Of a DNA stretch of 64,000 bases, positions 1 to 64,000 are shown piece after piece. Source of the stretch: Candidatus Vesicomyidisocius sp. Pext_18_S21 (GTDB lineage Bacteria > Pseudomonadota > Gammaproteobacteria > PS1 > Pseudothioglobaceae). Location: assembly GCA_021730165.1 (NCBI GenBank), contig CP072535.1, positions 637,798 through 701,797 on the forward strand. The letters run 5' to 3'. The position numbers and the translations under genes were made by a program. Numbering within the stretch: position 1 is the stretch's first letter; each line of letters begins with the position of its first letter. Below the pieces are notes generated by a model that was not told the DNA's origin, ran no database searches, and was given only the letters and a program-made list of their open reading frames with translations.

Positions 1-1
1 T

Positions 2-520
2 TCAAAACAAGTATCAGAGTTAACACAAAAATATGAGAAAAGACTAAGTATAATAGAAGATAAAGCTAGAATACGCTCTGAACAAATTATCAGTACACAA
101 CAAGATATTGCCAATACCAACTTAATTCATTCATTATGGGTACGCTCAGGCATTGCCAAAAGTGAACAAGAAAAAATTAATATTTTTGATGAAATTTTAG
201 ATCTAGCTCCAGACGATATTGAAGCACTAACCTATAAAGCCGATACTTTATTAGATATTGGTGAAGACACTTGGTCACTATCTTTATCCAATCGTGCTAT
301 AGAAATAGACGATAAATATGCACTAGCTTACTGGCAAAGAGCTTGTGCAAAAGCTAAATTAAAACAACATGATGATGCAGTAGCAGACATAAAACTAGCC
401 ACTGATTTAACAGACTCACTAAAAACAGAGGTTATGAATGAAGTTTATTTTGAGAACTTAAAGGATAACAAGAAATACCAAGTTTTAATTGGTAAATTTG
501 GCAATGTTGAAAATAATTAA
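2..520 (+). CDS. TPR-repeat protein, 5' end cut off by window edge
   Basis: Open frame from the first bases to the TAA at 518-520, about 172 residues, with no start inside the window. The visible N-terminal part (about residues 1-40) is charged and coiled-coil-like (ELTQKYEKRLSIIEDKAR). It is followed by helical repeats of the tetratricopeptide kind (DEILDLAPDDIEALTYKADT, then NRAIEIDDKYALAYWQRA). The C-terminus ends in a short capping segment (YFENLKDNKKYQVLIGKF). TPR proteins are protein-binding scaffolds; the partner is not evident and I do not recognise a specific family. Confidence 0.7.
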   Translation, partial: SKQVSELTQKYEKRLSIIEDKARIRSEQIISTQQDIANTNLIHSLWVRSGIAKSEQEKINIFDEILDLAPDDIEALTYKADTLLDIGEDTWSLSLSNRAIEIDDKYALAYWQRACAKAKLKQHDDAVADIKLATDLTDSLKTEVMNEVYFENLKDNKKYQVLIGKFGNVENN

Positions 521-1026
521 GATATAATTAACCTTCAATAATTATTATCTTAATGAATCTCAATATAATTAACAATTAATCTACAAAACTAATGTTATAA
601 ATTTAAAACAATTACTACTTGTAAATAATCAATTTGATACATGATATATATCTTACAATATCATAATTATCCAAAAACAAGTTATACCTTTCTATAAATT
701 TTAATATACCAACTAGTTCCATAAATTTTCTTCCTAATGAATCAAGAACCAATGCTTAACTAAAATTTAACCTTTAGTGTAATACTTCTTTACTTCTTTA
801 CTTCTTTACTTCTTTACTTCTTTACTTCTTTACTTCTTTACTTCTTTGTAGAAGCCGTTTAAATTCAACTATAATGAAAGAGTTACTTATATATGACCTA
901 CTTTTGTAAAAAAAGTGCTTATTATAAAAACTATAACTACTATAAAGTTGAAGATAAAATAACCACTTAATATGCTTGTTGATACTCTTACTCTATCGTT
1001 AGTAAAACTAACATCATCTAATATTT
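521..1026. other. Intergenic stretch with a microsatellite
   Basis: About 500 bases without a convincing ORF between the TPR gene and the convergent DUF971 gene. Apart from the 8-base tandem array at 783-846 I see only AT-rich sequence, with no clear terminator or gene remnant. Confidence 0.5.
783..846. repeat. Eight perfect copies of an 8-base tandem repeat (TACTTCTT)
   Basis: The unit TACTTCTT occurs eight times in a row without mismatch, strictly pyrimidine-rich apart from one A per unit. It lies between two convergent genes and is not inside an ORF. Such arrays change copy number by slipped-strand mispairing, so it is a likely polymorphic site. Confidence 0.95.
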
Positions 1027-1386
1027 TTATATATTTAACTGTGAATGAGTATGTCCAATATCTTTGAGTTTTTGTAAATATTCACGCCAAAGTTTATCAT
1101 GATTCGAAGCAAGTTTATACAAGTGTGACCAAGAATAAATACCGCTATCATGTTTATCACTAAAAAATAAAATTACAGCGTAATTTCCCGTTGGCTGAAT
1201 ACGCAAAATAGTAATATTTTCTTTATTAAGTTGCAATATTTCTTGTCCTGAAGTATGACCAACCACTTCAGCAGAAGGTGAATAAATTCTTAAATATTCA
1301 GCACTAAGCGGATAATTAATCTCATCAAAAGTAATAGTTAATAAAGTTTTTTCTTTATTTAGGATGATATTAGTTGGTGTTTGCAT
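1027..1386 (-). CDS. DUF971 / gamma-butyrobetaine-hydroxylase-like N-terminal domain protein
   Basis: Single-domain protein of the DUF971 (GBBH-like N-terminal) family, recognised by LSAEYLRIYSPSAEVVGH near residue 30 and the end motif GIYSWSHLYKL. The family is widespread in Proteobacteria and is often linked to Fe-S or metal biology, but its role is not settled. An upstream ATG at 1417-1419 would add 11 residues (130 in total). The ATG at 1384-1386 is preferred because family members begin just before the conserved PT-I-L stretch. Neither start has a clear ribosome binding site. Confidence 0.8.
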   Translation of the reverse strand: MQTPTNIILNKEKTLLTITFDEINYPLSAEYLRIYSPSAEVVGHTSGQEILQLNKENITILRIQPTGNYAVILFFSDKHDSGIYSWSHLYKLASNHDKLWREYLQKLKDIGHTHSQLNI

Positions 1387-1939
1387 TAACTTATCTTGAT
1401 AATGATTATCCGACAACATTTTATCATAAATTAATTAATTAATTAATTAAACATTGATAATTATAAGTGAACAATTGAAGTTAACAATATAATAGGTATA
1501 TAATTTTCATTATATTGTTTATAATATTTAATAGTTAAAAAGAAGAATCATAAAATAATAACGTACATTGTTTTATTAGTGATAATAACTAACTAATAAG
1601 TATCTAAATAACAATAACACAGTGTGTATTAATATAGAAGAACCAAGCTTTAGTCAGAACACGATACTCCATTATAGTACTACAATAAAATACACATTAT
1701 CAGATTAAATGAAAATATACAACAAGAAAACTAATGAAGCTAACAATATTATCTCGATAATAATAGCAAAATAGTAATATTAAAGGATAGATAACGAACA
1801 AATATAAATATTTCTGAAAATATTAGATAAACTACAGTGATTTTATCATATAAATAAATACTGTATTTTATTTCTTATTCTTCTAACTCTTAAGAGAGAA
1901 ATTGGTAAAATCTTAAAAACTTCTAACATTTATCAAAAA
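1387..1939. other. Divergent intergenic region DUF971 / hisS
   Basis: About 550 AT-rich bases that must hold the promoters of both flanking genes. A short AATT tandem run lies at about 1431-1450. I see no gene remnant, strong palindrome or RNA gene. Confidence 0.4.
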
Positions 1940-3208
1940 ATGAGTAAAAAAATCCAAGCCATTCGTGGTATGAACGACTTATTGCCGAAAAACTCTGCAC
2001 TCTGGTTATCGTTAGAAAAAACAATTTTTGATTTATTTATTACTTATGGGTATCAAAATATTCGCACGCCAATCGTTGAAAAAACAGATACTTTTTGTCG
2101 TGCGATTGGTGGAGATACAGATATTGTTGAAAAAGAAATGTATTCATGGAAGGAGGCAAGTGGTGAGTCATTAAGCTTAAGACCAGAAGGCACAGCGGGT
2201 TGTGTACGTATGATGATTGAGCATAATTTACCTAGAGAAAGTATCCAAAAAGTCTTTTACCAAGGAGCAATGTTTCGGCATGAACGTCCTCAAAAAGGAC
2301 GTTATCGTCAGTTTCATCAAGTAGGACTTGAGATATTTGGTGTATTCAACGCCAAAGCAGATGCTGAGCTTATAATAATCATACATACTTTGTGGCAGAT
2401 TATTGGTTTGAAAAATATTGTATTGGAGATTAACACTTTAGGATCTAACGAGGTGAGGAATGCTTATAGAAAAGTATTAGTTGCATATTTTAATCAGCAT
2501 AAAAACCAGCTGAACGAAGATGGTTTAAAACAATTAAAAACCAACCCTTTCCGCATTTTAGATAGTAAAAATAAAGCAATGTATTCTTTAATTAGCGATG
2601 CACCTAAGTTAATAGATTACTTAGATAAAAAATCTACAAAACATTTTGAACAGTTTAAATCTTATTTAGACGCTTTAAATATTACTTATGTAATTAATAC
2701 TAGCTTAGTTCGTGGATTAGATTATTACAACCGTACTGTCTTTGAGTGGACAACAACTGATTTAGGCACACAAAGTACAATTTGTGCTGGTGGCAGGTAT
2801 GATGGTTTAATTGAAAAAATGGGTGGCATGCCCACACCAGCAGTTGGTTTAGCAATTGGCTTAGAACGTTTAGTATTATTATTAGAGGCGCAAAACTTAA
2901 TATTAACTAAATCCATTTTATCTATTTGTTTAATTGCATTCGGCAAAAAAGAACAAATTAAATCAATACAAATAGCGAATACTTTACATGATGAATTACC
3001 TAATATAATCATTTATAATGACTTAACTTTAGGTAGTTTTAAGAGTCAATTTGAAAAAGCAGATAAAATCAAAGCTAATTTTGCATTAATCTTAGGTGAA
3101 CAAGAGCTAAACAATAATCAAATTAGTATTAAACCTCTAAGAAATCAAGGAAAGCAACAAACTATGAATTTAGAAGAAGCCATTAAATATTTTAAGGAAA
3201 ACCAATGA
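1940..3208 (+). CDS. hisS: Histidine--tRNA ligase
   Basis: Cytoplasmic class II aminoacyl-tRNA synthetase that charges tRNA-His with histidine. At 422 residues it is the normal length. Visible marks are motif 2 (FRHERPQKGRYRQFHQVGLE, about residue 112), the histidine-specific LVRGLDYYNRTVFEW (about 257) and AGGRYDGL (about 282), followed by a C-terminal anticodon-binding domain. The stop overlaps the next start (ATGA at 3205-3208), so it is translationally coupled to yfgM. No clear Shine-Dalgarno sequence precedes the ATG, as is common in this window. Confidence 0.97.
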   Translation: MSKKIQAIRGMNDLLPKNSALWLSLEKTIFDLFITYGYQNIRTPIVEKTDTFCRAIGGDTDIVEKEMYSWKEASGESLSLRPEGTAGCVRMMIEHNLPRESIQKVFYQGAMFRHERPQKGRYRQFHQVGLEIFGVFNAKADAELIIIIHTLWQIIGLKNIVLEINTLGSNEVRNAYRKVLVAYFNQHKNQLNEDGLKQLKTNPFRILDSKNKAMYSLISDAPKLIDYLDKKSTKHFEQFKSYLDALNITYVINTSLVRGLDYYNRTVFEWTTTDLGTQSTICAGGRYDGLIEKMGGMPTPAVGLAIGLERLVLLLEAQNLILTKSILSICLIAFGKKEQIKSIQIANTLHDELPNIIIYNDLTLGSFKSQFEKADKIKANFALILGEQELNNNQISIKPLRNQGKQQTMNLEEAIKYFKENQ

Positions 3209-3822
3209 AAAGTTTTATTGAAGTAAGTAGAACTGAAGAAGAACAAATGGAACAAATCAAACAGTGGATTAAAAAAAATACACTAAAAATTGTTATTGCT
3301 ATTACTGTGAGTTTGAGTGGTATTTGGGGGTTTAATACTTATAAAAAATATCAACACTCACAAATTATTAAAGCACGAGATATTTACTTAACATTTAGAT
3401 CTAAACCTTATAATATACAAGTCTATGAACAACTAAAAAATAACCATAAAAATAGTGTCTACCTTGATCATGCAATATTAATTCTAGCTAAAAATGCAGT
3501 CACTAATAAAAATTATATGCAAGCGCTTGAATACCTTATCCCTTTAAATAATACAAGCAATCCTTCCATTGCTAAAGTTATTAATATGAGAATAGCTAGC
3601 TTACATTTAGAAATGGGTAATTATAAAAAAGCACTTGATGCATTAAATACTGTTCCTAACAGTACATTTAACGGGTTGTATAATCAACTTAAAGGGGATA
3701 TTTATTTGGCTAAAAACCACATTGATAATGCTAAAAAATATTATAAATTAGCGTTAAATCAAATCTCTAAAAATTCTGAGTTACAAAATTTGATTAAAAT
3801 TAAATTAAGCGATCTTAACTAA
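3205..3822 (+). CDS. yfgM: YfgM-like TPR protein, SecYEG ancillary subunit
   Basis: Small inner-membrane protein of 205 residues with one N-terminal transmembrane helix (about residues 28-46, LKIVIAITVSLSGIWGF) and a periplasmic TPR-like domain containing the repeat-type segment MGNYKKALDALNTV. In the family YfgM binds the SecYEG translocon and passes clients to periplasmic chaperones. Its place between hisS and der is the classical gammaproteobacterial order and supports the call; sequence conservation alone is low. The gene starts inside the hisS stop codon. Confidence 0.8.
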   Translation: MKSFIEVSRTEEEQMEQIKQWIKKNTLKIVIAITVSLSGIWGFNTYKKYQHSQIIKARDIYLTFRSKPYNIQVYEQLKNNHKNSVYLDHAILILAKNAVTNKNYMQALEYLIPLNNTSNPSIAKVINMRIASLHLEMGNYKKALDALNTVPNSTFNGLYNQLKGDIYLAKNHIDNAKKYYKLALNQISKNSELQNLIKIKLSDLN

Positions 3823-3828
3823 TTACCT

Positions 3829-5226
3829 ATGGGGTTACCTATTATTTGCCTTGTTGGACGACCTAATGTTGGTAAATCAACGTTATTTAATCGCCTAAGT
3901 CATTCACGACAAGCATTAGTATCTGATTTTTCAGGGCTGACTCGCGATCGTCAATACGCACAAGTACTTTTGGATAATGACACACAAACTTTTACCACAA
4001 TTATTGACACAGGTGGATTTACCAATAAAGATAACCTAGTTGACAGCAGCATACAAAATCAAATACTAAGTGCACTAGAAGAGTCAGATGTTATTTATTT
4101 TATGCTTAATAGCCGAGATGGTGTGATCAGTCTTGATTTAGAAATCGCTTCACAGCTTAGAAAGCTTAAAAAAAATATCATCTTAGTTTGTAATAAAGCT
4201 GAAGGTTTAAACCCAACCTTAACTACCGAATTCTTTGAACTTGGACTTGGAGAGCCTATACTTATTTCAGCTGAACATGGTCAAGGTATTGATAATTTAA
4301 TTAATACTACCCTACCTTTACTACCTAAAATAACTGTTAATGAGGAAGTAGTAGAGGGTATTACTATAGCTGTACTTGGTAAACCTAATGTAGGTAAATC
4401 AACTTTAATTAACTATATTTTAGGGGAAAAACGAGTAATAGCAATTGATTTACCAGGAACCACGCGTGATAATATTTATATTCCTTTTAAGCGTAAAGGA
4501 CAGCAATATACACTTGTTGATACAGCAGGTATTCGTCGTAAACATTCAACCCATGAAAAAATTGAAATATTTTCTATTATTAAAGCTATTAATGCCATGG
4601 AAAAAGCTCATGTTGTTATTCTTGTATTAGATGCACAAACTGGAGTGACTAAACAAGATGCAAGCCTATTAGGTATGATTCTAGATAAAGGTAAGGCTCT
4701 GCTAATTGTTATTAACAAATGGGATGGGTTAGATGACTATCAAAAACAAGAAGTTAAACGCAAGTTGGAAGTTAAACTTTCTTTTATAAATTATACTAGC
4801 GTGCATTATATCTCTGCACTATATGGATCTGGTGTGGGTAAATTATTTACACCTATTAACCAATCTTATCAAGATGCTTGTAAACAACATTCAACTTCAA
4901 TATTGAATAAGATTTTAGAAAAAGCCAATCATGGTCATCATCCACCACTTGTTAAAGGTAGAAGGTTAAAAATTAAATATGTCAATCAAACTAACATATT
5001 TCCGCTAACTCTTGCTTTTCATGGAAATCATTTACAAAATGTACCAAATGCCTATGAGCGTTATTTAAAAAATTTTTTTATTAACTCTTTAAAGTTAACT
5101 AATATCCCTATCAAAATTGAGTACAAAAGTGGTAACAACCCTTTTAAAAATAAAAAAAATATATTAAATGCCAATCAAATTGCTAAAAAACGTCGTCTAA
5201 TGAAATTTGTTAAAAAAAAACATTGA
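3829..5226 (+). CDS. der: Ribosome biogenesis GTPase Der (EngA)
   Basis: Tandem-GTPase protein needed for 50S subunit assembly. It has two G domains with P-loops GRPNVGKST (residues 10-18) and GKPNVGKST (about 184-192), DTAGIRR and NKWD motifs in the second domain, and a C-terminal KH-like domain with a basic tail (KKRRLMKFVKKKH). The 465-residue length is normal. Only 6 bases separate it from yfgM, so bamB, which usually lies between the two, is absent. Confidence 0.97.
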   Translation: MGLPIICLVGRPNVGKSTLFNRLSHSRQALVSDFSGLTRDRQYAQVLLDNDTQTFTTIIDTGGFTNKDNLVDSSIQNQILSALEESDVIYFMLNSRDGVISLDLEIASQLRKLKKNIILVCNKAEGLNPTLTTEFFELGLGEPILISAEHGQGIDNLINTTLPLLPKITVNEEVVEGITIAVLGKPNVGKSTLINYILGEKRVIAIDLPGTTRDNIYIPFKRKGQQYTLVDTAGIRRKHSTHEKIEIFSIIKAINAMEKAHVVILVLDAQTGVTKQDASLLGMILDKGKALLIVINKWDGLDDYQKQEVKRKLEVKLSFINYTSVHYISALYGSGVGKLFTPINQSYQDACKQHSTSILNKILEKANHGHHPPLVKGRRLKIKYVNQTNIFPLTLAFHGNHLQNVPNAYERYLKNFFINSLKLTNIPIKIEYKSGNNPFKNKKNILNANQIAKKRRLMKFVKKKH

Positions 5227-5339
5227 AACATTCTAAACGTTGAACTAAATACTACAATTATACTGTTATTATTATGCTTTTAAAGCATTATCAAAATTTC
5301 CCAATAGAAATAAACCACTATTCTAGATCATTTTAAGAG

Positions 5340-5690
5340 TTAATAATCCTTGATAAAAATATAACATTATTTGCTAATAACATTTTATAGTTCTTATGTA
5401 TCTTATCGGCTGGATAAGATACATAACTAACTTTACGCTTTTTCCCTAGTAACACTAAATGGATTGTCATATAATCTATCTTTTTGAATATTTATACAGT
5501 TGCTTATGCATACTCGCTCATATTTTATGAATCTACATTTAAATTATAACCTGCCAATACTGAATAAATAACTAAATATTTATTCATTTTTCCTTATTTA
5601 TTAACTATTCTGTTAGCTTCATATACTGCACTTATAAACTTCTTATCAAATAATTTTAATAACATCAATTTATTTTATTTTTAATTGTCA
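5340..5690 (-). pseudogene. Possible decayed ORF of unknown identity
   Basis: One minus-strand frame reads FDKKFISAVYEANRIVNK, stop, GKMNKYLVIYSVLAGYNLNV, several stops, then IFKKIDYMTIHLVLLGKKRK and VSYVSYPADKIHKNYKML. The stretches look more protein-like than the surrounding DNA and share a single frame with only stop codons between them. I could not assign a family. It may be a gene once co-transcribed downstream of pyrG. Confidence 0.3.
5394..5426. terminator. Perfect 14-bp inverted repeat between der and pyrG
   Basis: Arms TTATGTATCTTATC (5394-5407) and GATAAGATACATAA (5413-5426) with a 5-base loop GGCTG. It lies between two convergent genes, where a bidirectional terminator is expected, but no strong T-run follows on either strand and it is 170 bases from der and 550 from pyrG. 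The palindrome is certain; its role as a terminator is a guess. Confidence 0.55.
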
Positions 5691-5971
5691 TATTTAGCAT
5701 TTACATATACCATAATAGATAGTTACTTATCATTACGATGCACTAATAACTTTCCCTTAAATAACAAAAGATTTACTTTACATATGTACACGTTAAATCT
5801 ATTGCAATTGAGATATAAATTTTATTTCACTTTTTCTTATAATTAGATAAATTAACAAAACTAATGATGTTATTGACTGATATAAGTTCCTTATCAATCA
5901 ATTGATAAACATAAAATTAATAATCATTCATAAAATAAAGGAACAGTTTAATCAATATTTTTGTAAATAAA

Positions 5972-7689
<1,718 letters not shown>

Positions 7690-9411
7690 ATGCAATACAA
7701 ACAATTTATTTCTCATCTATTTATTCATTTAAAGCCACACATTGTAAAATTTGTTTTTATTTCAACCATGATGATAATAGCAACAGTGATTGAAAGTTCT
7801 GTACCAGAAATCACAGGTAGAATTGTTGATGAATTATTTGCAACTGAGCGTAAATCAGAAACTGCATTTATTTATGCCCTTACTTTATTAGGTGTTATTG
7901 TTCTTAGTTCATTATTTGCACTTACTTCTACTGCAGTTAGCTCTTGGGTATCTAATAAAGTTATTATGGATTTACGCACTATTATGTTTACTAAATTGCT
8001 AAAATTACCTAAGTCGTATCTTGATCAAAATCCTACAGGAAAGACACTATCTATACTAACCTTTGATGTTGAACAAATTGCAGGTAGTGCTTCAACTATT
8101 TGGTTGGATTTTATTAAGTCGTCAATAACTGTTGTTATTCTAATTGGATATTTATTTTATAAAAACTGGCAGTTAAGTTTAACACTTTTAATACTTTTAC
8201 CTCTAGTATATCTAGCGGTAAAATTTTCCTCTAATCGTATGCGTCATTCGAATGTTAATGTACAAAAATCAATGGGTGATATGACACATTTACTTAATGA
8301 GAATATCTCTGGTAATACCTTAGTTAAAATTTATCATGCCCAATCTCAAATAAATAACAAATTTAATAGTTTGATTAAAAATATCCGTCAACAACGTTTT
8401 AAAGTTGATATGACCAGTAGTTTTAATACCGCTTTTGTTAATATTTTAATTGGTTTGTCTTTAAGTAGTGTAGTGTATTTTTCTTCTACTTTACTACAAA
8501 TGAGTGCAGGTGAATTTTTGTCCTTTTTTACTGCAATGGGTATGTTACTTAAACCTGCTAAAAGTTTAGTTAATATTAACAAGCCTTTACAAAATGCAAT
8601 GGCAGCAGGTGAAAGTGTATTCGGGCTTATTAACGAAAAAGAAGAATCCAATATTGGAACTAAGAAACTAATAAATCCCAAAGGTTTTGTTCAATTTAAT
8701 GATGTATCATTTAGTTATAACAACAATAGAACTATACTTAAACATATTAATCTAGATATTAAAGCAGGTGAAACTATTGCATTTGTTGGTGCAACAGGCA
8801 GTGGCAAAACTACTATTATCCAATTATTGATGCGTTTTTATTCTCCTAAACAAGGAGTTATTACTATCGATGGGGTGGATATTAACCAGTTTGAGATTGA
8901 TTCATTACGCTCAAATATTTCCTTTGTTGATCAAAATATACAACTATTTAACGACTCTATTAAAGGTAACATTGCCTTAGGTAAACTAAATAATATATCA
9001 GATAAACAAATCAAACAATCAGCAATTATTGCCAATGCTGATGAATTTATTCAACAGCTAGAAGATAAATTTGATACACAAATTGGTGAAAATGGTATAT
9101 CACTATCAGGCGGGCAACGTCAACGACTTGCTATTGCAAGAGCAATTGCCAAAGACAGTCCTATTTTAATTTTAGATGAAGCCACTTCAGCACTAGACGG
9201 TGCGACCGAAAAAAAAGTGCAAAATGCCATTCATGAGATGCAAAAAAACAGAACAACCATTATTATTGCCCATCGACTAAGTACTATTCAAAAAGCTAAC
9301 CGAATTGTTGTACTACGCCACGGCTATATCATTGAACAAGGAACACATCAAGAATTACTAGATTATCAAGGTGAATATGCTCAATTATATAAGCACCAAT
9401 TTAAGTGTTAA
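7690..9411 (+). CDS. msbA: Lipid A export ABC transporter, ATP-binding/permease protein
   Basis: Half-size ABC exporter that flips lipid A-core across the inner membrane. Residues 1-310 form the six-helix transmembrane domain. The nucleotide-binding domain has Walker A GATGSGKTT (about residue 371), signature LSGGQRQRLAIARA (about 470) and Walker B ILILDEATSALD (about 490). The 573-residue length fits MsbA, and the neighbour lpxK of many genomes is not adjacent. Other exporter specificities cannot be ruled out from sequence alone. Confidence 0.85.
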   Translation: MQYKQFISHLFIHLKPHIVKFVFISTMMIIATVIESSVPEITGRIVDELFATERKSETAFIYALTLLGVIVLSSLFALTSTAVSSWVSNKVIMDLRTIMFTKLLKLPKSYLDQNPTGKTLSILTFDVEQIAGSASTIWLDFIKSSITVVILIGYLFYKNWQLSLTLLILLPLVYLAVKFSSNRMRHSNVNVQKSMGDMTHLLNENISGNTLVKIYHAQSQINNKFNSLIKNIRQQRFKVDMTSSFNTAFVNILIGLSLSSVVYFSSTLLQMSAGEFLSFFTAMGMLLKPAKSLVNINKPLQNAMAAGESVFGLINEKEESNIGTKKLINPKGFVQFNDVSFSYNNNRTILKHINLDIKAGETIAFVGATGSGKTTIIQLLMRFYSPKQGVITIDGVDINQFEIDSLRSNISFVDQNIQLFNDSIKGNIALGKLNNISDKQIKQSAIIANADEFIQQLEDKFDTQIGENGISLSGGQRQRLAIARAIAKDSPILILDEATSALDGATEKKVQNAIHEMQKNRTTIIIAHRLSTIQKANRIVVLRHGYIIEQGTHQELLDYQGEYAQLYKHQFKC

Positions 9412-9448
9412 TACTAAAAGTATAAGCATTATAGTATGGGTTAATATC

Positions 9449-9490
9449 ACTAATACTAATACTAATACTAATACTAATACTAATACTAAT
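9449..9490. repeat. Seven perfect copies of hexamer ACTAAT
   Basis: The unit ACTAAT is repeated seven times without mismatch in the short gap between the convergent msbA and TVP38-like genes. It is a second intergenic microsatellite besides the one at 783-846, with an unrelated unit. Confidence 0.95.
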
Positions 9491-9521
9491 CTGAAATATT
9501 ATAGATGGATTTCAAATATGA

Positions 9522-10082
9522 TTAAAAATAATAACTTGAGTTAAAAATACCTGTGATAATTGAAATATAAAGAATTGAAGTGATAGAAGTTCCAGTAATG
9601 ACACCTATCAGAATATGTTTGAGTTTAATATCAATAACTGATAAAAAATAAATCAATACATTAATTGAAATACCAGGAATAAAACATAATACAAAAATAA
9701 TGGAAATTTTTTTGCTTTTAATTTTCTGTTCAAACTGAAGTATTTTTTCTGGTATTTTGAAATTAAGTTTATGAGAAAAATTATAAATAATTAAACAATA
9801 ACTTACAATAGCTATTTGAATAGCAAAAAATACCTGTATAAAAGAAAAAAGATAAATACCTGCTAATAAGAATATAGCTCCAGGTAAAAATGTCAAACCC
9901 CTAATAATCAGTATTGCAATATACATTAAATAAGAAATTAAAAAATTTTTTCCACTTAGAAAGTCTTTAAGCATATCTAGATCAATCTTATACCCATTTA
10001 AGTAAAAATAAACTACCAAAGAAACATTAAGCAAAATAAAACTATAAAAAAGATATTTTTTATTAATACTCTCCATGATCAA
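9522..10082 (-). CDS. TVP38/TMEM64 (VTT/DedA-type) membrane protein
   Basis: Integral membrane protein of 186 residues with about five hydrophobic segments. The signature region RGLTFLPGAIFLLAGIYLF (about residues 61-80) and the later ISIIFVLCFIPGISINVLIYF resemble the paired re-entrant loops of TVP38/TMEM64 proteins, whose bacterial members act in lipid scrambling or transport. The start overlaps the upstream ATP-grasp gene by up to 20 bases (M3 would shorten this to 14), so it is the last gene of the decarboxylase/dioxygenase operon. It may export or tolerate the operon's product; that is inference. Confidence 0.65.
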   Translation of the reverse strand: MIMESINKKYLFYSFILLNVSLVVYFYLNGYKIDLDMLKDFLSGKNFLISYLMYIAILIIRGLTFLPGAIFLLAGIYLFSFIQVFFAIQIAIVSYCLIIYNFSHKLNFKIPEKILQFEQKIKSKKISIIFVLCFIPGISINVLIYFLSVIDIKLKHILIGVITGTSITSILYISIITGIFNSSYYF

Positions 10083-10962
10083 AAATTTGTATTTTATCTA
10101 ATTGATGATAGAAAATTGATAAATCTTCACTTTTTCCATATCTTGGCTTATTATGCATTGCTAAAAATGGACGTGAGTTAAGTTCTAAAAAAATACACGC
10201 TTGTGCATTAAAATCAATCTCAATACCTTGCTTACAAATCACATCAATACCTAAAATATTAGCATCAAAAAAATTGAGTATCTTTTCCAAGTCTTGTCTA
10301 TTTTTTTCGGTTAATATTTTCTTATCAATAATTTCAACACTAGAACCTAATTTTAATGATATTTTATAATGTAAATACACCTTCTGTCCAATGTTAGGAA
10401 CACTAGATAAATTCATTTGTTGTTTCTTTAAATATTGTTTAATAGCTAAATTTTTAGGGATAGGCTTAATAATTGGCGATAAATCCATCTTTTTTCTAAC
10501 CATATTCTCGTTATCAATCAACTTGGCTATATCACTCACATCATCACCGATAACAAAAGGAGGATAACGTCTAAGTATCGACATTACCCCAAACTTAGTC
10601 ATAACTATACGATAATTTTTACCTAATAAATATTTCTCAACAATACTCACTAACCACCATTTTTTAACGCTTAAACTAGCTTTAACTAATTGTATATAAG
10701 TGTTAATAGGAAAATACGCTCCTCTAGAGAACCCACCAACATTAGGTTTAACAACTAAAGGAAAACCATTTTTTTTAGCAAATTTAAATGCAGTAATAGG
10801 ATTAATAAATATTTTACCTTGAGCATAAGGAAAATTATTTTCCTTAAAAGCCATTCTAGCTTGTGCCTTAGAACGACAAGCACGCCGTATTTTAAGTGGA
10901 TTATAATCACTACATCCTGATAAAAAAAATCGTGATAAAAATCGATGCAACCAATACTTCAT
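10063..10962 (-). CDS. ATP-grasp ligase, GshAB/cyanophycin-synthetase-like
   Basis: Protein of 299 residues with an ATP-grasp fold. FPLVVKPNVGGFSRG (about residue 67) is the first nucleotide-binding lysine motif. YRIVMTKFGVMSILRRYPPF followed by VIGDD...IAKLIDNEN strongly resembles the equivalent part of GshAB and cyanophycin synthetase. The C-terminal metal/ATP site is FLELNSRPFLAMHNKPRYG. Such enzymes join a carboxylate to an amine through an acyl-phosphate. The gene overlaps both neighbours (ATGA with the upstream one). The substrate is unknown; given the operon, a hypotaurine- or cysteine-derived amine is a reasonable guess. Confidence 0.75.
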   Translation of the reverse strand: MKYWLHRFLSRFFLSGCSDYNPLKIRRACRSKAQARMAFKENNFPYAQGKIFINPITAFKFAKKNGFPLVVKPNVGGFSRGAYFPINTYIQLVKASLSVKKWWLVSIVEKYLLGKNYRIVMTKFGVMSILRRYPPFVIGDDVSDIAKLIDNENMVRKKMDLSPIIKPIPKNLAIKQYLKKQQMNLSSVPNIGQKVYLHYKISLKLGSSVEIIDKKILTEKNRQDLEKILNFFDANILGIDVICKQGIEIDFNAQACIFLELNSRPFLAMHNKPRYGKSEDLSIFYHQLDKIQIFDHGEY

Positions 10963-11768
10963 AATTCAACTTTTGATTGGTAATGTTTAATGACTTTTTT
11001 AAAAAATACGAAACGATTAAAATGTTCCTTAGGTGTTGTGTTACTAATTTTAACAAGGTGATACATATTATCTTTAATAAACTGATGTTTATTTTTTTTT
11101 GAAATACTATTATCTAGTAGATTAAGCGGAAATGGTGCAAATAAATTAACCTCAATAATATGAAACATACCTTTCAATAAATCTTGTTTAGAATTGGATC
11201 TAAGTCCCACTCTAGCGATTCGAAAATATGGTAATTCTTGCAAATAATTGTGCAATTTTTTAAGTTCACGGAGTGAGAAATCTAATGTACAGTCTTGATA
11301 AATTACCTGTTTGTTATTAATACTATTCACAGGATAAGACTCACCTGAATGGTTGATTACTTGAGTAATTGTTAATGTAATACAATTTGTTTCATTATCA
11401 GAATTTCGAATATAGAAAATCTCATATTCTTGCATTTCTATTGCCACTTCTTGAACAATGTAAGGAATTTTACTTTTTTTATGATTAAAAGCTAAAAATT
11501 CATCTCTTGAATCGATTCTTTTGATACCATTAGAATTCTGTCCCCACTCTGGCTTTAAAAACACAGGAAATTTACAAGGTGGATTGTTTTTATCAAGATA
11601 AGCTTGTTTTAATCTCCATTTTAATGGGATGCGTTTATCCATATCAATTTTAGAATAAAACCCTTTTTTCTTATTATACCATTCAGCATTAATTTGGAAA
11701 TAATACCAAGGTGGAATACCAAGTCTTAATGACCAATAAATATAGTAAAAAATTAACCTAAAAGTCAA
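10959..11768 (-). CDS. Second ATP-grasp-like protein
   Basis: Protein of 269 residues. The segment FPVFLKPEWGQNSNGIKRI (about residues 68-86) matches the lysine/glycine-rich ATP-binding strand of ATP-grasp enzymes, and IPYIVQEVAIEMQEYEIFYI matches the adjacent adenine-binding strand. The C-terminal part (FHIIEVNLFAPFPLNLLD) carries the E-x-N metal-site motif. It differs clearly from the neighbouring ATP-grasp protein, so this is not a recent duplication. It overlaps the dioxygenase gene by 11 bases and the next gene by 4. It may form a two-step ligation pair with its neighbour; the function is unknown. Confidence 0.65.
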   Translation of the reverse strand: MTFRLIFYYIYWSLRLGIPPWYYFQINAEWYNKKKGFYSKIDMDKRIPLKWRLKQAYLDKNNPPCKFPVFLKPEWGQNSNGIKRIDSRDEFLAFNHKKSKIPYIVQEVAIEMQEYEIFYIRNSDNETNCITLTITQVINHSGESYPVNSINNKQVIYQDCTLDFSLRELKKLHNYLQELPYFRIARVGLRSNSKQDLLKGMFHIIEVNLFAPFPLNLLDNSISKKNKHQFIKDNMYHLVKISNTTPKEHFNRFVFFKKVIKHYQSKVEL

Positions 11769-12246
11769 AAATTTCTCCTTTGATAGGGTTATCGGAATAA
11801 AAATGTAAACTTAAGCTTAGCTCGATAGCACTAATTTGATGAATATCATTATCCATTTTTCCTTTCACACTATTACTATATTTACACGTTCCATCAACAA
11901 GCTTACTACTATTAATCTTAGTCAATGGATTCTTATTAAAATCTTTGCACATTAACTGACCCTTAATTACATAAATAAAAGCACGGTCTGGATGCCCATG
12001 AATACGTGTTATTGCTCCTTTATCCCAATTTAATAGACCTAGCCAATAACTTTTATTATTAATAATAATATTTCTTGTGTAATTATACTGATCAAATAAT
12101 AAAGTCTCTAAATCTATTTCTAAAGTTAGTGTTTTTATTTTCTCAATAGCTAAAGCATATTTTTCCTCATGAAGTAATACACACAACATCTTAAAATCAA
12201 AATTAGTTGAATGCGTATAATACGTATTTTGAATTTCTTTAAACAT
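11758..12246 (-). CDS. Cysteine dioxygenase (type I, cupin)
   Basis: Cupin of 162 residues. It keeps the thiol-dioxygenase iron ligands: H83 and H85 in RIHGHPDRAF and H136 in DIHQI, plus the active-site tyrosine at 150 in LHFYSDN. FDQYNYTRN (51-59) is nearly identical to the mammalian cysteine dioxygenase segment whose arginine binds the cysteine carboxylate. This favours cysteine over 3-mercaptopropionate as substrate. The family converts cysteine to cysteine sulfinate with O2. It overlaps the decarboxylase by 8 bases, giving the two enzymes of hypotaurine synthesis side by side. Confidence 0.8.
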   Translation of the reverse strand: MFKEIQNTYYTHSTNFDFKMLCVLLHEEKYALAIEKIKTLTLEIDLETLLFDQYNYTRNIIINNKSYWLGLLNWDKGAITRIHGHPDRAFIYVIKGQLMCKDFNKNPLTKINSSKLVDGTCKYSNSVKGKMDNDIHQISAIELSLSLHFYSDNPIKGEIFDF

Positions 12247-13627
12247 TATTTAATGTTCTTCCTCTCTTAACCAAACGATTAAGTAAACTAACTAATTTCA
12301 CTTTATTCATATTAATATTACTAATTAACAATCTAAATACTAATTTTTTTTCCACGTATGCTAAAGCTAGTAAGGCTTGTTGTCCATGATATAAACTATC
12401 ACGTAAGCATTGATTAAAATCATTTTTATTAGAATGCCTACTTTTAAAGCGAAAACATACATTAAAGGAAGTACGTTTAAGTACCATTTCTAAATCAACA
12501 TTAGCGTTAATAAAATCTTCAGCAAATTTTGCCAGTTGATAATAATTCTCAACTCTATCAGAAAACCCTTTCCTGGTATAGAATTTCCAATCTAAAAACC
12601 ATTTTAAACTATCAACACGACGACCACATTGCAATGAAGAAATACCTAAATCAGCCTCATTATCTCTAAAAATATAGCTACCATCTCCATCTGCACAAGT
12701 ACATGATAATAAATGTTTATGATTTAACAATAAAAAATTACACATTAAATTACTACCCAACATTTTGTGAAAGTCCATAGTAAAAGAATCTAGAGACTCA
12801 ATACTTGTTAAAAATTTCTTTTTTAATTTCAAACTCATAATTGCCACCCCGCCCCATGCGCCATCACCATGTAACCAAAAATTATGTTGCTTTTTCAGCA
12901 TAGTTAACGCTTCAATATTGTCATAAGCACCTCGTACTGTTGTACCTAATGTTGCACAAACAAAAAATACTAAGCCACCTTGTTGTTTGATTTGCTTGAT
13001 TTTATCATTAAGTAATGTTGTATTTATTGAGCCATCTTCAAGAGTAGCTACCTTAATTAAATGATTTGTACCAATACCTAATATATTGCTTGCTTTGTCT
13101 AATGAATAATGTGCATCCTCATTAACAAAAGCAAACAAATATTTCTGGTTAAATAATCCTTGTTTTTTTACCTTTTTCAATGCTTGATTACGTGCAACCA
13201 TCATAGCAATCATATTGGCATTACTAGATCCTGTAGTCATCTGTCCTTCGCCATTTTTAAAACCTACTATATTAAGCATTTGTTTAATCATGTATTTTTC
13301 CATTAACGTCGCAACAGGTGCAGATTCAAAAGTGCAATTTGAAGTATTACTTAGTGCAGTTACAATTTCACCTACAATAGAAGGTTGATTAGCACCAGAC
13401 CACATACGATTAGCAAAATTAGGATGACTAGTATTAGGAGAATATTCTAGATATTGTTCTACCCATGTAAATATCTCATCCCAACACTGTGGATTTTGTT
13501 TGTTTAAATTTAAGGTTTTTTCTAACTTATTAATGGTTTGATAATTAATGAGTTGATTAGATTTTTTAAAATTTGAAGTAGCTAAGACTTGGGTTATTTT
13601 TTGTAAAACCTCCTGATCTTGCATCAA
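12239..13627 (-). CDS. PLP-dependent group II amino acid decarboxylase, probable cysteine sulfinate decarboxylase
   Basis: Protein of 462 residues of the glutamate/aspartate/cysteine-sulfinate decarboxylase family. Visible marks are HPNFANRMWSG (69-79), TTGSSNANM (131-139), AHYSLDKA (172-179), the PLP aspartate in HGDGAWGG (D255) and the Schiff-base lysine K288 in MDFHKMLG. Family members accept glutamate, aspartate, cysteine sulfinate or aromatic amino acids and sequence alone does not decide. The cysteine dioxygenase immediately downstream, in an overlapping frame, points to cysteine sulfinate and thus hypotaurine. The gene starts 1 base after the stop of the membrane protein gene. Confidence 0.8.
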   Translation of the reverse strand: MMQDQEVLQKITQVLATSNFKKSNQLINYQTINKLEKTLNLNKQNPQCWDEIFTWVEQYLEYSPNTSHPNFANRMWSGANQPSIVGEIVTALSNTSNCTFESAPVATLMEKYMIKQMLNIVGFKNGEGQMTTGSSNANMIAMMVARNQALKKVKKQGLFNQKYLFAFVNEDAHYSLDKASNILGIGTNHLIKVATLEDGSINTTLLNDKIKQIKQQGGLVFFVCATLGTTVRGAYDNIEALTMLKKQHNFWLHGDGAWGGVAIMSLKLKKKFLTSIESLDSFTMDFHKMLGSNLMCNFLLLNHKHLLSCTCADGDGSYIFRDNEADLGISSLQCGRRVDSLKWFLDWKFYTRKGFSDRVENYYQLAKFAEDFINANVDLEMVLKRTSFNVCFRFKSRHSNKNDFNQCLRDSLYHGQQALLALAYVEKKLVFRLLISNINMNKVKLVSLLNRLVKRGRTLNNV

Positions 13628-13628
13628 A

Positions 13629-14093
13629 TTAAGCTCGTTTATTTAAAATAAACATTACAATACCTAAAACTAAAATAGAAAAAACTACATTCGCCAAGCC
13701 TGAATTAGTTTGTATTTCTCCATTCTGATTCCATTTAACTATCCACTCCAATGGAATAAATAAATAAAATAATACTGAACATGTCATCACCAATAACACC
13801 ATTAAACCACTAATGAAACGTAAATTTTTTCTTAAATACCAAAAAATAATAAAAGATAACATAACTAAAAAAGTAAATAACTTAAAACCATTAATAACAT
13901 AAGAGTTATATTGAACAGATAATTCACTTATCATACCACCTAGAAAATTACTCATCCAAACACCAAAAATAAAAAAGATATATAATGATTCTATTGCATA
14001 ACTAGTAAATGTATAAGGTAATAAGCTTAAAAAAACATACGATATCCATAAGACAACCAACCAACCAACAACAACTTTAATGGCATTATTCAT
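13629..14093 (-). CDS. Hypothetical four-helix membrane protein
   Basis: Protein of 154 residues with about four predicted transmembrane helices (around residues 7-27, 33-54, 71-88 and 93-113, plus a C-terminal one at 133-150). I do not recognise the family. It is the first gene of the probable operon with the decarboxylase, cysteine dioxygenase and ATP-grasp genes, only 1 base before the decarboxylase start, so a transport or membrane-anchoring role in the same process is possible. Confidence 0.6.
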   Translation of the reverse strand: MNNAIKVVVGWLVVLWISYVFLSLLPYTFTSYAIESLYIFFIFGVWMSNFLGGMISELSVQYNSYVINGFKLFTFLVMLSFIIFWYLRKNLRFISGLMVLLVMTCSVLFYLFIPLEWIVKWNQNGEIQTNSGLANVVFSILVLGIVMFILNKRA

Positions 14094-14137
14094 ATTTTTT
14101 ACTCACTTTTTGTTTTATGATAATTTTTATTATTTAA

Positions 14138-15202
14138 TTATAAACGACTCAATACTTTGCCAGAATCTAAGGCCACTCTTGTTTTACAGGCAGCTTCAAC
14201 CAATGAGCTAGCCTTTCTAGTATGCCAAAGAATTAAACTAGCAGCCAAAACTAAACCATCATAAAACAGACCTTTTTCACCTGATAAGGCTGATTTTCCT
14301 AATTTAACTGTATAATCTGCCAGTGCTTCGATATCACTATATACATTTAACTCATTAGGAAATGAAATAGCACGAATATCTTGATAGATGTCCAACAACT
14401 TAGGGTCAATATCCACTTTATCTTGCTCAATCAAACCTTGGTAAGAAATCATTAACCCCTTTTGGCGAAGTGAAGGAATCACGCCTCCTTCAACACCCCG
14501 AACTAACAACGATGTATCCATACCTGAAGCGGTTACTAAATGCGCATAAATAGGAGGATAAGGCTTATGTACATAGCCTAAAATAGAGTGTGTTTTTTTT
14601 CCTCGCATTGGACCAATTAAAGTTTCTACAGTATTAATCACACTACGCTTAATAATTTTATTACGCAAAGGTACAAGATTATGCAAACCTTTACAATAGT
14701 TTTCTTGATCAATATACGACCAACCAATACTGCTATCTTCAAGCCTGGCTTTAGCTTGCTTAGTTGAGTTATTGATATTCAAACCTAAAGCCTCATTAAT
14801 ATGTCGATGAGTAAGTCCATACTTTGGCGAAACACTATCTAAACCATGAATAACAGTAGGCAAACCAAGCTCAGCCAATAATGGCGGTAAAAATGATGAT
14901 ATTGGAATTGAACGACTATACCCACTATAAGGGTCACCCAAATCTACCAAATTATCAACAATAACTTGTTGCTGATCAGATTCACAAAGAATAGCAGCAA
15001 GAATACCCTTAATTTCTTCACGTGTTTCACGTTTCATACGTAGTGCAATTAAAAAAATAGCTGTTTGTACCTCATTAATTTCTCCACGAAGAATACTTAG
15101 CATACCTGCCTTTGCTTCTTCAAAATCAATATTTTTACTCAAATCAGGACCTGTTGCTATACGTTGAATAATTGAATGTATAAGTGTTTGAGATATTTTC
15201 AT
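14138..15202 (-). CDS. TrpD-like protein (anthranilate phosphoribosyltransferase superfamily)
   Basis: Protein of 354 residues. The helical N-terminal domain (ILRGEINEVQTAIFLIALRMKRE, about residue 35) is typical of the nucleoside phosphorylase/TrpD fold. The central region has GDPYSGYSRS where true TrpD enzymes carry the phosphoribosyl-pyrophosphate loop GTGGD, so ordinary tryptophan synthesis activity is doubtful. It resembles TrpD2/YbiB-type homologues annotated as glycosyl transferase family proteins. It overlaps the Rieske gene by 4 bases, suggesting a functional pair. The substrate is unknown. Confidence 0.7.
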   Translation of the reverse strand: MKISQTLIHSIIQRIATGPDLSKNIDFEEAKAGMLSILRGEINEVQTAIFLIALRMKRETREEIKGILAAILCESDQQQVIVDNLVDLGDPYSGYSRSIPISSFLPPLLAELGLPTVIHGLDSVSPKYGLTHRHINEALGLNINNSTKQAKARLEDSSIGWSYIDQENYCKGLHNLVPLRNKIIKRSVINTVETLIGPMRGKKTHSILGYVHKPYPPIYAHLVTASGMDTSLLVRGVEGGVIPSLRQKGLMISYQGLIEQDKVDIDPKLLDIYQDIRAISFPNELNVYSDIEALADYTVKLGKSALSGEKGLFYDGLVLAASLILWHTRKASSLVEAACKTRVALDSGKVLSRL

Positions 15203-15495
15203 AATTTTAAATAAATTTTATTATTTTCTTGCTTGATAGAATAAATACGTAAATTATCTACACTTTTATGTGTACTATTTCCTGTAATTAAATCAAAACT
15301 AAATCCATGCAATGAACATTTGATTCGATTATCTTTTAAACAACCTAACGTTAATTTAATATCTTCATGTGGACAACGATTATCTGCACAATACAACTTA
15401 CCTTGGTTAAGTGTAACAAATAAATCCTTACCTTCTACAACAACTTCAACCATTTCTCCTTCTTTTGGTTCTTTATCTAGAATTTTTACCCACAT
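15199..15495 (-). CDS. Rieske-type [2Fe-2S] ferredoxin
   Basis: Protein of about 98 residues with the Rieske cluster motif C-P-H (NRCPHEDIKL) and C-S-L-H (IKCSLHGFSFD), both Cys-His pairs intact. It is a soluble electron carrier or small subunit, similar in size to NirD or dioxygenase ferredoxins. The start at 15495 (MWVKILDKEP) is preferred over an ATG at 15516. It falls after the stop of the upstream gene (15501), has a GGAG about 15 bases upstream, and matches where the family begins. It could serve as the missing small subunit of NirB, though that is speculative. Confidence 0.8.
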   Translation of the reverse strand: MWVKILDKEPKEGEMVEVVVEGKDLFVTLNQGKLYCADNRCPHEDIKLTLGCLKDNRIKCSLHGFSFDLITGNSTHKSVDNLRIYSIKQENNKIYLKL

Positions 15496-15500
15496 AAAGC

Positions 15501-16109
15501 TTAGAATAATCTCCAAATATTGTTGTTATCTAATTGCGGAACGCATTGTTTAAGTTGATGCTTATAACGTTTTGCATTATCATCAACACCAGCTGCAATT
15601 TTTATCAACCATGGTTTAGCAAGATAAGTTTGTTTATTGAAACCGCTATGTCCCTCATGATAAGCAAGATATTGATTGTATGTATCTGATTTATCAATAC
15701 CAGAACGTTTACTGGACTGGTTAGCATACCAACCAATAAAATTTATAGCATCATCAAAATTATCACGATTGATATTTTGATTCCCTGTTTTTAATTGATA
15801 CCACTCCCAAGTTATATCTCTAATTTGCGCAAAACCATAAGCACTGCTCTTTCTAAACCATGGTAGAATACCAAATAACTTATCTTTTGGTGGTCTTGCA
15901 TTTGATGCAAAATGCGACTCTTGATACATAATAGCTAATTGCACATGCATAGGTATAGCATACTTTTTCTCACTAGCTTTAACTGCTTGATACCAACTCA
16001 CTTTCTCATCCATTAAATGACAAATATTATTCACTTGTATTGCAGGTGTTGAAAAACACCCGCTAAGTGTTAATGAAATTAATACAATAGGTAAAAGTTT
16101 ACTCACCAC
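15501..16109 (-). CDS. Lytic transglycosylase (SLT) lipoprotein
   Basis: Protein of 202 residues. A signal peptide ends in the lipobox LSGC (residues 15-18), so it is a lipoprotein. The SLT/lysozyme-like fold is shown by IMYQESHF, holding the presumed catalytic glutamate (about residue 68), SAYGFAQI and YLAYHEGHSGF. Such enzymes cleave peptidoglycan to 1,6-anhydro products. Retaining one suggests a functioning cell wall. It directly abuts the cold-shock gene upstream (shared base at 16109). Confidence 0.8.
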   Translation of the reverse strand: MVSKLLPIVLISLTLSGCFSTPAIQVNNICHLMDEKVSWYQAVKASEKKYAIPMHVQLAIMYQESHFASNARPPKDKLFGILPWFRKSSAYGFAQIRDITWEWYQLKTGNQNINRDNFDDAINFIGWYANQSSKRSGIDKSDTYNQYLAYHEGHSGFNKQTYLAKPWLIKIAAGVDDNAKRYKHQLKQCVPQLDNNNIWRLF

Positions 16110-16426
16110 TAAAATATTTTATAAACAATAACCGCTTGAATAATAAACAAAATAACAAACATACTTTTAATAGTACTATATGATAATGTCTTAGTCTTAG
16201 ATTCAAGATTAGGTGTTTTAACGCCTTTTTCCAAATTAACATCCATTGCTACTAAACCTTTTTCAGAATTCTGTGTATTAAAAACAACGCGTGTATTAAC
16301 TTTCAAGCGAGATTTATTAAAAATATTTTTTTGATGAACAAAATATTTTTCACCATCATCACCCATAATAAAACCATACCCCTTAGTGCCGAATTGGGCA
16401 ACTATTCCCTGTACTTTCTTTACCAT
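16109..16426 (-). CDS. Cold-shock domain protein with C-terminal membrane helix
   Basis: Protein of 105 residues. Residues 1-67 form a cold-shock domain with RNP1-like KGYGFIMGDD and RNP2-like KYFVHQKNIF. They are followed by a polar linker and one C-terminal hydrophobic helix (IKSMFVILFIIQAVIVYKIF). Cold-shock domains bind single-stranded RNA or DNA. The fused helix would tether that activity to the inner membrane, as in the CSD-DUF1294-type architecture but shorter. Confidence 0.8.
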   Translation of the reverse strand: MVKKVQGIVAQFGTKGYGFIMGDDGEKYFVHQKNIFNKSRLKVNTRVVFNTQNSEKGLVAMDVNLEKGVKTPNLESKTKTLSYSTIKSMFVILFIIQAVIVYKIF

Positions 16427-17025
16427 TTCTTCCTCTTATTTTTTACACAAATAATACGTTGTTTTTTAATATCATCAAAACATTGTAACCACTAACGCTT
16501 AAATCCTTTAAAAGGTTACCTTTACCTATCATTAATTACATAAGGTGGGATGCTTATTCGTAAGTGAGATAAAGGTTAACCACAGTATTCTACAATCAGT
16601 AGATATTATATCGTATAAATAGGATATATATTTTGCTCTTAAAACTAAAGACAATGCAATTCAAACTCTCTATCATATTAGTTAGTATTAACATAGTTTA
16701 AAATATTAGAATTAAGATAAAGATAATTACCATAATAGATATCAATATCTTTTAAAAGTTTATAACAACAAATTTATCACTTTTATTAATCGAAAACACA
16801 ACTTAATTCTCTACAAACAACTGTTAATTACAAGTTAACTTAACACTAAATATCTTAAAATCCTTTCTTAAGAAATACAACATAAATACTTTAACCAAAC
16901 AATGACATAACCACATAATTACTAAAACTTAATTCCAGATAATTAACTAATTCTATTTTGAGCTAATTTGTATAATAGTCTATGTTTACCTTCTTACCAA
17001 TGTATTATCTAATCACTTATATACA
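16427..17025. other. Divergent intergenic region, no gene seen
   Basis: About 600 AT-rich bases between the divergent cold-shock and thioredoxin-like genes. An imperfect inverted repeat pairs GGTTACCTTTACCTATC (about 16514) with GAGATAAAGGTTAACC (about 16566). I see no intact gene, RNA or convincing remnant. Confidence 0.4.
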
Positions 17026-17517
17026 ATGATAAACCGTGAAAAAAGAAAAATATTTTTACAATGGCTACTAGTAATTATTGCTATTTTTAGTTTTCGTCTT
17101 TATCAACAACGTGACTTAAGTAGTGGTGTCATACCTAGTTTTAATAGCAAAACTCTAAACGATGTAGTTGTCTCATCACGCTCAAATAAGACAACTTTGA
17201 TACATTTTTGGGCAACTTGGTGTAGGATCTGTCAACTTGAAAATGATAACATACAAACCATAAGCAGTGATTATAGAGTGCTTAATATTGCCATGCAATC
17301 TGGTTCTGATATTGATTTAAAAGAATATGCAAAAGAACATGGTATGAAAATAGACAATATTATTAATGATAAATCTAGCTCTTTAGCAAAGCTACTTGGC
17401 ATTAAAGCCACACCAACCAGTCTTTTCATCTCAAAAGATAATCAAATTAAATTTAGCGAAGTTGGTTATGTGAGTATGCTAGGTTATCGCTTAAGATTAT
17501 GGTGGACAAATTTATGA
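17026..17517 (+). CDS. Membrane-anchored thioredoxin-like (TlpA/ScsD-type) protein
   Basis: Protein of 163 residues. An N-terminal transmembrane anchor (about residues 9-24, FLQWLLVIIAIFSFRLY) precedes a periplasmic thioredoxin fold with the redox motif WATWCRICQLE (CxxC about residues 66-69) and the cis-proline motif IKATPTSLF. Such proteins reduce or oxidise disulfides in the cell envelope, for example in cytochrome c maturation. The stop overlaps the ung start (ATGA at 17514-17517). Confidence 0.85.
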   Translation: MINREKRKIFLQWLLVIIAIFSFRLYQQRDLSSGVIPSFNSKTLNDVVVSSRSNKTTLIHFWATWCRICQLENDNIQTISSDYRVLNIAMQSGSDIDLKEYAKEHGMKIDNIINDKSSSLAKLLGIKATPTSLFISKDNQIKFSEVGYVSMLGYRLRLWWTNL

Positions 17518-18173
17518 ACATAAAAAATTGGCACCCAAGTATTAAAATATTACTAAAAACACAATCAATAATCAATTTAAAACTTTTCTTGATACGACAA
17601 AAACAAGCTAAAAAAATTATCTTACCTAATTCTAACAACTGGTTCAAAGCGTTTGAAATAACTGCGTTTGATAAAGTTAAAGTTGTCATTCTTGGACAAG
17701 ATCCTTATCACAGACTAGGACAGGCACATGGTTTGAGTTTTTCAGTAGTTCATGGCGTAAAAAAGCCACCATCGCTTAATAACATCTTTAAAGAAATACA
17801 TAATGATTTAAATATTAACACTAAACAGAATAGTAATCTAACTCGTTGGGCAAAACAAGGTGTTTTACTGCTTAATAGCGTTTTAACTGTTGAAGTCAAT
17901 CAAGCGGCTTCTCATTCTAATCAAGGTTGGGAAGTATTTACTGATAGTGTTATTAAAACTCTAAGTAAAGAACAACAACATTTAGTATTTATGCTTTGGG
18001 GGACCCATGCAAAAAGAAAATCTATATTGATTGATAGAAACAAGCATTTGATTCTCACTAGTACACACCCTTCTCCCTTGTCAGCACATCGTGGTTTTTT
18101 AGGTTGTCGGCATTTCTCAAAGACCAATAATTATCTTAAAATACACAATCAACAAGTGATCAACTGGCAATAA
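17514..18173 (+). CDS. ung: Uracil-DNA glycosylase
   Basis: Removes uracil from DNA as the first step of base excision repair. The family-1 motifs are GQDPYHR (catalytic Asp, about residue 58), [11 protein letters not shown], and the DNA-binding loop [21 protein letters not shown] near the C-terminus. The start at 17514 is preferred to the ATG at 17499 because it overlaps the upstream stop and gives a normal-length protein of 219 residues. It shares a base with pdxB (stop ends at 18173). Confidence 0.95.
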
Positions 18174-19210
18174 TGAAATTAGTCATTGACGATGCTTGCT
18201 ATGCTTATAAAGAAATATTTAGCCATTTTGGTAATATCTCTACCATCGCTGGTAGAGATATTAACTCCACCTCAGTTAAGAATGCAGATATATTAATTGT
18301 ACGTTCGCGTACTAAAGTTAATAATGTATTATTAGATGGAAGCCAAGTTAAATTTGTTGGCTCAACAGTTGCTGGGCTAGACCATATTGATCAAGATTAT
18401 TTAAAAGCTAAAGGTATTAAATTTTTCTCAGCCCAAGGTTGTAATTCAATGGCAGTAGCAGAATTTGTAATAAGTGCTATTGTTAATTTAGCAGATGAAT
18501 TGGATTTTGACTATCAAAAAAAAACCTTAGGTATTATTGGCATAGGGAATGTAGGCACGAGATTAGCAAAAAAAGCTAAATTAATGGGTATTAAAACCTT
18601 GCTTAACGATCCACCACGACAAATGTATGAAAACTTGCCAAACTTTGTAGATTTAAAAACAACATTAAGCGCTGATATTGTTACTTTTCATACGCCGTTA
18701 ACTGTTAATGGTAAATACCCATCCTATCAACTACTAAATGAAAATAATTTCCATTATATTTTAGATAAAACTATTCTTTTTAACGTAGCACGTGGTGGTA
18801 TAATAAATGAGGCAATATGGCAAGAGTATAAAACACTTGCTAATATTATTGACTGCTGGGAAGATGAACCAAATATCAACCTAAAATTACAAAATACTGC
18901 TTATCTAGCTACACCACACATCGCTGGACACTCAATTGATGCGAAATTTATAGGAAGTTTTATGGTATATGAAGCGCTATGTGATTTTTTAGGTCAAAAA
19001 CAAGATAACAAGATCAAAAATTTAATTAATCTTGATAAGTTATTCATCAATAAGGATAACTTAAAAAATACATTAAATAAAATTTACGATTTTAGACAAG
19101 ATGCAAAAGCTATTCAAGATATTAATAATTTTGAAGACTATCGCAGAAATTACCCTGTTCGTTATGAGTGGCATCATTTTAAAAGTAAAACTACCTTGCC
19201 AATTGCTTAA
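18173..19210 (+). CDS. pdxB: Erythronate-4-phosphate dehydrogenase
   Basis: NAD-dependent D-2-hydroxyacid dehydrogenase of the DXP-dependent vitamin B6 pathway. The Rossmann motif is [17 protein letters not shown] (about residues 119-135), the active-site region is [10 protein letters not shown], and the catalytic histidine is in TPHIAGHS. The C-terminal end ([11 protein letters not shown]) belongs to the PdxB dimerisation domain. At 345 residues it is some 30 shorter than typical PdxB. It lies immediately downstream of ung. Confidence 0.9.
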
Positions 19211-19675
19211 CCTTTAAAGCATGCTTGTTTAAAATATTTATCTAATTTAACTTTCTTTATATTTATAATCAAAATCGGTAAAACCGATTATTAACAATAT
19301 CCAGGGCTTTTATATACCTATCTTGAAATAAATAAATCAATTTTTTTTTCCTATAGTTCTTTTATATAACATCAACATAAATCACAAAAGCTTTAAATAT
19401 TTTGATATAGCACATATATAATATTATTTAGTTTTGATGTTAACTCAAACACTTTAACCCCTACTTTAATGGTTTTTACAATCTACTCAATGAAAAAAAC
19501 TAACCAACCTATCATTATCTAGATAGTTACTATGCTTAATAGAGTTTAATCTCTAATGCAAAGTATTCCTTTATTGACAGGAGGACTTTTCTCTCCTATC
19601 AATTTTAAGATAGCGCCTAATCAGATAAATTCTACAATAAGGACAGGTTTTTTTAAAACTTATCATTCTTTCATT
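19211..19675. other. Intergenic region between convergent pdxB and the kinase gene
   Basis: About 465 bases. It contains a 7-bp hairpin AATCGGT-AAA-ACCGATT (19273-19289) shortly after pdxB, and a hairpin with 11-base arms and one mismatch (ATTGACAGGAG / CTCCTATCAAT, about 19573-19602) about 75 bases past the end of the kinase gene. Both could be weak terminators, but neither is followed by a clear T-run. No gene remnant seen. Confidence 0.4.
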
Positions 19676-21376
19676 TTATTTAATGAATAAAATTAACAAT
19701 AGAATAAGATTTAATACAAGCAACAATATACTTAATAGTCGGTATTTTATTGGTTTTGATTTTGACTGCCTGTTCTTTTTAGGTAATAAAAATATTGAAT
19801 TTGGGTGTTCCAAGTCATATAAAAAATCTGACAAAGCTTCATACCTTTTCATATAATCCAGATAACAAGCCTTACGTATAGCACCATCAATCCATACAGG
19901 TAAATTAGAATTGTATATTAACACTGATTCATAAGTTAATTTAGATAATGTTTTAATACTCAAATTCTTATCTAATTTATTCTGATAAGGTAAATGAGAT
20001 GAGAACATCTCATATACAATCACACCTAAACTAAATTGATCAGAAGCTTGTGAAACAATTTCATTTAAAATTACTTCTGGTGCAGTATAACCCTGTGTAC
20101 CTTGATTACCTATAAAATTAATAGGGTTAACTAATTCTGACACACCAGCAATTCTGACTGAACCAAAATCAATAATTTTGATTTGACCAATTTCGTCAAT
20201 CATAATATTTTCTGGTTTTAAATCACAGTGCAACATTTCTTGACGATGAAATGCTCTAAGACCTTGAATAATTTGTTTTACAAAACTAACAACCACTTCT
20301 ATATTAGGCTGTTTATTTCCATTCATCCACGATCGTAAAGTTTGCCCCTTAACATATACCATGGCATAAGCTAGAAAATTAGCTTTTTTATAACTATTGT
20401 AAATTTTAACAACATTAGGACTTTTAACGCGCTGACCTACCCACTTTTCATACATAAAATGTTGCAAATATTCTGGATCATCTTCAAAATTTACAGAAGG
20501 GGTCTTAAGAGCTACTAACTGTTTAGTCGTAATATCTTTAGCCATATACAATTGCATTTTTGCACTTGAAATAATTAAAGATTCTATCTCAAAACCATTA
20601 ATTTTCATTCCTTTAGTTAATTCAGGTGGTACAGGTTTTTGAGTTAATTCATCAAATGCTTCACCTAGATTTTTATCTGATAATTGTTCAATCGTTATTA
20701 TCATAGCTGAAATATTATCCTGGGAGTTTTTCTTAATTGCTTGTTCAACAATTTTATGAGCAGACGAACCTTTATCCATTAGAGATACCAATGATGCATG
20801 TTGTAAATAATCATGAACACCATCAGTTGTCATTAAAAACTGATCTCCTAGTTCAAGATCAAAAATTTGATAGTCAACATTAATACTTAAATCAAAACCC
20901 ATTGCCCTTGATAAATAAGTTTTTTCCTTATTAAGGCTTAAAATATGATCTTTAGTCAGTTGTCTTAATACTTTATTTCTATAACGATAAACTCGTGAAT
21001 CCCCCACATGAAAAACATGTATAGTGTTTGATTTAATAATCACTACACTAAGTGTGCACAGCATAGATGAAACTTCACCAAAACGCATTGATTGAGAATA
21101 CAGCCAATTATTAAGTGCTGAGATAACTGTACTAGCTGAATGCTCAATACTCCAAGATTCAGGAGTTGAATAATAATCACTTAAAAAACCTTTAACACAA
21201 CAACCACTTGCTTCTTTTGCTCGTTCACAAGCACTTACACCATCAGCAATAACACCTACAATTCCTTTAAATTGTAAGGTTTGAGGATTGGGCACATAAT
21301 AGGCGCAAGCATCTTGATTTTCCATCTTTATACCTGCAATAGAATGTGAGCTAACAATAACCTTTAATTCTTTCAT
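19676..21376 (-). CDS. Fused PP2C phosphatase / Ser-Thr protein kinase with C-terminal membrane anchor
   Basis: Protein of 566 residues. Residues 1-235 form a PP2C-type phosphatase (VIADGVSAC, VGDSRVYRY, MTTDGVHDY). Residues about 260-530 form a Hanks-type kinase with the catalytic loop HCDLKPENIM, DFG motif IIDFGSVR and activation-segment GTQGYTAPEV. A hydrophobic helix ends the protein (LLSILLLVLNLILLLILFI). It sits 2 bases downstream of the nitrate transporter, in one operon with nirB. That association recurs in nitrate-assimilation clusters of gammaproteobacteria as I recall it. It probably adjusts nitrate uptake or reduction by phosphorylation; the target is unknown. Confidence 0.85.
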   Translation of the reverse strand: MKELKVIVSSHSIAGIKMENQDACAYYVPNPQTLQFKGIVGVIADGVSACERAKEASGCCVKGFLSDYYSTPESWSIEHSASTVISALNNWLYSQSMRFGEVSSMLCTLSVVIIKSNTIHVFHVGDSRVYRYRNKVLRQLTKDHILSLNKEKTYLSRAMGFDLSINVDYQIFDLELGDQFLMTTDGVHDYLQHASLVSLMDKGSSAHKIVEQAIKKNSQDNISAMIITIEQLSDKNLGEAFDELTQKPVPPELTKGMKINGFEIESLIISSAKMQLYMAKDITTKQLVALKTPSVNFEDDPEYLQHFMYEKWVGQRVKSPNVVKIYNSYKKANFLAYAMVYVKGQTLRSWMNGNKQPNIEVVVSFVKQIIQGLRAFHRQEMLHCDLKPENIMIDEIGQIKIIDFGSVRIAGVSELVNPINFIGNQGTQGYTAPEVILNEIVSQASDQFSLGVIVYEMFSSHLPYQNKLDKNLSIKTLSKLTYESVLIYNSNLPVWIDGAIRKACYLDYMKRYEALSDFLYDLEHPNSIFLLPKKNRQSKSKPIKYRLLSILLLVLNLILLLILFIK

Positions 21377-21378
21377 GG

Positions 21379-22845
21379 TTAATTTAGTTTGATTATCTCA
21401 ACCGTACCATCATCTAAAATTTCAGTCATGTGCTCTTTTGGTTCTTCTAAAAAAATAACAATCAATACTAATACTACAGCACTAGTCATGCTAATCAATA
21501 TAAAAAACTCATCATAATCTACCAAAGAATTTGCAGTTAAAAACAAGACTGCACCCACATTTCCAAATGCACCTACCATGCCTGCAATTTGACCTGTTAG
21601 TCTTCTCTGAATTAGTGGCACCATAGAAAATACTGCTCCTGATCCTGCTTTAGAAAAAATACCACCAATAATTGTCAATGCCACTACTAAATACATAGAC
21701 CAGCTTTTATCCACATTACCTAATACTAAAAAACTTAAAGTAATACCAGAGAAAAGTACAACTAATGTTAGCTTTCGACCATATTTATCGCTCAAATAAC
21801 CACCACCTGGTCTGGCAAATAAATTAATAAATGGATACACACCTGCCAATAAGGCTGCTGTAATCTTAGGCAACTCAAACCAATCAACATAAAACATAGC
21901 TAAAATTGAAACTACAGACAACTCAGCGCCAAAAGTAACCAAATAAGCCCAATCTAAAATCGCCACCTGTTTAAATTTATATTGATGTTGCTTAGGCGTA
22001 AAATACTTTAAATATTGCGCATTAACAGTCCAGCTTTTAAATATTTGAAAAACAAATATTAATACTAATACTATATATATACCAAACTCCACACCTGATG
22101 AGATCATATTCATTCTTTCAGGAGATAACTTCCAAGTAAGTAGTGACAAAGCAAGATACAAAGGTATGTTCATTAGAACATACAACACCAAATCTGAATA
22201 ACTACTCACTTCCATTGCTCCTATTTTTTTAGGCTTAAAATAAGTTGAACCCTTGGGAGTGTTAGTTACATTAAAATAATAAAAGATACCATAACTTATT
22301 GCTAACATACTAGCGATAGTAATAGCATAGCGCCAACCATTAACTTCACCAAAACTACTTGCGATAAAGGGTAATGACATGGCTGCACCTGCTGAACCAA
22401 AATTACCCCAGCCACCATAAATACCTTGTGCAGTACCTGTTTGCTTAGCTGGAAACCACTCAGAAATCATACGAATACCAACTACAAATCCAGCTCCAAT
22501 AAAGCCTGATAAAAACCTAACAAGTGCAAGTTGCTCATAAGACTGCATCCAACTAAATGCAATTGAAACAAACCCACCTAAAACTAAAATAGAGGAGAAC
22601 ATAATTTTAGGACCGAGTTTATCAACTAGCATACCAACTACAATTCTTGCTGGAATCGTCATAGCCACATTAAGAATTAGCAATACTTTTGCTTGCTGTT
22701 CGCTCAATAATAATGCTTGTTGAATAAATGGCATCATTGGTCCCAAGCTAAGCCATACAACAAATGTCATAAAAAAAGCAAACCAAGTTAAATGTAAAAT
22801 ATAGTATTTACCTTTAAATGAAAATAAGTTTAATTTATCTTCCAT
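21379..22845 (-). CDS. narK: Nitrate/nitrite transporter (NarK/NasA family MFS)
   Basis: Twelve-helix major facilitator protein of 488 residues. The nitrate signature is seen in GGWGNFGSAGAAMSLPF (about residues 144-160) and the second in KAGSGAVFSMVPLIQRR (about 401-417), with the conserved arginines of FARPGGGYLSDKYGRK. It imports nitrate (or exports nitrite) at the inner membrane. It lies 2 bases after nirB. No other nitrate transporter is seen near narGHJI, so it may feed both nitrate respiration and assimilation. Confidence 0.9.
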   Translation of the reverse strand: MEDKLNLFSFKGKYYILHLTWFAFFMTFVVWLSLGPMMPFIQQALLLSEQQAKVLLILNVAMTIPARIVVGMLVDKLGPKIMFSSILVLGGFVSIAFSWMQSYEQLALVRFLSGFIGAGFVVGIRMISEWFPAKQTGTAQGIYGGWGNFGSAGAAMSLPFIASSFGEVNGWRYAITIASMLAISYGIFYYFNVTNTPKGSTYFKPKKIGAMEVSSYSDLVLYVLMNIPLYLALSLLTWKLSPERMNMISSGVEFGIYIVLVLIFVFQIFKSWTVNAQYLKYFTPKQHQYKFKQVAILDWAYLVTFGAELSVVSILAMFYVDWFELPKITAALLAGVYPFINLFARPGGGYLSDKYGRKLTLVVLFSGITLSFLVLGNVDKSWSMYLVVALTIIGGIFSKAGSGAVFSMVPLIQRRLTGQIAGMVGAFGNVGAVLFLTANSLVDYDEFFILISMTSAVVLVLIVIFLEEPKEHMTEILDDGTVEIIKLN

Positions 22846-22847
22846 AA

Positions 22848-25214
22848 TTACGCCGAGTCTCTATGAGTTGTTATTTCCCATGGATTTTTAATAGTTTTAG
22901 GTAATAAGTTTGCATAGCATTTAATCATTGAAGGCGTATCTAGTTTAGATTGAATATAATCTAAACCTACACGTTCTTCAAAATGCATTACTCGTTCAAG
23001 ATAGTTAGCCTCAATACGGTATAATTGCACAAAAGCTTTAAGATACTCAACCACTTTTTCTTCAGTTTCAAAAAATCTATCTTTTAAACAAGTCTTAGTA
23101 CGAATACCACAAGCGCCTGCTACGTGGATTTCATAACCTTTTTCAGTACAAATAACTCCAAAATCTTTAATCGTAACTTCTGCACAATTACGTGGACAAC
23201 CACTCACACCCATTTTAAATTTATGTGGCATAAAGTGTGACCAAACTGCATCTTCCATTTTAATTGCAAGCCCCATAGAATCTTGCGTACCCATCATACA
23301 ATGATCTTTACCAACACAAGATTTACATGTTCTAGTAGCTTTAGCATAAGCATAACCAGCCTCCATACCTGCTCCAGTAACTTCATCCCAAATATCGTTT
23401 AAATTTTCCTTGGAGACACCTAATAAATCGATACGTTGTCCTCCAGTTACTTTAACTGTTGGAACTTCATATTTAATAGCAATATCAGCTAATGCTTTAA
23501 GTTCTTTAGGTGTTGTCAGTCCACCTTGCATTTGTGGTACAACAGAGTAAGTACCGTCTCTTTGTTTATTAGCATGCATTTTCTCATTGTGTGGTCGTTC
23601 ATCATCATTATGAACATATGTTTCATTAAACTGCGAAGATAAATAATAGTTAATAGCAGCACCACAAATCTCACAAGTGTTATCAAAATCAAGTGCGCCT
23701 CTAACATTATCAACACTCACAACTTTAACTAATACTCTAATATATTGACGCACCTCTTCTGTTGAGTATTTTGTACAATCACACAAGGTATTTTTACTTA
23801 ATATTTTAGTACCAGAAACAGAACTAAATACTTGTTTAGCAACTAAAGTACAACCCCCACAACCTGTTGAACAGCCAGTTTCCTCCTGTAATGCCTCAAA
23901 AGTATTGCAACCACCTGCCACTGCACTTACAATATCACTTTTATCAACACCCATACAACCACATACTTGCTCATCATTAGGCATCTTTTCAACACCTTTA
24001 GTGCCTACTAAGTCATTAATATTGCCAAATAATAAAGTTTTACGAATACTACTAATATCTATTTCTTTTTTAATTAAGTTAAAATAAAATAATCCATCTG
24101 TTGAATCACCAAATAAAACTGCACCAACTAATTTATTATCTCTAATAGATAATCTTTTACGAGTGTTAAATGCATTGTCTTTAGAACACATAATCTCATC
24201 TTTAGGATTGTCAAACTCTCCTGCTGAAAAGACATCAACACCTGAAATTTTTAGCTTAGTAGAAATATTTGAACCTGTATATATATGATGAGATACCTCA
24301 CATATCTGTTCAGCACACACACGCGCCTGTTCAAATAGTGGAGCTACTAAACCATAAGATATACCTCGGTGTTTAATACATTCACCCACTGAGTAAATAG
24401 CAGGATCTGAAGTCATCATTGTATCACCTACAATAATTCCTCGATCTATGTGTAGCCCTGCAGCTTTAGCTAAAGAATCCTCAGGAATAATACCTACTGA
24501 CATAATAACCATATCAGCATCCATTATTATTCCACCCTTAAATTCCAAAGCTTTCACTTTATTGAATCCAATAATTTTATTGATAATCATACCTAGCTTA
24601 AATTTAATATTCTTCTGTTCTAATACTTTTTGCAATAAGTCACCAGATGAAGCGTCTAGTTGCATATTCATAATAGAATCCATATTACCAATAACAGTTA
24701 CATCAAACCCTAACTTATTAAGTCCGTTAGCAGCCTCAAGTCCTAATAATCCTGTTCCAATTACTACTACTTTTTTAGCCTGGTTAACCTTTGATTGCAT
24801 ATATTCAACATCATAAATATCTCTAAACGATAACACGCCATCTAAGGTTTTCCCTGGCAATGGTAAAACAATAGGCCTTGAACCAGTACAAATAACCAAT
24901 CTATCATATTTTATTAAATACGACTCTTTTTCATTAGTTAATAAAATATTTTTATTAAATCTATCAATAGATGACGCCAAGCAACCAGGCTTAAAAATAA
25001 TATTATTTTGAGAAAAGTAAGACTCATTATGCGTTTTTATGTCTTCAAATTCTTTCTCTCCTGCCAAAACAAGTGAGAGCATAATTCTATTATATGGCAA
25101 TACCTTTTCCTCTCCAATAATGATAATTTGATACATCTTTGGATCAATATTTAACACCTCATCAACCACCTTCATGGCGCTCATCCCCGATCCAACTATG
25201 ACTAAATTTTTCAT
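22848..25214 (-). CDS. nirB: NAD(P)H-dependent nitrite reductase large subunit
   Basis: Cytoplasmic siroheme enzyme reducing nitrite to ammonium, 788 residues (slightly short for NirB). In order: FAD domain (IVGSGMSAMKVVDEV) and NAD domain (VVIGTGLLGLEAANGL), a BFD-like [2Fe-2S] domain (VCGCMGVDKSD ... CSTGCGGCT), and a siroheme/[4Fe-4S] reductase domain with TRTCKSCVGKDHCMMGTQDS and KMGVSGCPRNCAE. All cluster cysteines are visible. No nirD follows; the next genes are narK and the kinase-phosphatase. It is divergent from moaE across a region rich in hairpins. Confidence 0.93.
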   Translation of the reverse strand: MKNLVIVGSGMSAMKVVDEVLNIDPKMYQIIIIGEEKVLPYNRIMLSLVLAGEKEFEDIKTHNESYFSQNNIIFKPGCLASSIDRFNKNILLTNEKESYLIKYDRLVICTGSRPIVLPLPGKTLDGVLSFRDIYDVEYMQSKVNQAKKVVVIGTGLLGLEAANGLNKLGFDVTVIGNMDSIMNMQLDASSGDLLQKVLEQKNIKFKLGMIINKIIGFNKVKALEFKGGIIMDADMVIMSVGIIPEDSLAKAAGLHIDRGIIVGDTMMTSDPAIYSVGECIKHRGISYGLVAPLFEQARVCAEQICEVSHHIYTGSNISTKLKISGVDVFSAGEFDNPKDEIMCSKDNAFNTRKRLSIRDNKLVGAVLFGDSTDGLFYFNLIKKEIDISSIRKTLLFGNINDLVGTKGVEKMPNDEQVCGCMGVDKSDIVSAVAGGCNTFEALQEETGCSTGCGGCTLVAKQVFSSVSGTKILSKNTLCDCTKYSTEEVRQYIRVLVKVVSVDNVRGALDFDNTCEICGAAINYYLSSQFNETYVHNDDERPHNEKMHANKQRDGTYSVVPQMQGGLTTPKELKALADIAIKYEVPTVKVTGGQRIDLLGVSKENLNDIWDEVTGAGMEAGYAYAKATRTCKSCVGKDHCMMGTQDSMGLAIKMEDAVWSHFMPHKFKMGVSGCPRNCAEVTIKDFGVICTEKGYEIHVAGACGIRTKTCLKDRFFETEEKVVEYLKAFVQLYRIEANYLERVMHFEERVGLDYIQSKLDTPSMIKCYANLLPKTIKNPWEITTHRDSA

Positions 25215-25257
25215 TATATTTTCCTATCTTGTTTTAATATTTTATGCTTTTTATAAC

Positions 25258-25314
25258 GCAAAAAAGCCAGTTACTAAATTTGTATGCATAGACATAAAAT
25301 ACAATAACTGGCTT
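25258..25314 (-). terminator. Terminator-like hairpin in the nirB leader, proximal
   Basis: On the minus strand AAGCCAGTTA (25314-25305) pairs with TAACTGGCTT (25273-25264) and is followed directly by TTTT, giving a six-T tail with the arm. An inner 6-bp pairing (TTGTAT/ATACAA) extends the stem. It ends about 45 bases before the nirB start codon, so if transcribed it would sit in the nirB 5' leader. Confidence 0.6.
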
Positions 25315-25350
25315 CGATACCAAATTATCAGTCCTATCTTAGAACTGACG

Positions 25351-25398
25351 AAAAAAAAACGTTTACTTAATAATTTAATCAAAAAACTAAGTAAACGT
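25351..25398 (-). terminator. Terminator-like hairpin upstream of nirB, distal
   Basis: Perfect 11-bp arms ACGTTTACTTA (25398-25388 on the minus strand) and TAAGTAAACGT (25369-25359) with an 18-base loop. They are followed on the minus strand by a run of eight further T (25358-25351). This is a textbook intrinsic-terminator layout, placed 140 bases upstream of nirB. It would stop either antisense transcripts coming through moaE from mobA or an attenuated nirB transcript. Confidence 0.65.
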
Positions 25399-25408
25399 CT
25401 ATGTTCAT

Positions 25409-25430
25409 AGTTTCCCTTCATTAGGAAACT
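25409..25430. repeat. Small inverted repeat
   Basis: AGTTTCC (25409-25415) and GGAAACT (25424-25430), loop of 8 bases. It is third in a row of four palindromes between nirB and moaE and could be an operator half-site pair or a small RNA hairpin. Confidence 0.5.
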
Positions 25431-25440
25431 GAATAATAAT

Positions 25441-25495
25441 TATATCAATAAATTAAGTTATAATAACTTAATTTATTGATATATTTTTATTTTTT
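25441..25495 (+). terminator. Perfect 20-bp-stem hairpin with T-rich tail just upstream of moaE
   Basis: Left arm 25441-25460 and right arm 25464-25483 are exact reverse complements of 20 bases with a 3-base loop. TTTTTATTTTTT follows (25484-25495). The structure ends 28 bases before the moaE ATG. The layout looks like an intrinsic terminator or attenuator in the moaE leader, though the stem is almost entirely A-T. Confidence 0.6.
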
Positions 25496-25511
25496 AAAAA
25501 ACTTTTTAAAT

Positions 25512-25961
25512 ATGGATAAAATAATTATACAACAACAAGATTTTGACTTATCAACAGAGGTGGCATTAATAAAAAATACGCACTCTGATATTGGCGCAAT
25601 AGTTAGTTTTATTGGTCTTGTGCGTGAGTTAAAAAACAATCAAATTCAAAAAATGACGTTAGAGTACTATCCTGGGATGACTGAAAAAACCCTAAAATAT
25701 ATTGTTAATAAAGCCAATAAACTTTGGCATATAAGAAATACAACCGTTATTCATCGTGTAGGTGATTTAAATATTAAAGATCAAATTGTATTAGTTATTA
25801 CAAGTAGCAAACATCGTCAATCTGCCTTTGAATCTTGTGAATTTATTATGGACTTTCTAAAAACCCAAGCGCCTTTTTGGAAAAAAGAACATACTAAAAA
25901 TAAGAGTACATGGGTTGAAGCTAAAAGTAGTGATAAAAATCAAAAAAAACGTTGGGAATAA
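25512..25961 (+). CDS. moaE: Molybdopterin synthase catalytic subunit
   Basis: Adds sulfur from MoaD thiocarboxylate to precursor Z (cyclic pyranopterin phosphate). Family marks are GAIVSFIGLVRE, LEYYPGMTEKTL, HRVGDLNIKDQIVLV, and the MoaD-contact end KTQAPFWKKE with its lysines. It has 149 residues from the ATG at 25512. An in-frame ATG at 25476 would start inside the large hairpin and add 12 hydrophobic residues not found in the family. It stands alone, convergent with mobA. Confidence 0.93.
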   Translation: MDKIIIQQQDFDLSTEVALIKNTHSDIGAIVSFIGLVRELKNNQIQKMTLEYYPGMTEKTLKYIVNKANKLWHIRNTTVIHRVGDLNIKDQIVLVITSSKHRQSAFESCEFIMDFLKTQAPFWKKEHTKNKSTWVEAKSSDKNQKKRWE

Positions 25962-25963
25962 TT

Positions 25964-26548
25964 TTACTGATTATTTTTCAAATCTTTAGGTGAATTTAAG
26001 TTCATAAACATATTTACTTGATCTGAAAAATCAACTTTTTTTGCATTATTACTCTCAAACCACACGCTCATCTTACGGTTACCTTGTTCTAAAAATTCAC
26101 TCAAATTATCTTTTAAATTAACACTAACTAATGAAAAAGTAGGATGCATTTTTAGCCCTTGCATTGCTACACAAATATTAACACCAGGTTGCTGCATATT
26201 TTTTAATAATCTAGCCACAAGACCTTGATTAATAAATGGGCCATCACATGGTACAACTAATAAATATTTTGTCTTAACCTTATTCAAAGCAGATAAAATA
26301 CCAACAAGTGGACCTTGAAACCCAGGTAAACTATCAGTAATAACCTCACCAAATCTTTGATACTCACTAATATTTCTATTGGCGCTTATTAATATACTAC
26401 ACACGTCTTGATAAACAATATCAACTACATAACTAATCAAAGGCTTACCATTAAATAAAATTAAACCCTTATCCTTATGATTCATACGTATGGATTTACC
26501 CCCTGCAAGTATAACAACAGTGATATCACTTTTAACAATGTTTTTCAT
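25964..26548 (-). CDS. mobA: Molybdenum cofactor guanylyltransferase
   Basis: Attaches GMP to molybdopterin to form the bis-MGD cofactor used by NarG. The nucleotide-binding motif is VVILAGGKSIRMNHKDKGL (about residues 11-29), with the metal/GTP motif VVPCDGPFI near residue 98. The 194-residue length is normal. It is convergent with moaE (2-base gap) and divergent from moeA. Confidence 0.93.
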   Translation of the reverse strand: MKNIVKSDITVVILAGGKSIRMNHKDKGLILFNGKPLISYVVDIVYQDVCSILISANRNISEYQRFGEVITDSLPGFQGPLVGILSALNKVKTKYLLVVPCDGPFINQGLVARLLKNMQQPGVNICVAMQGLKMHPTFSLVSVNLKDNLSEFLEQGNRKMSVWFESNNAKKVDFSDQVNMFMNLNSPKDLKNNQ

Positions 26549-26626
26549 ATGGATGTATTAGTGTCAAATGTATAAACTATATGATACAATCAAAAAATTA
26601 ATTTTAATTATGAACTATAAAAATTT
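26549..26626 (+). promoter_or_regulatory. Divergent mobA/moeA promoter region
   Basis: A 78-base gap. TATGATACAAT near 26580 resembles a sigma-70 -10 element serving the moeA-moaC-moaA genes. No Mo-dependent operator or moco RNA structure was recognised. Confidence 0.35.
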
Positions 26627-27898
26627 ATGATAAATAACCAACAACAAGTTGATTATGAAAGTGATCAAACGGTAGAATTCTTACCTTCTATTAATAAAGC
26701 TTTAGAAAAATTAATAAGCTTTGCCAAAGTTATTGATAGCACTCAATTAATAGAGCTCGATGACGCATTAAATAGAATTCTAGCTGTTGATATACATGCC
26801 AATATTTCTGTCCCTAATTTTAATAATTCTGCTATGGATGGTTACGCTATTAATCTTAAAGAAAACCAAATAAATACACCTGGTAAATTTGTATTTGAAA
26901 TTACCGATCGTATTTCTGCAGGTAAGATAGGAACTGTACTAGAACCAGGCTGTGCAGCACGTATATTTACAGGTGCACCTATACCAAATGGTGCCAATAC
27001 AGTACTCGTACAAGAGGAGTGCAAGGTAATTAAAAATAAATTAAAAATTAAAGTTGATCGACCTATTCTACTTAATGAAAATATCAGACCTATAGGTAAT
27101 GACATTCAATCAGGTGATGTTATTCTATCCAAAGGAAAACAACTACAACCACAAGATATTGCACTAGCTTCCTCCATAGGGATAGGAAAATTTGAAGTAT
27201 TTAATAAAATTAAAGTCGGTGTTTTTTTTACAGGTGATGAGTTAGTAAAGCCTGGAAATACATTACAACAAGGACAAATTTTTAACTCTAATCGTTATTT
27301 ATTAGTAGCACTATTAAACAAGCTTAGTTGTAACATAATCAACTTAGGCAATATTAAAGATACCCTTAATGCCACTTGTAATGCATTAGAAACATTAAAA
27401 TCTGATTGTGATTTAATTATAACTACAGGCGGAGTCTCTATTGGGGATAAAGATTATATTAAATCTGCTATAGAAAAACTAGGACAATTAAACCTTTGGG
27501 GTGTTAAGATAAAACCAGGAAAACCAATTGCTTTTGGAAATATAGGAAATTGCACTTTTATTGGACTACCTGGCAATCCAGTCTCTGCCATGGTAACTTT
27601 TTTACTCTTTGCCCGGCCTTTTATTAAAAAAATACAAGGTGCAAATAACTATTTAAACACCTCTTTAAAAACTAAAACAAACTTTGATTGGTATAAACCT
27701 AAACCACGATGTGAATTTGTACGTGTATGCCTTGACCATACAACATTCCCTGCTAAGGCAAATATATATACAAAACAAGGATCCAACATACTTAGTTCCA
27801 TGGTATGGGCAGATGGACTAATGGAAATTCCAGAAAAAGCTACTTTTAAAAAAGGTGAAATATTAAAATTTTACCCACTTAATGAGATGTTGTCATGA
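26627..27898 (+). CDS. moeA: Molybdopterin molybdenumtransferase
   Basis: Inserts molybdenum into adenylated molybdopterin. Family motifs are NNSAMDGYA (about residues 66-74), FTGAPIPNGANTVLVQEE (about 114-131), TGGVSIGDKDYIK (about 267) and FIGLPGNPVSAMVTF (about 307). The 423-residue length is normal. The stop overlaps the next start (ATGA at 27895-27898), placing it in a moeA-moaC-moaA operon. Confidence 0.95.
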   Translation: MINNQQQVDYESDQTVEFLPSINKALEKLISFAKVIDSTQLIELDDALNRILAVDIHANISVPNFNNSAMDGYAINLKENQINTPGKFVFEITDRISAGKIGTVLEPGCAARIFTGAPIPNGANTVLVQEECKVIKNKLKIKVDRPILLNENIRPIGNDIQSGDVILSKGKQLQPQDIALASSIGIGKFEVFNKIKVGVFFTGDELVKPGNTLQQGQIFNSNRYLLVALLNKLSCNIINLGNIKDTLNATCNALETLKSDCDLIITTGGVSIGDKDYIKSAIEKLGQLNLWGVKIKPGKPIAFGNIGNCTFIGLPGNPVSAMVTFLLFARPFIKKIQGANNYLNTSLKTKTNFDWYKPKPRCEFVRVCLDHTTFPAKANIYTKQGSNILSSMVWADGLMEIPEKATFKKGEILKFYPLNEMLS

Positions 27899-28401
27899 AT
27901 AACAAGCACCACATAGCAATCCAAACAGATAAGCTATCTCATATAAACAATAAAGGAGAAAGCAATATGGTGGATATTTCCAACAAAAATACCACCACAC
28001 GTTTTGCTAAAGCAACTGCAAAAGTAATAATGAAATTAAAAACCTTACAAAAAATTAAAGATAATGATTTTAAAAAAGGTGATGTATTATCAGTTGCAAG
28101 AATTGCTGGTATCATGGCAGCAAAACAAACCCATCATCTTATTCCAATGTGTCATAGCCTTAATCTTTCAAAAATTAATATTGATTTTAAGTTTGTTAAA
28201 AATGGTATACAAATTACCACATTAGCTAAATTAAACGCGAAAACTGGCGTAGAAATGGAAGCACTTACCGCAGCAAGTATAACAGCACTAACTATTTATG
28301 ATATGTGCAAATCAGTTGATCGTTTTATCAAAATTCAAGATATCCAATTATTAGAAAAACAAGGTGGAAAATCTGGTTATTGGAAACTTGAATATGTTTA
28401 A
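27895..28401 (+). CDS. moaC: Cyclic pyranopterin monophosphate synthase
   Basis: Acts after MoaA to make cyclic pyranopterin monophosphate. Family marks are LSHINNKGESNMVDIS (matching the usual LTHINAAGEAHMVDVS), AKQTHHLIPMCHSL, GVEMEALTAAS and MCKSVDR. It has 168 residues from the ATG that overlaps the moeA stop. The first ten residues are extra compared with E. coli, and an internal ATG at 27967 is less likely because it would remove conserved sequence. Confidence 0.95.
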   Translation: MNNKHHIAIQTDKLSHINNKGESNMVDISNKNTTTRFAKATAKVIMKLKTLQKIKDNDFKKGDVLSVARIAGIMAAKQTHHLIPMCHSLNLSKINIDFKFVKNGIQITTLAKLNAKTGVEMEALTAASITALTIYDMCKSVDRFIKIQDIQLLEKQGGKSGYWKLEYV

Positions 28402-29389
28402 ATTAATTGACAAATTTGGTAGAAAAATTAACTACCTAAGACTCTCAGTAACTGAGCACTGTAACTACCGATGTTTTTATTGTCGTGATAATAAATATAC
28501 ACCATACTGTAAACGTGAAGATATTCTAAGTTATGGAGATATTGAAAGAATCATTCAACTTTTTGCACAATTAGGTATTACCAAAGTTAGATTAACAGGT
28601 GGTGAACCTTTACTACGAAAAGACATCTATAAAATAGCTAAAATTATCAGTCATATTGATGGTATTAATGATGTACCTTTATCAACTAATGCACATCTTT
28701 TAGAAAAGTTCGCTAAAAAGCTTTACCAAAATGGTATTAATAGAGTGAATATTTCTATGGATACACTCATTCATAAAAAATTCGAAAAAATCACTCGTGG
28801 TGGAGATTTAACAGAAGTTATTAAAGGTATTGATGCAGCAATACAAGTAAACATGAGACCAATCAAAATTAATATGGTAACCATGCGTGGCGTTAATGAT
28901 AATGAAATAGAATCAATGATTGATTTTGCTATTAATAAGGGTATCGATATTCGCTTTATTGAAACCATGCCAATTGGATCAACAGGTATAGAAATACTTA
29001 CTCAATATATTAGTGAAAAAAAGATTCTTACTAAAATAAATAATCACCTAAACAATAAATTAGTTCCCATTGCATCTAGTGATGTCGATGGCCCTGCCCA
29101 TAATTTTAAAATTATGGGCACGAACTCTACAATAGGGATAATTAGCGCTATGTCAAACAATTTTTGCCAAACTTGCAATCGTGTTAGACTTACTGCTAAG
29201 GGCGATTTAATTCTATGCTTAGGACAAAAAAATTCAATTTCTTTAAAAGATGCATTACACTCAAACTTAACAGACGATCAAATTAAAAACATAATTATAA
29301 ATGCAATTAATAAAAAACCTGAAAAACACGAGTTCAACTCTGTTGTTGACAATATTAGCAACCGACAAATGGTAGAAATTGGCGGATAA
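28394..29389 (+). CDS. moaA: GTP 3',8-cyclase (radical SAM)
   Basis: First enzyme of molybdenum cofactor synthesis. The radical-SAM cluster motif is CNYRCFYC. The second cluster is in FCQTCNRVRLTAKGDLILCL near the C-terminus, and the protein ends in the required Gly-Gly. The start at 28394 overlaps the end of moaC by 8 bases and gives 331 residues. The ATG at 28364 would add ten residues inside moaC and is less likely. Confidence 0.95.
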   Translation: MFKLIDKFGRKINYLRLSVTEHCNYRCFYCRDNKYTPYCKREDILSYGDIERIIQLFAQLGITKVRLTGGEPLLRKDIYKIAKIISHIDGINDVPLSTNAHLLEKFAKKLYQNGINRVNISMDTLIHKKFEKITRGGDLTEVIKGIDAAIQVNMRPIKINMVTMRGVNDNEIESMIDFAINKGIDIRFIETMPIGSTGIEILTQYISEKKILTKINNHLNNKLVPIASSDVDGPAHNFKIMGTNSTIGIISAMSNNFCQTCNRVRLTAKGDLILCLGQKNSISLKDALHSNLTDDQIKNIIINAINKKPEKHEFNSVVDNISNRQMVEIGG

Positions 29390-29409
29390 AATAATACTTA
29401 AAAAAAATT

Positions 29410-29646
29410 ATGAATATTTTATATTTTGCCTCACTTAAAGAATCACTTAACCTATCTAGTGAGAAGATTATTCTTGCTGATAACACTACAATAATACAAC
29501 TCAGAACACAACTCATTAACAAATATGGAAAACATAATTTTCCAAGTAACACCATTTGTGCAGTTAATCAAGAAATTGCTAATAATGCAGTTGTTATTAA
29601 CAAAACAGATGAAGTAGCTTTTTATCCACCAGTTACTGGTGGATAA
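29410..29646 (+). CDS. moaD: Molybdopterin synthase sulfur carrier subunit
   Basis: Ubiquitin-like protein of 78 residues ending in VTGG, the C-terminal Gly-Gly that carries the thiocarboxylate. It opens with MNILYFASLKESL, typical of MoaD. It follows moaA by 20 bases and is separated from its partner moaE, which lies 3.4 kb upstream in its own unit. Confidence 0.92.
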   Translation: MNILYFASLKESLNLSSEKIILADNTTIIQLRTQLINKYGKHNFPSNTICAVNQEIANNAVVINKTDEVAFYPPVTGG

Positions 29647-30305
29647 AATAATATCTTTAATTTCTTACAAATTAATCTGGCTAAAAATAATCTTAAAACA
29701 TATTTTTATATCTAAAACCATCTATTTTAATAGCAAATAATATGAAATAATTAAAAAATAAGTAGTGTATATCTCAACAAAAATAATTATATGAACTAAT
29801 GAAGTTGCACAAATAAAAAGCTACAGCATCTAACAAGACCAACATCTAATATAGATAAAACAATAATTAAAAAGATGTCAATAATTAACAGAAAAAAATA
29901 CAGCTATAACAATTACTGTAAATTCTCTGATAAGCGATATTAATAATTCTTTATTATTTTAGCTTTGTTAGTAGTTCAAACAAATAATTACAATATAATT
30001 AAATTCAACATTAAAACCTTTATTCAGTACTCAACCATTTGGAGGTTTCATAACATATATTTCACAAGCTTGTTTTACATATCCATAAGGAAATAAGTTA
30101 AATAATTTAGCTTTGGTAAAGTTTCTATTTACACCAAAATCAATTGATATTTATTTAGCTGTATGAAGAAACATCAGGAACAATACTATATATTATTATA
30201 ACCACTCTTAATAAAATTAAATATAGTCCAAATAATCATACAATAATATTATATTTTCTAACTTAATCAACTCTAAGCTATTTCTTTATGATTAATGTTA
30301 AATTA
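29647..30305. other. Intergenic region between convergent moaD and the nar operon
   Basis: About 660 bases without an intact gene. Its right half carries what appears to be the remains of a DsrC/TusE family gene on the minus strand (listed separately). The left half shows no recognisable structure. Confidence 0.5.
30000..30270 (-). pseudogene. Decayed DsrC/TusE-family gene
   Basis: A minus-strand frame reads NFTKAKLFNLFPYGYVKQAC (30123-30064) followed by EIYVMKPPNG and a stop. The LFPYGYVKQAC core and its spacing match the C-terminal half of DsrC/TusE sulfur-relay proteins, including the first of the two conserved cysteines. The upstream part of the same frame is interrupted by several stops and no start is found. 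It is the last position of the nar operon, downstream of the parvulin-like gene. Confidence 0.55.
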
Positions 30306-30758
30306 TTATATTTTTATATTAGTAACACTAGGATCTTTAAAGTCAAACCCTTGTATATTTGCATCTACAGCAAGCGTCTTAATGTATTCATTAATACTAG
30401 AAATTGTTGATTGATTTTGTAAATATTCTTTAATATGCACCTTTACCATTTCAAACGGTAGTGTTTCACCTCTTTCTTTATCTAAAAATTTAATTTTATT
30501 ATTATCATAATAACGCTTACAGAATTCTACACTTGCTGTAGGAATAACTATATTATCACTTAACAGTTTATTAATTTTATCCTCCTCATTAGGAGTGTTT
30601 TTTTTAATACCAACCGCCTGCAATAATAATTGTTGAACAACTAAGGCTTGTGCTGCTTTAAAAATAACTTCTTTTACATTTATAGCATCTGTTTGATATT
30701 GCATTTCTTGAAATACATCATCATCACTAATTTGTACTTGGTTAACTTTAATAGACAT
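30306..30758 (-). CDS. Nar-operon parvulin-like chaperone lacking its PPIase domain
   Basis: Protein of 150 residues. The N-terminal part (MSIKVNQVQISDDDVFQEM...ALVVQQLLLQAVGI) and the C-terminal part (LPFEMVKVHIKEYLQNQ ... EYIKTLAV) match the flanks of PpiC-type peptidyl-prolyl isomerases that often follow narI. The roughly 90-residue parvulin domain expected between FCKRYYDNNKIKF and LPFEMV is missing. What remains is a SurA-like helical chaperone module. It is 9 bases downstream of narI. Confidence 0.7.
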   Translation of the reverse strand: MSIKVNQVQISDDDVFQEMQYQTDAINVKEVIFKAAQALVVQQLLLQAVGIKKNTPNEEDKINKLLSDNIVIPTASVEFCKRYYDNNKIKFLDKERGETLPFEMVKVHIKEYLQNQSTISSINEYIKTLAVDANIQGFDFKDPSVTNIKI

Positions 30759-30767
30759 AGTTAAGCC

Positions 30768-31448
30768 CTACCTTCTTCTTACTATTTGATAATTTGTACG
30801 AGTTAAATATTGTACAGGCACACTCCAAATATGAACTAATCGAGTAAATGGAAAAATAGCAAAAAGCGTCATACCTAGAACTAAATGTAACTTAAATACC
30901 CAAGCCTCAGAAACAATAAAATTAGTAGCCCCCATTCTAAATGAAGTAATATATTGCGCCCAATTAGCCAAAGCAATCATCGAACTACCATCTAAGTGTT
31001 GTGCTGAATAAGGAACAGTTAACAAGCCTAGTAATAATTGTGCAAATAGATAGATCAAAATAAAGGTGTCACTAAATTTACTAGTTTTTCTAATACGTTT
31101 ATCAAACAAGCGTCTATTTAATAAAATTAACATACCAACTAAGCACATTGTACCAAAAATGCTACCAGCAGTCATTGCTATTATTTGCTTAGTACCAGCG
31201 CTCATAAATGGATGATAAACCCATTCTGGGGTTAATAAACCAACAAAATGACCAAAGAATAATAAGATTATTCCAATATGGAATAAGTTACTACCCCATA
31301 ACATTCCTTTTTTTCGTAATAATTGTGATGAATCTGCTTTCCAGGTATATTGATCTCTGTCATAACGTAGTGCACTGCCTACAATAAAAATAGTCATAGC
31401 AACATAAGGATAGTAACCAAAAAAAAACTGATCTAAAAAAGTATTCAT
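30768..31448 (-). CDS. narI: Respiratory nitrate reductase gamma subunit
   Basis: Membrane cytochrome b subunit that oxidises quinol and passes electrons to NarH. It has five transmembrane helices, with haem-ligand histidines in NLFHIGIILLFFGHFVGL (about residues 55-72) and FKLHLVLGMTLFAIFPFTRLVH (about 185-206). The 226-residue length is normal. It lies in the narGHJI operon, 15 bases after narJ. Confidence 0.95.
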   Translation of the reverse strand: MNTFLDQFFFGYYPYVAMTIFIVGSALRYDRDQYTWKADSSQLLRKKGMLWGSNLFHIGIILLFFGHFVGLLTPEWVYHPFMSAGTKQIIAMTAGSIFGTMCLVGMLILLNRRLFDKRIRKTSKFSDTFILIYLFAQLLLGLLTVPYSAQHLDGSSMIALANWAQYITSFRMGATNFIVSEAWVFKLHLVLGMTLFAIFPFTRLVHIWSVPVQYLTRTNYQIVRRR

Positions 31449-31463
31449 AATATACCTCCGTAT

Positions 31464-32120
31464 TTAATTTATTGTTGCATTAATTTCACAAGCACTACAC
31501 TCTGACGAATCACCACTAAACGCTTCTTGTTCTTGCCATAACTCATCTAATTCATCCAATGTTTCTGGCTCTTTTAGACTATTTTCTATTGCCTCTGCTA
31601 CTTTAAATTGATTTGCCTTAATATTAGATAATTCCTCTAATGCAGAAAAGATAATTTGATAAGGAGATTTATTCTTTTTAAGATGGCCACCAATCAAAGC
31701 AATAATATCAACCGTATCCCCTAATGAGGTTATCGCTTCTTGGACATCACATAAAGACAAATACTCTAAAAATAAAGGCAAATAATCAGGCAATTCTTTC
31801 TTGTCAATAAATAAATTCTTCTTTGCATACATATCAATCAAGTCAACCATAGCCTGACCACGATCACGTGATTCACCATGAATATGCTCAAATAAATTTA
31901 AACAATGAATACGACTTCTATCAAAGGTTGCCACAAAACGCTCTTGTAACTCTAAAAGTTCTTTATTTTTATAATCCTCTATAAAAGACAATAATTCTTT
32001 AATCTTTTTTTTAGATAACAAAGATTCTTGCTTTAAAACCTCAGTAAGCTCATCAATATTTTTATAAACATTAATATTCGGATAAGACAATAAAACAGCT
32101 AAAACTTTAAGTGTTTTCAT
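31464..32120 (-). CDS. narJ: Nitrate reductase molybdenum cofactor assembly chaperone
   Basis: Cytoplasmic chaperone of the TorD/NarJ family that holds apo-NarGH until the cofactor is inserted. The conserved segment is ERFVATFDRSRIHCLNLFEH followed by IHGESRDRGQAM. The 218-residue length is normal. The start overlaps the narH stop by 4 bases. Confidence 0.93.
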   Translation of the reverse strand: MKTLKVLAVLLSYPNINVYKNIDELTEVLKQESLLSKKKIKELLSFIEDYKNKELLELQERFVATFDRSRIHCLNLFEHIHGESRDRGQAMVDLIDMYAKKNLFIDKKELPDYLPLFLEYLSLCDVQEAITSLGDTVDIIALIGGHLKKNKSPYQIIFSALEELSNIKANQFKVAEAIENSLKEPETLDELDELWQEQEAFSGDSSECSACEINATIN

Positions 32121-33658
32121 GGAATGTTTCCATTCATTGTATTAGAGTGTGTTTTACCCCCAAATAAAGTTGCTGTTGTAGAACCTTCAGAACAACCATT
32201 GCCAAAACTAAATCCACAAGAAGATCTAGTATCAAAAGCAATTTCATTATCAAAAGGAGTCTCTCCTGCATATTCTTTATGGTTAGTAGGAATCACAAAT
32301 CTATCTTCATAAGCAGCAAGTGCCATAGTTCTATACATATCATCAACCATATCTTCTGTCAAACCTACCTCATCCAATACCTCAGTTAAAATAACGTTAT
32401 CAACACGCTTTGCACGCATAAAGTTACGCATAGCAATCATTCTCTTTAAAGCAAATATAATAGGCTTATCATCACCTGCTGTAAGCATATTTGCCAAATA
32501 ACGAATTGGGATACGCAACTCTTCAACATTTGGAATAGGACCTCGATTGTTAATCACACCCTTTTCAATTGCGTTTTGAATTGGGGATAATGGTGGTATA
32601 TACCAAACCATAGGTAATGTTCTATATTCAGGATGTAACGGAAAAGCCACTTTCCAATCAATTGCCATTTTATAAACAGGAGAGTTTTGAGCAGCTTCCA
32701 TCCAACTGTCAGGTATACCGTTTTTTTTAGCTTCTGCTTGAATGTATTTATTATTTGGATCTAAGAATATCTTTAACTGAGCCTCATATAAATCTTTTTC
32801 ATCGCTCATGTTAGCCATTTCTTCAATTTTATCCGCATCATAAAGAATAACCCCTAATGAACGAATTCTACCAACACAGGTTTCAGAACAAATTGTTGGC
32901 TCTCCAGATTCTATCCTTGGGTAACAAAATGTACATTTTTCTGATTTACCAGACTGCCAATTGTAATAAATCTTTTTGTAAGGACAAGCGCTAACACACA
33001 TTCTCCAACCACGACATTTATCTTGGTCAATTAGAACAATACCATCTTCTTCACGTTTATAAATAGCACCAGATGGACATGCAGCCACACAAGATGGATT
33101 AAGACAATGTTCACACAAGCGTGGTAAATACATCATAAATGTATTTTCAAATTGACCATAAATCTCTTTTTCTATAGTTTTAAAATTATAATCTTTTGAA
33201 CGTTTTTTAAACTCACCGCCTAAAATTTCCTCCCAATTAGGACCCCATTCTGGTTTTTCCATAACTTCACCAGTAATCATAGAGTGTGGCCTTGCCACAG
33301 GTGGTGTAGTCATTTCAGGTGCATTTTGCAAATGAGCATAATTAAACGTAAACGGCTCGTAGTAATCATCAATTTCAGGTAAATCAGGATTAGCAAATAT
33401 TTTTGCTAATAATCTAAATTTACCCCCAATTTTAGGCTGTAATTTACCGTTTTTAGAAACCCAACCACCATTCCATTTATCTTGATTTTCCCAATCTACG
33501 GGATAACCAATACCAGGTTTTGTTTCTACATTATTAAACCAAGCATACTCAACACCTTGACGCGAGGTCCATATATTTTTACAAGTAACTGAACACGTAT
33601 GACAACCAATACACTTGTCCAAATTTAAAACCATTCCTATTTGTGCTCTTATTCTCAT
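32117..33658 (-). CDS. narH: Respiratory nitrate reductase beta subunit
   Basis: Iron-sulfur subunit with one [3Fe-4S] and three [4Fe-4S] clusters. The cysteine clusters are CIGCHTCSVTCKNIW (about residues 16-30), CEHCLNPSCVAACPSGAIYK (about 183-202), and CRGWRMCVSACPYKKIYYNW, in which a tryptophan replaces one cysteine as usual for the 3Fe cluster. The 513-residue length is normal. It shares one base with narG. Confidence 0.96.
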   Translation of the reverse strand: MRIRAQIGMVLNLDKCIGCHTCSVTCKNIWTSRQGVEYAWFNNVETKPGIGYPVDWENQDKWNGGWVSKNGKLQPKIGGKFRLLAKIFANPDLPEIDDYYEPFTFNYAHLQNAPEMTTPPVARPHSMITGEVMEKPEWGPNWEEILGGEFKKRSKDYNFKTIEKEIYGQFENTFMMYLPRLCEHCLNPSCVAACPSGAIYKREEDGIVLIDQDKCRGWRMCVSACPYKKIYYNWQSGKSEKCTFCYPRIESGEPTICSETCVGRIRSLGVILYDADKIEEMANMSDEKDLYEAQLKIFLDPNNKYIQAEAKKNGIPDSWMEAAQNSPVYKMAIDWKVAFPLHPEYRTLPMVWYIPPLSPIQNAIEKGVINNRGPIPNVEELRIPIRYLANMLTAGDDKPIIFALKRMIAMRNFMRAKRVDNVILTEVLDEVGLTEDMVDDMYRTMALAAYEDRFVIPTNHKEYAGETPFDNEIAFDTRSSCGFSFGNGCSEGSTTATLFGGKTHSNTMNGNIP

Positions 33659-36600
33659 CAGTTATCTCTTTTTGCTGGTTCATCCTTCCAATCTACCTTA
33701 TTCATTTTACGCACAATTACAAATTCATCACGATTAGAACCTACTGTACCATAATAGTTAAATCCATAAGATAATTGTGCATAACCACCAATCATATGGG
33801 TGGGTTTAGTAATCGTTCTAGTAACAGAGTTATGAATACCACCCCTAAATCCTGATTTTTCTGCTATAGGCGTAGTAGTAATTTTTTCTTGAGCATGATA
33901 CATAAGTGACATACCTTCTGGTACTCTTTGTGATACAACCGCTCTAGCAGCAATCGTACCATTAGAATTATATAACTCAATCCAATCATTGTCTTCAACA
34001 TTAATTTTTTGAGCATCTACTTCACTTATCCACACTACTGGCCCACCACGATTAAGTGTAAGCATTAATAAGTTATCAGAATAAGTGGAATGAATACCCC
34101 ATTTCTGATGAGGTGTAATCCAGTTTAATACAACTTGAGAACGTCCATCATTATTTTCATTGATAATAGGTTCAACTGTTTTAGTATTAATAGGTGGCTT
34201 ATAAGTACATAAATTCTCACCAAAATCTATCATCCATTTATGGTCTTGGTAGAACTGTTGTCTACCCGTTAATGTTCTCCAAGGAATATATTCATGCACA
34301 TTAGTATAACCTGCATTATAACTAACATGTTCATCTTCAAGACCAGACCAAATAGGTGATGAAATAATTTTTCTAGGTTGTGCTTGAATATCTCTATAAC
34401 GAATCTGCTCGTCTTCTTTTGATTTCGCTAGGTGTGTATGATCTTTACCTGTTATTTTCCCTAATGATTTCCAAGCTTTAACAGCAACTTTACCATTAGT
34501 TTCAGGTGCTAAAGATAAAATTACTTCGGTTGCATCAATATCAGTTTCTATTTTAGGAAGACCTTTAGACACGCCTTCTTCTTTAACAATTTTATTTAAA
34601 TGACTTAGAGAAATAACTTCATCTTTAGTGTCCCATTCAATACCTTTACCACCATTACCCATCTTAGACATTAGTGGTCCTAATGAGGTAAACTTTTTAT
34701 AAGTATCTGGATAATTCCTTTCAACTTCAATAAAATTTGGCATGGTTTTACCAGGAATAGCCTCACATTCACCATCAAACCAAGCTTTAACATCAGTTGC
34801 CTGAGCCATTTCTGCCGATGTATCATGTAAAATAGGTAAAGCAACAATATCTTTTTCTTTTCCTAAATGTCCAGGACAAAGTTCTGAGAATTTTTTAGCC
34901 AACCCTTTATAAATTTCCCAATCACTTCTTGATTCCCACGCAGGATCTACTGCTTTAGACAACGGATGAATAAATGGATGCATATCTGAAGTATTTAGAT
35001 CATTCTTTTCATACCATGTTGCTGATGGTAGAACAATATCTGAATACAAACAAGTAGTTGACATCCTAAAATCTAATGTTACAAATAAATCAACCTTACC
35101 TTCTGCGCCTTCACGCCACTTAACCTCAGATGGTTTTTTATCTGTCTCATTACCTAAAACTGCATTTTGTGCACCTAATAAATATTTTAATAAATACTCA
35201 TGACCTTTACCGCTAGAACCTAATATATTAGAGCGCCAAATAAACATATTATGAGGAAAATTTTTTGGATTATCAGGATCTTCACAAGAAAATTTTAACT
35301 CCTTAGACTTAAGTTTCTTAACAATATAATCTTTAACATTTATACCTTCTTCTTCTGCTTGCTTAGTAATTTCTAATGGATTATCTTCAAACTGTGGAGC
35401 TGAAGGTAGCCAGCCCATTTTTTCACTGCGAACATTGCAATCTATTATAGAATAGTTTTTCCATTCCGTCTTATCAGTCAGTGGAGATAAGATCTCATCA
35501 AGCTCTAATTTTTCATATCTCCATTGACTAGAATGGTTATAAAAGAATGAAGTGCCATTCATTTGGCGAGGTGGACGATGCCAATCTAGAGCAAATGCTA
35601 ATGGTAACCATCCTGTTTGTGGACGCAGTTTTTCTTGACCTACATAATGAGACCAACCACCACCAGATTTACCAATACAGCCGCACATCATTAACATATT
35701 AATAATACCTCGATAGATCATATCCATATGGTACCAATGATTAATAGCAGCACCTAGAATAACCATCGACTTGCCTTGTGTTTTATCTGCATTTTCTGAA
35801 AATTCTCTAGCAATACGCACGGTTTGCTCTCTTGGAACTCCTGTTACTTTTTCATTCCAAGCTGGCGTATAAGGCACATCATCATTAAATGATGCAGCAA
35901 CATTGTCACCACCTAATCCTTGGTCAACACTATAATTTGCCATCATTAAATCAAACACTGTTGAAACTTTAACTTCCTTACCATTAATCAATGTTAACTG
36001 TCTAATTGGAACATTTCTCATTAAAACAGAATTATGATCTGTATTTGTAAATATTTCTTGATCATGAGCTTTGTTATTAAAATATGGAAAACCAACGGAT
36101 ATAATCTCATCATTATTATCTTTTAAAGTAATTTTTGGATCAATACCCACACCATTCATAGCATTTTTATTTTCAATATTCCACTTACCAGAACCATCCC
36201 AACGAAATCCTATCGTTCCTGTTGGAGCAACAATTTCATTAGTATTTTGATCAATGAGTAGTGGTTTCCATTCGGTGTTATCCTTTTCACCCAAAGCGCC
36301 ATGAATATCCGAAGCTCGAAGAGTTCTTCCAGGTACAAATACCTCTTTTTTTTCTTCCAATATTACCAAAAATGGCATATCTGTATATTGCTTAATATAA
36401 TTAGTAAAATATTTACTTTTATTGGTTAAATGATATTCTTTTAGGATGACATGCCCCATTGTCATAGCAAGCGCTGCATCTGTGCCTTGAGTTGGACTCA
36501 TCCACTCATCAGAAAGCTTAGCAACTTCACTAAAATCAGGTGTTACTGCAATAGTTTTAGTACCATTATACCGAGATTCTGTAAAAAAATGAGCGTCTGG

Positions 36601-37389
36601 AGTACGAGTTTGAGGAATATTAGAACCCCATGCTATAATATAGGATGAATTATACCAATCAGCACTTTCTGGTACATCAGTTTGTTCACCCCAAGTTTGA
36701 GGTGAGGATGGTGGCAAATCACAATACCAATCATAAAAACTTAAAGAAGTACCGCCAATTAATGACAAATAACGAGAACCAGCTGCATAAGACACCATTG
36801 ACATAGCTGGAATAGGTGAAAAACCTACAACTCTATCTGGTCCATAAGTTTTAGTTGTATAAATATTAGAGGCTACAATAATCTCATTTACTTCATCCCA
36901 ATCAACACGAACCATTCCACCTAAACCACGAACTTGTTTGTATTCTTTTGTTTTAGCTTTATCATTCATGATTGACTTCCATGCATCAACAGGATCAATA
37001 TTTTTCTTTTTAGCTTCACGCCATATTTTTAACAATCTAGAACGAATTAAAGGATATTTAAGACGAGTAGCGCTATACAAGTACCATGAATATGTTGCGC
37101 CTCTTTGACAACCTCTAGGCTCATGATCTGGCAAGTCTGGACGAGTTCTAGGATAATTAGTTTGTTGTGTTTCCCAAGTTACTAAGCCATTTTTTACATA
37201 AATTTTCCAACTACATGAACCTGTACAATTAACACCATGAGTCGAACGAACAACTTTATCATGTCCCCAGCGATTACGATAAGCTTTTTCCCAACTTCTA
37301 TTTTCATGTACTAATTTTCCATGACCATTAGAAAAATATTCAGGCTTTGACTTGGTAAAAAATGTTATTCTATCTAATAAATAACTCAT
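33658..37389 (-). CDS. narG: Respiratory nitrate reductase alpha subunit
   Basis: Catalytic molybdenum subunit on the cytoplasmic face that reduces nitrate to nitrite. The N-terminal FS0 cluster site is HGVNCTGSCSWKIYVK (about residues 50-65), with RGCQRGATYSWYLYS soon after. The Mo-bisPGD domain follows, with YNSSYIIAWGSNIPQTRTPD. The length of 1243 residues is complete. No signal peptide of the NapA kind is present. It is the first gene of narGHJI and is divergent from mog across about 730 bases rich in palindromes. Confidence 0.97.
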   Translation of the reverse strand: MSYLLDRITFFTKSKPEYFSNGHGKLVHENRSWEKAYRNRWGHDKVVRSTHGVNCTGSCSWKIYVKNGLVTWETQQTNYPRTRPDLPDHEPRGCQRGATYSWYLYSATRLKYPLIRSRLLKIWREAKKKNIDPVDAWKSIMNDKAKTKEYKQVRGLGGMVRVDWDEVNEIIVASNIYTTKTYGPDRVVGFSPIPAMSMVSYAAGSRYLSLIGGTSLSFYDWYCDLPPSSPQTWGEQTDVPESADWYNSSYIIAWGSNIPQTRTPDAHFFTESRYNGTKTIAVTPDFSEVAKLSDEWMSPTQGTDAALAMTMGHVILKEYHLTNKSKYFTNYIKQYTDMPFLVILEEKKEVFVPGRTLRASDIHGALGEKDNTEWKPLLIDQNTNEIVAPTGTIGFRWDGSGKWNIENKNAMNGVGIDPKITLKDNNDEIISVGFPYFNNKAHDQEIFTNTDHNSVLMRNVPIRQLTLINGKEVKVSTVFDLMMANYSVDQGLGGDNVAASFNDDVPYTPAWNEKVTGVPREQTVRIAREFSENADKTQGKSMVILGAAINHWYHMDMIYRGIINMLMMCGCIGKSGGGWSHYVGQEKLRPQTGWLPLAFALDWHRPPRQMNGTSFFYNHSSQWRYEKLELDEILSPLTDKTEWKNYSIIDCNVRSEKMGWLPSAPQFEDNPLEITKQAEEEGINVKDYIVKKLKSKELKFSCEDPDNPKNFPHNMFIWRSNILGSSGKGHEYLLKYLLGAQNAVLGNETDKKPSEVKWREGAEGKVDLFVTLDFRMSTTCLYSDIVLPSATWYEKNDLNTSDMHPFIHPLSKAVDPAWESRSDWEIYKGLAKKFSELCPGHLGKEKDIVALPILHDTSAEMAQATDVKAWFDGECEAIPGKTMPNFIEVERNYPDTYKKFTSLGPLMSKMGNGGKGIEWDTKDEVISLSHLNKIVKEEGVSKGLPKIETDIDATEVILSLAPETNGKVAVKAWKSLGKITGKDHTHLAKSKEDEQIRYRDIQAQPRKIISSPIWSGLEDEHVSYNAGYTNVHEYIPWRTLTGRQQFYQDHKWMIDFGENLCTYKPPINTKTVEPIINENNDGRSQVVLNWITPHQKWGIHSTYSDNLLMLTLNRGGPVVWISEVDAQKINVEDNDWIELYNSNGTIAARAVVSQRVPEGMSLMYHAQEKITTTPIAEKSGFRGGIHNSVTRTITKPTHMIGGYAQLSYGFNYYGTVGSNRDEFVIVRKMNKVDWKDEPAKRDN

Positions 37390-37476
37390 TTTTACCTCAT
37401 ATTATCATTACATTTCTTATTAGATGATTTTAATAACTACTTTAATGTAAAATAATCAATCCAATTCCAATTACTA

Positions 37477-37492
37477 AACAAGTATACTTGTT
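37477..37492. promoter_or_regulatory. 16-base perfect palindrome upstream of narG
   Basis: AACAAGTATACTTGTT is self-complementary with no spacer and lies about 88 bases before the narG start codon. Its position suits an operator, but no known regulator consensus was matched. Confidence 0.45.
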
Positions 37493-37622
37493 ATTTATTT
37501 AAAATAAGAAATAATTCAAACTACTTTAATTAATAATTAATACTTATTTTGTTATAATTAGAAACAATTAAAAACTCTTTCTTGCACAGTACTTCTATAA
37601 GCTTATTTCATAAATAAGCTAT

Positions 37623-37666
37623 TGCCTATATTATTCAATCATAATAATGATTGAATAATATAGGCA
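37623..37666. repeat. 20-bp perfect inverted repeat upstream of narG
   Basis: The arms 37623-37642 and 37647-37666 are exact reverse complements separated by AATA, and another hairpin (37600-37620) sits directly beside it. On the minus strand this lies about 235 bases upstream of narG and could be a leader structure or transcription block. Confidence 0.8.
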
Positions 37667-38046
37667 TAAAAAACATTTTTGCTACCTTTTTGCTACCTTA
37701 TAGCGACTATAAACTTATCATTCTGATAATAGATCAAATAAGTACTTCAACAAGAACATTAATCCATGTATAAATTAACGCTGACGAGTCATATAAATTT
37801 ACAGTATTACTTGGTAATAATACCATGTTATTAACATAATATGTTGAAAGCTAAATTATGACTTTAATAGATAAAATTAAACAAGTATTAATAACATAGT
37901 TTTAAACTACTAAGAATTAACATTCCTATTCCTATACTTGATTTAATTTAAAAAAATAATTAGAATAATTCTGAATTCAATTCAGTTTAGGTTAAAAAGA
38001 TATAAGTTTTTATATTATATATATCACAATAATTTAGTAAAATCAC

Positions 38047-38096
38047 TATTTAGACTAATTTTACCATTCTCTTGAATGGTAAAATTAGTCTAAATA
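38047..38096. repeat. 23-bp perfect inverted repeat just upstream of mog
   Basis: The arms 38047-38069 and 38074-38096 are exact reverse complements with the 4-base loop TCTT. The structure ends 25 bases before the mog ATG, leaving just room for a ribosome binding site. No T-run follows, so a simple intrinsic terminator for the plus strand is unlikely. Confidence 0.85.
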
Positions 38097-38121
38097 AAGT
38101 AACTAACTGCTCTTTAAATAT

Positions 38122-38646
38122 ATGAGAAAAATAAACATTAAAATTGGTTTTATTACTATATCTGATCGCGCTGCTAGAGGTGAATATGAGGATATCAGCG
38201 GTCCTGCTATGCAAAATTGGATTAAAAATGCTGTCCTATCTCCCTACACAGTAGAGGACATAACTATTGAAGATAATCAATCTCTAATTGAAAAAACTAT
38301 GATTGATTTTACGGATAATAAGCATTGCAACTTAATTCTAACTACTGGAGGCACTGGAGTCACAACACGTGATGTAACTCCAGAAGCAACACGTACTGTA
38401 TGTGAACGTATCTTAGATGGATTTGCTCAACAAATGCGTAATATATCATTACACACAGTTCCCACAGCGATTTTATCCCGCCAAACAGCAGGTACACGTG
38501 GTAGTAGCTTAATTATCAATCTACCTGGGAAACCAGATGCAATTGGAATATGTTTAGGTGCAGTATTTTTAGCAGTGCCTAAATGTTTAGAATTACTAGA
38601 CCAATCTAATATTCAAATTGATTTAGATTTTATCGAACAAAATTAG
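38122..38646 (+). CDS. mog: Molybdopterin adenylyltransferase
   Basis: Adenylates molybdopterin ahead of metal insertion by MoeA. Family motifs are GFITISDRAARGEYEDISGP (about residues 9-28), LILTTGGTGVTTRDVTPEAT (about 74-93) and LIINLPGKPDAI near residue 139. It has 174 residues and more closely resembles Mog than MoaB because of the SDRA..G.YED.SGP opening. It is convergent with the RuBisCO cluster. Confidence 0.9.
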   Translation: MRKINIKIGFITISDRAARGEYEDISGPAMQNWIKNAVLSPYTVEDITIEDNQSLIEKTMIDFTDNKHCNLILTTGGTGVTTRDVTPEATRTVCERILDGFAQQMRNISLHTVPTAILSRQTAGTRGSSLIINLPGKPDAIGICLGAVFLAVPKCLELLDQSNIQIDLDFIEQN

Positions 38647-38655
38647 AGTAAAAAT

Positions 38656-39045
38656 TTAACTAGACTTCTTACCTAATAGATAAGCGTCTACTAGTGCGAT
38701 AGTGATGTTGTCATGGATTTTAAATTGCTCAGCAATGAGTTTAATCTTAGGCAAATATTCTGTTTGTTGATAATTTTCTCTTAATAATGTTAAATCTAGC
38801 TTACCATTATTCACACAATCTTCTACACAACCTTTTGCATTAGAAAATATAATAGTTTGATCTAATATAACATCTAGTTTATAAGAATACAAATCAATAT
38901 TGTTTGCTCGAGCAATTGATAAATATACAGCATTAAAAAAATCATCATGATAAATAATATACTCAATATCAATCACATTACTTAACTCATAATGTTGGCC
39001 TTGATAATCAAATCCAACACTTACTGTAACCGTATTAGTAGACAT
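38656..39045 (-). CDS. Hypothetical protein at the end of the cbb cluster
   Basis: Soluble protein of 129 residues with no recognised domain. It has an N-terminal beta-rich segment (NTVTVSVGFDYQGQHYELS) and a mixed C-terminal part. It shares one base with the cbbO stop, so it is translationally coupled and very probably part of RuBisCO expression or activation. No metal or nucleotide motif is visible. Confidence 0.6.
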   Translation of the reverse strand: MSTNTVTVSVGFDYQGQHYELSNVIDIEYIIYHDDFFNAVYLSIARANNIDLYSYKLDVILDQTIIFSNAKGCVEDCVNNGKLDLTLLRENYQQTEYLPKIKLIAEQFKIHDNITIALVDAYLLGKKSS

Positions 39046-41291
39046 TATTTAGTCAATGATAAAAATAATTTTGGTAACTCTTGAGGTAAAGATTCAATAC
39101 GATCAATTACCGAGTAATGGGAACCAAAAATATCAACAATGTATTCATCTGCTTTTTTATCTAAACTAATACAATAAGGATATATGCCTTTTTGTTGAAC
39201 TTCTTGTACAGCTTTATGTGCATCCTGAATTAAGGTTTTTGGGTCATAAATATCAATATCAGAAGGTTCTCCATCAGTTAAAACAAGCATTAATTTTTTA
39301 TCACTTTGCTGTAAGTCTAAATAATGTGCACCATGGCGAATAGCAGCACCCATTCTAGTAGAAAATTCAGCCCTTAAATCAGCTAAACGTGCCTTTACTG
39401 TATCATCCCAATGCTCACCATAGCCTTTAATATGATAATACATGACCTTCTGTCTAGTATTAGAATTAAACCCAGAAATAGAAAAATTATCACCCAACTG
39501 CTCTACTGCCCAAGCCAATAAAGACACTGCCTCTTGTGATAGTTCTAAAATAGTTTGTCCAAATTTCCCAACAACTTTATTTAATGACTCCGATAAATCT
39601 AACAACAATAACACTGATACGCTGCGAGAATCATGTTCAAAATCAACATTAATTCTGGTATCAGGCTGAGAGCCATTTTTAATATCAATCACACTACGTA
39701 ATGCAATATCAAGGTCTAACTCAGAACCCTCTTCTTGATAACGAAGACGTTTCTTATTTTGTGGTTTAAGCAAATCTAATATTTTTTTAAGCTGTTTAAC
39801 TAAAGCTGAGTGCTTGTCAAGAATTCTATCAATTTTTGATGCATCACTGTGCGAATGTAAGCGTTCATATACAGCCACCCAATCTGGCTTATAAGCTTCA
39901 TAAGAATAATCCCATTCATCATAATAATACGGAGGTATTACTTCAACTTTATCCTTCTCTTCCTCTTCAGATTTTTTTTGATGTTCAAAAATATTATCTT
40001 CTTCATCAAATTTTTCAATAAACAACCACATTGAACGGTTATCATCCCGATAAGTCACTTCAGTATTTTCAAAATACATATTAGCTAACGCATCTGAAGC
40101 ACTTCTTGTTTTAATTAAATATTTTAAGCCAAGATTTAAACTATCTGATGTACTTGTTTTCCCTGTCTTCATTAATGTCTTAAATTTTTCAACATATTCT
40201 AAGAGAGTTTTATTCTTGTAATCATGATTATCATCAAATAAAGCGTATGTAAGCATAATAGCACGATGTCGCAAGCAAGATTGATGCTTATCATCACAAT
40301 CAAATTCATCTACTATTGGAATTAAGTTTAACCATAAATTTTTTAAACCAGGATACTCTTGCATAGCTAAATATTCGACACGAGCATCTTCAAAAATTTC
40401 AGTAAAAAATCGTTGTTGCGGTGAAACATTATCAGCAACAATCTTAGTGGTAAATTGATGATGTGCAATCAAATGTGCCATTAAAGCCATATAACGATTG
40501 CAAGCATTAACACCATTAAATAATTCATAAATATCTGGTAGACGGATAATATTATCTTCTAAATAAGGACGAAAGTGTTCTAATTTTTCAAAATCTGGAG
40601 AATAAGGTGCATACATGAATTCTGTTTTCCAAAGTGCACGCTGAAATAAATTAATTTTCCGCTCAACATCAATAAACAATAAACCCTTTCTTTGCCGTTG
40701 AAATACGGCTTTTGAATCAGCACTTAACAATGAAAAATATTCCTCTTGTCGTTTAGGATGATCTTGAAAATATCTTAAACCATAATTAATCCACTTATAA
40801 ATACCTTCAAATTCTAGTTGCTCCAACAACAAATGCATATTAGCAAACATAGCTAATAATGATGGAGAAGCGTGCGTATCATGAATACCATGTATTGAAA
40901 ATGTAGTTTTATTCAGATGGTATTCAATTAGATTCAAATACTCATCAAGTTGATCATTATTTGTATGTTCAATAACATCAATAAAACTATTTAAAAACGG
41001 TTTAACTGCATCTTTATTAGGTGTCATAGATATTTTTTGATAAGCAAAATTTACAATTTTTTGAATACTACCATCACCATAAAATTCACCTACCCAAGGC
41101 ATGTTTTTTAAAAAAACAATAGACAAAGTATCGCCTTGCCCAATTTTTGCTAAAAATTCAGCACCTTTGTAATACTCAATTAAACCTTGTTCTGAAAGCC
41201 TTTTAGCAGCTTGTTCAATATTTTCAATAAATACTCTTTGAATCGTATTAAAAGCACAATTTAAAGGTTTATATTGACTTACTTCAGACAT
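39045..41291 (-). CDS. cbbO: RuBisCO activation protein CbbO (VWA domain)
   Basis: Protein of 748 residues. The C-terminal von Willebrand A domain has the MIDAS motif LLLLDLSESLNK (about residues 570-581), with further metal-site residues in FSTRMGAA and LTDGEPSD. With the AAA+ protein CbbQ, CbbO forms the CbbQO activase that removes inhibitory sugar phosphates from RuBisCO. It lies 15 bases after cbbQ in the cbbM-cbbQ-cbbO order. Confidence 0.92.
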   Translation of the reverse strand: MSEVSQYKPLNCAFNTIQRVFIENIEQAAKRLSEQGLIEYYKGAEFLAKIGQGDTLSIVFLKNMPWVGEFYGDGSIQKIVNFAYQKISMTPNKDAVKPFLNSFIDVIEHTNNDQLDEYLNLIEYHLNKTTFSIHGIHDTHASPSLLAMFANMHLLLEQLEFEGIYKWINYGLRYFQDHPKRQEEYFSLLSADSKAVFQRQRKGLLFIDVERKINLFQRALWKTEFMYAPYSPDFEKLEHFRPYLEDNIIRLPDIYELFNGVNACNRYMALMAHLIAHHQFTTKIVADNVSPQQRFFTEIFEDARVEYLAMQEYPGLKNLWLNLIPIVDEFDCDDKHQSCLRHRAIMLTYALFDDNHDYKNKTLLEYVEKFKTLMKTGKTSTSDSLNLGLKYLIKTRSASDALANMYFENTEVTYRDDNRSMWLFIEKFDEEDNIFEHQKKSEEEEKDKVEVIPPYYYDEWDYSYEAYKPDWVAVYERLHSHSDASKIDRILDKHSALVKQLKKILDLLKPQNKKRLRYQEEGSELDLDIALRSVIDIKNGSQPDTRINVDFEHDSRSVSVLLLLDLSESLNKVVGKFGQTILELSQEAVSLLAWAVEQLGDNFSISGFNSNTRQKVMYYHIKGYGEHWDDTVKARLADLRAEFSTRMGAAIRHGAHYLDLQQSDKKLMLVLTDGEPSDIDIYDPKTLIQDAHKAVQEVQQKGIYPYCISLDKKADEYIVDIFGSHYSVIDRIESLPQELPKLFLSLTK

Positions 41292-41306
41292 ATTATTAAG
41301 TAATTT

Positions 41307-42116
41307 TTAGTCAAAAATAGCATCAATTGCACTCTTCATAGTGGTACGAATCTCTACATCATCAGTGATTGGGCATACTAATGCCATATTACAAGCATCT
41401 TTTACTGCAACACCTGAAGCAATCAATTTACCTGCATAATTAAGCAAACGAGTTGATGCGCCTTCATCAATACCATGTCCTACTAAATTACGAGTAGCCT
41501 GTGCAAGTTTGACTAATTTAGTTGCAATATCGCTATCAACACCAGACTCTTTAACAACAATACTGGTTTCTAATTCGGCCGATACATAATCAAAATCCAT
41601 ACCAGTAAAACGTTGCTTAGTTGATTGTTTAAGATCTTTCATAAGCGATTGATAAGCTGGGTTATATGAAATCACCAATTGGAAGTCCGAATGTGCTTTT
41701 ACAAGCTCACCTTTTTTATCTAACATTAACTCACGTCTATGGTCAGTAAGAGAATGGATAACAACCATTGTATCTTGGCGTGCTTCTACAATTTCATCAA
41801 GATAACAAATTGCACCATAACGTGCTGCTAATGTTAACGGACCATCTACCCAACGGGTGCCATTGGTATCTAGTAAAAAACGACCAATCAAGTCTGAAGC
41901 AGTAATATCTTCATTACAGGATACCGTAATAATAGGCTTGTCTAATTTATAAGCCATATATTCAATAAAACGAGACTTTCCACAACCTGTTGGTCCTTTG
42001 ATCATCACTGGTAATCCTAAATTATATGCTGCAGTATATAATTCTACTTCAGTTGATTGGGCTTTATAAAAAGGCTCTAATTCAATTTTAAATTGGTTAA
42101 TATCGAAATTTGACAT
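41307..42116 (-). CDS. cbbQ: AAA+ RuBisCO activase CbbQ
   Basis: MoxR-type AAA+ ATPase of 269 residues. Walker A is IKGPTGCGKSRFIE (about residues 38-51), Walker B is ICYLDEIVEA (about 98), sensor 1 lies in LVISYNPAY (about 149), and the arginine-finger region is STKQRF. It powers CbbO in remodelling form II RuBisCO. An intrinsic-terminator-like hairpin separates it from cbbM. Confidence 0.94.
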   Translation of the reverse strand: MSNFDINQFKIELEPFYKAQSTEVELYTAAYNLGLPVMIKGPTGCGKSRFIEYMAYKLDKPIITVSCNEDITASDLIGRFLLDTNGTRWVDGPLTLAARYGAICYLDEIVEARQDTMVVIHSLTDHRRELMLDKKGELVKAHSDFQLVISYNPAYQSLMKDLKQSTKQRFTGMDFDYVSAELETSIVVKESGVDSDIATKLVKLAQATRNLVGHGIDEGASTRLLNYAGKLIASGVAVKDACNMALVCPITDDVEIRTTMKSAIDAIFD

Positions 42117-42153
42117 AACTCTATCCTAAATATATCTTTTTTAAATTTTATAA

Positions 42154-42182
42154 AAAAGCCTCTGCATGTAGAAGAGGCTTTT
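42154..42182 (-). terminator. Hairpin with T-tail between cbbM and cbbQ
   Basis: AAAAGCCTCT (42154-42163) pairs with AGAGGCTTTT (42173-42182), loop 9 bases. On the minus strand it follows cbbM by about 20 bases and ends in TTTT. It probably lets most transcription stop after cbbM, giving far more RuBisCO than activase. Confidence 0.75.
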
Positions 42183-42203
42183 ATTAACTATTTGCTATAA
42201 ATT

Positions 42204-43586
42204 TTACTTATGAATGCCTAATTTATCTCTCCAACCAGGATATAAAGAATCAGCATCTCCTGGAAAAGATTCAAATGCACGAGCAAATTCATTATTATCT
42301 CTAGCAAACTCAATTGGATCAGCTTTAGCCATCCAACAATCATATGCTTGACGTAATGACTTAGCACCTGCTGAAGGAGAGTCAATATGACCATAAGAAC
42401 CACCACCAGAAGTGTTAATTACGTTACCATGACCAAGGTTTTCAAAGAAACCAGGAAGACGCAATGCATTCATACCGCCAGAAATAATTGGTGTTGTTGG
42501 CTTCATACCAAACCACTCTTGATGATAAACTGGACCATCAGCGCTATCTCGCTCAATCATATATGCAATATTTCTATCATCAGCACCACCTTCCATCTTA
42601 CCATAACCCATCGTACCTACATGAATACCAGATGCACCCATAAGGCGAGAAAGTTTAGCAAGAACCAGTGCCGTATAACCACGAACTGAACTTGGAGATG
42701 TAATCGCACCATGACCAGCTCTATGATAGTGTAGATACTGACTTGGGAAGTTACGACGTGCAGTAGTAACCATACCACAACCACCCACATAACCATCAAC
42801 TAAAAAAGCAACATGATGTGCATTCTCGCCAAAAGCTTCTAAAATATATTCACCACGAGCAATCATTTCATGATAGTCATCAGCAGTAATATTAGCAGAA
42901 AAAATTTTAGCTTCACCTGTTTCATCTTGTGCACGTTTCATAGCATCAGAAACTAAAGGCATTACATCCTTCATACGAGCATAAACTTGGTTACCTTGAG
43001 GTTCATCATTCTTAATAAAGTCACCACCTAACCAAAATTGATATGCTGCTTCAGCAAAAGGCTTAGGACGTAAACCCAACTTAGGTTTAATAATCGTACC
43101 AGCGATATATCCCCCATTTTTACGATCACGCCCCAATAGATTCCATAAATCTGTAATATCAACAGAGGGGCCATCAAAAATATCTAACATTTGCTTAGGA
43201 ACATGGAAATCAATCATTTGCGCACATTTCACATCACCCATACCTTGGTTATTACCAATAGCAAGTGTTAGGAAAGATACAACCATTGCACGACCGTCAA
43301 TTAAATTACGATCGAATAAGCCACATGGATAGGCAATCTTCATAATACCTTTAACTTCATCAATCTCATAAACCATAGCATCTAAATCTTTAGTAAAATC
43401 ATCTGTAGTTGATACTTCAACATTTGTACCAGTAGACGATTCCGCTGCAAAATGAGCAGCAGTTTCTAAATAACCACCAAAATTAGGCATTATGGTCATT
43501 GTGTAGGCAACAAGAACATGCCTACCTTCAGCTAATAGCGTATCTTCGTCTAATGACAAATCTGCATATCTATTTGATTGATCCAT
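42204..43586 (-). CDS. cbbM: Form II RuBisCO
   Basis: Carbon-fixing enzyme of the Calvin cycle, 460 residues, single-subunit form II (no cbbS nearby). The active-site lysine motif is [12 protein letters not shown] (K168), and the carbamylated lysine is K192 in [13 protein letters not shown]. The form II segment HYHRAGHGA is intact. A strong ribosome binding site AGGAGT (43592-43597) lies 5 bases before the ATG, unlike most genes here, consistent with high expression. Confidence 0.98.
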
Positions 43587-43687
43587 AATGGACTCCTATT
43601 TATTAAATAAACGTTCATGATACAAGACACTATCAATAATGTAAAATAATATTTATTTATAATTTTATACAAATATATCTTAACGAT
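43587..43687. promoter_or_regulatory. Divergent cbbM/cbbR promoter region
   Basis: A 101-base gap in which a CbbR operator would normally lie. It is AT-rich, with a short dyad around the ribosome binding region (TTTATTTAATAAATA). With cbbR broken, RuBisCO control from here is probably constitutive. Confidence 0.4.
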
Positions 43688-44431
43688 ATGATCAACTTTA
43701 CATTAAAACAACTGTACAGTTTTGAAGCAGTAATCCGTCTATCTAGTTTTACCAAGGCCAGTAAAGAGCTTAATATTACTCAACCTGCTGTGTATATGCA
43801 AATTCAACAACTACAAAAAAATATTGGCTCTGATTTAGTTAATATTAAAGGCAAAAGCATTCACCCCACTTTTATTGGAAATAAACTATATCAAACTTGC
43901 TTAAAAGTCATTAATAAACTAGAACAAACTAAATCTGATATTGAGAAAACACTAAATCTAAACTCTAGACACATATAAATTGAGATTATTAGCGCAATCA
44001 AACTTATTTATTACTCATATCTTAGCAAAATTCTAAACAAGAAATATCCCAAGAAAACCTTTCACTTAGAAGTAATTAATCGTAAATTTTTACTTGAAAA
44101 ACTAAGTAACAATAAAACTAATTTAATCGTTATAAAAAGCCATCAAAATATATCATTAACAACAAAACTCTTTATGAGGAATCCACATCTATATTGCTTA
44201 TCCTAAACATCTGATACTTACCAATAAATATAAGAATATCAATACACTTTATGCGTAAAACTTTAACTATCTACGAATAGAATTTAAACGCGCATATTAC
44301 TATATAAAAATAGTAATAAAAGTATACAATTTAATTCAAACATTGAAATTAATTCTAATTAAGTAACCATTAAATCAGTTTAAGAAGGCTTAAATATGGA
44401 GTTTGTCTCTAAGAATACGGGGTTAGGCTAG
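43688..44431 (+). pseudogene. cbbR: Broken cbbR (LysR-type regulator)
   Basis: An intact 96-residue ORF (43688-43978) encodes only the winged-helix domain (FEAVIRLSSFTKASKELNIT, then QPAVYMQIQQLQKNIGSDL). After its TAA the same frame continues with effector-domain sequence (HLEVINRKFLLEKLSNN, 44068-44118; NKTNLIVIKSHQ). A shifted frame gives HIYIAYPKHLILTNKYKNIN. The original frame then gives IKSV-stop-EGLNMEFVSKNTG, matching the usual IKQAVEAGLGIAFLSRHT. It therefore has stops and at least two frameshifts. The DNA-binding fragment alone might still bind but could not sense metabolites. Confidence 0.85.
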
Positions 44432-44536
44432 AATTATAGAGTGGTATTATCAAATTACCTTAATGTTAAAAACATTACCCTATTATTTGTTACTAGTATA
44501 TAGAATAAAATAATAATGACAAATACTCATACTAAT

Positions 44537-45742
44537 TTAGGTTCGATATGCTGAGTTAATTTTTATATAATCATAAGAAAGGTCAGTTGTCCATACACTT
44601 TCTGTTGATTCACCTTTGCCAATCTCAATAGTAATAACAATTTCAGATTTCTTCATTTGTACCTCACCTTGAGCTTCGGTGTAATAAACATTCAACTCTC
44701 CATCTTTAATTAAACAAACCTTACCTAAATAAATACTCACATCTTCAATTCTCAAATACTTGATATTAGCACGTCCTACCGCTGCTAAAATTCTCCCCCA
44801 ATTTGCATCAGAAGCAAATAAAGCAGTTTTAACCAAAGGTGAATGCGCAACCGTATAGGCCACTTCAAGACAATCCTTAACACTTATTCCACCTTTAACA
44901 CACACTTCAACAAACTTAGTTGCACCCTCACCATCCTTAATAATTTTATGTGCTAATATCTTGGTTACAGTATTTAGCGATTGTTGGAACTTTTCCATGC
45001 AATCATTAATTTTAATACTAGACACACCAGTCGCACTTAATGTACACGCATCATTAGTAGAAGTATCTCCATCTATAGTAATACGATTAAAAGATTGATT
45101 CACTGCTTGAGTTAAACAATTTTGTAGCTCAAATTGAGTAGCTTTAATATCGGTAAAAATAAAACTAAGCATAGTTGCCATATCAGGACGAATCATGCCT
45201 GAACCTTTAGCAAAACCAGTAATAGTAACCAAATTATCACCTATTTTAAATTGTTCAGAATACACCTTGTCAACTAAATCAGTCGTCATAATAGCTTGTG
45301 CTACTTGGGGCAAGTTATCTATTGCTAAATTAGAAACTAATGTAGATATATTATTCTCAAAACAAGACATAGGTAACAACTGACCAATTACACCTGTTGA
45401 AAATGGCAACACTTCTTCAGCCTTAATACCTAACTCTTTTGCCGTCAAGTCACAAACTTTATAAGCATTTTTAAGTCCTACCAAACCTGTACCTGCATTA
45501 GCATTACCACTATTAATAACCAATGCTTTAATAGCATGATTAAGATGATTCTTTGCTACTAATACAGGCGCAGCGCAAAATATATTTTTTGTAAAAACAG
45601 CTGCAGTTTGTGTACCTCTTTTCAAAAAAATAATAGACAAATCTAGCTTTTTAGTATCTTTAATGCTAAAATTTTGCACATACTTAATACCAGAATTAAT
45701 TGCTGCACAAGTAATACCCCTAATGTTTAATATATTATTCAT
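44537..45742 (-). CDS. argJ: Bifunctional ornithine acetyltransferase / N-acetylglutamate synthase
   Basis: Arginine biosynthesis enzyme of 401 residues that recycles the acetyl group between ornithine and glutamate. The self-cleavage site is the Ala-Thr-Met in IRPDMATMLSFIF (about residue 186), where the Thr becomes the nucleophile of the beta chain. STGVIGQLLPM and DGDTSTNDACTL are also typical. It stands alone. Confidence 0.96.
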   Translation of the reverse strand: MNNILNIRGITCAAINSGIKYVQNFSIKDTKKLDLSIIFLKRGTQTAAVFTKNIFCAAPVLVAKNHLNHAIKALVINSGNANAGTGLVGLKNAYKVCDLTAKELGIKAEEVLPFSTGVIGQLLPMSCFENNISTLVSNLAIDNLPQVAQAIMTTDLVDKVYSEQFKIGDNLVTITGFAKGSGMIRPDMATMLSFIFTDIKATQFELQNCLTQAVNQSFNRITIDGDTSTNDACTLSATGVSSIKINDCMEKFQQSLNTVTKILAHKIIKDGEGATKFVEVCVKGGISVKDCLEVAYTVAHSPLVKTALFASDANWGRILAAVGRANIKYLRIEDVSIYLGKVCLIKDGELNVYYTEAQGEVQMKKSEIVITIEIGKGESTESVWTTDLSYDYIKINSAYRT

Positions 45743-45849
45743 TTCATAATAGAAATCCTAGTCGATTAAAACTTGTTTCTTAATGCTATTAAAAATCTAT
45801 AGGTCAGTAACATAATAAATTATTGCTTAATACTTAATTTTAGAAATAT

Positions 45850-47445
45850 TTAAGACTTTTTATCTAGGTACTGAAAAATAATCATTAGTACGGAACCAAA
45901 CAAAACCATTATAAGTGCTGGTATAGCGGCTCGTTCAAATAAACCTTCAGCACTTAATTCATACACTTGAATTGCTAATGTATCCCAGCCAAATGGGCGC
46001 AATAAATAGGTAGCTGGCAATTCTTTTATTACATCAACTGCAACTAACAAACCACCTGCCAAAATACCTGGGGTCATCATGGGTAGGTATATTTGCCAAA
46101 TAAGTCGTAAGCGTGACACCCCAAGTAAACGTGCACTTTGAGTGAACATAGGTTTAATTTGCTCAGCACTGGCTTTAATTGAATTATAGCCAATCGCCAT
46201 AAAACGAGATATATAAGCAAATAATAATAAAGAAATGGAACCAAAAATAACCTGATTAATACTTTGTCCACCAAAATATATACTGACTGCTGACAATTGA
46301 TTAATACCATACAATAGTCCAACTGCCATAATTGAACCTGGTAAGGCATAGCCTAATGTTGCTATATTAATCACACTTTTAAGCCAAGAGCTATTCTTTT
46401 TACAATGATTAGGTAATGCTAGTATAGTAGCAATACTAACTGTTATTAAAGTAGCTGATACAGTTAGAATTAAAGTTGAAATAATCAAATCAATATACTT
46501 AACACTCCACTCCTTACCTGAGTAAGTCCAACCCCAAATTATCAATTGTAACATAGGCATGGCAAAAGCAAGCATAAACACACTAAATATAAAGATACTA
46601 ATTAACCAACCCATAACACCAAAAGCACGATAAGGCTTTTTATTAGCCACATCGTTTGAATAATATTTTGCTTGTCCACGTGCTTTTTTTTCAAAATAAA
46701 TCAAAAAAAATGCTACTAATACTAATAATGATGCCAATTGAGCTGCTACTTCAATAGAACGAAAATCACCCCAAGCAGAATAAATTGCCGTAGTAAACGT
46801 ATCAAAATTAAACAAACTAACCACACCAAAATCAGCCAATATTTCCATTAGTGTTACTAATAATCCAGCTGCTGCTGCTGGACGTGCTAGAGGTAAAGAT
46901 ATCTTAAGAAAGGTACGCAAAGGGCCAGTACCTAACAAGCGACCAGCTTCGATTATATTAACCTTTTGACGTTTAAATGAGGCTCGTGTCATCATGTATA
47001 CATAAGGATAAAACACCAATACAAAGGTTAAAATAATTGCCCAAGATCCGGTACGAATATCAAACCCTGATAAACCTAGTACTTCACGCATCCAAACTTG
47101 TACATAACCAGAATAGTCAAATACACCTAAATATACAAAAGCTAATACATATGCAGGAACAGCAAAAGGCAAAAATAACGCCCACTCTAACCACTGTCTA
47201 CCAGGGAATTCAACCATTACCACTAAATATGCTAAAATTGTACCTAAAAAAGTAACACCTACCCCTACACCAATAAGTAAAATTAAAGTAGCACTAATTA
47301 AATTTGGCAATAAAATAGCATAGAAATGCGCCCACAGTTCACGTTCTGGAAATAACCACGACGCAGCTACAACAAAAATTGGCATAGCTACCAATAGTGC
47401 CAAAACACTAATCCAAACTTTTGATTTAAGGCAATTTTTTTCCAA
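45850..47445 (-). CDS. fbpB: Iron(III) ABC transporter permease
   Basis: Inner-membrane permease of 531 residues with about twelve helices and two internally repeated transport domains. Each has an EAA-type loop (EAGRLLGTGPLRTFLKISLP about residue 166; SARLLGVSRLRLIWQIYLP in the second half). This duplicated form is typical of FbpB-type ferric iron importers. It is third in the fbpC-fbpA-fbpB operon. Confidence 0.88.
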   Translation of the reverse strand: MEKNCLKSKVWISVLALLVAMPIFVVAASWLFPERELWAHFYAILLPNLISATLILLIGVGVGVTFLGTILAYLVVMVEFPGRQWLEWALFLPFAVPAYVLAFVYLGVFDYSGYVQVWMREVLGLSGFDIRTGSWAIILTFVLVFYPYVYMMTRASFKRQKVNIIEAGRLLGTGPLRTFLKISLPLARPAAAAGLLVTLMEILADFGVVSLFNFDTFTTAIYSAWGDFRSIEVAAQLASLLVLVAFFLIYFEKKARGQAKYYSNDVANKKPYRAFGVMGWLISIFIFSVFMLAFAMPMLQLIIWGWTYSGKEWSVKYIDLIISTLILTVSATLITVSIATILALPNHCKKNSSWLKSVINIATLGYALPGSIMAVGLLYGINQLSAVSIYFGGQSINQVIFGSISLLLFAYISRFMAIGYNSIKASAEQIKPMFTQSARLLGVSRLRLIWQIYLPMMTPGILAGGLLVAVDVIKELPATYLLRPFGWDTLAIQVYELSAEGLFERAAIPALIMVLFGSVLMIIFQYLDKKS

Positions 47446-47533
47446 AATACTCTTTTTAATTTTTAAAAACTATTTTAAAAATAAAAAACTCAAGACTGTC
47501 AAAGTCTGTAGTTCTTGCTACTAAAATAGAAAC

Positions 47534-48553
47534 TTATCGATAGCCTTTTGTTTGCATGAGCCTCACTGCATCAGCTTGTAATATACCTGTTTGTTCTAAA
47601 TTCATTTTATCTTGCTTGAACGATCCCCAACTCGATACCACCTCATCTGAAGCAACGTTCTGATTAGCTGGATATTCTTTATTAAGTGATGCATAAATAG
47701 CTTGTGCTTTAGTACTTGACAACCATTCTAATAATTTAATAGCACCCTTTACATTAGTAGCATATTTTGTCACACCAGCACCTGATATATTTACATGTAC
47801 ACCTGTGGTGTCTTGATTTGCCCAAAATAACTTCAATGGTACATTAGGATTTTTAGTAATTAAACGAGCAAAATAATAAGTATTTATCAAACCAATATCA
47901 CATTGGCCTGAAACAATTGCATTCATAATATGAGAATCTTTAGCATTAGGTGTAGCTGCCAAATTATTCACCCAACCACTAATAATATCACCCGTTTTAT
48001 TTATTCCATGATGATAAATCATCGATGCCACTAATGATTTAGTATAAATTTTTTTACTAGTTCTTAAACACAATCTACCCGCCCATTTCATATCTGCCAA
48101 ATTCTCATAAGTAGATAGGTCAACTGGATTAACACGCTCAGTACTATAAACAATGGTTCTTGCACGTACTGATAGTCCTGTCCACAAGCCTTTAGAATCT
48201 CTTAAATGACTTGGAATATTATTTTCTAACGTTTGTGTTTGTACCGCTTGAAATAAATCTTGCGTAGCAGCGTACCAAAGATTACCTGCATCTACAGTCA
48301 TAAACATATCAGCATTAGTATTTTTACCTTCTAATTTCAAACGTTCAATCAATGCACCACCTTTACCTGTTAAATACGTAACTTGAATGCCTGTATCTTT
48401 TGTAAAAGATTCAAATAAAGGTTTAATTAAATGTTCTTTTCTAGAGCTGTATACGGTGACTAAATCTTCACTTCTTTCTCGTGCTATAGCAACACTAGTT
48501 ACTACCAGTACCAATACTACCAATGCTGATAATATCCATATTTTTATATTCAT
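47534..48553 (-). CDS. fbpA: Periplasmic iron(III)-binding protein
   Basis: Substrate-binding protein of about 339 residues from the preferred ATG at 48553 (MNIKIWILSALVVL), which starts a clean signal peptide. A longer frame to 48613 adds 20 residues and overlaps fbpC. The mature start LVTVYSSRKEHLIKPLF is typical of ferric-binding proteins, and the tyrosine pair in LINTYYFARL fits the iron-ligand site. It delivers Fe3+ to FbpB/FbpC. Confidence 0.9.
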   Translation of the reverse strand: MNIKIWILSALVVLVLVVTSVAIARERSEDLVTVYSSRKEHLIKPLFESFTKDTGIQVTYLTGKGGALIERLKLEGKNTNADMFMTVDAGNLWYAATQDLFQAVQTQTLENNIPSHLRDSKGLWTGLSVRARTIVYSTERVNPVDLSTYENLADMKWAGRLCLRTSKKIYTKSLVASMIYHHGINKTGDIISGWVNNLAATPNAKDSHIMNAIVSGQCDIGLINTYYFARLITKNPNVPLKLFWANQDTTGVHVNISGAGVTKYATNVKGAIKLLEWLSSTKAQAIYASLNKEYPANQNVASDEVVSSWGSFKQDKMNLEQTGILQADAVRLMQTKGYR

Positions 48554-48609
48554 CCTTATTTTTCTCCTTATAAAAAAACTGACTAAGGTTATATAATTGA
48601 TGCATATTA

Positions 48610-49260
48610 TCAATTAATAGTCAATTTCTTATTTTTAATTACTCCTACTTTATCAGCAAAAATAGTCGCCTCATATTTGTCATGTGTTACTAAAATTGAA
48701 GTGATATTAGTTTTCTTTAAAATATCTCTAACCTGTAATACTAATCGTTCTTGATGATTCTTATCTAGACTAGAAAATGGTTCATCCAATAATAATAATT
48801 TTGGTGAAGGAGCTAATGCACGAGCTAAAGCAACACGCTGTTGCTCTCCACCTGAAAGCTGGTGTGGATATTTTCTCTCTACACCTTTCAAACCAATCAT
48901 CAAAAGCAATTCTTCAACCTTAGTTTTCTGTTCGCTATTTGATAAATTATAAATACCAAAAGAAATATTTTTTTTTACATTCATATGCGGAAATAACGCA
49001 TAATCTTGAAAAACCATTCCTATTTCTCTTAATTCTGGTGCTACATTATGTGTACCATTATTAGATAATTGTTTACCATTTAAAACTACCTGGCCACTTT
49101 GCGCCTCATCAAGTCCAGAAATAAACCTAAGTGCTGAACTTTTTCCACTACCACTATCGCCCAATAAGGCAAAAATATCACCTGTAGCAAGACTTAAATC
49201 AAAATCATTTAAAATTTGAGTGGTTTGATAGGAAATTGATAAATGGTTAACTAATAACAT
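48610..49260 (-). CDS. fbpC: Iron(III) ABC transporter ATP-binding protein, short form
   Basis: ATPase of 216 residues. Walker A is LLGDSGSGKSSALRFISG (about residues 33-50), signature LSGGEQQRVALARALAP (about 139), Walker B KLLLLDEPFSSLD and the switch His in LVTHD. The regulatory C-terminal domain found in most FbpC proteins (about 350 residues) is absent. It leads the operon, just behind a Fur-box-like palindrome. Confidence 0.9.
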   Translation of the reverse strand: MLLVNHLSISYQTTQILNDFDLSLATGDIFALLGDSGSGKSSALRFISGLDEAQSGQVVLNGKQLSNNGTHNVAPELREIGMVFQDYALFPHMNVKKNISFGIYNLSNSEQKTKVEELLLMIGLKGVERKYPHQLSGGEQQRVALARALAPSPKLLLLDEPFSSLDKNHQERLVLQVRDILKKTNITSILVTHDKYEATIFADKVGVIKNKKLTIN

Positions 49261-49275
49261 TTAATAATAAAAATG

Positions 49276-49295
49276 ATAATGATTCCTATCATTAT
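49276..49295. promoter_or_regulatory. Fur-box-like palindrome upstream of fbpC
   Basis: ATAATGAT-TCCT-ATCATTAT forms 8-bp arms. With the flanking bases, the sequence GATAATGATT matches the first half of the Fur consensus (GATAATGATWATCATTATC). It ends 16 bases before the fbpC start codon, well placed to repress the fbpCAB operon when iron is plentiful. Confidence 0.7.
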
Positions 49296-49326
49296 ATAAG
49301 ATATATCAATGATAATACCATATTAA

Positions 49327-51018
49327 CTAAATTTTGCAAAAAGACTTTAATGGAATTCTTTTGTTATTATCAATATCAGTCATGACAGTATCAAAATCCT
49401 CTGGATTTACCACTAAAAATTGTCCCATCATCCCCGCGTCTTCATGTTCCAATATATGACAATGATACATATAAGGGTATTGAGTATCTGCGTAGTGATC
49501 AAATTTAGCAATTATTCTTACGGTTTCTTCTGGCATAAGTAGTACAGTATCTTTCCAACCACGTTCATTTTCATTTGGCGATGTTGGACCTGAACCATCT
49601 CCTTGTTCTCTGTCAAGGATTTGAAATTGAATACCATGAATATGAAAAGGGTGAGTAGTATGTGCGCCGTTGGTAATTCGCCAAATTTCAATATCACCTT
49701 TTTTAACCACTTCATTAATTACATTCATGTCCATTTGAACACCATTAATTAGATGTAACATATGCTCACCTTCAAGTACAATGCCATTAATAACTTTAAA
49801 CATTGAAGTGAAAACTCGTCTATTGATTTTAAAACCACTCATAACTGTTAATCCAAAATTCCTAGTTTTAATAGCATCTGACTCTTTTAATCGGACTATT
49901 TCAGTGAGTTTATTAGGAATTTTTCTAACAACATTAGTACTAGTTGATTTATTAACGTAAATACTCATAACATCAAAATTAACTTTATCTAACCTATCTA
50001 CCGAATCCGACAAACGACCTGTACCACCTACTTTAAACGGACCACCAAACTGGTGACCGTTGAGTTTTTGTTTATCATAATATTCAGCACTAAAACTCTT
50101 AAACCGTAAAATTGTATTTTTACTATTACTTAAATCAATCAAAATTTCTACTCGTTCTGCAGGACCTAGCAATAGTCTAGTAAGTGAAACCGGTTTTTCT
50201 AAAAACCCCCCATCACTAGCAATTTGATAAAACTGAATATCTCCTTCAAAACCTAAATTGTAAATTCTCGCATTAGAGCCATTAAGTATTCTTAGTCTAA
50301 TCACTTGAGCAGGTACATTTAAAATAGGTACAGGCTTACCATTTACCAAAATTGTATAACCCTTCATGCCACCTGATTTATCAAAATCACCTTTATTTAA
50401 ATAAAGTAATTGGGCTTTTTCATCAAACCGCCTATCTTGAATCACCACAGGTAAATCATCAACACCATAAGTTTTAGGAATATCTAAAAATCTAGAAGTT
50501 TCATCATCAATTAAAAAAAAACCTGCCATACCCTTATACACTTGTTCACCCGTATAACCCTCAAGATGAGGGTGATACCATTGAGTTGAAGCTATTTGAT
50601 TAATGCGCCAACTAGGTTTCCATGTTTTATTAGGTGGAATAATTTGATACGGACCACCATCTTCTTTAGCCGGCAAATGCAATCCATGAAAATGTACAGT
50701 GGTATTAACTGATAAATAATTGGTTATTTCAAAACCCACATTATCCATATTATCCACCCGAATAGTTGGACCTAAAAGACTATCACCATAACCTAATACG
50801 CATGTTAACTTACCTTTAAAAATTTCTGTTGTATTGTGATTGATTGAAAATTTAAATATTCTTTTACCGTTAACAATTATAGGTTCAATAAGTGGTGGAA
50901 CAATAAAAGATCTGTCTGCATAATCAGGATGAATAAATTTATAAGAATACTTATCACTACGGCCCAATACTAGTACACTACTAGACAAAATAGATGTTTT
51001 AATAAAGTCTCTACGTTT
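49327..51018 (-). CDS. Multicopper oxidase with Tat-type signal
   Basis: Periplasmic oxidase of about 563 residues from the ATG at 51018 (MKRRDFIKTSI), giving a twin-arginine signal. The ATG at 51051 would put eleven residues before it. Copper ligands are visible in HFHGLHLP (about 110), WYHPHLEG (about 152), HPFHIHGIQF (about 455) and YHCHILEHEDAGMMGQF (about 525). No methionine-rich CueO loop is obvious. Related enzymes oxidise Cu+, Fe2+ or phenolics; the adjoining iron genes suggest a ferroxidase. Confidence 0.88.
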   Translation of the reverse strand, partial: KRRDFIKTSILSSSVLVLGRSDKYSYKFIHPDYADRSFIVPPLIEPIIVNGKRIFKFSINHNTTEIFKGKLTCVLGYGDSLLGPTIRVDNMDNVGFEITNYLSVNTTVHFHGLHLPAKEDGGPYQIIPPNKTWKPSWRINQIASTQWYHPHLEGYTGEQVYKGMAGFFLIDDETSRFLDIPKTYGVDDLPVVIQDRRFDEKAQLLYLNKGDFDKSGGMKGYTILVNGKPVPILNVPAQVIRLRILNGSNARIYNLGFEGDIQFYQIASDGGFLEKPVSLTRLLLGPAERVEILIDLSNSKNTILRFKSFSAEYYDKQKLNGHQFGGPFKVGGTGRLSDSVDRLDKVNFDVMSIYVNKSTSTNVVRKIPNKLTEIVRLKESDAIKTRNFGLTVMSGFKINRRVFTSMFKVINGIVLEGEHMLHLINGVQMDMNVINEVVKKGDIEIWRITNGAHTTHPFHIHGIQFQILDREQGDGSGPTSPNENERGWKDTVLLMPEETVRIIAKFDHYADTQYPYMYHCHILEHEDAGMMGQFLVVNPEDFDTVMTDIDNNKRIPLKSFCKI

Positions 51019-51081
51019 CATAACTATTCTCTTTTTAATCTTTGGAAGCAAAATAATCTCATAAAATATAATATAAAATTA

Positions 51082-51990
51082 TTACTTTTTTATTTGTTTA
51101 TAGGTAACAATAAAAGGGAGAAATAACAAATCTTTCAAACTTTGAAAGTTTTTCATCTGTGTCTTTTCTAAACCAAATTTAATATTAGTTATGTTTTTTG
51201 AAAGAATTAATGTGCCAAATAAATAGTCCCAAACTGACAAAAAACCACCAAAATTAGTATTTATATGGTTCTTAGAATGATGAATTTGATGTTGTAGAGG
51301 AGAGATTAAAAATAGCTCAATCACATTTCCAAAACCTAACTTAATATGAGAATGTCTAAGATTAGACCCTAATAATGAAAATATAAAAACAAACAAATTA
51401 ACACCTAGGATATCATAAATATTCACCAAACTGCCAAATAAAAATACAAAAACACCTGTCACACAACCGATACTTAGAGAATAGCGAAAACCAAACAGCA
51501 AGAATTCAATAGGATGCACTCGATAAAACGTCAGTGGATTTAAAACTTTAGCACTATGATGTACTTTATGAAACACCCATAACCATGGCACAAAATGTAA
51601 TAAACGATGTAACCAATAACGGGTAAAATCACTTAAAATAAATAAAATTATTGTAAATAGCACCATCACTTCTGTATAAGATAAAGTTTCTATTCTCACA
51701 AAACCATATTGATTTAACAAGACAATATTAACAAACAATGCAACTTCTTTAGTACTTATTACCACTGGTGATATAATCATAACTCTAAAGAATACAGAAA
51801 AAATAAAATAACTATAATCCAACAAACTAGAAGGATGTAGCCAAAGTTTTTTTGATAAAACAATACGTTGCTGTTTTGGATGTAATTTTAAAAAAATAAA
51901 CGCAATCATCAATGAAGTTAGTAAAAATAACCAATAAATTCGCCTATGAGGATCAATTAAGTATTCAAACAGATTAATCTCCATCAGCAT
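51082..51990 (-). CDS. Fatty acid hydroxylase / sterol desaturase superfamily protein
   Basis: Membrane di-iron protein of 302 residues with four or five helices and the three histidine boxes HRLLH (about 127), HKVHH (about 141) and QHQIHH (about 233). Members hydroxylate or desaturate lipids with O2. It overlaps the imelysin gene upstream by 17 bases, so it is part of an apparently iron-related operon, where such an enzyme is unexpected. The lipid substrate is unknown. Confidence 0.82.
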   Translation of the reverse strand: MLMEINLFEYLIDPHRRIYWLFLLTSLMIAFIFLKLHPKQQRIVLSKKLWLHPSSLLDYSYFIFSVFFRVMIISPVVISTKEVALFVNIVLLNQYGFVRIETLSYTEVMVLFTIILFILSDFTRYWLHRLLHFVPWLWVFHKVHHSAKVLNPLTFYRVHPIEFLLFGFRYSLSIGCVTGVFVFLFGSLVNIYDILGVNLFVFIFSLLGSNLRHSHIKLGFGNVIELFLISPLQHQIHHSKNHINTNFGGFLSVWDYLFGTLILSKNITNIKFGLEKTQMKNFQSLKDLLFLPFIVTYKQIKK

Positions 51991-52939
51991 CTAACACCTT
52001 AGAGACAAACCCCAATTTATCCATTAAAGAAATATAATAGGCTTTCATAAGCCTATTAGTTGATTGATATAAACGTTTACCTTTGTCGTTAATAAAATCA
52101 AAATCGGACATATTATTCGCATTAGCAATTGAATCATTTAATGCACTAATAGCCTGATCGATCTCTTTTCTTGCTTTAAATTGACGCGATATATCTCCAA
52201 AATCTTGATAATCTGGTGAATTAATAACCTGAGCTTGTGTTTCAAGAATAGCTTTAATAGCATTGACACTATTGCCACTAGTTGCATACTCTGATCTATA
52301 ATTATTCGGTTTATTCTTAAATTTTTTACTCAAACCAGCTACATCACCAATACGCCACTCTTTAAGTTTATAAGTACCAGCAATTAAAGTATTTAGCAAA
52401 ATTGCACTGGCATATTGCTCACTTTCAAGGAATTTTGACTGATACATTTTATAACCATCTAAAATTTCTAACAAATAGCTTTTGATTGACTTGGCAATTA
52501 TTAGCGCCATATTTTTAACCCTCTGATGAGACAAATCTTTTGTAAAAAGAACATATTCCAAAGCATTAATAGTTTTATGTGAATACTTATACATAGCATT
52601 AAATAGCTCATCATTACTATTAATAATTAAATCTAATTGAGGTTTAATCTCCTCATTATTCCCATGAAATATATCAATGTATCTTGGTGTGTCTAAATAA
52701 TCCTCATTTAAATCACCCAATAAATAAGTAGTTTCAACTTTCTTCCAACTTGAAACTACGTTACCAAATTGCATTTTAATTCTTGTAGGATTAGCTTGAT
52801 TAATATTATCAATTAATAGCTCAACATTTTTAATGGCTAATATAATATTAACAATGATAACTTGGTTAAAAAACTTTTCACTAACTGCATTTACAATAAT
52901 CGATACAAATAAAATAATAACAACCAAGTATCTCATCAA
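51974..52939 (-). CDS. Imelysin-family periplasmic protein, second copy
   Basis: Protein of 321 residues. An N-terminal signal/anchor (MRYLVVIILFVSIIVNAVS) is followed by an all-helical imelysin-like fold. KTINALEYVLFTKD (about 138) corresponds to the GxHxxE region, but the glycine and histidine are not conserved. It pairs with the di-heme cytochrome and the first imelysin, as in IrpA-type iron loci. It may be a cytochrome partner rather than a direct metal binder. Confidence 0.7.
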   Translation of the reverse strand: MMRYLVVIILFVSIIVNAVSEKFFNQVIIVNIILAIKNVELLIDNINQANPTRIKMQFGNVVSSWKKVETTYLLGDLNEDYLDTPRYIDIFHGNNEEIKPQLDLIINSNDELFNAMYKYSHKTINALEYVLFTKDLSHQRVKNMALIIAKSIKSYLLEILDGYKMYQSKFLESEQYASAILLNTLIAGTYKLKEWRIGDVAGLSKKFKNKPNNYRSEYATSGNSVNAIKAILETQAQVINSPDYQDFGDISRQFKARKEIDQAISALNDSIANANNMSDFDFINDKGKRLYQSTNRLMKAYYISLMDKLGFVSKVLDADGD

Positions 52940-52945
52940 CTTGCC

Positions 52946-54313
52946 CTATATCTCATTCAAAAATTGCAATATTTTACCTCTACTGCTAACAGATAAATTC
53001 ATAAACAAAGTTTTAGACTTCTCAGCCTCACCACCATGCCAAATGATTGCCTGTTCGAGATTACTTGCACGACCATCATGCAAAAAATTCTTATTATCTT
53101 TAAGTATTAAAGAAACTCTGCCCAATCTCCACAATGGGGGTGTACGCCATTCATTACCTAAAGCATCAAATTCTGAACGACCATCTGCTAAATCCTTTCC
53201 CATATCATGTAATAGAAAATCACTATATGGATATATAGTAACATTAGGCAATGAATAACTTGGAACATGACATTGTGAACATCCTATTTCAGAGAATAGT
53301 ATTTGTCCTTGATATTGGCTAATAATAGATTTTGGCAGTTTCAAATGTGTCAAATAATAACTAATAGCATTTAATCTTTGTGCTGTTAGCTCATGTTTTT
53401 CTCCATCTTTTGAGGAATTAATACATTCAACTTGTATTGATGTGCAAGACTGATGTTCGTAAATAGGATTAGTTAAACCTATATCATTAACAGCAGCAGT
53501 GGCTGATTGATACTTTACTGTTGGTACAGAAGCTTTCCAAGAATAACGACCAATCTCAATTTTATTAGTCTGCTCTGACCAAACCCTATTAGCTTTACCA
53601 GAAATACCATCATGATTAGAATCATTAATATCTTCATTAGCTAGAATTTGTTCATCAGTAATTTGTTCTAATAACCCCAAACCCACAAGCGCTGGTGCAA
53701 TTCTAGCAGAAATAATTGTATTAGGAAGTAAATCACCATAACCCAATTTCTCTAATTCAACTATTGGTTGTTGCAAAATGATGATAGTACTATCAGAATA
53801 ATAAATATTTTTGGTTGAATAATGCACTAAAGACTTGGCTTCAAAAGGCACACCAGGAACTCCATTAATACTAATTTGAACACCATAATTTGGCTCAGGA
53901 ATAGAACCAAGTTTAGCTATCATTTCTTGATGCTCATCAGTACCATTTGAAGGTATAGATAAGCGTATTACGTGTGACCTATCAACGATATTATTTACTT
54001 TAAATACTTTTCCACGACCATTTTTTACATGGCAAATAACACAACTATTAGCACTAAATAATGGACCTAATCCATCACGTGCTGTTGTTGAACTAGGAGC
54101 TTCTACCCAAGGAATACTAAAAAAACTCTTTCCTAAAATAAACTTATCCAGTTGATCATTACTTAAATTAGGCTGAACTTGCATAAAAGATTGACTTAAC
54201 TCGTAGTTTGATAAATTACTAAAATCATTAGCAAAAACCCTTTCCATTAGACTAATAACAAGAAATAATATGATTAAAACTGCTAAATATTTATAGTTTA
54301 ATTTCCTCAGCAT
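52946..54313 (-). CDS. Di-heme c-type oxidoreductase (DUF1111/DHOR family)
   Basis: Secreted cytochrome of 455 residues. A signal peptide is followed by two haem-binding CxxCH sites, SCVICHVKNG (about residue 96) and GCSQCHVPSY (about 350), and the conserved HDMGKDLADGRSEFDALGNE and FLHDGRA motifs. It resembles di-heme peroxidase-like thiol/iron oxidoreductases encoded beside imelysins. It overlaps the first imelysin gene by 23 bases, so the two are made together. Confidence 0.85.
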   Translation of the reverse strand: MLRKLNYKYLAVLIILFLVISLMERVFANDFSNLSNYELSQSFMQVQPNLSNDQLDKFILGKSFFSIPWVEAPSSTTARDGLGPLFSANSCVICHVKNGRGKVFKVNNIVDRSHVIRLSIPSNGTDEHQEMIAKLGSIPEPNYGVQISINGVPGVPFEAKSLVHYSTKNIYYSDSTIIILQQPIVELEKLGYGDLLPNTIISARIAPALVGLGLLEQITDEQILANEDINDSNHDGISGKANRVWSEQTNKIEIGRYSWKASVPTVKYQSATAAVNDIGLTNPIYEHQSCTSIQVECINSSKDGEKHELTAQRLNAISYYLTHLKLPKSIISQYQGQILFSEIGCSQCHVPSYSLPNVTIYPYSDFLLHDMGKDLADGRSEFDALGNEWRTPPLWRLGRVSLILKDNKNFLHDGRASNLEQAIIWHGGEAEKSKTLFMNLSVSSRGKILQFLNEI

Positions 54314-55598
54314 TCATTATATTTCTAACTGTTAAATCAATACCATTTGATTTTGCTACATAAATCATTTGATCACCAATGGCTCTTAACTCATTTTTAA
54401 GTTTTTTGATTTGCCTAGCTTGAGAGTCATTCGGACGAATTTGATAATCAAAATGACGACTTACTTGTGCCAATGTATTCATTTGATTAATTTTAGTATT
54501 TACTGATGCAATTAAACCCATTAACTTAGTCTTATCTTTCATAGCATCAATAAATCCTACACCATAGTCAAAACTATTATAAGTACCGAACAATAAATTC
54601 TTAAAACCTTGAAAATTTTGCGTTATATCACGATGTGTATTATCAGAAAAACAACTATGCTCATCTTCTTCAGATGGTGTTAGTACTGCTATTGCAATAC
54701 GCTCATTAGCAAGTTCAGATTTAATAAAAATACCTAATCCAGAAAAAATTTGCTTAAGTGCCACCTTTACATCAATATTCTTAGTCACATCAGAATTTTT
54801 ACCCAATAATGCTGCTTTATAATTAGTACTATCACCATCTGCCCAAGCCGAAGTTATTGACTCTAAGTCAGCAATAATTAGACTCACTGCTGCATTTAAA
54901 TATTGTTTACGACGATCAGCATTTGCATTAATCGTATAATCAGCAAGTGCTCTCTGACCTGCTAATAAAGCGCCATGAGTTACACCATCTTTTATAAAAT
55001 TAGCATAATCCTGATCTTGACCCCATAATAAAAACTCAATAACGTGATAACCAGTTGCAACATTAGCATAACCACCATTTTCATTAAGCGCTACTAACAC
55101 ATCAGAAGTAATTATACTTACATCAATCACTAAGGGATTTTCCCCACCTGGATTAAACATGCCTGGGGTGTCAATAATATTACCTGATGTTTTTCTACCC
55201 TTAGCATCGGTTGTATAGTCAATCATATTTTCATCTAACGGCCAAGCATTTAGTCGCCCTTCTGGTGCACCATAAGATGTATGCCAACCTTCCTCTGCAT
55301 CAATAGGCCCATTAGACAATCTAAACACTTCAGTTTGACCATAAGATTCACGAGCATTCAACCATGCCGCTTTGGCATTTCCCATTGTTTCTATTGTAGG
55401 ATTATTTGTAAAATCTTTCAGTTTTATCCCTAGTTTTTTGGCATCATTTAGAGCGTCCATATAGTTTACAGTTGCAATATTTGCATAAGTGATTAACAAC
55501 GGATTAGTCTCATCTCTACTCAAGAATACACTTACAGCAGAAATTACTATTACCACTGTTAAAACAAATGAAATCATCAATTTTTTTTGTATTATCAT
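54291..55598 (-). CDS. Imelysin-family (IrpA-like) iron-regulated periplasmic protein
   Basis: Protein of 435 residues with an N-terminal signal or anchor (LMISFVLTVVIVISAVSVFL). It has the imelysin signature GxHxxE in GYHVIEFLLWGQD (about residue 195) plus RLSNGPIDAEEGWHTSYGAP and EGRLNAWPLDE. The family is induced by iron limitation in several bacteria and is proposed to bind periplasmic iron. It is the first gene of the imelysin-cytochrome-imelysin-hydroxylase block. Confidence 0.87.
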   Translation of the reverse strand: MIIQKKLMISFVLTVVIVISAVSVFLSRDETNPLLITYANIATVNYMDALNDAKKLGIKLKDFTNNPTIETMGNAKAAWLNARESYGQTEVFRLSNGPIDAEEGWHTSYGAPEGRLNAWPLDENMIDYTTDAKGRKTSGNIIDTPGMFNPGGENPLVIDVSIITSDVLVALNENGGYANVATGYHVIEFLLWGQDQDYANFIKDGVTHGALLAGQRALADYTINANADRRKQYLNAAVSLIIADLESITSAWADGDSTNYKAALLGKNSDVTKNIDVKVALKQIFSGLGIFIKSELANERIAIAVLTPSEEDEHSCFSDNTHRDITQNFQGFKNLLFGTYNSFDYGVGFIDAMKDKTKLMGLIASVNTKINQMNTLAQVSRHFDYQIRPNDSQARQIKKLKNELRAIGDQMIYVAKSNGIDLTVRNIMNAEEIKL

Positions 55599-56364
55599 GT
55601 ATATTTCTCCTTACACTTATAAAGATTCTATAGTTGCTATAATTAGCATTCAAAAGCGATTTATAAACTATTATTTGATTTTTATCTGTCCATTTTATTA
55701 TTTTCAAAAAAAATAATTATGCCTTATAACTGATAAAAAGCTATAAGCTAAACCCAAAGTCATTCAACTTAGACCATTATTTAAATTAAATCCTAAATGA
55801 TAATAATTAGAACTGCTATAACTCGTTATATCATTTTTAAAATAATTTACACTAATACTAATCAATATATCAACTGCTGTATCTGTAATAATATTCATAT
55901 ACTTAATACTATTTATCCTATATATTTTAATTAAAAACATCTACAGAACTACTTCTGCAAATTTAATGCCTGTGTGTATTACTCTTAATTCACATTCTTT
56001 TATTTTATTAAAAAGAGTTAATTTCTTCAAGTTAGTAAATGATATCAGTTATTATTTGTATTTATAATAAAATATAAAAATTATGTAATATATCATTATT
56101 CTTAGCTATTGAGAAAAAATAAAACCTATTAAATACTCAGTTATGCTATTCACTAAATTAATTACCATAGATCTAGCGTTTGAATTTAATTTTATGATTG
56201 ATATTATTAACAACAAATTTATCTTAAAATTATATAAGTTCTACTTTGATTTACTCATATGCTACACAAAAAAAGAAAGTATAAGTAATTAGATATATCT
56301 TAATAATTGCATATTATAAATATATAACATAAAATAAAATAGTCATTATTCATCTTTTACCACT
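55599..56364. other. Divergent intergenic region, no gene seen
   Basis: About 765 AT-rich bases between the imelysin operon and the cation pump. AATGATAATAATTAG near 55796 resembles one half of a Fur box but has no clear second half. No RNA gene or remnant was recognised. Confidence 0.4.
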
Positions 56365-57504
56365 TTGGATTTAACTAAACGTACTCAAGCCAGTCAAAAA
56401 GTTACTCTTGTAGGTATCGCTGTTAATTTTTTATTGGCGATATTGAAAGTTATTACAGGTTCTATTGGAAATTCTGGTGCTTTGATTGCAGATGGTGTCC
56501 ACTCATTTTCTGACTTATTATCTGATGGATTAGTTCTATATGCTACTAAACATTCAACCCTTGATGCCGACGAAGAGCACCCTTATGGACATAATCGATT
56601 TGAAACAGTTGCTATTCTAGGTCTTGCAATTATTTTAACTATTGTTGGTTTAGGTATTATTTTAGATGCAATGATTAAATTAACTAACCCTATAACACTT
56701 TCACACAGTACCTTACTTTTAAATATTACTATCTTATCAATTTTTTCTAAAGAAGCTTTATATTGGTATACTCTAAAAGTAGCCAATGATTATAAATCTG
56801 ACTTATTAAAAGCCAATGCTTGGCATCATCGTTCAGATGCATTATCTTCAATTGTGGTACTAATCGGTATTCTTGGTAGTTTAAATGATTATCCATATTT
56901 AGATAGTATTGCAGCTATCGTTGTGGGTGTCATGATTATTTATATTGCTTGGAAATTAGGTCTAAGTGCAACTAAAGAACTAGTAGACACCTCTATTGAT
57001 GCACAACAAGTAGCAGAATTAAAGCACGCACTAGGACAAATTAATGATGTTAATAGTGTTCATTCTCTACGTACTCGCAAAATTGGACACACTATTTCTT
57101 GTGATGTACACATACAAGTTGATCCTTTCTTAAGTGTTAGCGAGGGACATATTATTAGTATCAGTGTTGAACGTGTAGCCAAAAAATGCTTAAAAAACTT
57201 AAACGATGTAACAGTTCATATTGATGTAGAAGATGATGAAACTAATTCTCCTTACAGGACATTGCCAGAACGTTCAGAAGCGTTAGGAATTCTAACTAAA
57301 GCCTTATTTAATAACAAATACAGAAGTGAAATTAGTCGTATTCAATTACATTATTTAGAAAATAAAATTCATGTAGATTTTTACTTGCCACTTAAATGTC
57401 TTCAAACTGACAATACTGCTGATAAAATACTAATTAAGTTACAAGAGACTGTAAACAATCTTGATAATTTTGGAAAGATTAAGGTTTATTTTAGCCAAAA
57501 TTAA
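56365..57504 (+). CDS. Cation diffusion facilitator (FieF-like)
   Basis: Zn2+/Fe2+ efflux pump of 379 residues with six transmembrane helices. Metal-site motifs are ADGVHSFSDLLSDG (about residue 42), HPYGHNRFE (about 72) and NAWHHRSDALSS (about 151), followed by a cytoplasmic C-terminal domain. The start codon appears to be TTG at 56365, as no ATG or GTG lies nearby in frame. FieF proteins have about 300 residues, so the C-terminus is extended. It may balance the iron importers next door. Confidence 0.85.
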   Translation: MDLTKRTQASQKVTLVGIAVNFLLAILKVITGSIGNSGALIADGVHSFSDLLSDGLVLYATKHSTLDADEEHPYGHNRFETVAILGLAIILTIVGLGIILDAMIKLTNPITLSHSTLLLNITILSIFSKEALYWYTLKVANDYKSDLLKANAWHHRSDALSSIVVLIGILGSLNDYPYLDSIAAIVVGVMIIYIAWKLGLSATKELVDTSIDAQQVAELKHALGQINDVNSVHSLRTRKIGHTISCDVHIQVDPFLSVSEGHIISISVERVAKKCLKNLNDVTVHIDVEDDETNSPYRTLPERSEALGILTKALFNNKYRSEISRIQLHYLENKIHVDFYLPLKCLQTDNTADKILIKLQETVNNLDNFGKIKVYFSQN

Positions 57505-58016
57505 AAAACAACGATAAGCATACTAATAACGCTTAATAATGTATCTACTACCATCTGTATGGAGTCTATTTTATTAAGTATTAATAACCTCTTCTTGCAC
57601 CATAAATAATGCGTGTTATTTTTCCTACAATAGTTTTTTAATTGGATTAGGAACTATACTTAACTATTACCTTGATGATTTATACCTATTGCTAAAATAA
57701 TAACACCTCGGATATACTCAAGTTTAATTATTACATTAAAATTTAAGCGATTAGAACTCATAAAAAGCACGTTTAATCACTATAACATAAGATTACTATT
57801 TTTATATAAAAATAGTCGTATTATGCTCAGTCCCATATACACAACCATTAAATTTAAACTTATTAAACTCAAATAAACCGAAATCTATTACTCTTAAAAC
57901 GAAATCAATCCCTAAAATTTCATTAAAAAATATTTAATAATTTTTCTAGGTTTATCTAACACATATTACACCCTTATGATATACTTTTATTTTTTTAAAT
58001 TTTAAGGATTAAACAA
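57505..58016. other. Intergenic region with a 22-base palindrome
   Basis: About 510 bases upstream of the thioredoxin gene. A perfect spacer-free palindrome, ACTATTTTTAT/ATAAAAATAGT, lies at 57795-57816. TATGATATAC near 57978 could be the -10 region of the thioredoxin promoter. No gene remnant identified. Confidence 0.5.
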
Positions 58017-58376
58017 ATGGCAATATTAGAACTAAATCTAAGTAATTTTGATGAAACCATTCAAAATAATGACATTGTTGTACTAGACTTTTGGGCTCCA
58101 TGGTGTGGTCCTTGCAAACAGTTTGCACCCACTTATGATGAAGTTTCTAACAAAGTAGATAATGTTATTTTTGCTAAAATAAACACCGAAGATGAACAAA
58201 AACTAGCAAGTAAATTTCAAATTCGATCCATTCCTACTCTAATGATTTTCAGAGAACAAATTGAAGTATTCTCTCAACCAGGAGCAATGTCAGGTTCTAA
58301 TTTAGAAGATGTTATTACTAAGGCCAAAGCGTTTGATATGAACAAAATACGTGAAGAAACTAAAAAGAAAAAATAA
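58017..58376 (+). CDS. trxA: Thioredoxin
   Basis: Small redox protein of 119 residues with the active site WAPWCGPC (about 27-34) and cis-proline SIPTLMIF. An AAGGA ribosome binding site lies 8 bases upstream. The C-terminus carries a short basic tail (EETKKKK). It supplies electrons to ribonucleotide reductase and other enzymes. It could be a second thioredoxin rather than the main TrxA. Confidence 0.85.
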   Translation: MAILELNLSNFDETIQNNDIVVLDFWAPWCGPCKQFAPTYDEVSNKVDNVIFAKINTEDEQKLASKFQIRSIPTLMIFREQIEVFSQPGAMSGSNLEDVITKAKAFDMNKIREETKKKK

Positions 58377-58382
58377 TTATTA

Positions 58383-58709
58383 TTATAATTTTAAATATTT
58401 TTTTTCATTAAATCCAACTATAATATCATCACCAAATATCAATATTGGGCGTTTGATAAGTGTTGGGTTTTTCAATACTAATTCTAAAGTAATATTACCT
58501 TTTTCTTCATTATTTAAATTTCGATAAGTAGTAGAACGCTTATTAATAAGATTTTCCCAAGTGACTTTATCTACAAATATTTGCAACTTAGTTTTATCAA
58601 TCGGATTATCACGAAAATCAATAAATTCAAAATCAACCTGATGGTTAATTAAAAATTTTTGTGCTTTTTTAATGGTATCGCAATTTTTAATCCCATACAT
58701 TTTAATCAT
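58383..58709 (-). CDS. ArsC/Spx-family protein (YffB-like)
   Basis: Protein of 108 residues with a thioredoxin-like ArsC fold. MYGIKNCDTIKKAQKFL has a single N-terminal cysteine at residue 10, and FIDFRDNPI and TLIKRPILI are typical. Members include arsenate reductases and the uncharacterised YffB; the IKNCDTIKKA form fits YffB rather than true ArsC. It shares one base with the next gene upstream. Confidence 0.85.
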   Translation of the reverse strand: MIKMYGIKNCDTIKKAQKFLINHQVDFEFIDFRDNPIDKTKLQIFVDKVTWENLINKRSTTYRNLNNEEKGNITLELVLKNPTLIKRPILIFGDDIIVGFNEKKYLKL

Positions 58710-59338
58710 TAAACTACCCCATTATAAAATTCTAAAATTTCTTTATTATTATCATCAATAATGATACGTACACCTTTAATTAAATAATACCAATACGATA
58801 AACTCTGACTAACCAGCTCCACTCTACTAGGTTCGCCAAATAGATTAATGATTATCTCTTTTGATAAATCTACTTTAGGTATAAAGGTTAATGACTTGAT
58901 TTTTAGATCTAACATTGATATTTTAGCCATCAAATTAAACGTTGTTTTTCTAATACCTGAAGGCATAACCCTTAATTCTTTAATATTATTATTTAAATAT
59001 TTAGTGTCTTTTTGATCAAAGATTAAATTTAAAATAACGCCAGTACTAATACCACCTACTTTGGTGTTAGAAAAAAATACTTCTAATTCCTGCTCTTTAC
59101 TCTCACTTCCAAACATAGCAATCTCAACCTCAGAGCCAAATAAATGCATTGCATCGATAAGACTACTATGACCTATGGTTAAATTAAACACAACCGTATT
59201 ACCTTGACTATTGATAAAACTTTGCCACGGCATAGATTGATTTTGTGGTATTTGTATGTTACGAGTCAATAGGTAAAATAGACTAAATATTACTACTGCT
59301 AGTAATAATGTTATTGATATTATTTTACTTTCTATCAT
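58709..59338 (-). CDS. Hypothetical membrane-anchored protein
   Basis: Protein of 209 residues with one N-terminal hydrophobic helix (IISITLLLAVVIFSLFYLL, residues 6-24) and a long soluble domain that should face the periplasm. No family was recognised. It lies between a PGPGW-type membrane protein (3 bases) and the YffB-like gene (overlap), so the three are one transcript. Confidence 0.65.
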   Translation of the reverse strand: MIESKIISITLLLAVVIFSLFYLLTRNIQIPQNQSMPWQSFINSQGNTVVFNLTIGHSSLIDAMHLFGSEVEIAMFGSESKEQELEVFFSNTKVGGISTGVILNLIFDQKDTKYLNNNIKELRVMPSGIRKTTFNLMAKISMLDLKIKSLTFIPKVDLSKEIIINLFGEPSRVELVSQSLSYWYYLIKGVRIIIDDNNKEILEFYNGVV

Positions 59339-59341
59339 TAA

Positions 59342-59752
59342 TTATCGTTTAAAAGGGGGTTTGTTAGCTTTAAAACGTAACCAATTAAGTGTTTTAAAGG
59401 TTAAGTTATGATTGATTAATTTAAGTTCTAGTTGTCGCTTACCTGGAAATTCCATTAAAAATAAACCTAATAAAATTGATATTAATCCTTGTCCTGGCGT
59501 CACTAACATAATAATACCAACAATTAATAATATAAAACCAGTTAGTGTCTTAAGTATCAATTTAATCAAATTAAAAGGCCTTCTTATTTTTAATTTATTT
59601 TCTGAGTTTTTTAGAAAATAATTTAATGGCATTAACCCTAATAAGTAAGGTATTAATAATAAACTAATGATAAAAATTACTACAGAAATTATACCTATAA
59701 TTACTAGTATATCTTCTAATTGATTTATAAGTATTACTATACTATCTAACAT
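59342..59752 (-). CDS. PGPGW-type small membrane protein
   Basis: Protein of 136 residues with three hydrophobic helices. The segment LVTPGQGLISILLGLFLMEF followed by PGKRQLE matches the putative transmembrane protein family named for its PGPGW motif, here altered to PGQGL. Function unknown. Confidence 0.65.
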   Translation of the reverse strand: MLDSIVILINQLEDILVIIGIISVVIFIISLLLIPYLLGLMPLNYFLKNSENKLKIRRPFNLIKLILKTLTGFILLIVGIIMLVTPGQGLISILLGLFLMEFPGKRQLELKLINHNLTFKTLNWLRFKANKPPFKR

Positions 59753-60159
59753 AACAATAAAAATATCATAGGCCCATTATTGGTTAAAAATACTTGTATA
59801 TTAGCACCAAAAATACCACTAATAATTAACTCTTATTTTAGTCAAAGAATAATCAAACAATACTTTGGATTTTCCTGATAACCTAGTGGTAGAAAAAACC
59901 AGCTCTTATAACTAAATTAGTTTAACTACTAGAATCAATTGAAAAAATAACCAATACCCCAACATATCTTTAACCAATAGACTCATTCTTGTGAATAACG
60001 TCATAAAATACCTAATAACAACAAATGATTTAATTATTTTCTCTGCTTTTACTTGTTTTTCAATATCAATATCAATAAAAATAACAATCCTTGATTGATT
60101 TTTCCATAATTTACTATTTACTTTAACTTTAGTTATACGTTAAATTAAGGTTTTCATTA
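59753..60159. other. Intergenic region, nothing recognised
   Basis: About 400 AT-rich bases between the end of glyS and the PGPGW gene, both on the minus strand. No hairpin, gene or remnant stands out. Confidence 0.4.
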
Positions 60160-62193
60160 TTAAGCAAGATATGAAATATCAGCAACTGATAAAAATAAAG
60201 ATCTAACCCAGTTAATTAAATTTAAACGTGCTTGTCTTAATACAACATCATCAGTGTTAACCATAACTTTATCAAAGAACTCATCGATCATACCCTTAAT
60301 AGCAATAAGTTCTTTCATATTTTTTGTGTAGTTAATAGAATTAGAAATGCGTTTAGCAAGTATTTTTGTTGCCTTAAATAGTGTTTTTTCCGCTGTTTCT
60401 ATCAAAACTGAATCATCAACTTTAATTGATAATTCCGAGCAATTCTTCAATATATTAGTAATACGTTTATTTATTTTAATCAGATTTTCTAATTCTTGAT
60501 TGTTAGTAAATGTATTAAGTGCTCTAACACGTAGATGAAAATCATAAGGTGATTCTGGACACACTGCCAAAACTGCATCAAAGACCTGCATACTGACCTG
60601 ATGCTTCTTGTAATAAGCCCGTAAGCGCTCCATCATAAATTGATAAATATCATTAGCTTTATTAGTATTTACAACAGATAAATGAGCATTTAATGATTTA
60701 CTAATCAGTTCTTTAAGATTAATATGAAATTTTGACTCCAATATAATTCTTAATACACCTAATGCCATCCTTCTAAGTGCATACGGATCTTTAGAGCCAG
60801 TTGGATCCTGGCCAATACCAAAAATACCGGTAATTGTATCTAATTTATCAGCAATCGAAACTACTAAACCTTCGCTTGTATTTGGTAAATAATCACCTGA
60901 AAATTTTGGCTGATAATGCTCACTAATAGCCACCGATACTGCTTTATTTTCGCCATCATTAAGGGCGTAATACCCCCCCATTATACCTTGAAGGTCAGCA
61001 AACTCACCTACCATATCTGTAACCAAATCACTTTTACAAAGTAAGCCAGCACGGCTACTATCTTTAACATTAGCACCAATAACGCCAGCAATATATCCTG
61101 AAAGTATCTCAATACGTTTAGCTTTATCGCCCATGGAGCCTAAAGATTTCATAAACAAAACTTGGTTTAACCTATCTAGACGAAATTCAAGGGTGTATGC
61201 CTTATCTTGTATCCAGAAAAATTCTGAATCACTTAAACGGGGACGAATAACACGCTCATTACCATCAATAATAACTGATAAATCACTAGACTCAATATTA
61301 GCAACTGAAATAAATGATGGCATTAAATTGCCATTCATATCTAACATATGAAAATATTTTTGATGCGATTTCATCACAGAAATAAGCACTTCTTTCGGAA
61401 TATCCAAAAATTTAGATGAAAAACTACCTGAAAATGCACATGGATATTCAACTAATGCACAAACTTCATCAAGTAAAAGTTCATCAATAACCGCCGTAGC
61501 GTTGTTATTTTGTGCTATCTGAATTATTTGTTTACGAATAATAGCCTTACGCATATCAAAATTAACCTCAATTTGAGCCTTTTCAAGAAGAGTTTTTTGA
61601 TAATCTTTAGCGCAACTAATATCAAAAATACATTCACCTGTGAAACGCAACCCTCTAGTTATGTTGCTAGAAATTAAACCCATGATTAAGGCTGGTACGA
61701 CATCAGATCCTAACATCATAATCAACCAATGTATTGGACGTACAAAATACGTATCCAAATTACTCCAACGCATGGGTTTGGCAATAGGGATATTCTGAAT
61801 AGCAGTATTAACAATAGATTCAAGTAGATCTATCGTTTTTAGACCTATTTGTTGTTTGGTAAAGAAATAATATTGTGTCTTACCAAATGCTTTTTGCGTT
61901 AACACGTTCTTAGTGACCCCACAAGATTTAGCAAAACCTTCAATAGCTTTATCAATCTCACTAATTAATGGTCCTTTACGTTCAATAGTTTGATTATTTT
62001 GCTGGAGTTGAAGGTCGTTAACCAATACTGCTAAACGACGAGGTGTAGCAAAAGATTCAACACTTGAATAAGACAACTTAAGCTTATCAAATTCAGTAGT
62101 TAAATTGTATGTAAGTGCATTGGATAGATGTTGTAGGCTTTTCGGTGGAAGCTCTTCACATCCTAGTTCTAATAAAAAGTCTTGTGTATTCAT
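60160..62193 (-). CDS. glyS: Glycine--tRNA ligase beta subunit
   Basis: Beta subunit of the alpha2-beta2 bacterial glycyl-tRNA synthetase, 677 residues. It starts with the usual [14 protein letters not shown], has [10 protein letters not shown] (about residue 50), a central HD-like region, and ends with an anticodon-binding helical domain. It depends on GlyQ, which normally lies directly upstream but is not found in the 1.8 kb that follow here. Confidence 0.95.
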
Positions 62194-62762
62194 AAAATTT
62201 GAATGTATGTTTTACTTAAATAATTTAAAATCTAAAATTTCCAACTAATAAATCGATCATCACTCTAATAACATATAATCTGATAAACGTAATATAAATC
62301 GCTTATAAGCATCAAAAATAAAGATTAATTGTGCGTTAAAAACTTGAAAAATCATGGTTTTCTGATTACTATAAATAGTAATAAACAAATACTTTTGTAG
62401 ATCTTTACAAATTTATCCTGACATAAAATTAACATTATTTTGATTATTTTTTTGACTTGTCTTAATTTTGTTAAATTTAATAGTTAGACAAATAGAACTA
62501 TGCTACCATAAAGCTTAGAAAATTCAATCAAATCTGGTTTATCTGATCGAATTCCCACTACTAGCATATTATTGTTCATCAATATTTTAACCAATACTGC
62601 TAATTCATTCACAGATAAATGTTATTCCCTAATTTAGGGTAACAGGTACATATTGTTCTGTCTATTGTCACAACTTAAAGTACTAAATTCTTGCACTAAT
62701 GTATCGATATCATTTATATGCACCCTTGAGATGTACAAAATATCTCAGTTTTATCTTTAATC
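62194..62762. other. Intergenic region with a possible minC remnant
   Basis: About 570 bases upstream of glyS. ATTACTA-TAAA-TAGTAAT (62365-62382) is a 7-bp-arm hairpin. The right half contains stop-interrupted coding-like sequence described in the next entry. Confidence 0.5.
62484..62750 (-). pseudogene. Probable decayed gene, MinC N-domain-like
   Basis: One minus-strand frame reads ISRVHINDIDTLVQEFSTL, NRQNNMYLLP, two stops, then LSVNELAVLVKILMNNNMLV and VGIRSDKPDLIEFSKLYGSI. The order short beta segment, PxxxDxxxL-like stretch, helix, VGxR, helix resembles the N-terminal domain of the septum-site inhibitor MinC. The assignment is by eye only and could be wrong; that it is a decayed gene is more certain. 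Confidence 0.4.
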
Positions 62763-63164
62763 TCAAATTAATTCATCTTTCCATCCTTGTGTACAATCTA
62801 AAAAATACCAAACGCGCATCATACCAGTATCGCCACTTAACATAACTTCCAATGGTGTTTTATGTTTAAATTTTTTAACCGGGCGCTTTAGCCAAATTGC
62901 TCCATATTCTTTATTAATTGGAAAAGTTGTACCCAAAGACTCACTAATCCCTAAAATTATTTCAGTGCGTTTTATCAATCTCTCATCAAAATCAAACGAT
63001 TTATATAAATTCCTATATAAACACAAATGTCTGGGCTTAATAACCCCACACAAATCTAATAGCTTTAGTTGCTCAATATCTTCTAAATACCAATTCTCTA
63101 AAATTTTAAACAACTGCAAAGTAAGGTTTGATTGAGCCTTAGTATCTAACTTTAAAATATCCAT
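62763..63164 (-). CDS. MbcA/ParS/Xre antitoxin-type (DUF2384) protein without a toxin partner
   Basis: Protein of 133 residues matching the MbcA/ParS/Xre C-terminal domain: a helical part (LLDLCGVIKPRHLCLYRNLY, then RTEIILGISESLG) followed by EYGAIWLKRPVKKFKHKTPL and a GDTGMMRVWYFLD end. In toxin-antitoxin pairs this domain neutralises a RES-type toxin, but no RES gene is adjacent. Its ATG overlaps the last base of the tolA remnant's stop (TAATG), so it was co-transcribed with tolQRA. No DNA-binding helix-turn-helix is evident. Confidence 0.65.
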   Translation of the reverse strand: MDILKLDTKAQSNLTLQLFKILENWYLEDIEQLKLLDLCGVIKPRHLCLYRNLYKSFDFDERLIKRTEIILGISESLGTTFPINKEYGAIWLKRPVKKFKHKTPLEVMLSGDTGMMRVWYFLDCTQGWKDELI

Positions 63165-63830
63165 TAATTAACCTTAAAGTGAAACAAGACTTGTGCATCA
63201 AATACACTTTTATCAGGAACATATGGTAACGGAGAAACTTTATAAACAGAACACTTAATTGAATCTTTAAATGATTGTACCTTGATACTATTATCAATAT
63301 TACAAGATTTAAGGTTAACATTCTTTACTTGGCTATCTAAAATCTTACAAAATCTGCACATCACAACTCCAACTATCTTTAGCGCCTTGATAATGCCATT
63401 TTTCTGTTATTCTTGACACAATTTAATTGATATAGTTGAACTTTATCTCATTTAAAATATCTTCTTGAGCAATTAGTCTATCTTGCTCTTCTTCAGCCTG
63501 AACTTCTTTTTTCAAAAAGCGTTTATTTTGTTCTTTTTTAAATTTTTTAGCTCCAACTTCACGTAATTTTTCAATCTCTTGTTTTTTTATTTTCAGCATC
63601 AAGAACTTCTTTTTCAACTTTTTTTCTCTTAATTTCAGTTAAATCAATCATCATTGCTTCTGGCATTTAACCTAACTTAACAGTCTGTTTTGGGAGTTTC
63701 TAGTCTTGAGCATTTAAGTATATAAAACCAACAACCAACCCAACATGAAGAGCAATTACCACCCAAAAACAATAGGACTTTGTATAACAATTTTAGGTAA
63801 TTTAATTTATTTAAAGAAATTAAATTTCAT
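63164..63830 (-). pseudogene. tolA: Decayed tolA
   Basis: The frame begins at the TAATG overlap with tolR (MKFNFFK) and is stopped at codon 8. Further stops follow through the anchor region (IKLPKIVIQ ... LLFMLGWLLVLY). The coiled-coil domain survives in pieces (MPEAMMIDLTEIKRKKVEKE in one frame, QEIEKLREVGAKKFKKEQNK in another) with a shift in an A-rich run near 63585. The C-terminal domain (ITEKWHYQGAKDSWSCDVQI, then after another shift VSPLPYVPDKSVFDAQVLFH) matches TolA. Stops and shifts make a full protein impossible. Confidence 0.85.
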
Positions 63831-64000
63831 TATCTTACATTTGGAGATTCAGTCATAATACCAACTTTATCAACCCCATTTTTTTGTAAAATAAACATTA
63901 GAAATACAACAGAACCGTAATCTACTTGTCTATCGCCACGAATAAACACCTTTATTTTCGGATAGATCTCAAGCCTAGTATTAACACGACCTACAATAAC
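63830..64000 (-). CDS. tolR: TolR/ExbD C-terminal part, cut by window edge
   Basis: The last 57 codons of a gene running in from beyond 64000. IYPKIKVFIRGDRQVDYGSV and VDKVGIMTE are the conserved C-terminal domain of TolR (inner-membrane partner of TolQ in the proton-driven Tol-Pal system). It stops at 63830-63832, overlapping the ATG of the tolA remnant by one base, as in a tolQ-tolR-tolA operon. Confidence 0.85.
   Translation of the reverse strand, partial: VIVGRVNTRLEIYPKIKVFIRGDRQVDYGSVVFLMFILQKNGVDKVGIMTESPNVR

What the first reader, a model, noticed from the sequence alone, without database searches (positions are those of the whole stretch)
9522..14093. Six-gene operon combining cysteine dioxygenase, a group II decarboxylase, two ATP-grasp ligases and two membrane proteins
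Seen: six minus-strand genes with a 1-base gap or overlaps of 4-20 bases. Known: cysteine dioxygenase (with the FDQY.YTRN substrate-arginine segment and H83/H85/H136/Y150) plus a cysteine-sulfinate-type decarboxylase gives hypotaurine. Hypotaurine and thiotaurine are sulfide-storing osmolytes of vent and seep animals. Inference: a sulfur-oxidising symbiont keeping this pathway would make hypotaurine itself. The two ATP-grasp enzymes suggest the amine is further joined to a carboxylate, giving a conjugate not described to my knowledge, which the membrane proteins might export. Keeping six genes in a reduced genome argues for selection.
Basis: partly seen in the sequence, partly recalled or inferred. 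Interest (0 to 1): 0.85.

Follow-up and report, generated by a model that had tools for sequence, protein, structure and literature searches.

The report
Twin-ligase operon for a hypotaurine conjugate
A sulfur-oxidising symbiont carries an operon with a cysteine-dioxygenase-like gene, an unusual amino-acid decarboxylase and two ATP-grasp ligases that likely makes hypotaurine from cysteine and would join it to another molecule; the same two ligases, with or without the other genes, occur side by side in several other bacterial groups, and the papers searched describe no product of them.

Summary
The six-gene observation is confirmed. The two ATP-grasp genes (AG1, AG2) are the core: AG2 follows AG1 in 75 of 80 loci, mostly with an MFS-like protein next, whose slot a VTT protein takes in Thioglobaceae. 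The dioxygenase (CDO) and decarboxylase (DEC) are an add-on: 40 of 68 loci with enough upstream sequence have neither intact. The best support that their product feeds the ligases: among 369 gammaproteobacterial genomes AG1 occurs in 11, and 6 of 7 CSAD/GAD-type decarboxylases lie in those genomes (the seventh is cut by a contig end); three are unlinked to AG1, each beside a CDO, one with the canonical CSAD motif. Against a simple CSAD call: the window family's motif is W-S-C, not F-S-Y, and it is a separate clade. Five genes are under purifying selection; the first membrane gene is decaying here. In 14 of 25 family genomes the operon is gone or only remnants are left. Substrates, product and export are untested.

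The parts
13629..14093 (-). MEM: four-helix membrane protein, decaying in this lineage
12239..13627 (-). DEC: PLP group II decarboxylase of the CSAD/GADL1/GAD group, motif W76-S96-C98
   Evidence: Pfam 234.7 bits; family profile against PDB: CSAD 347, GADL1 346, GAD1 345 bits; K288 and R432 conserved; motif; tree
11758..12246 (-). CDO: cysteine-dioxygenase-like cupin
   Evidence: Pfam CDO_I 32.9 bits over cut-off; rat CDO E 4.5e-8; iron His, Arg and Ser-His-Tyr positions aligned
10959..11768 (-). AG1: ATP-grasp ligase, under every Pfam and NCBIfam cut-off
10063..10962 (-). AG2: ATP-grasp ligase like the ATP-grasp domain of cyanophycin synthetase / C-terminal part of GshF
   Evidence: NCBIfam cya_phycin_syn 124 bits over model 212-462 of 862; PDB 7ta5 E 8.7e-18; invariant K72, E260, N262
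9522..10082 (-). VTT-domain membrane protein in the slot where other loci have an MFS-like protein
   Evidence: Pfam VTT 34.2 bits, cut-off 33.9; of 66 loci with 2.5 kb held downstream 50 have MFS, 11 VTT, 0 both, 5 neither

Best explanation
The window carries a six-gene minus-strand operon whose cysteine-dioxygenase-like cupin and GAD/CSAD-group decarboxylase likely turn cysteine into hypotaurine, and whose two ATP-grasp ligases are predicted to join that amine to a carboxylate in a peptide-like product. Shown: the genes, their order, the enzyme families, the catalytic residues, and the co-occurrence of CSAD/GAD-type decarboxylases with AG1 also in genomes where the two are not linked. Inferred: CDO makes cysteine sulfinate; DEC (motif W-S-C) decarboxylates it; AG1 (LysX/Ddl-like fold) makes a first amide bond; AG2, kin to enzymes that add an amino acid or glycine to a peptide carboxyl end, caps that product with hypotaurine, much as glycine caps glutathione. 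The VTT protein is predicted to stand in for the MFS exporter of other loci. CDO and DEC would be a supply module: it can be lost while the ligases stay, as in two Bathymodiolus symbionts whose hosts might supply the amine, and in one genome an unlinked CDO plus canonical-motif CSAD pair may take its place.
For: AG2 after AG1 in 75 of 80 loci (74 of the 77 with 1 kb or more held downstream); DEC and CDO both upstream of AG1 in 22 of 68 loci with 2.6 kb held upstream. In 369 class-wide genomes AG1 is in 11 and decarboxylases over 330 bits are in 7: 6 of 7 share the genome with AG1, Fisher p 9.5e-10 without kinship correction; by family 5 of 5 fall in the 7 AG1 families, of at least 182 (p 1.3e-8). 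In the seventh (G399) the contig ends inside DEC, before the place where its sister genome G304 has AG1. Three of the six are on other contigs than AG1, each beside a CDO: one is F-S-Y (canonical CSAD motif), two are W-S-Y, halfway to W-S-C. So decarboxylases that the tree puts in two lineages, both paired with CDO, occur in AG1 genomes. CDO keeps the substrate Arg in 15 of 16 aligned. dN/dS for DEC, CDO, AG1, AG2 is 0.06-0.13 and for VTT 0.15 against L014 and L015. DEC and CDO alone decayed in G024/L144, and in L016, with AG1, AG2, VTT and MEM open.
Against: The selectivity motif is not that of CSAD, and the clade is separate; the family profile scores CSAD, GADL1 and GAD alike. 40 of 68 loci have neither DEC nor CDO intact; 5 of the 11 AG1 genomes of the sample have no such decarboxylase, though at most four decarboxylase candidates per genome were scored. 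Four DEC loci lack CDO (L026, L040, L055, L090) and no CDO was found elsewhere in those genomes (drafts), so DEC may use a substrate that needs no CDO there. CDO as such is not tied to AG1. No substrate or product is known for AG1 or AG2. VTT as exporter rests on slot sharing only; against the closest relative L013 its dN/dS is 0.71, on few changes (dS 0.06).
Confidence: 0.5

Rival explanations
1. DEC works on cysteate and yields taurine directly, so the conjugated amine is taurine; CDO is used only where oxygen allows.
For: Four DEC loci without CDO, two of them (L055, L090) labelled deltaproteobacteria/Desulfobulbaceae; a pocket narrowed at X1 by Trp could take small acidic side chains (inference).
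Against: CDO is adjacent in 22 of 26 DEC loci with enough upstream sequence held, some of them labelled Desulfobulbaceae or Desulfobacterales, and follows the unlinked DECs in G251, G318 and G109.
Confidence: 0.2
2. DEC is an aspartate decarboxylase that makes beta-alanine, and the ligases make a beta-alanyl peptide of the carnosine kind; CDO serves another step.
For: Best single-sequence PDB hit is GADL1, which acts on Asp and CSA and has Tyr where GAD has Ser (PMC7367687, section 10 read; I equate this position with X1); carnosine synthase is an ATP-grasp protein (title in its reference list).
Against: CDO pairing in two decarboxylase lineages; DEC lost in sister symbionts G003, G006, G010. 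Whether this genome has panD could not be tested.
Confidence: 0.18
3. AG1/AG2 make a conjugate unrelated to hypotaurine; the CDO/DEC pair makes free hypotaurine or taurine as an osmolyte, and their neighbourhood reflects a shared marine life style.
For: 40 of 68 AG1 loci lack both; CDO as such is not tied to AG1: 17 of 369 genomes have PF05995 hits, only G014 and G109 of them among the 11 with AG1, although that search missed the CDOs of G000, G251 and G318.
Against: Overlapping reading frames of DEC, CDO, AG1 and AG2; 22 loci labelled Gammaproteobacteria, Desulfobulbales/Desulfobacterales and SAR324 keep the arrangement; near-exclusive co-occurrence of the decarboxylase with AG1.
Confidence: 0.25

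Closest known systems
Bacterial taurine pathway: CDO plus CSAD (Agnello et al. 2013; content recalled, seen only as cited)
   Same: CDO beside a CSAD/GAD-group decarboxylase; the pair in L128/L173, in an AG1 genome, has the canonical F-S-Y motif
   Different: Window decarboxylase is W-S-C in a separate clade; two ligases and a membrane protein follow
Animal CSAD, GADL1, GAD (2jis, 6enz, 3vp6, 2okk)
   Same: Fold family, catalytic Lys, carboxylate-binding Arg (the role of that Arg is recalled)
   Different: NRMW in place of NQLF/NQLY/NQLS; Cys at X3
Cyanophycin synthetase / GshF ATP-grasp domain
   Same: AG2 matches that domain over about 250 residues
   Different: Stand-alone protein of 299 residues without the other domains
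LysX/ArgX, RimK, Ddl ligases
   Different: 7-16% identity in the VIA rows shown; below all family cut-offs
Cupin plus ATP-grasp peptide operons (Biol Direct 2010, PMC2922099, passages read)
   Same: Metal cupin oxygenase with one or two ATP-grasp peptide ligases in predicted operons
   Different: The passages seen describe other cupin proteins with Rieske proteins, methylases or a methionyl-tRNA synthetase paralogue; the word decarboxylase does not occur in that paper's main text

Membership tests
Cysteine dioxygenase type I | Profile match over curated cut-off | tested here: met
   32.9 bits against 23
Cysteine dioxygenase type I | Three iron His, substrate Arg, Ser-His-Tyr | tested here: met
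   Window aligned with rat CDO. Relatives vary: Arg in 15 of 16 (Lys in L020), Tyr is Ser in L035 and L054 and Phe in L172, the last His is Asn in L128
Cysteine dioxygenase type I | Cysteine oxidised to cysteine sulfinate | not testable with these tools
   No assay
Cysteine sulfinate decarboxylase (CSAD) | PLP lysine and carboxylate-binding Arg | tested here: met
   K288, R432
Cysteine sulfinate decarboxylase (CSAD) | Selectivity motif F-19aa-S-aa-Y | tested here: not met
   W-S-C in window; 28 of 29 rows W-S-C, one W-S-G; motif rule itself recalled
Cysteine sulfinate decarboxylase (CSAD) | Groups with animal CSAD | tested here: not met
   W clade of 21 rows apart, support 100/98; only L128 (F-S-Y) joins the animal enzymes, 96/89, on a long branch that the tree tool warns about
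ATP-grasp (AG1) | Fold | tested here: met
ATP-grasp (AG1) | Pfam/NCBIfam cut-off of a named subfamily | tested here: not met
   Best 15.6 against 24 bits, and 21.8 against 271
Cyanophycin synthetase (AG2) | Full-length equivalog score and domains | tested here: not met
   124 bits against 850; only model 212-462 of 862 covered
VTT-domain protein | Profile over cut-off | tested here: met
   34.2 against 33.9 bits, marginal
NACHO/DoxX-like four-helix protein (MEM) | Fold | tested here: inconclusive

The most novel reading that the evidence does not exclude
Marine bacteria of several classes share an undescribed twin ATP-grasp pathway that caps a peptide with hypotaurine or taurine; chemosynthetic clam and mussel symbionts run it from cysteine with their own CDO and a third specificity class of acidic decarboxylase (W-S-C), or from the host's hypotaurine pool once that supply module is lost, tying a host osmolyte that stores sulfide to a symbiont metabolite.
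Probability: 0.33. Interest if true: 0.85.

Novelty: new variant of a known kind. Interest (0 to 1): 0.62.

Why it matters
If right, it gives a concrete enzyme route for a sulfinate- or sulfonate-capped metabolite in marine bacteria, would explain why 6 of the 7 CSAD/GAD-type decarboxylases in the gammaproteobacterial sample sit in genomes with these two ligases, and makes testable how symbionts and their hosts share hypotaurine. It also turns a recurring pair of unnamed ATP-grasp genes into a defined target in named, cultured genera such as Neptunomonas and Colwellia.

Tried and rejected
A plain CSAD label was rejected on motif and tree. 'Six genes, one unit' was rejected on synteny. VTT or MEM as shown exporter was rejected: only slot sharing and a weak fold match. 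The VTT-oxidoreductase fusion and the DinB, TANGO2 and YHS neighbours were annotated but not made part of the system: none is in the window operon. The PF05995 search was too insensitive to show absence (it missed the linked CDO of L041's genome and the window's own), so an alignment search was run on 38 genomes. Promoter and terminator scan: 47 promoter-like sites against 47.3 expected, no use. Whether panD is in the genome could not be tested beyond the window, where only chance-level hits appear. Ten paper searches (terms such as hypotaurine with ATP-grasp, cysteine dioxygenase with symbiont, Thioglobus with hypotaurine, Vesicomyosocius with taurine, ATP-grasp with taurine, thiotaurine with symbiont) listed no paper that by title, abstract start or the passages I read describes this cluster. 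I saw passages (of one, also a section) of ten papers and the whole text of none. Only open-licence papers are held; Agnello 2013 and an ATP-grasp survey by Iyer et al. (recalled) were not. No DoxX protein was seen among the VIA rows, which excludes nothing.

Dropped rows: decarboxylases under 380 residues and loci before L009 were left out; L012 and L026 are the same gene. The L013 MEM value is void (frameshifted copy). In the decarboxylase count, G006 (broken gene) and G311, G282 (216-226 bits, other motifs, outgroup) were left out of the seven. In one search loci with under 2.6 kb upstream (12 of 80) or under 2.5 kb downstream (14 of 80) were left out of those two counts.
Full report
1. What is there. 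Families: a four-helix protein with a NACHO-like arrangement at best (MEM), a group II PLP decarboxylase (DEC), a cysteine-dioxygenase-like cupin (CDO), two ATP-grasp proteins (AG1, AG2) and a VTT protein. The window lies in a one-contig genome of 1,023,779 bases. The nearest named record among the loci, Candidatus Vesicomyosocius sp. Agig_15_S12, has AG1 at 97%; another unnamed relative has 1,022,154 bases, which I recall as the length of Ca. Vesicomyosocius okutanii.

2. The ligases are the core. A protein search found 144 AG1 relatives, and a scan of one-genome-per-species contigs confirmed 174, of which the best 80 were kept as loci. In those 80, AG2 was found in 75 (74 of the 77 with 1 kb or more held downstream). 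Of 68 loci with at least 2.6 kb upstream, 22 have DEC and CDO, 4 DEC only, 2 CDO only, 40 neither; two of these 40 (L016, L023) keep decarboxylase fragments. Of 66 loci with 2.5 kb downstream, 50 have an MFS-like protein after AG2, 11 a VTT protein, none both, 5 neither (the MFS label rests on one member, below Pfam's cut-off). Loci without DEC/CDO are labelled Psychromonas, Colwellia, Neptunomonas, Endozoicomonas, Osedax symbionts and others; loci with them carry Thioglobus/Ruthia/Bathymodiolus-symbiont, Sedimenticola, Thiolapillus, Desulfobulbales and SAR324 labels. The AG1 model (pLDDT 91.7) is an ATP-grasp ligase nearest LysX/ArgX, synapsin, cyanophycin synthetase, RimK and Ddl, all within one Z unit. 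AG2 matches one domain of cyanophycin synthetase and GshF. The residues that I take for metal and ATP binding are conserved in both, so both should be active (inference).

3. The decarboxylase is not a canonical CSAD. The motif X1-19-X2-1-X3 of Agnello et al. (rule recalled; the paper is cited) reads F-S-Y in CSAD, Y-S-Y in GADL1, S-N-F in GAD1 in the alignments. The window reads W-S-C, as do 28 of 29 rows of the family, the other being W-S-G. PMC7367687 (section 10 read) explains that Tyr or Phe at what I take to be X1, in place of the Ser of GAD, shrinks the pocket so that Asp or CSA, not Glu, fits; Trp goes further in that direction (inference). The invariant NRMW puts an Arg where GAD and CSAD have Gln, which might help to hold an acidic side chain (inference). 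A tree of 38 sequences gives a W clade of 21 (100/98) apart from the animal enzymes; it warns of long branches for L128 and one outgroup.

4. Why I still think hypotaurine feeds the ligases. In an even sample of 369 gammaproteobacterial genomes, AG1 is in 11. Decarboxylases above 330 bits - a level that every CSAD, GADL1, GAD, F-S-Y, W-S-Y, W-S-C and Y-T-H sequence tried reaches (336 or more) - are in 7 (at most 4 candidates per genome scored, 6 for AG1). Six of the seven are in the 11. In the seventh, G399, the contig ends inside a W-S-C gene, before the place where AG1 follows, two bases on, in the sister genome G304. Fisher p is 9.5e-10 without kinship; at family level 5 of 5 fall among 7 of at least 182. 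The sample includes the window's own genome; without it the split is 5 of 6. In three of the six (G109, G251, G318) the decarboxylase is on another contig than AG1 and is followed by a CDO; G109's is F-S-Y, the other two W-S-Y. So canonical-motif and other CDO-decarboxylase pairs both occur in AG1 genomes. Results against: 5 of 11 AG1 genomes lack such a decarboxylase; Osedax symbiont, Oceanospirillaceae, Neptunomonas and Parendozoicomonas genomes have Y-T-H types unlinked to AG1; the Colwellia, Psychromonas and Endozoicomonas genomes tested have distant decarboxylases or none, no PF05995 hit, and at most weak partial hits to the CDO alignment in G041, so there the amine is imported or different. 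CDO by itself is not tied to AG1.

5. Fate in the family. Of 25 family genomes in the set of 40 relatives (window's included), 9 have DEC, AG1, AG2 and VTT without breaks, 8 of these also CDO (G019 has none); in one of the 9 (G021) the AG1 hit is listed with one stop inside the matched stretch, at its end. G024 has AG1, AG2, VTT and MEM open with DEC and CDO remnants; G011 has AG1 and CDO open, DEC and MEM broken, AG2 and VTT not found; G003, G006 and G010 keep remnants of DEC and MEM only; the other 11 gave no match for the five genes searched (MEM was not), bar a distant decarboxylase in G015. L016 (B. brooksi) also lost CDO and most of DEC but keeps the rest. Against L014 and L015, dN/dS is 0.12 for DEC, 0.06-0.10 CDO, 0.06-0.09 AG1, 0.12-0.13 AG2, 0.15 VTT, 0.09-0.10 for the flanking gene, but 0.49-0.56 for MEM; against the closest, L013, VTT is 0.71 on few changes. 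MEM in the window departs from 18 of 29 nearly invariant columns (hand count) and is frameshifted in L013/L150, one genome.

6. Host context. High thiotaurine is reported in vent and seep invertebrates, and mussel gill cells have been proposed to supply symbionts with thiotaurine and hypotaurine (PMC4655397, passages). The free-living relative Ca. Thioglobus autotrophicus grew on thiotaurine but not on taurine (PMC6509183, passages). Loss of only CDO and DEC in two mussel symbionts would fit a host supply (inference).

7. Verdict. Substrates, product and export are predictions.

Noticed in passing
window 9449-9490: Seven perfect copies of a 6-base repeat (ACTAAT) just downstream of the VTT gene, a candidate slippage site between convergent genes.
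   Followed up: no
L072, L074, L075, L086 (between MEM and AG1); also L042, L056: A VTT domain fused to a pyridine-nucleotide disulfide oxidoreductase (about 720 residues) sits beside AG1 in Osedax symbionts and others; a second VTT link, which hints at redox chemistry.
   Followed up: partly
L027 6610-10254: An Arcobacteraceae record carries AG1, AG2 and VTT at 59% AG1 identity to the window, with DinB and TANGO2-like genes before them: looks like transfer between phyla or a misbinned contig.
   Followed up: no
L036, L060, L062, L079 and others downstream of the MFS gene: DinB-like and, in some, TANGO2-like genes recur after AG1-AG2-MFS, and a YHS-domain protein recurs before MEM or AG1; role unknown.
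   Followed up: partly
G047, G051, G052, G054, G055, G059 (L129-L136): A third acidic-decarboxylase class with motif Y-T-H (one Y-V-H) in AG1 genomes, sister to the W clade; five of the six genomes have a PF05995 hit.
   Followed up: partly
window 10959-11768, residues 2-25 of AG1: AG1 begins with a moderately hydrophobic helix (family median a little higher than the window's), possibly a membrane contact near the transporter.
   Followed up: partly
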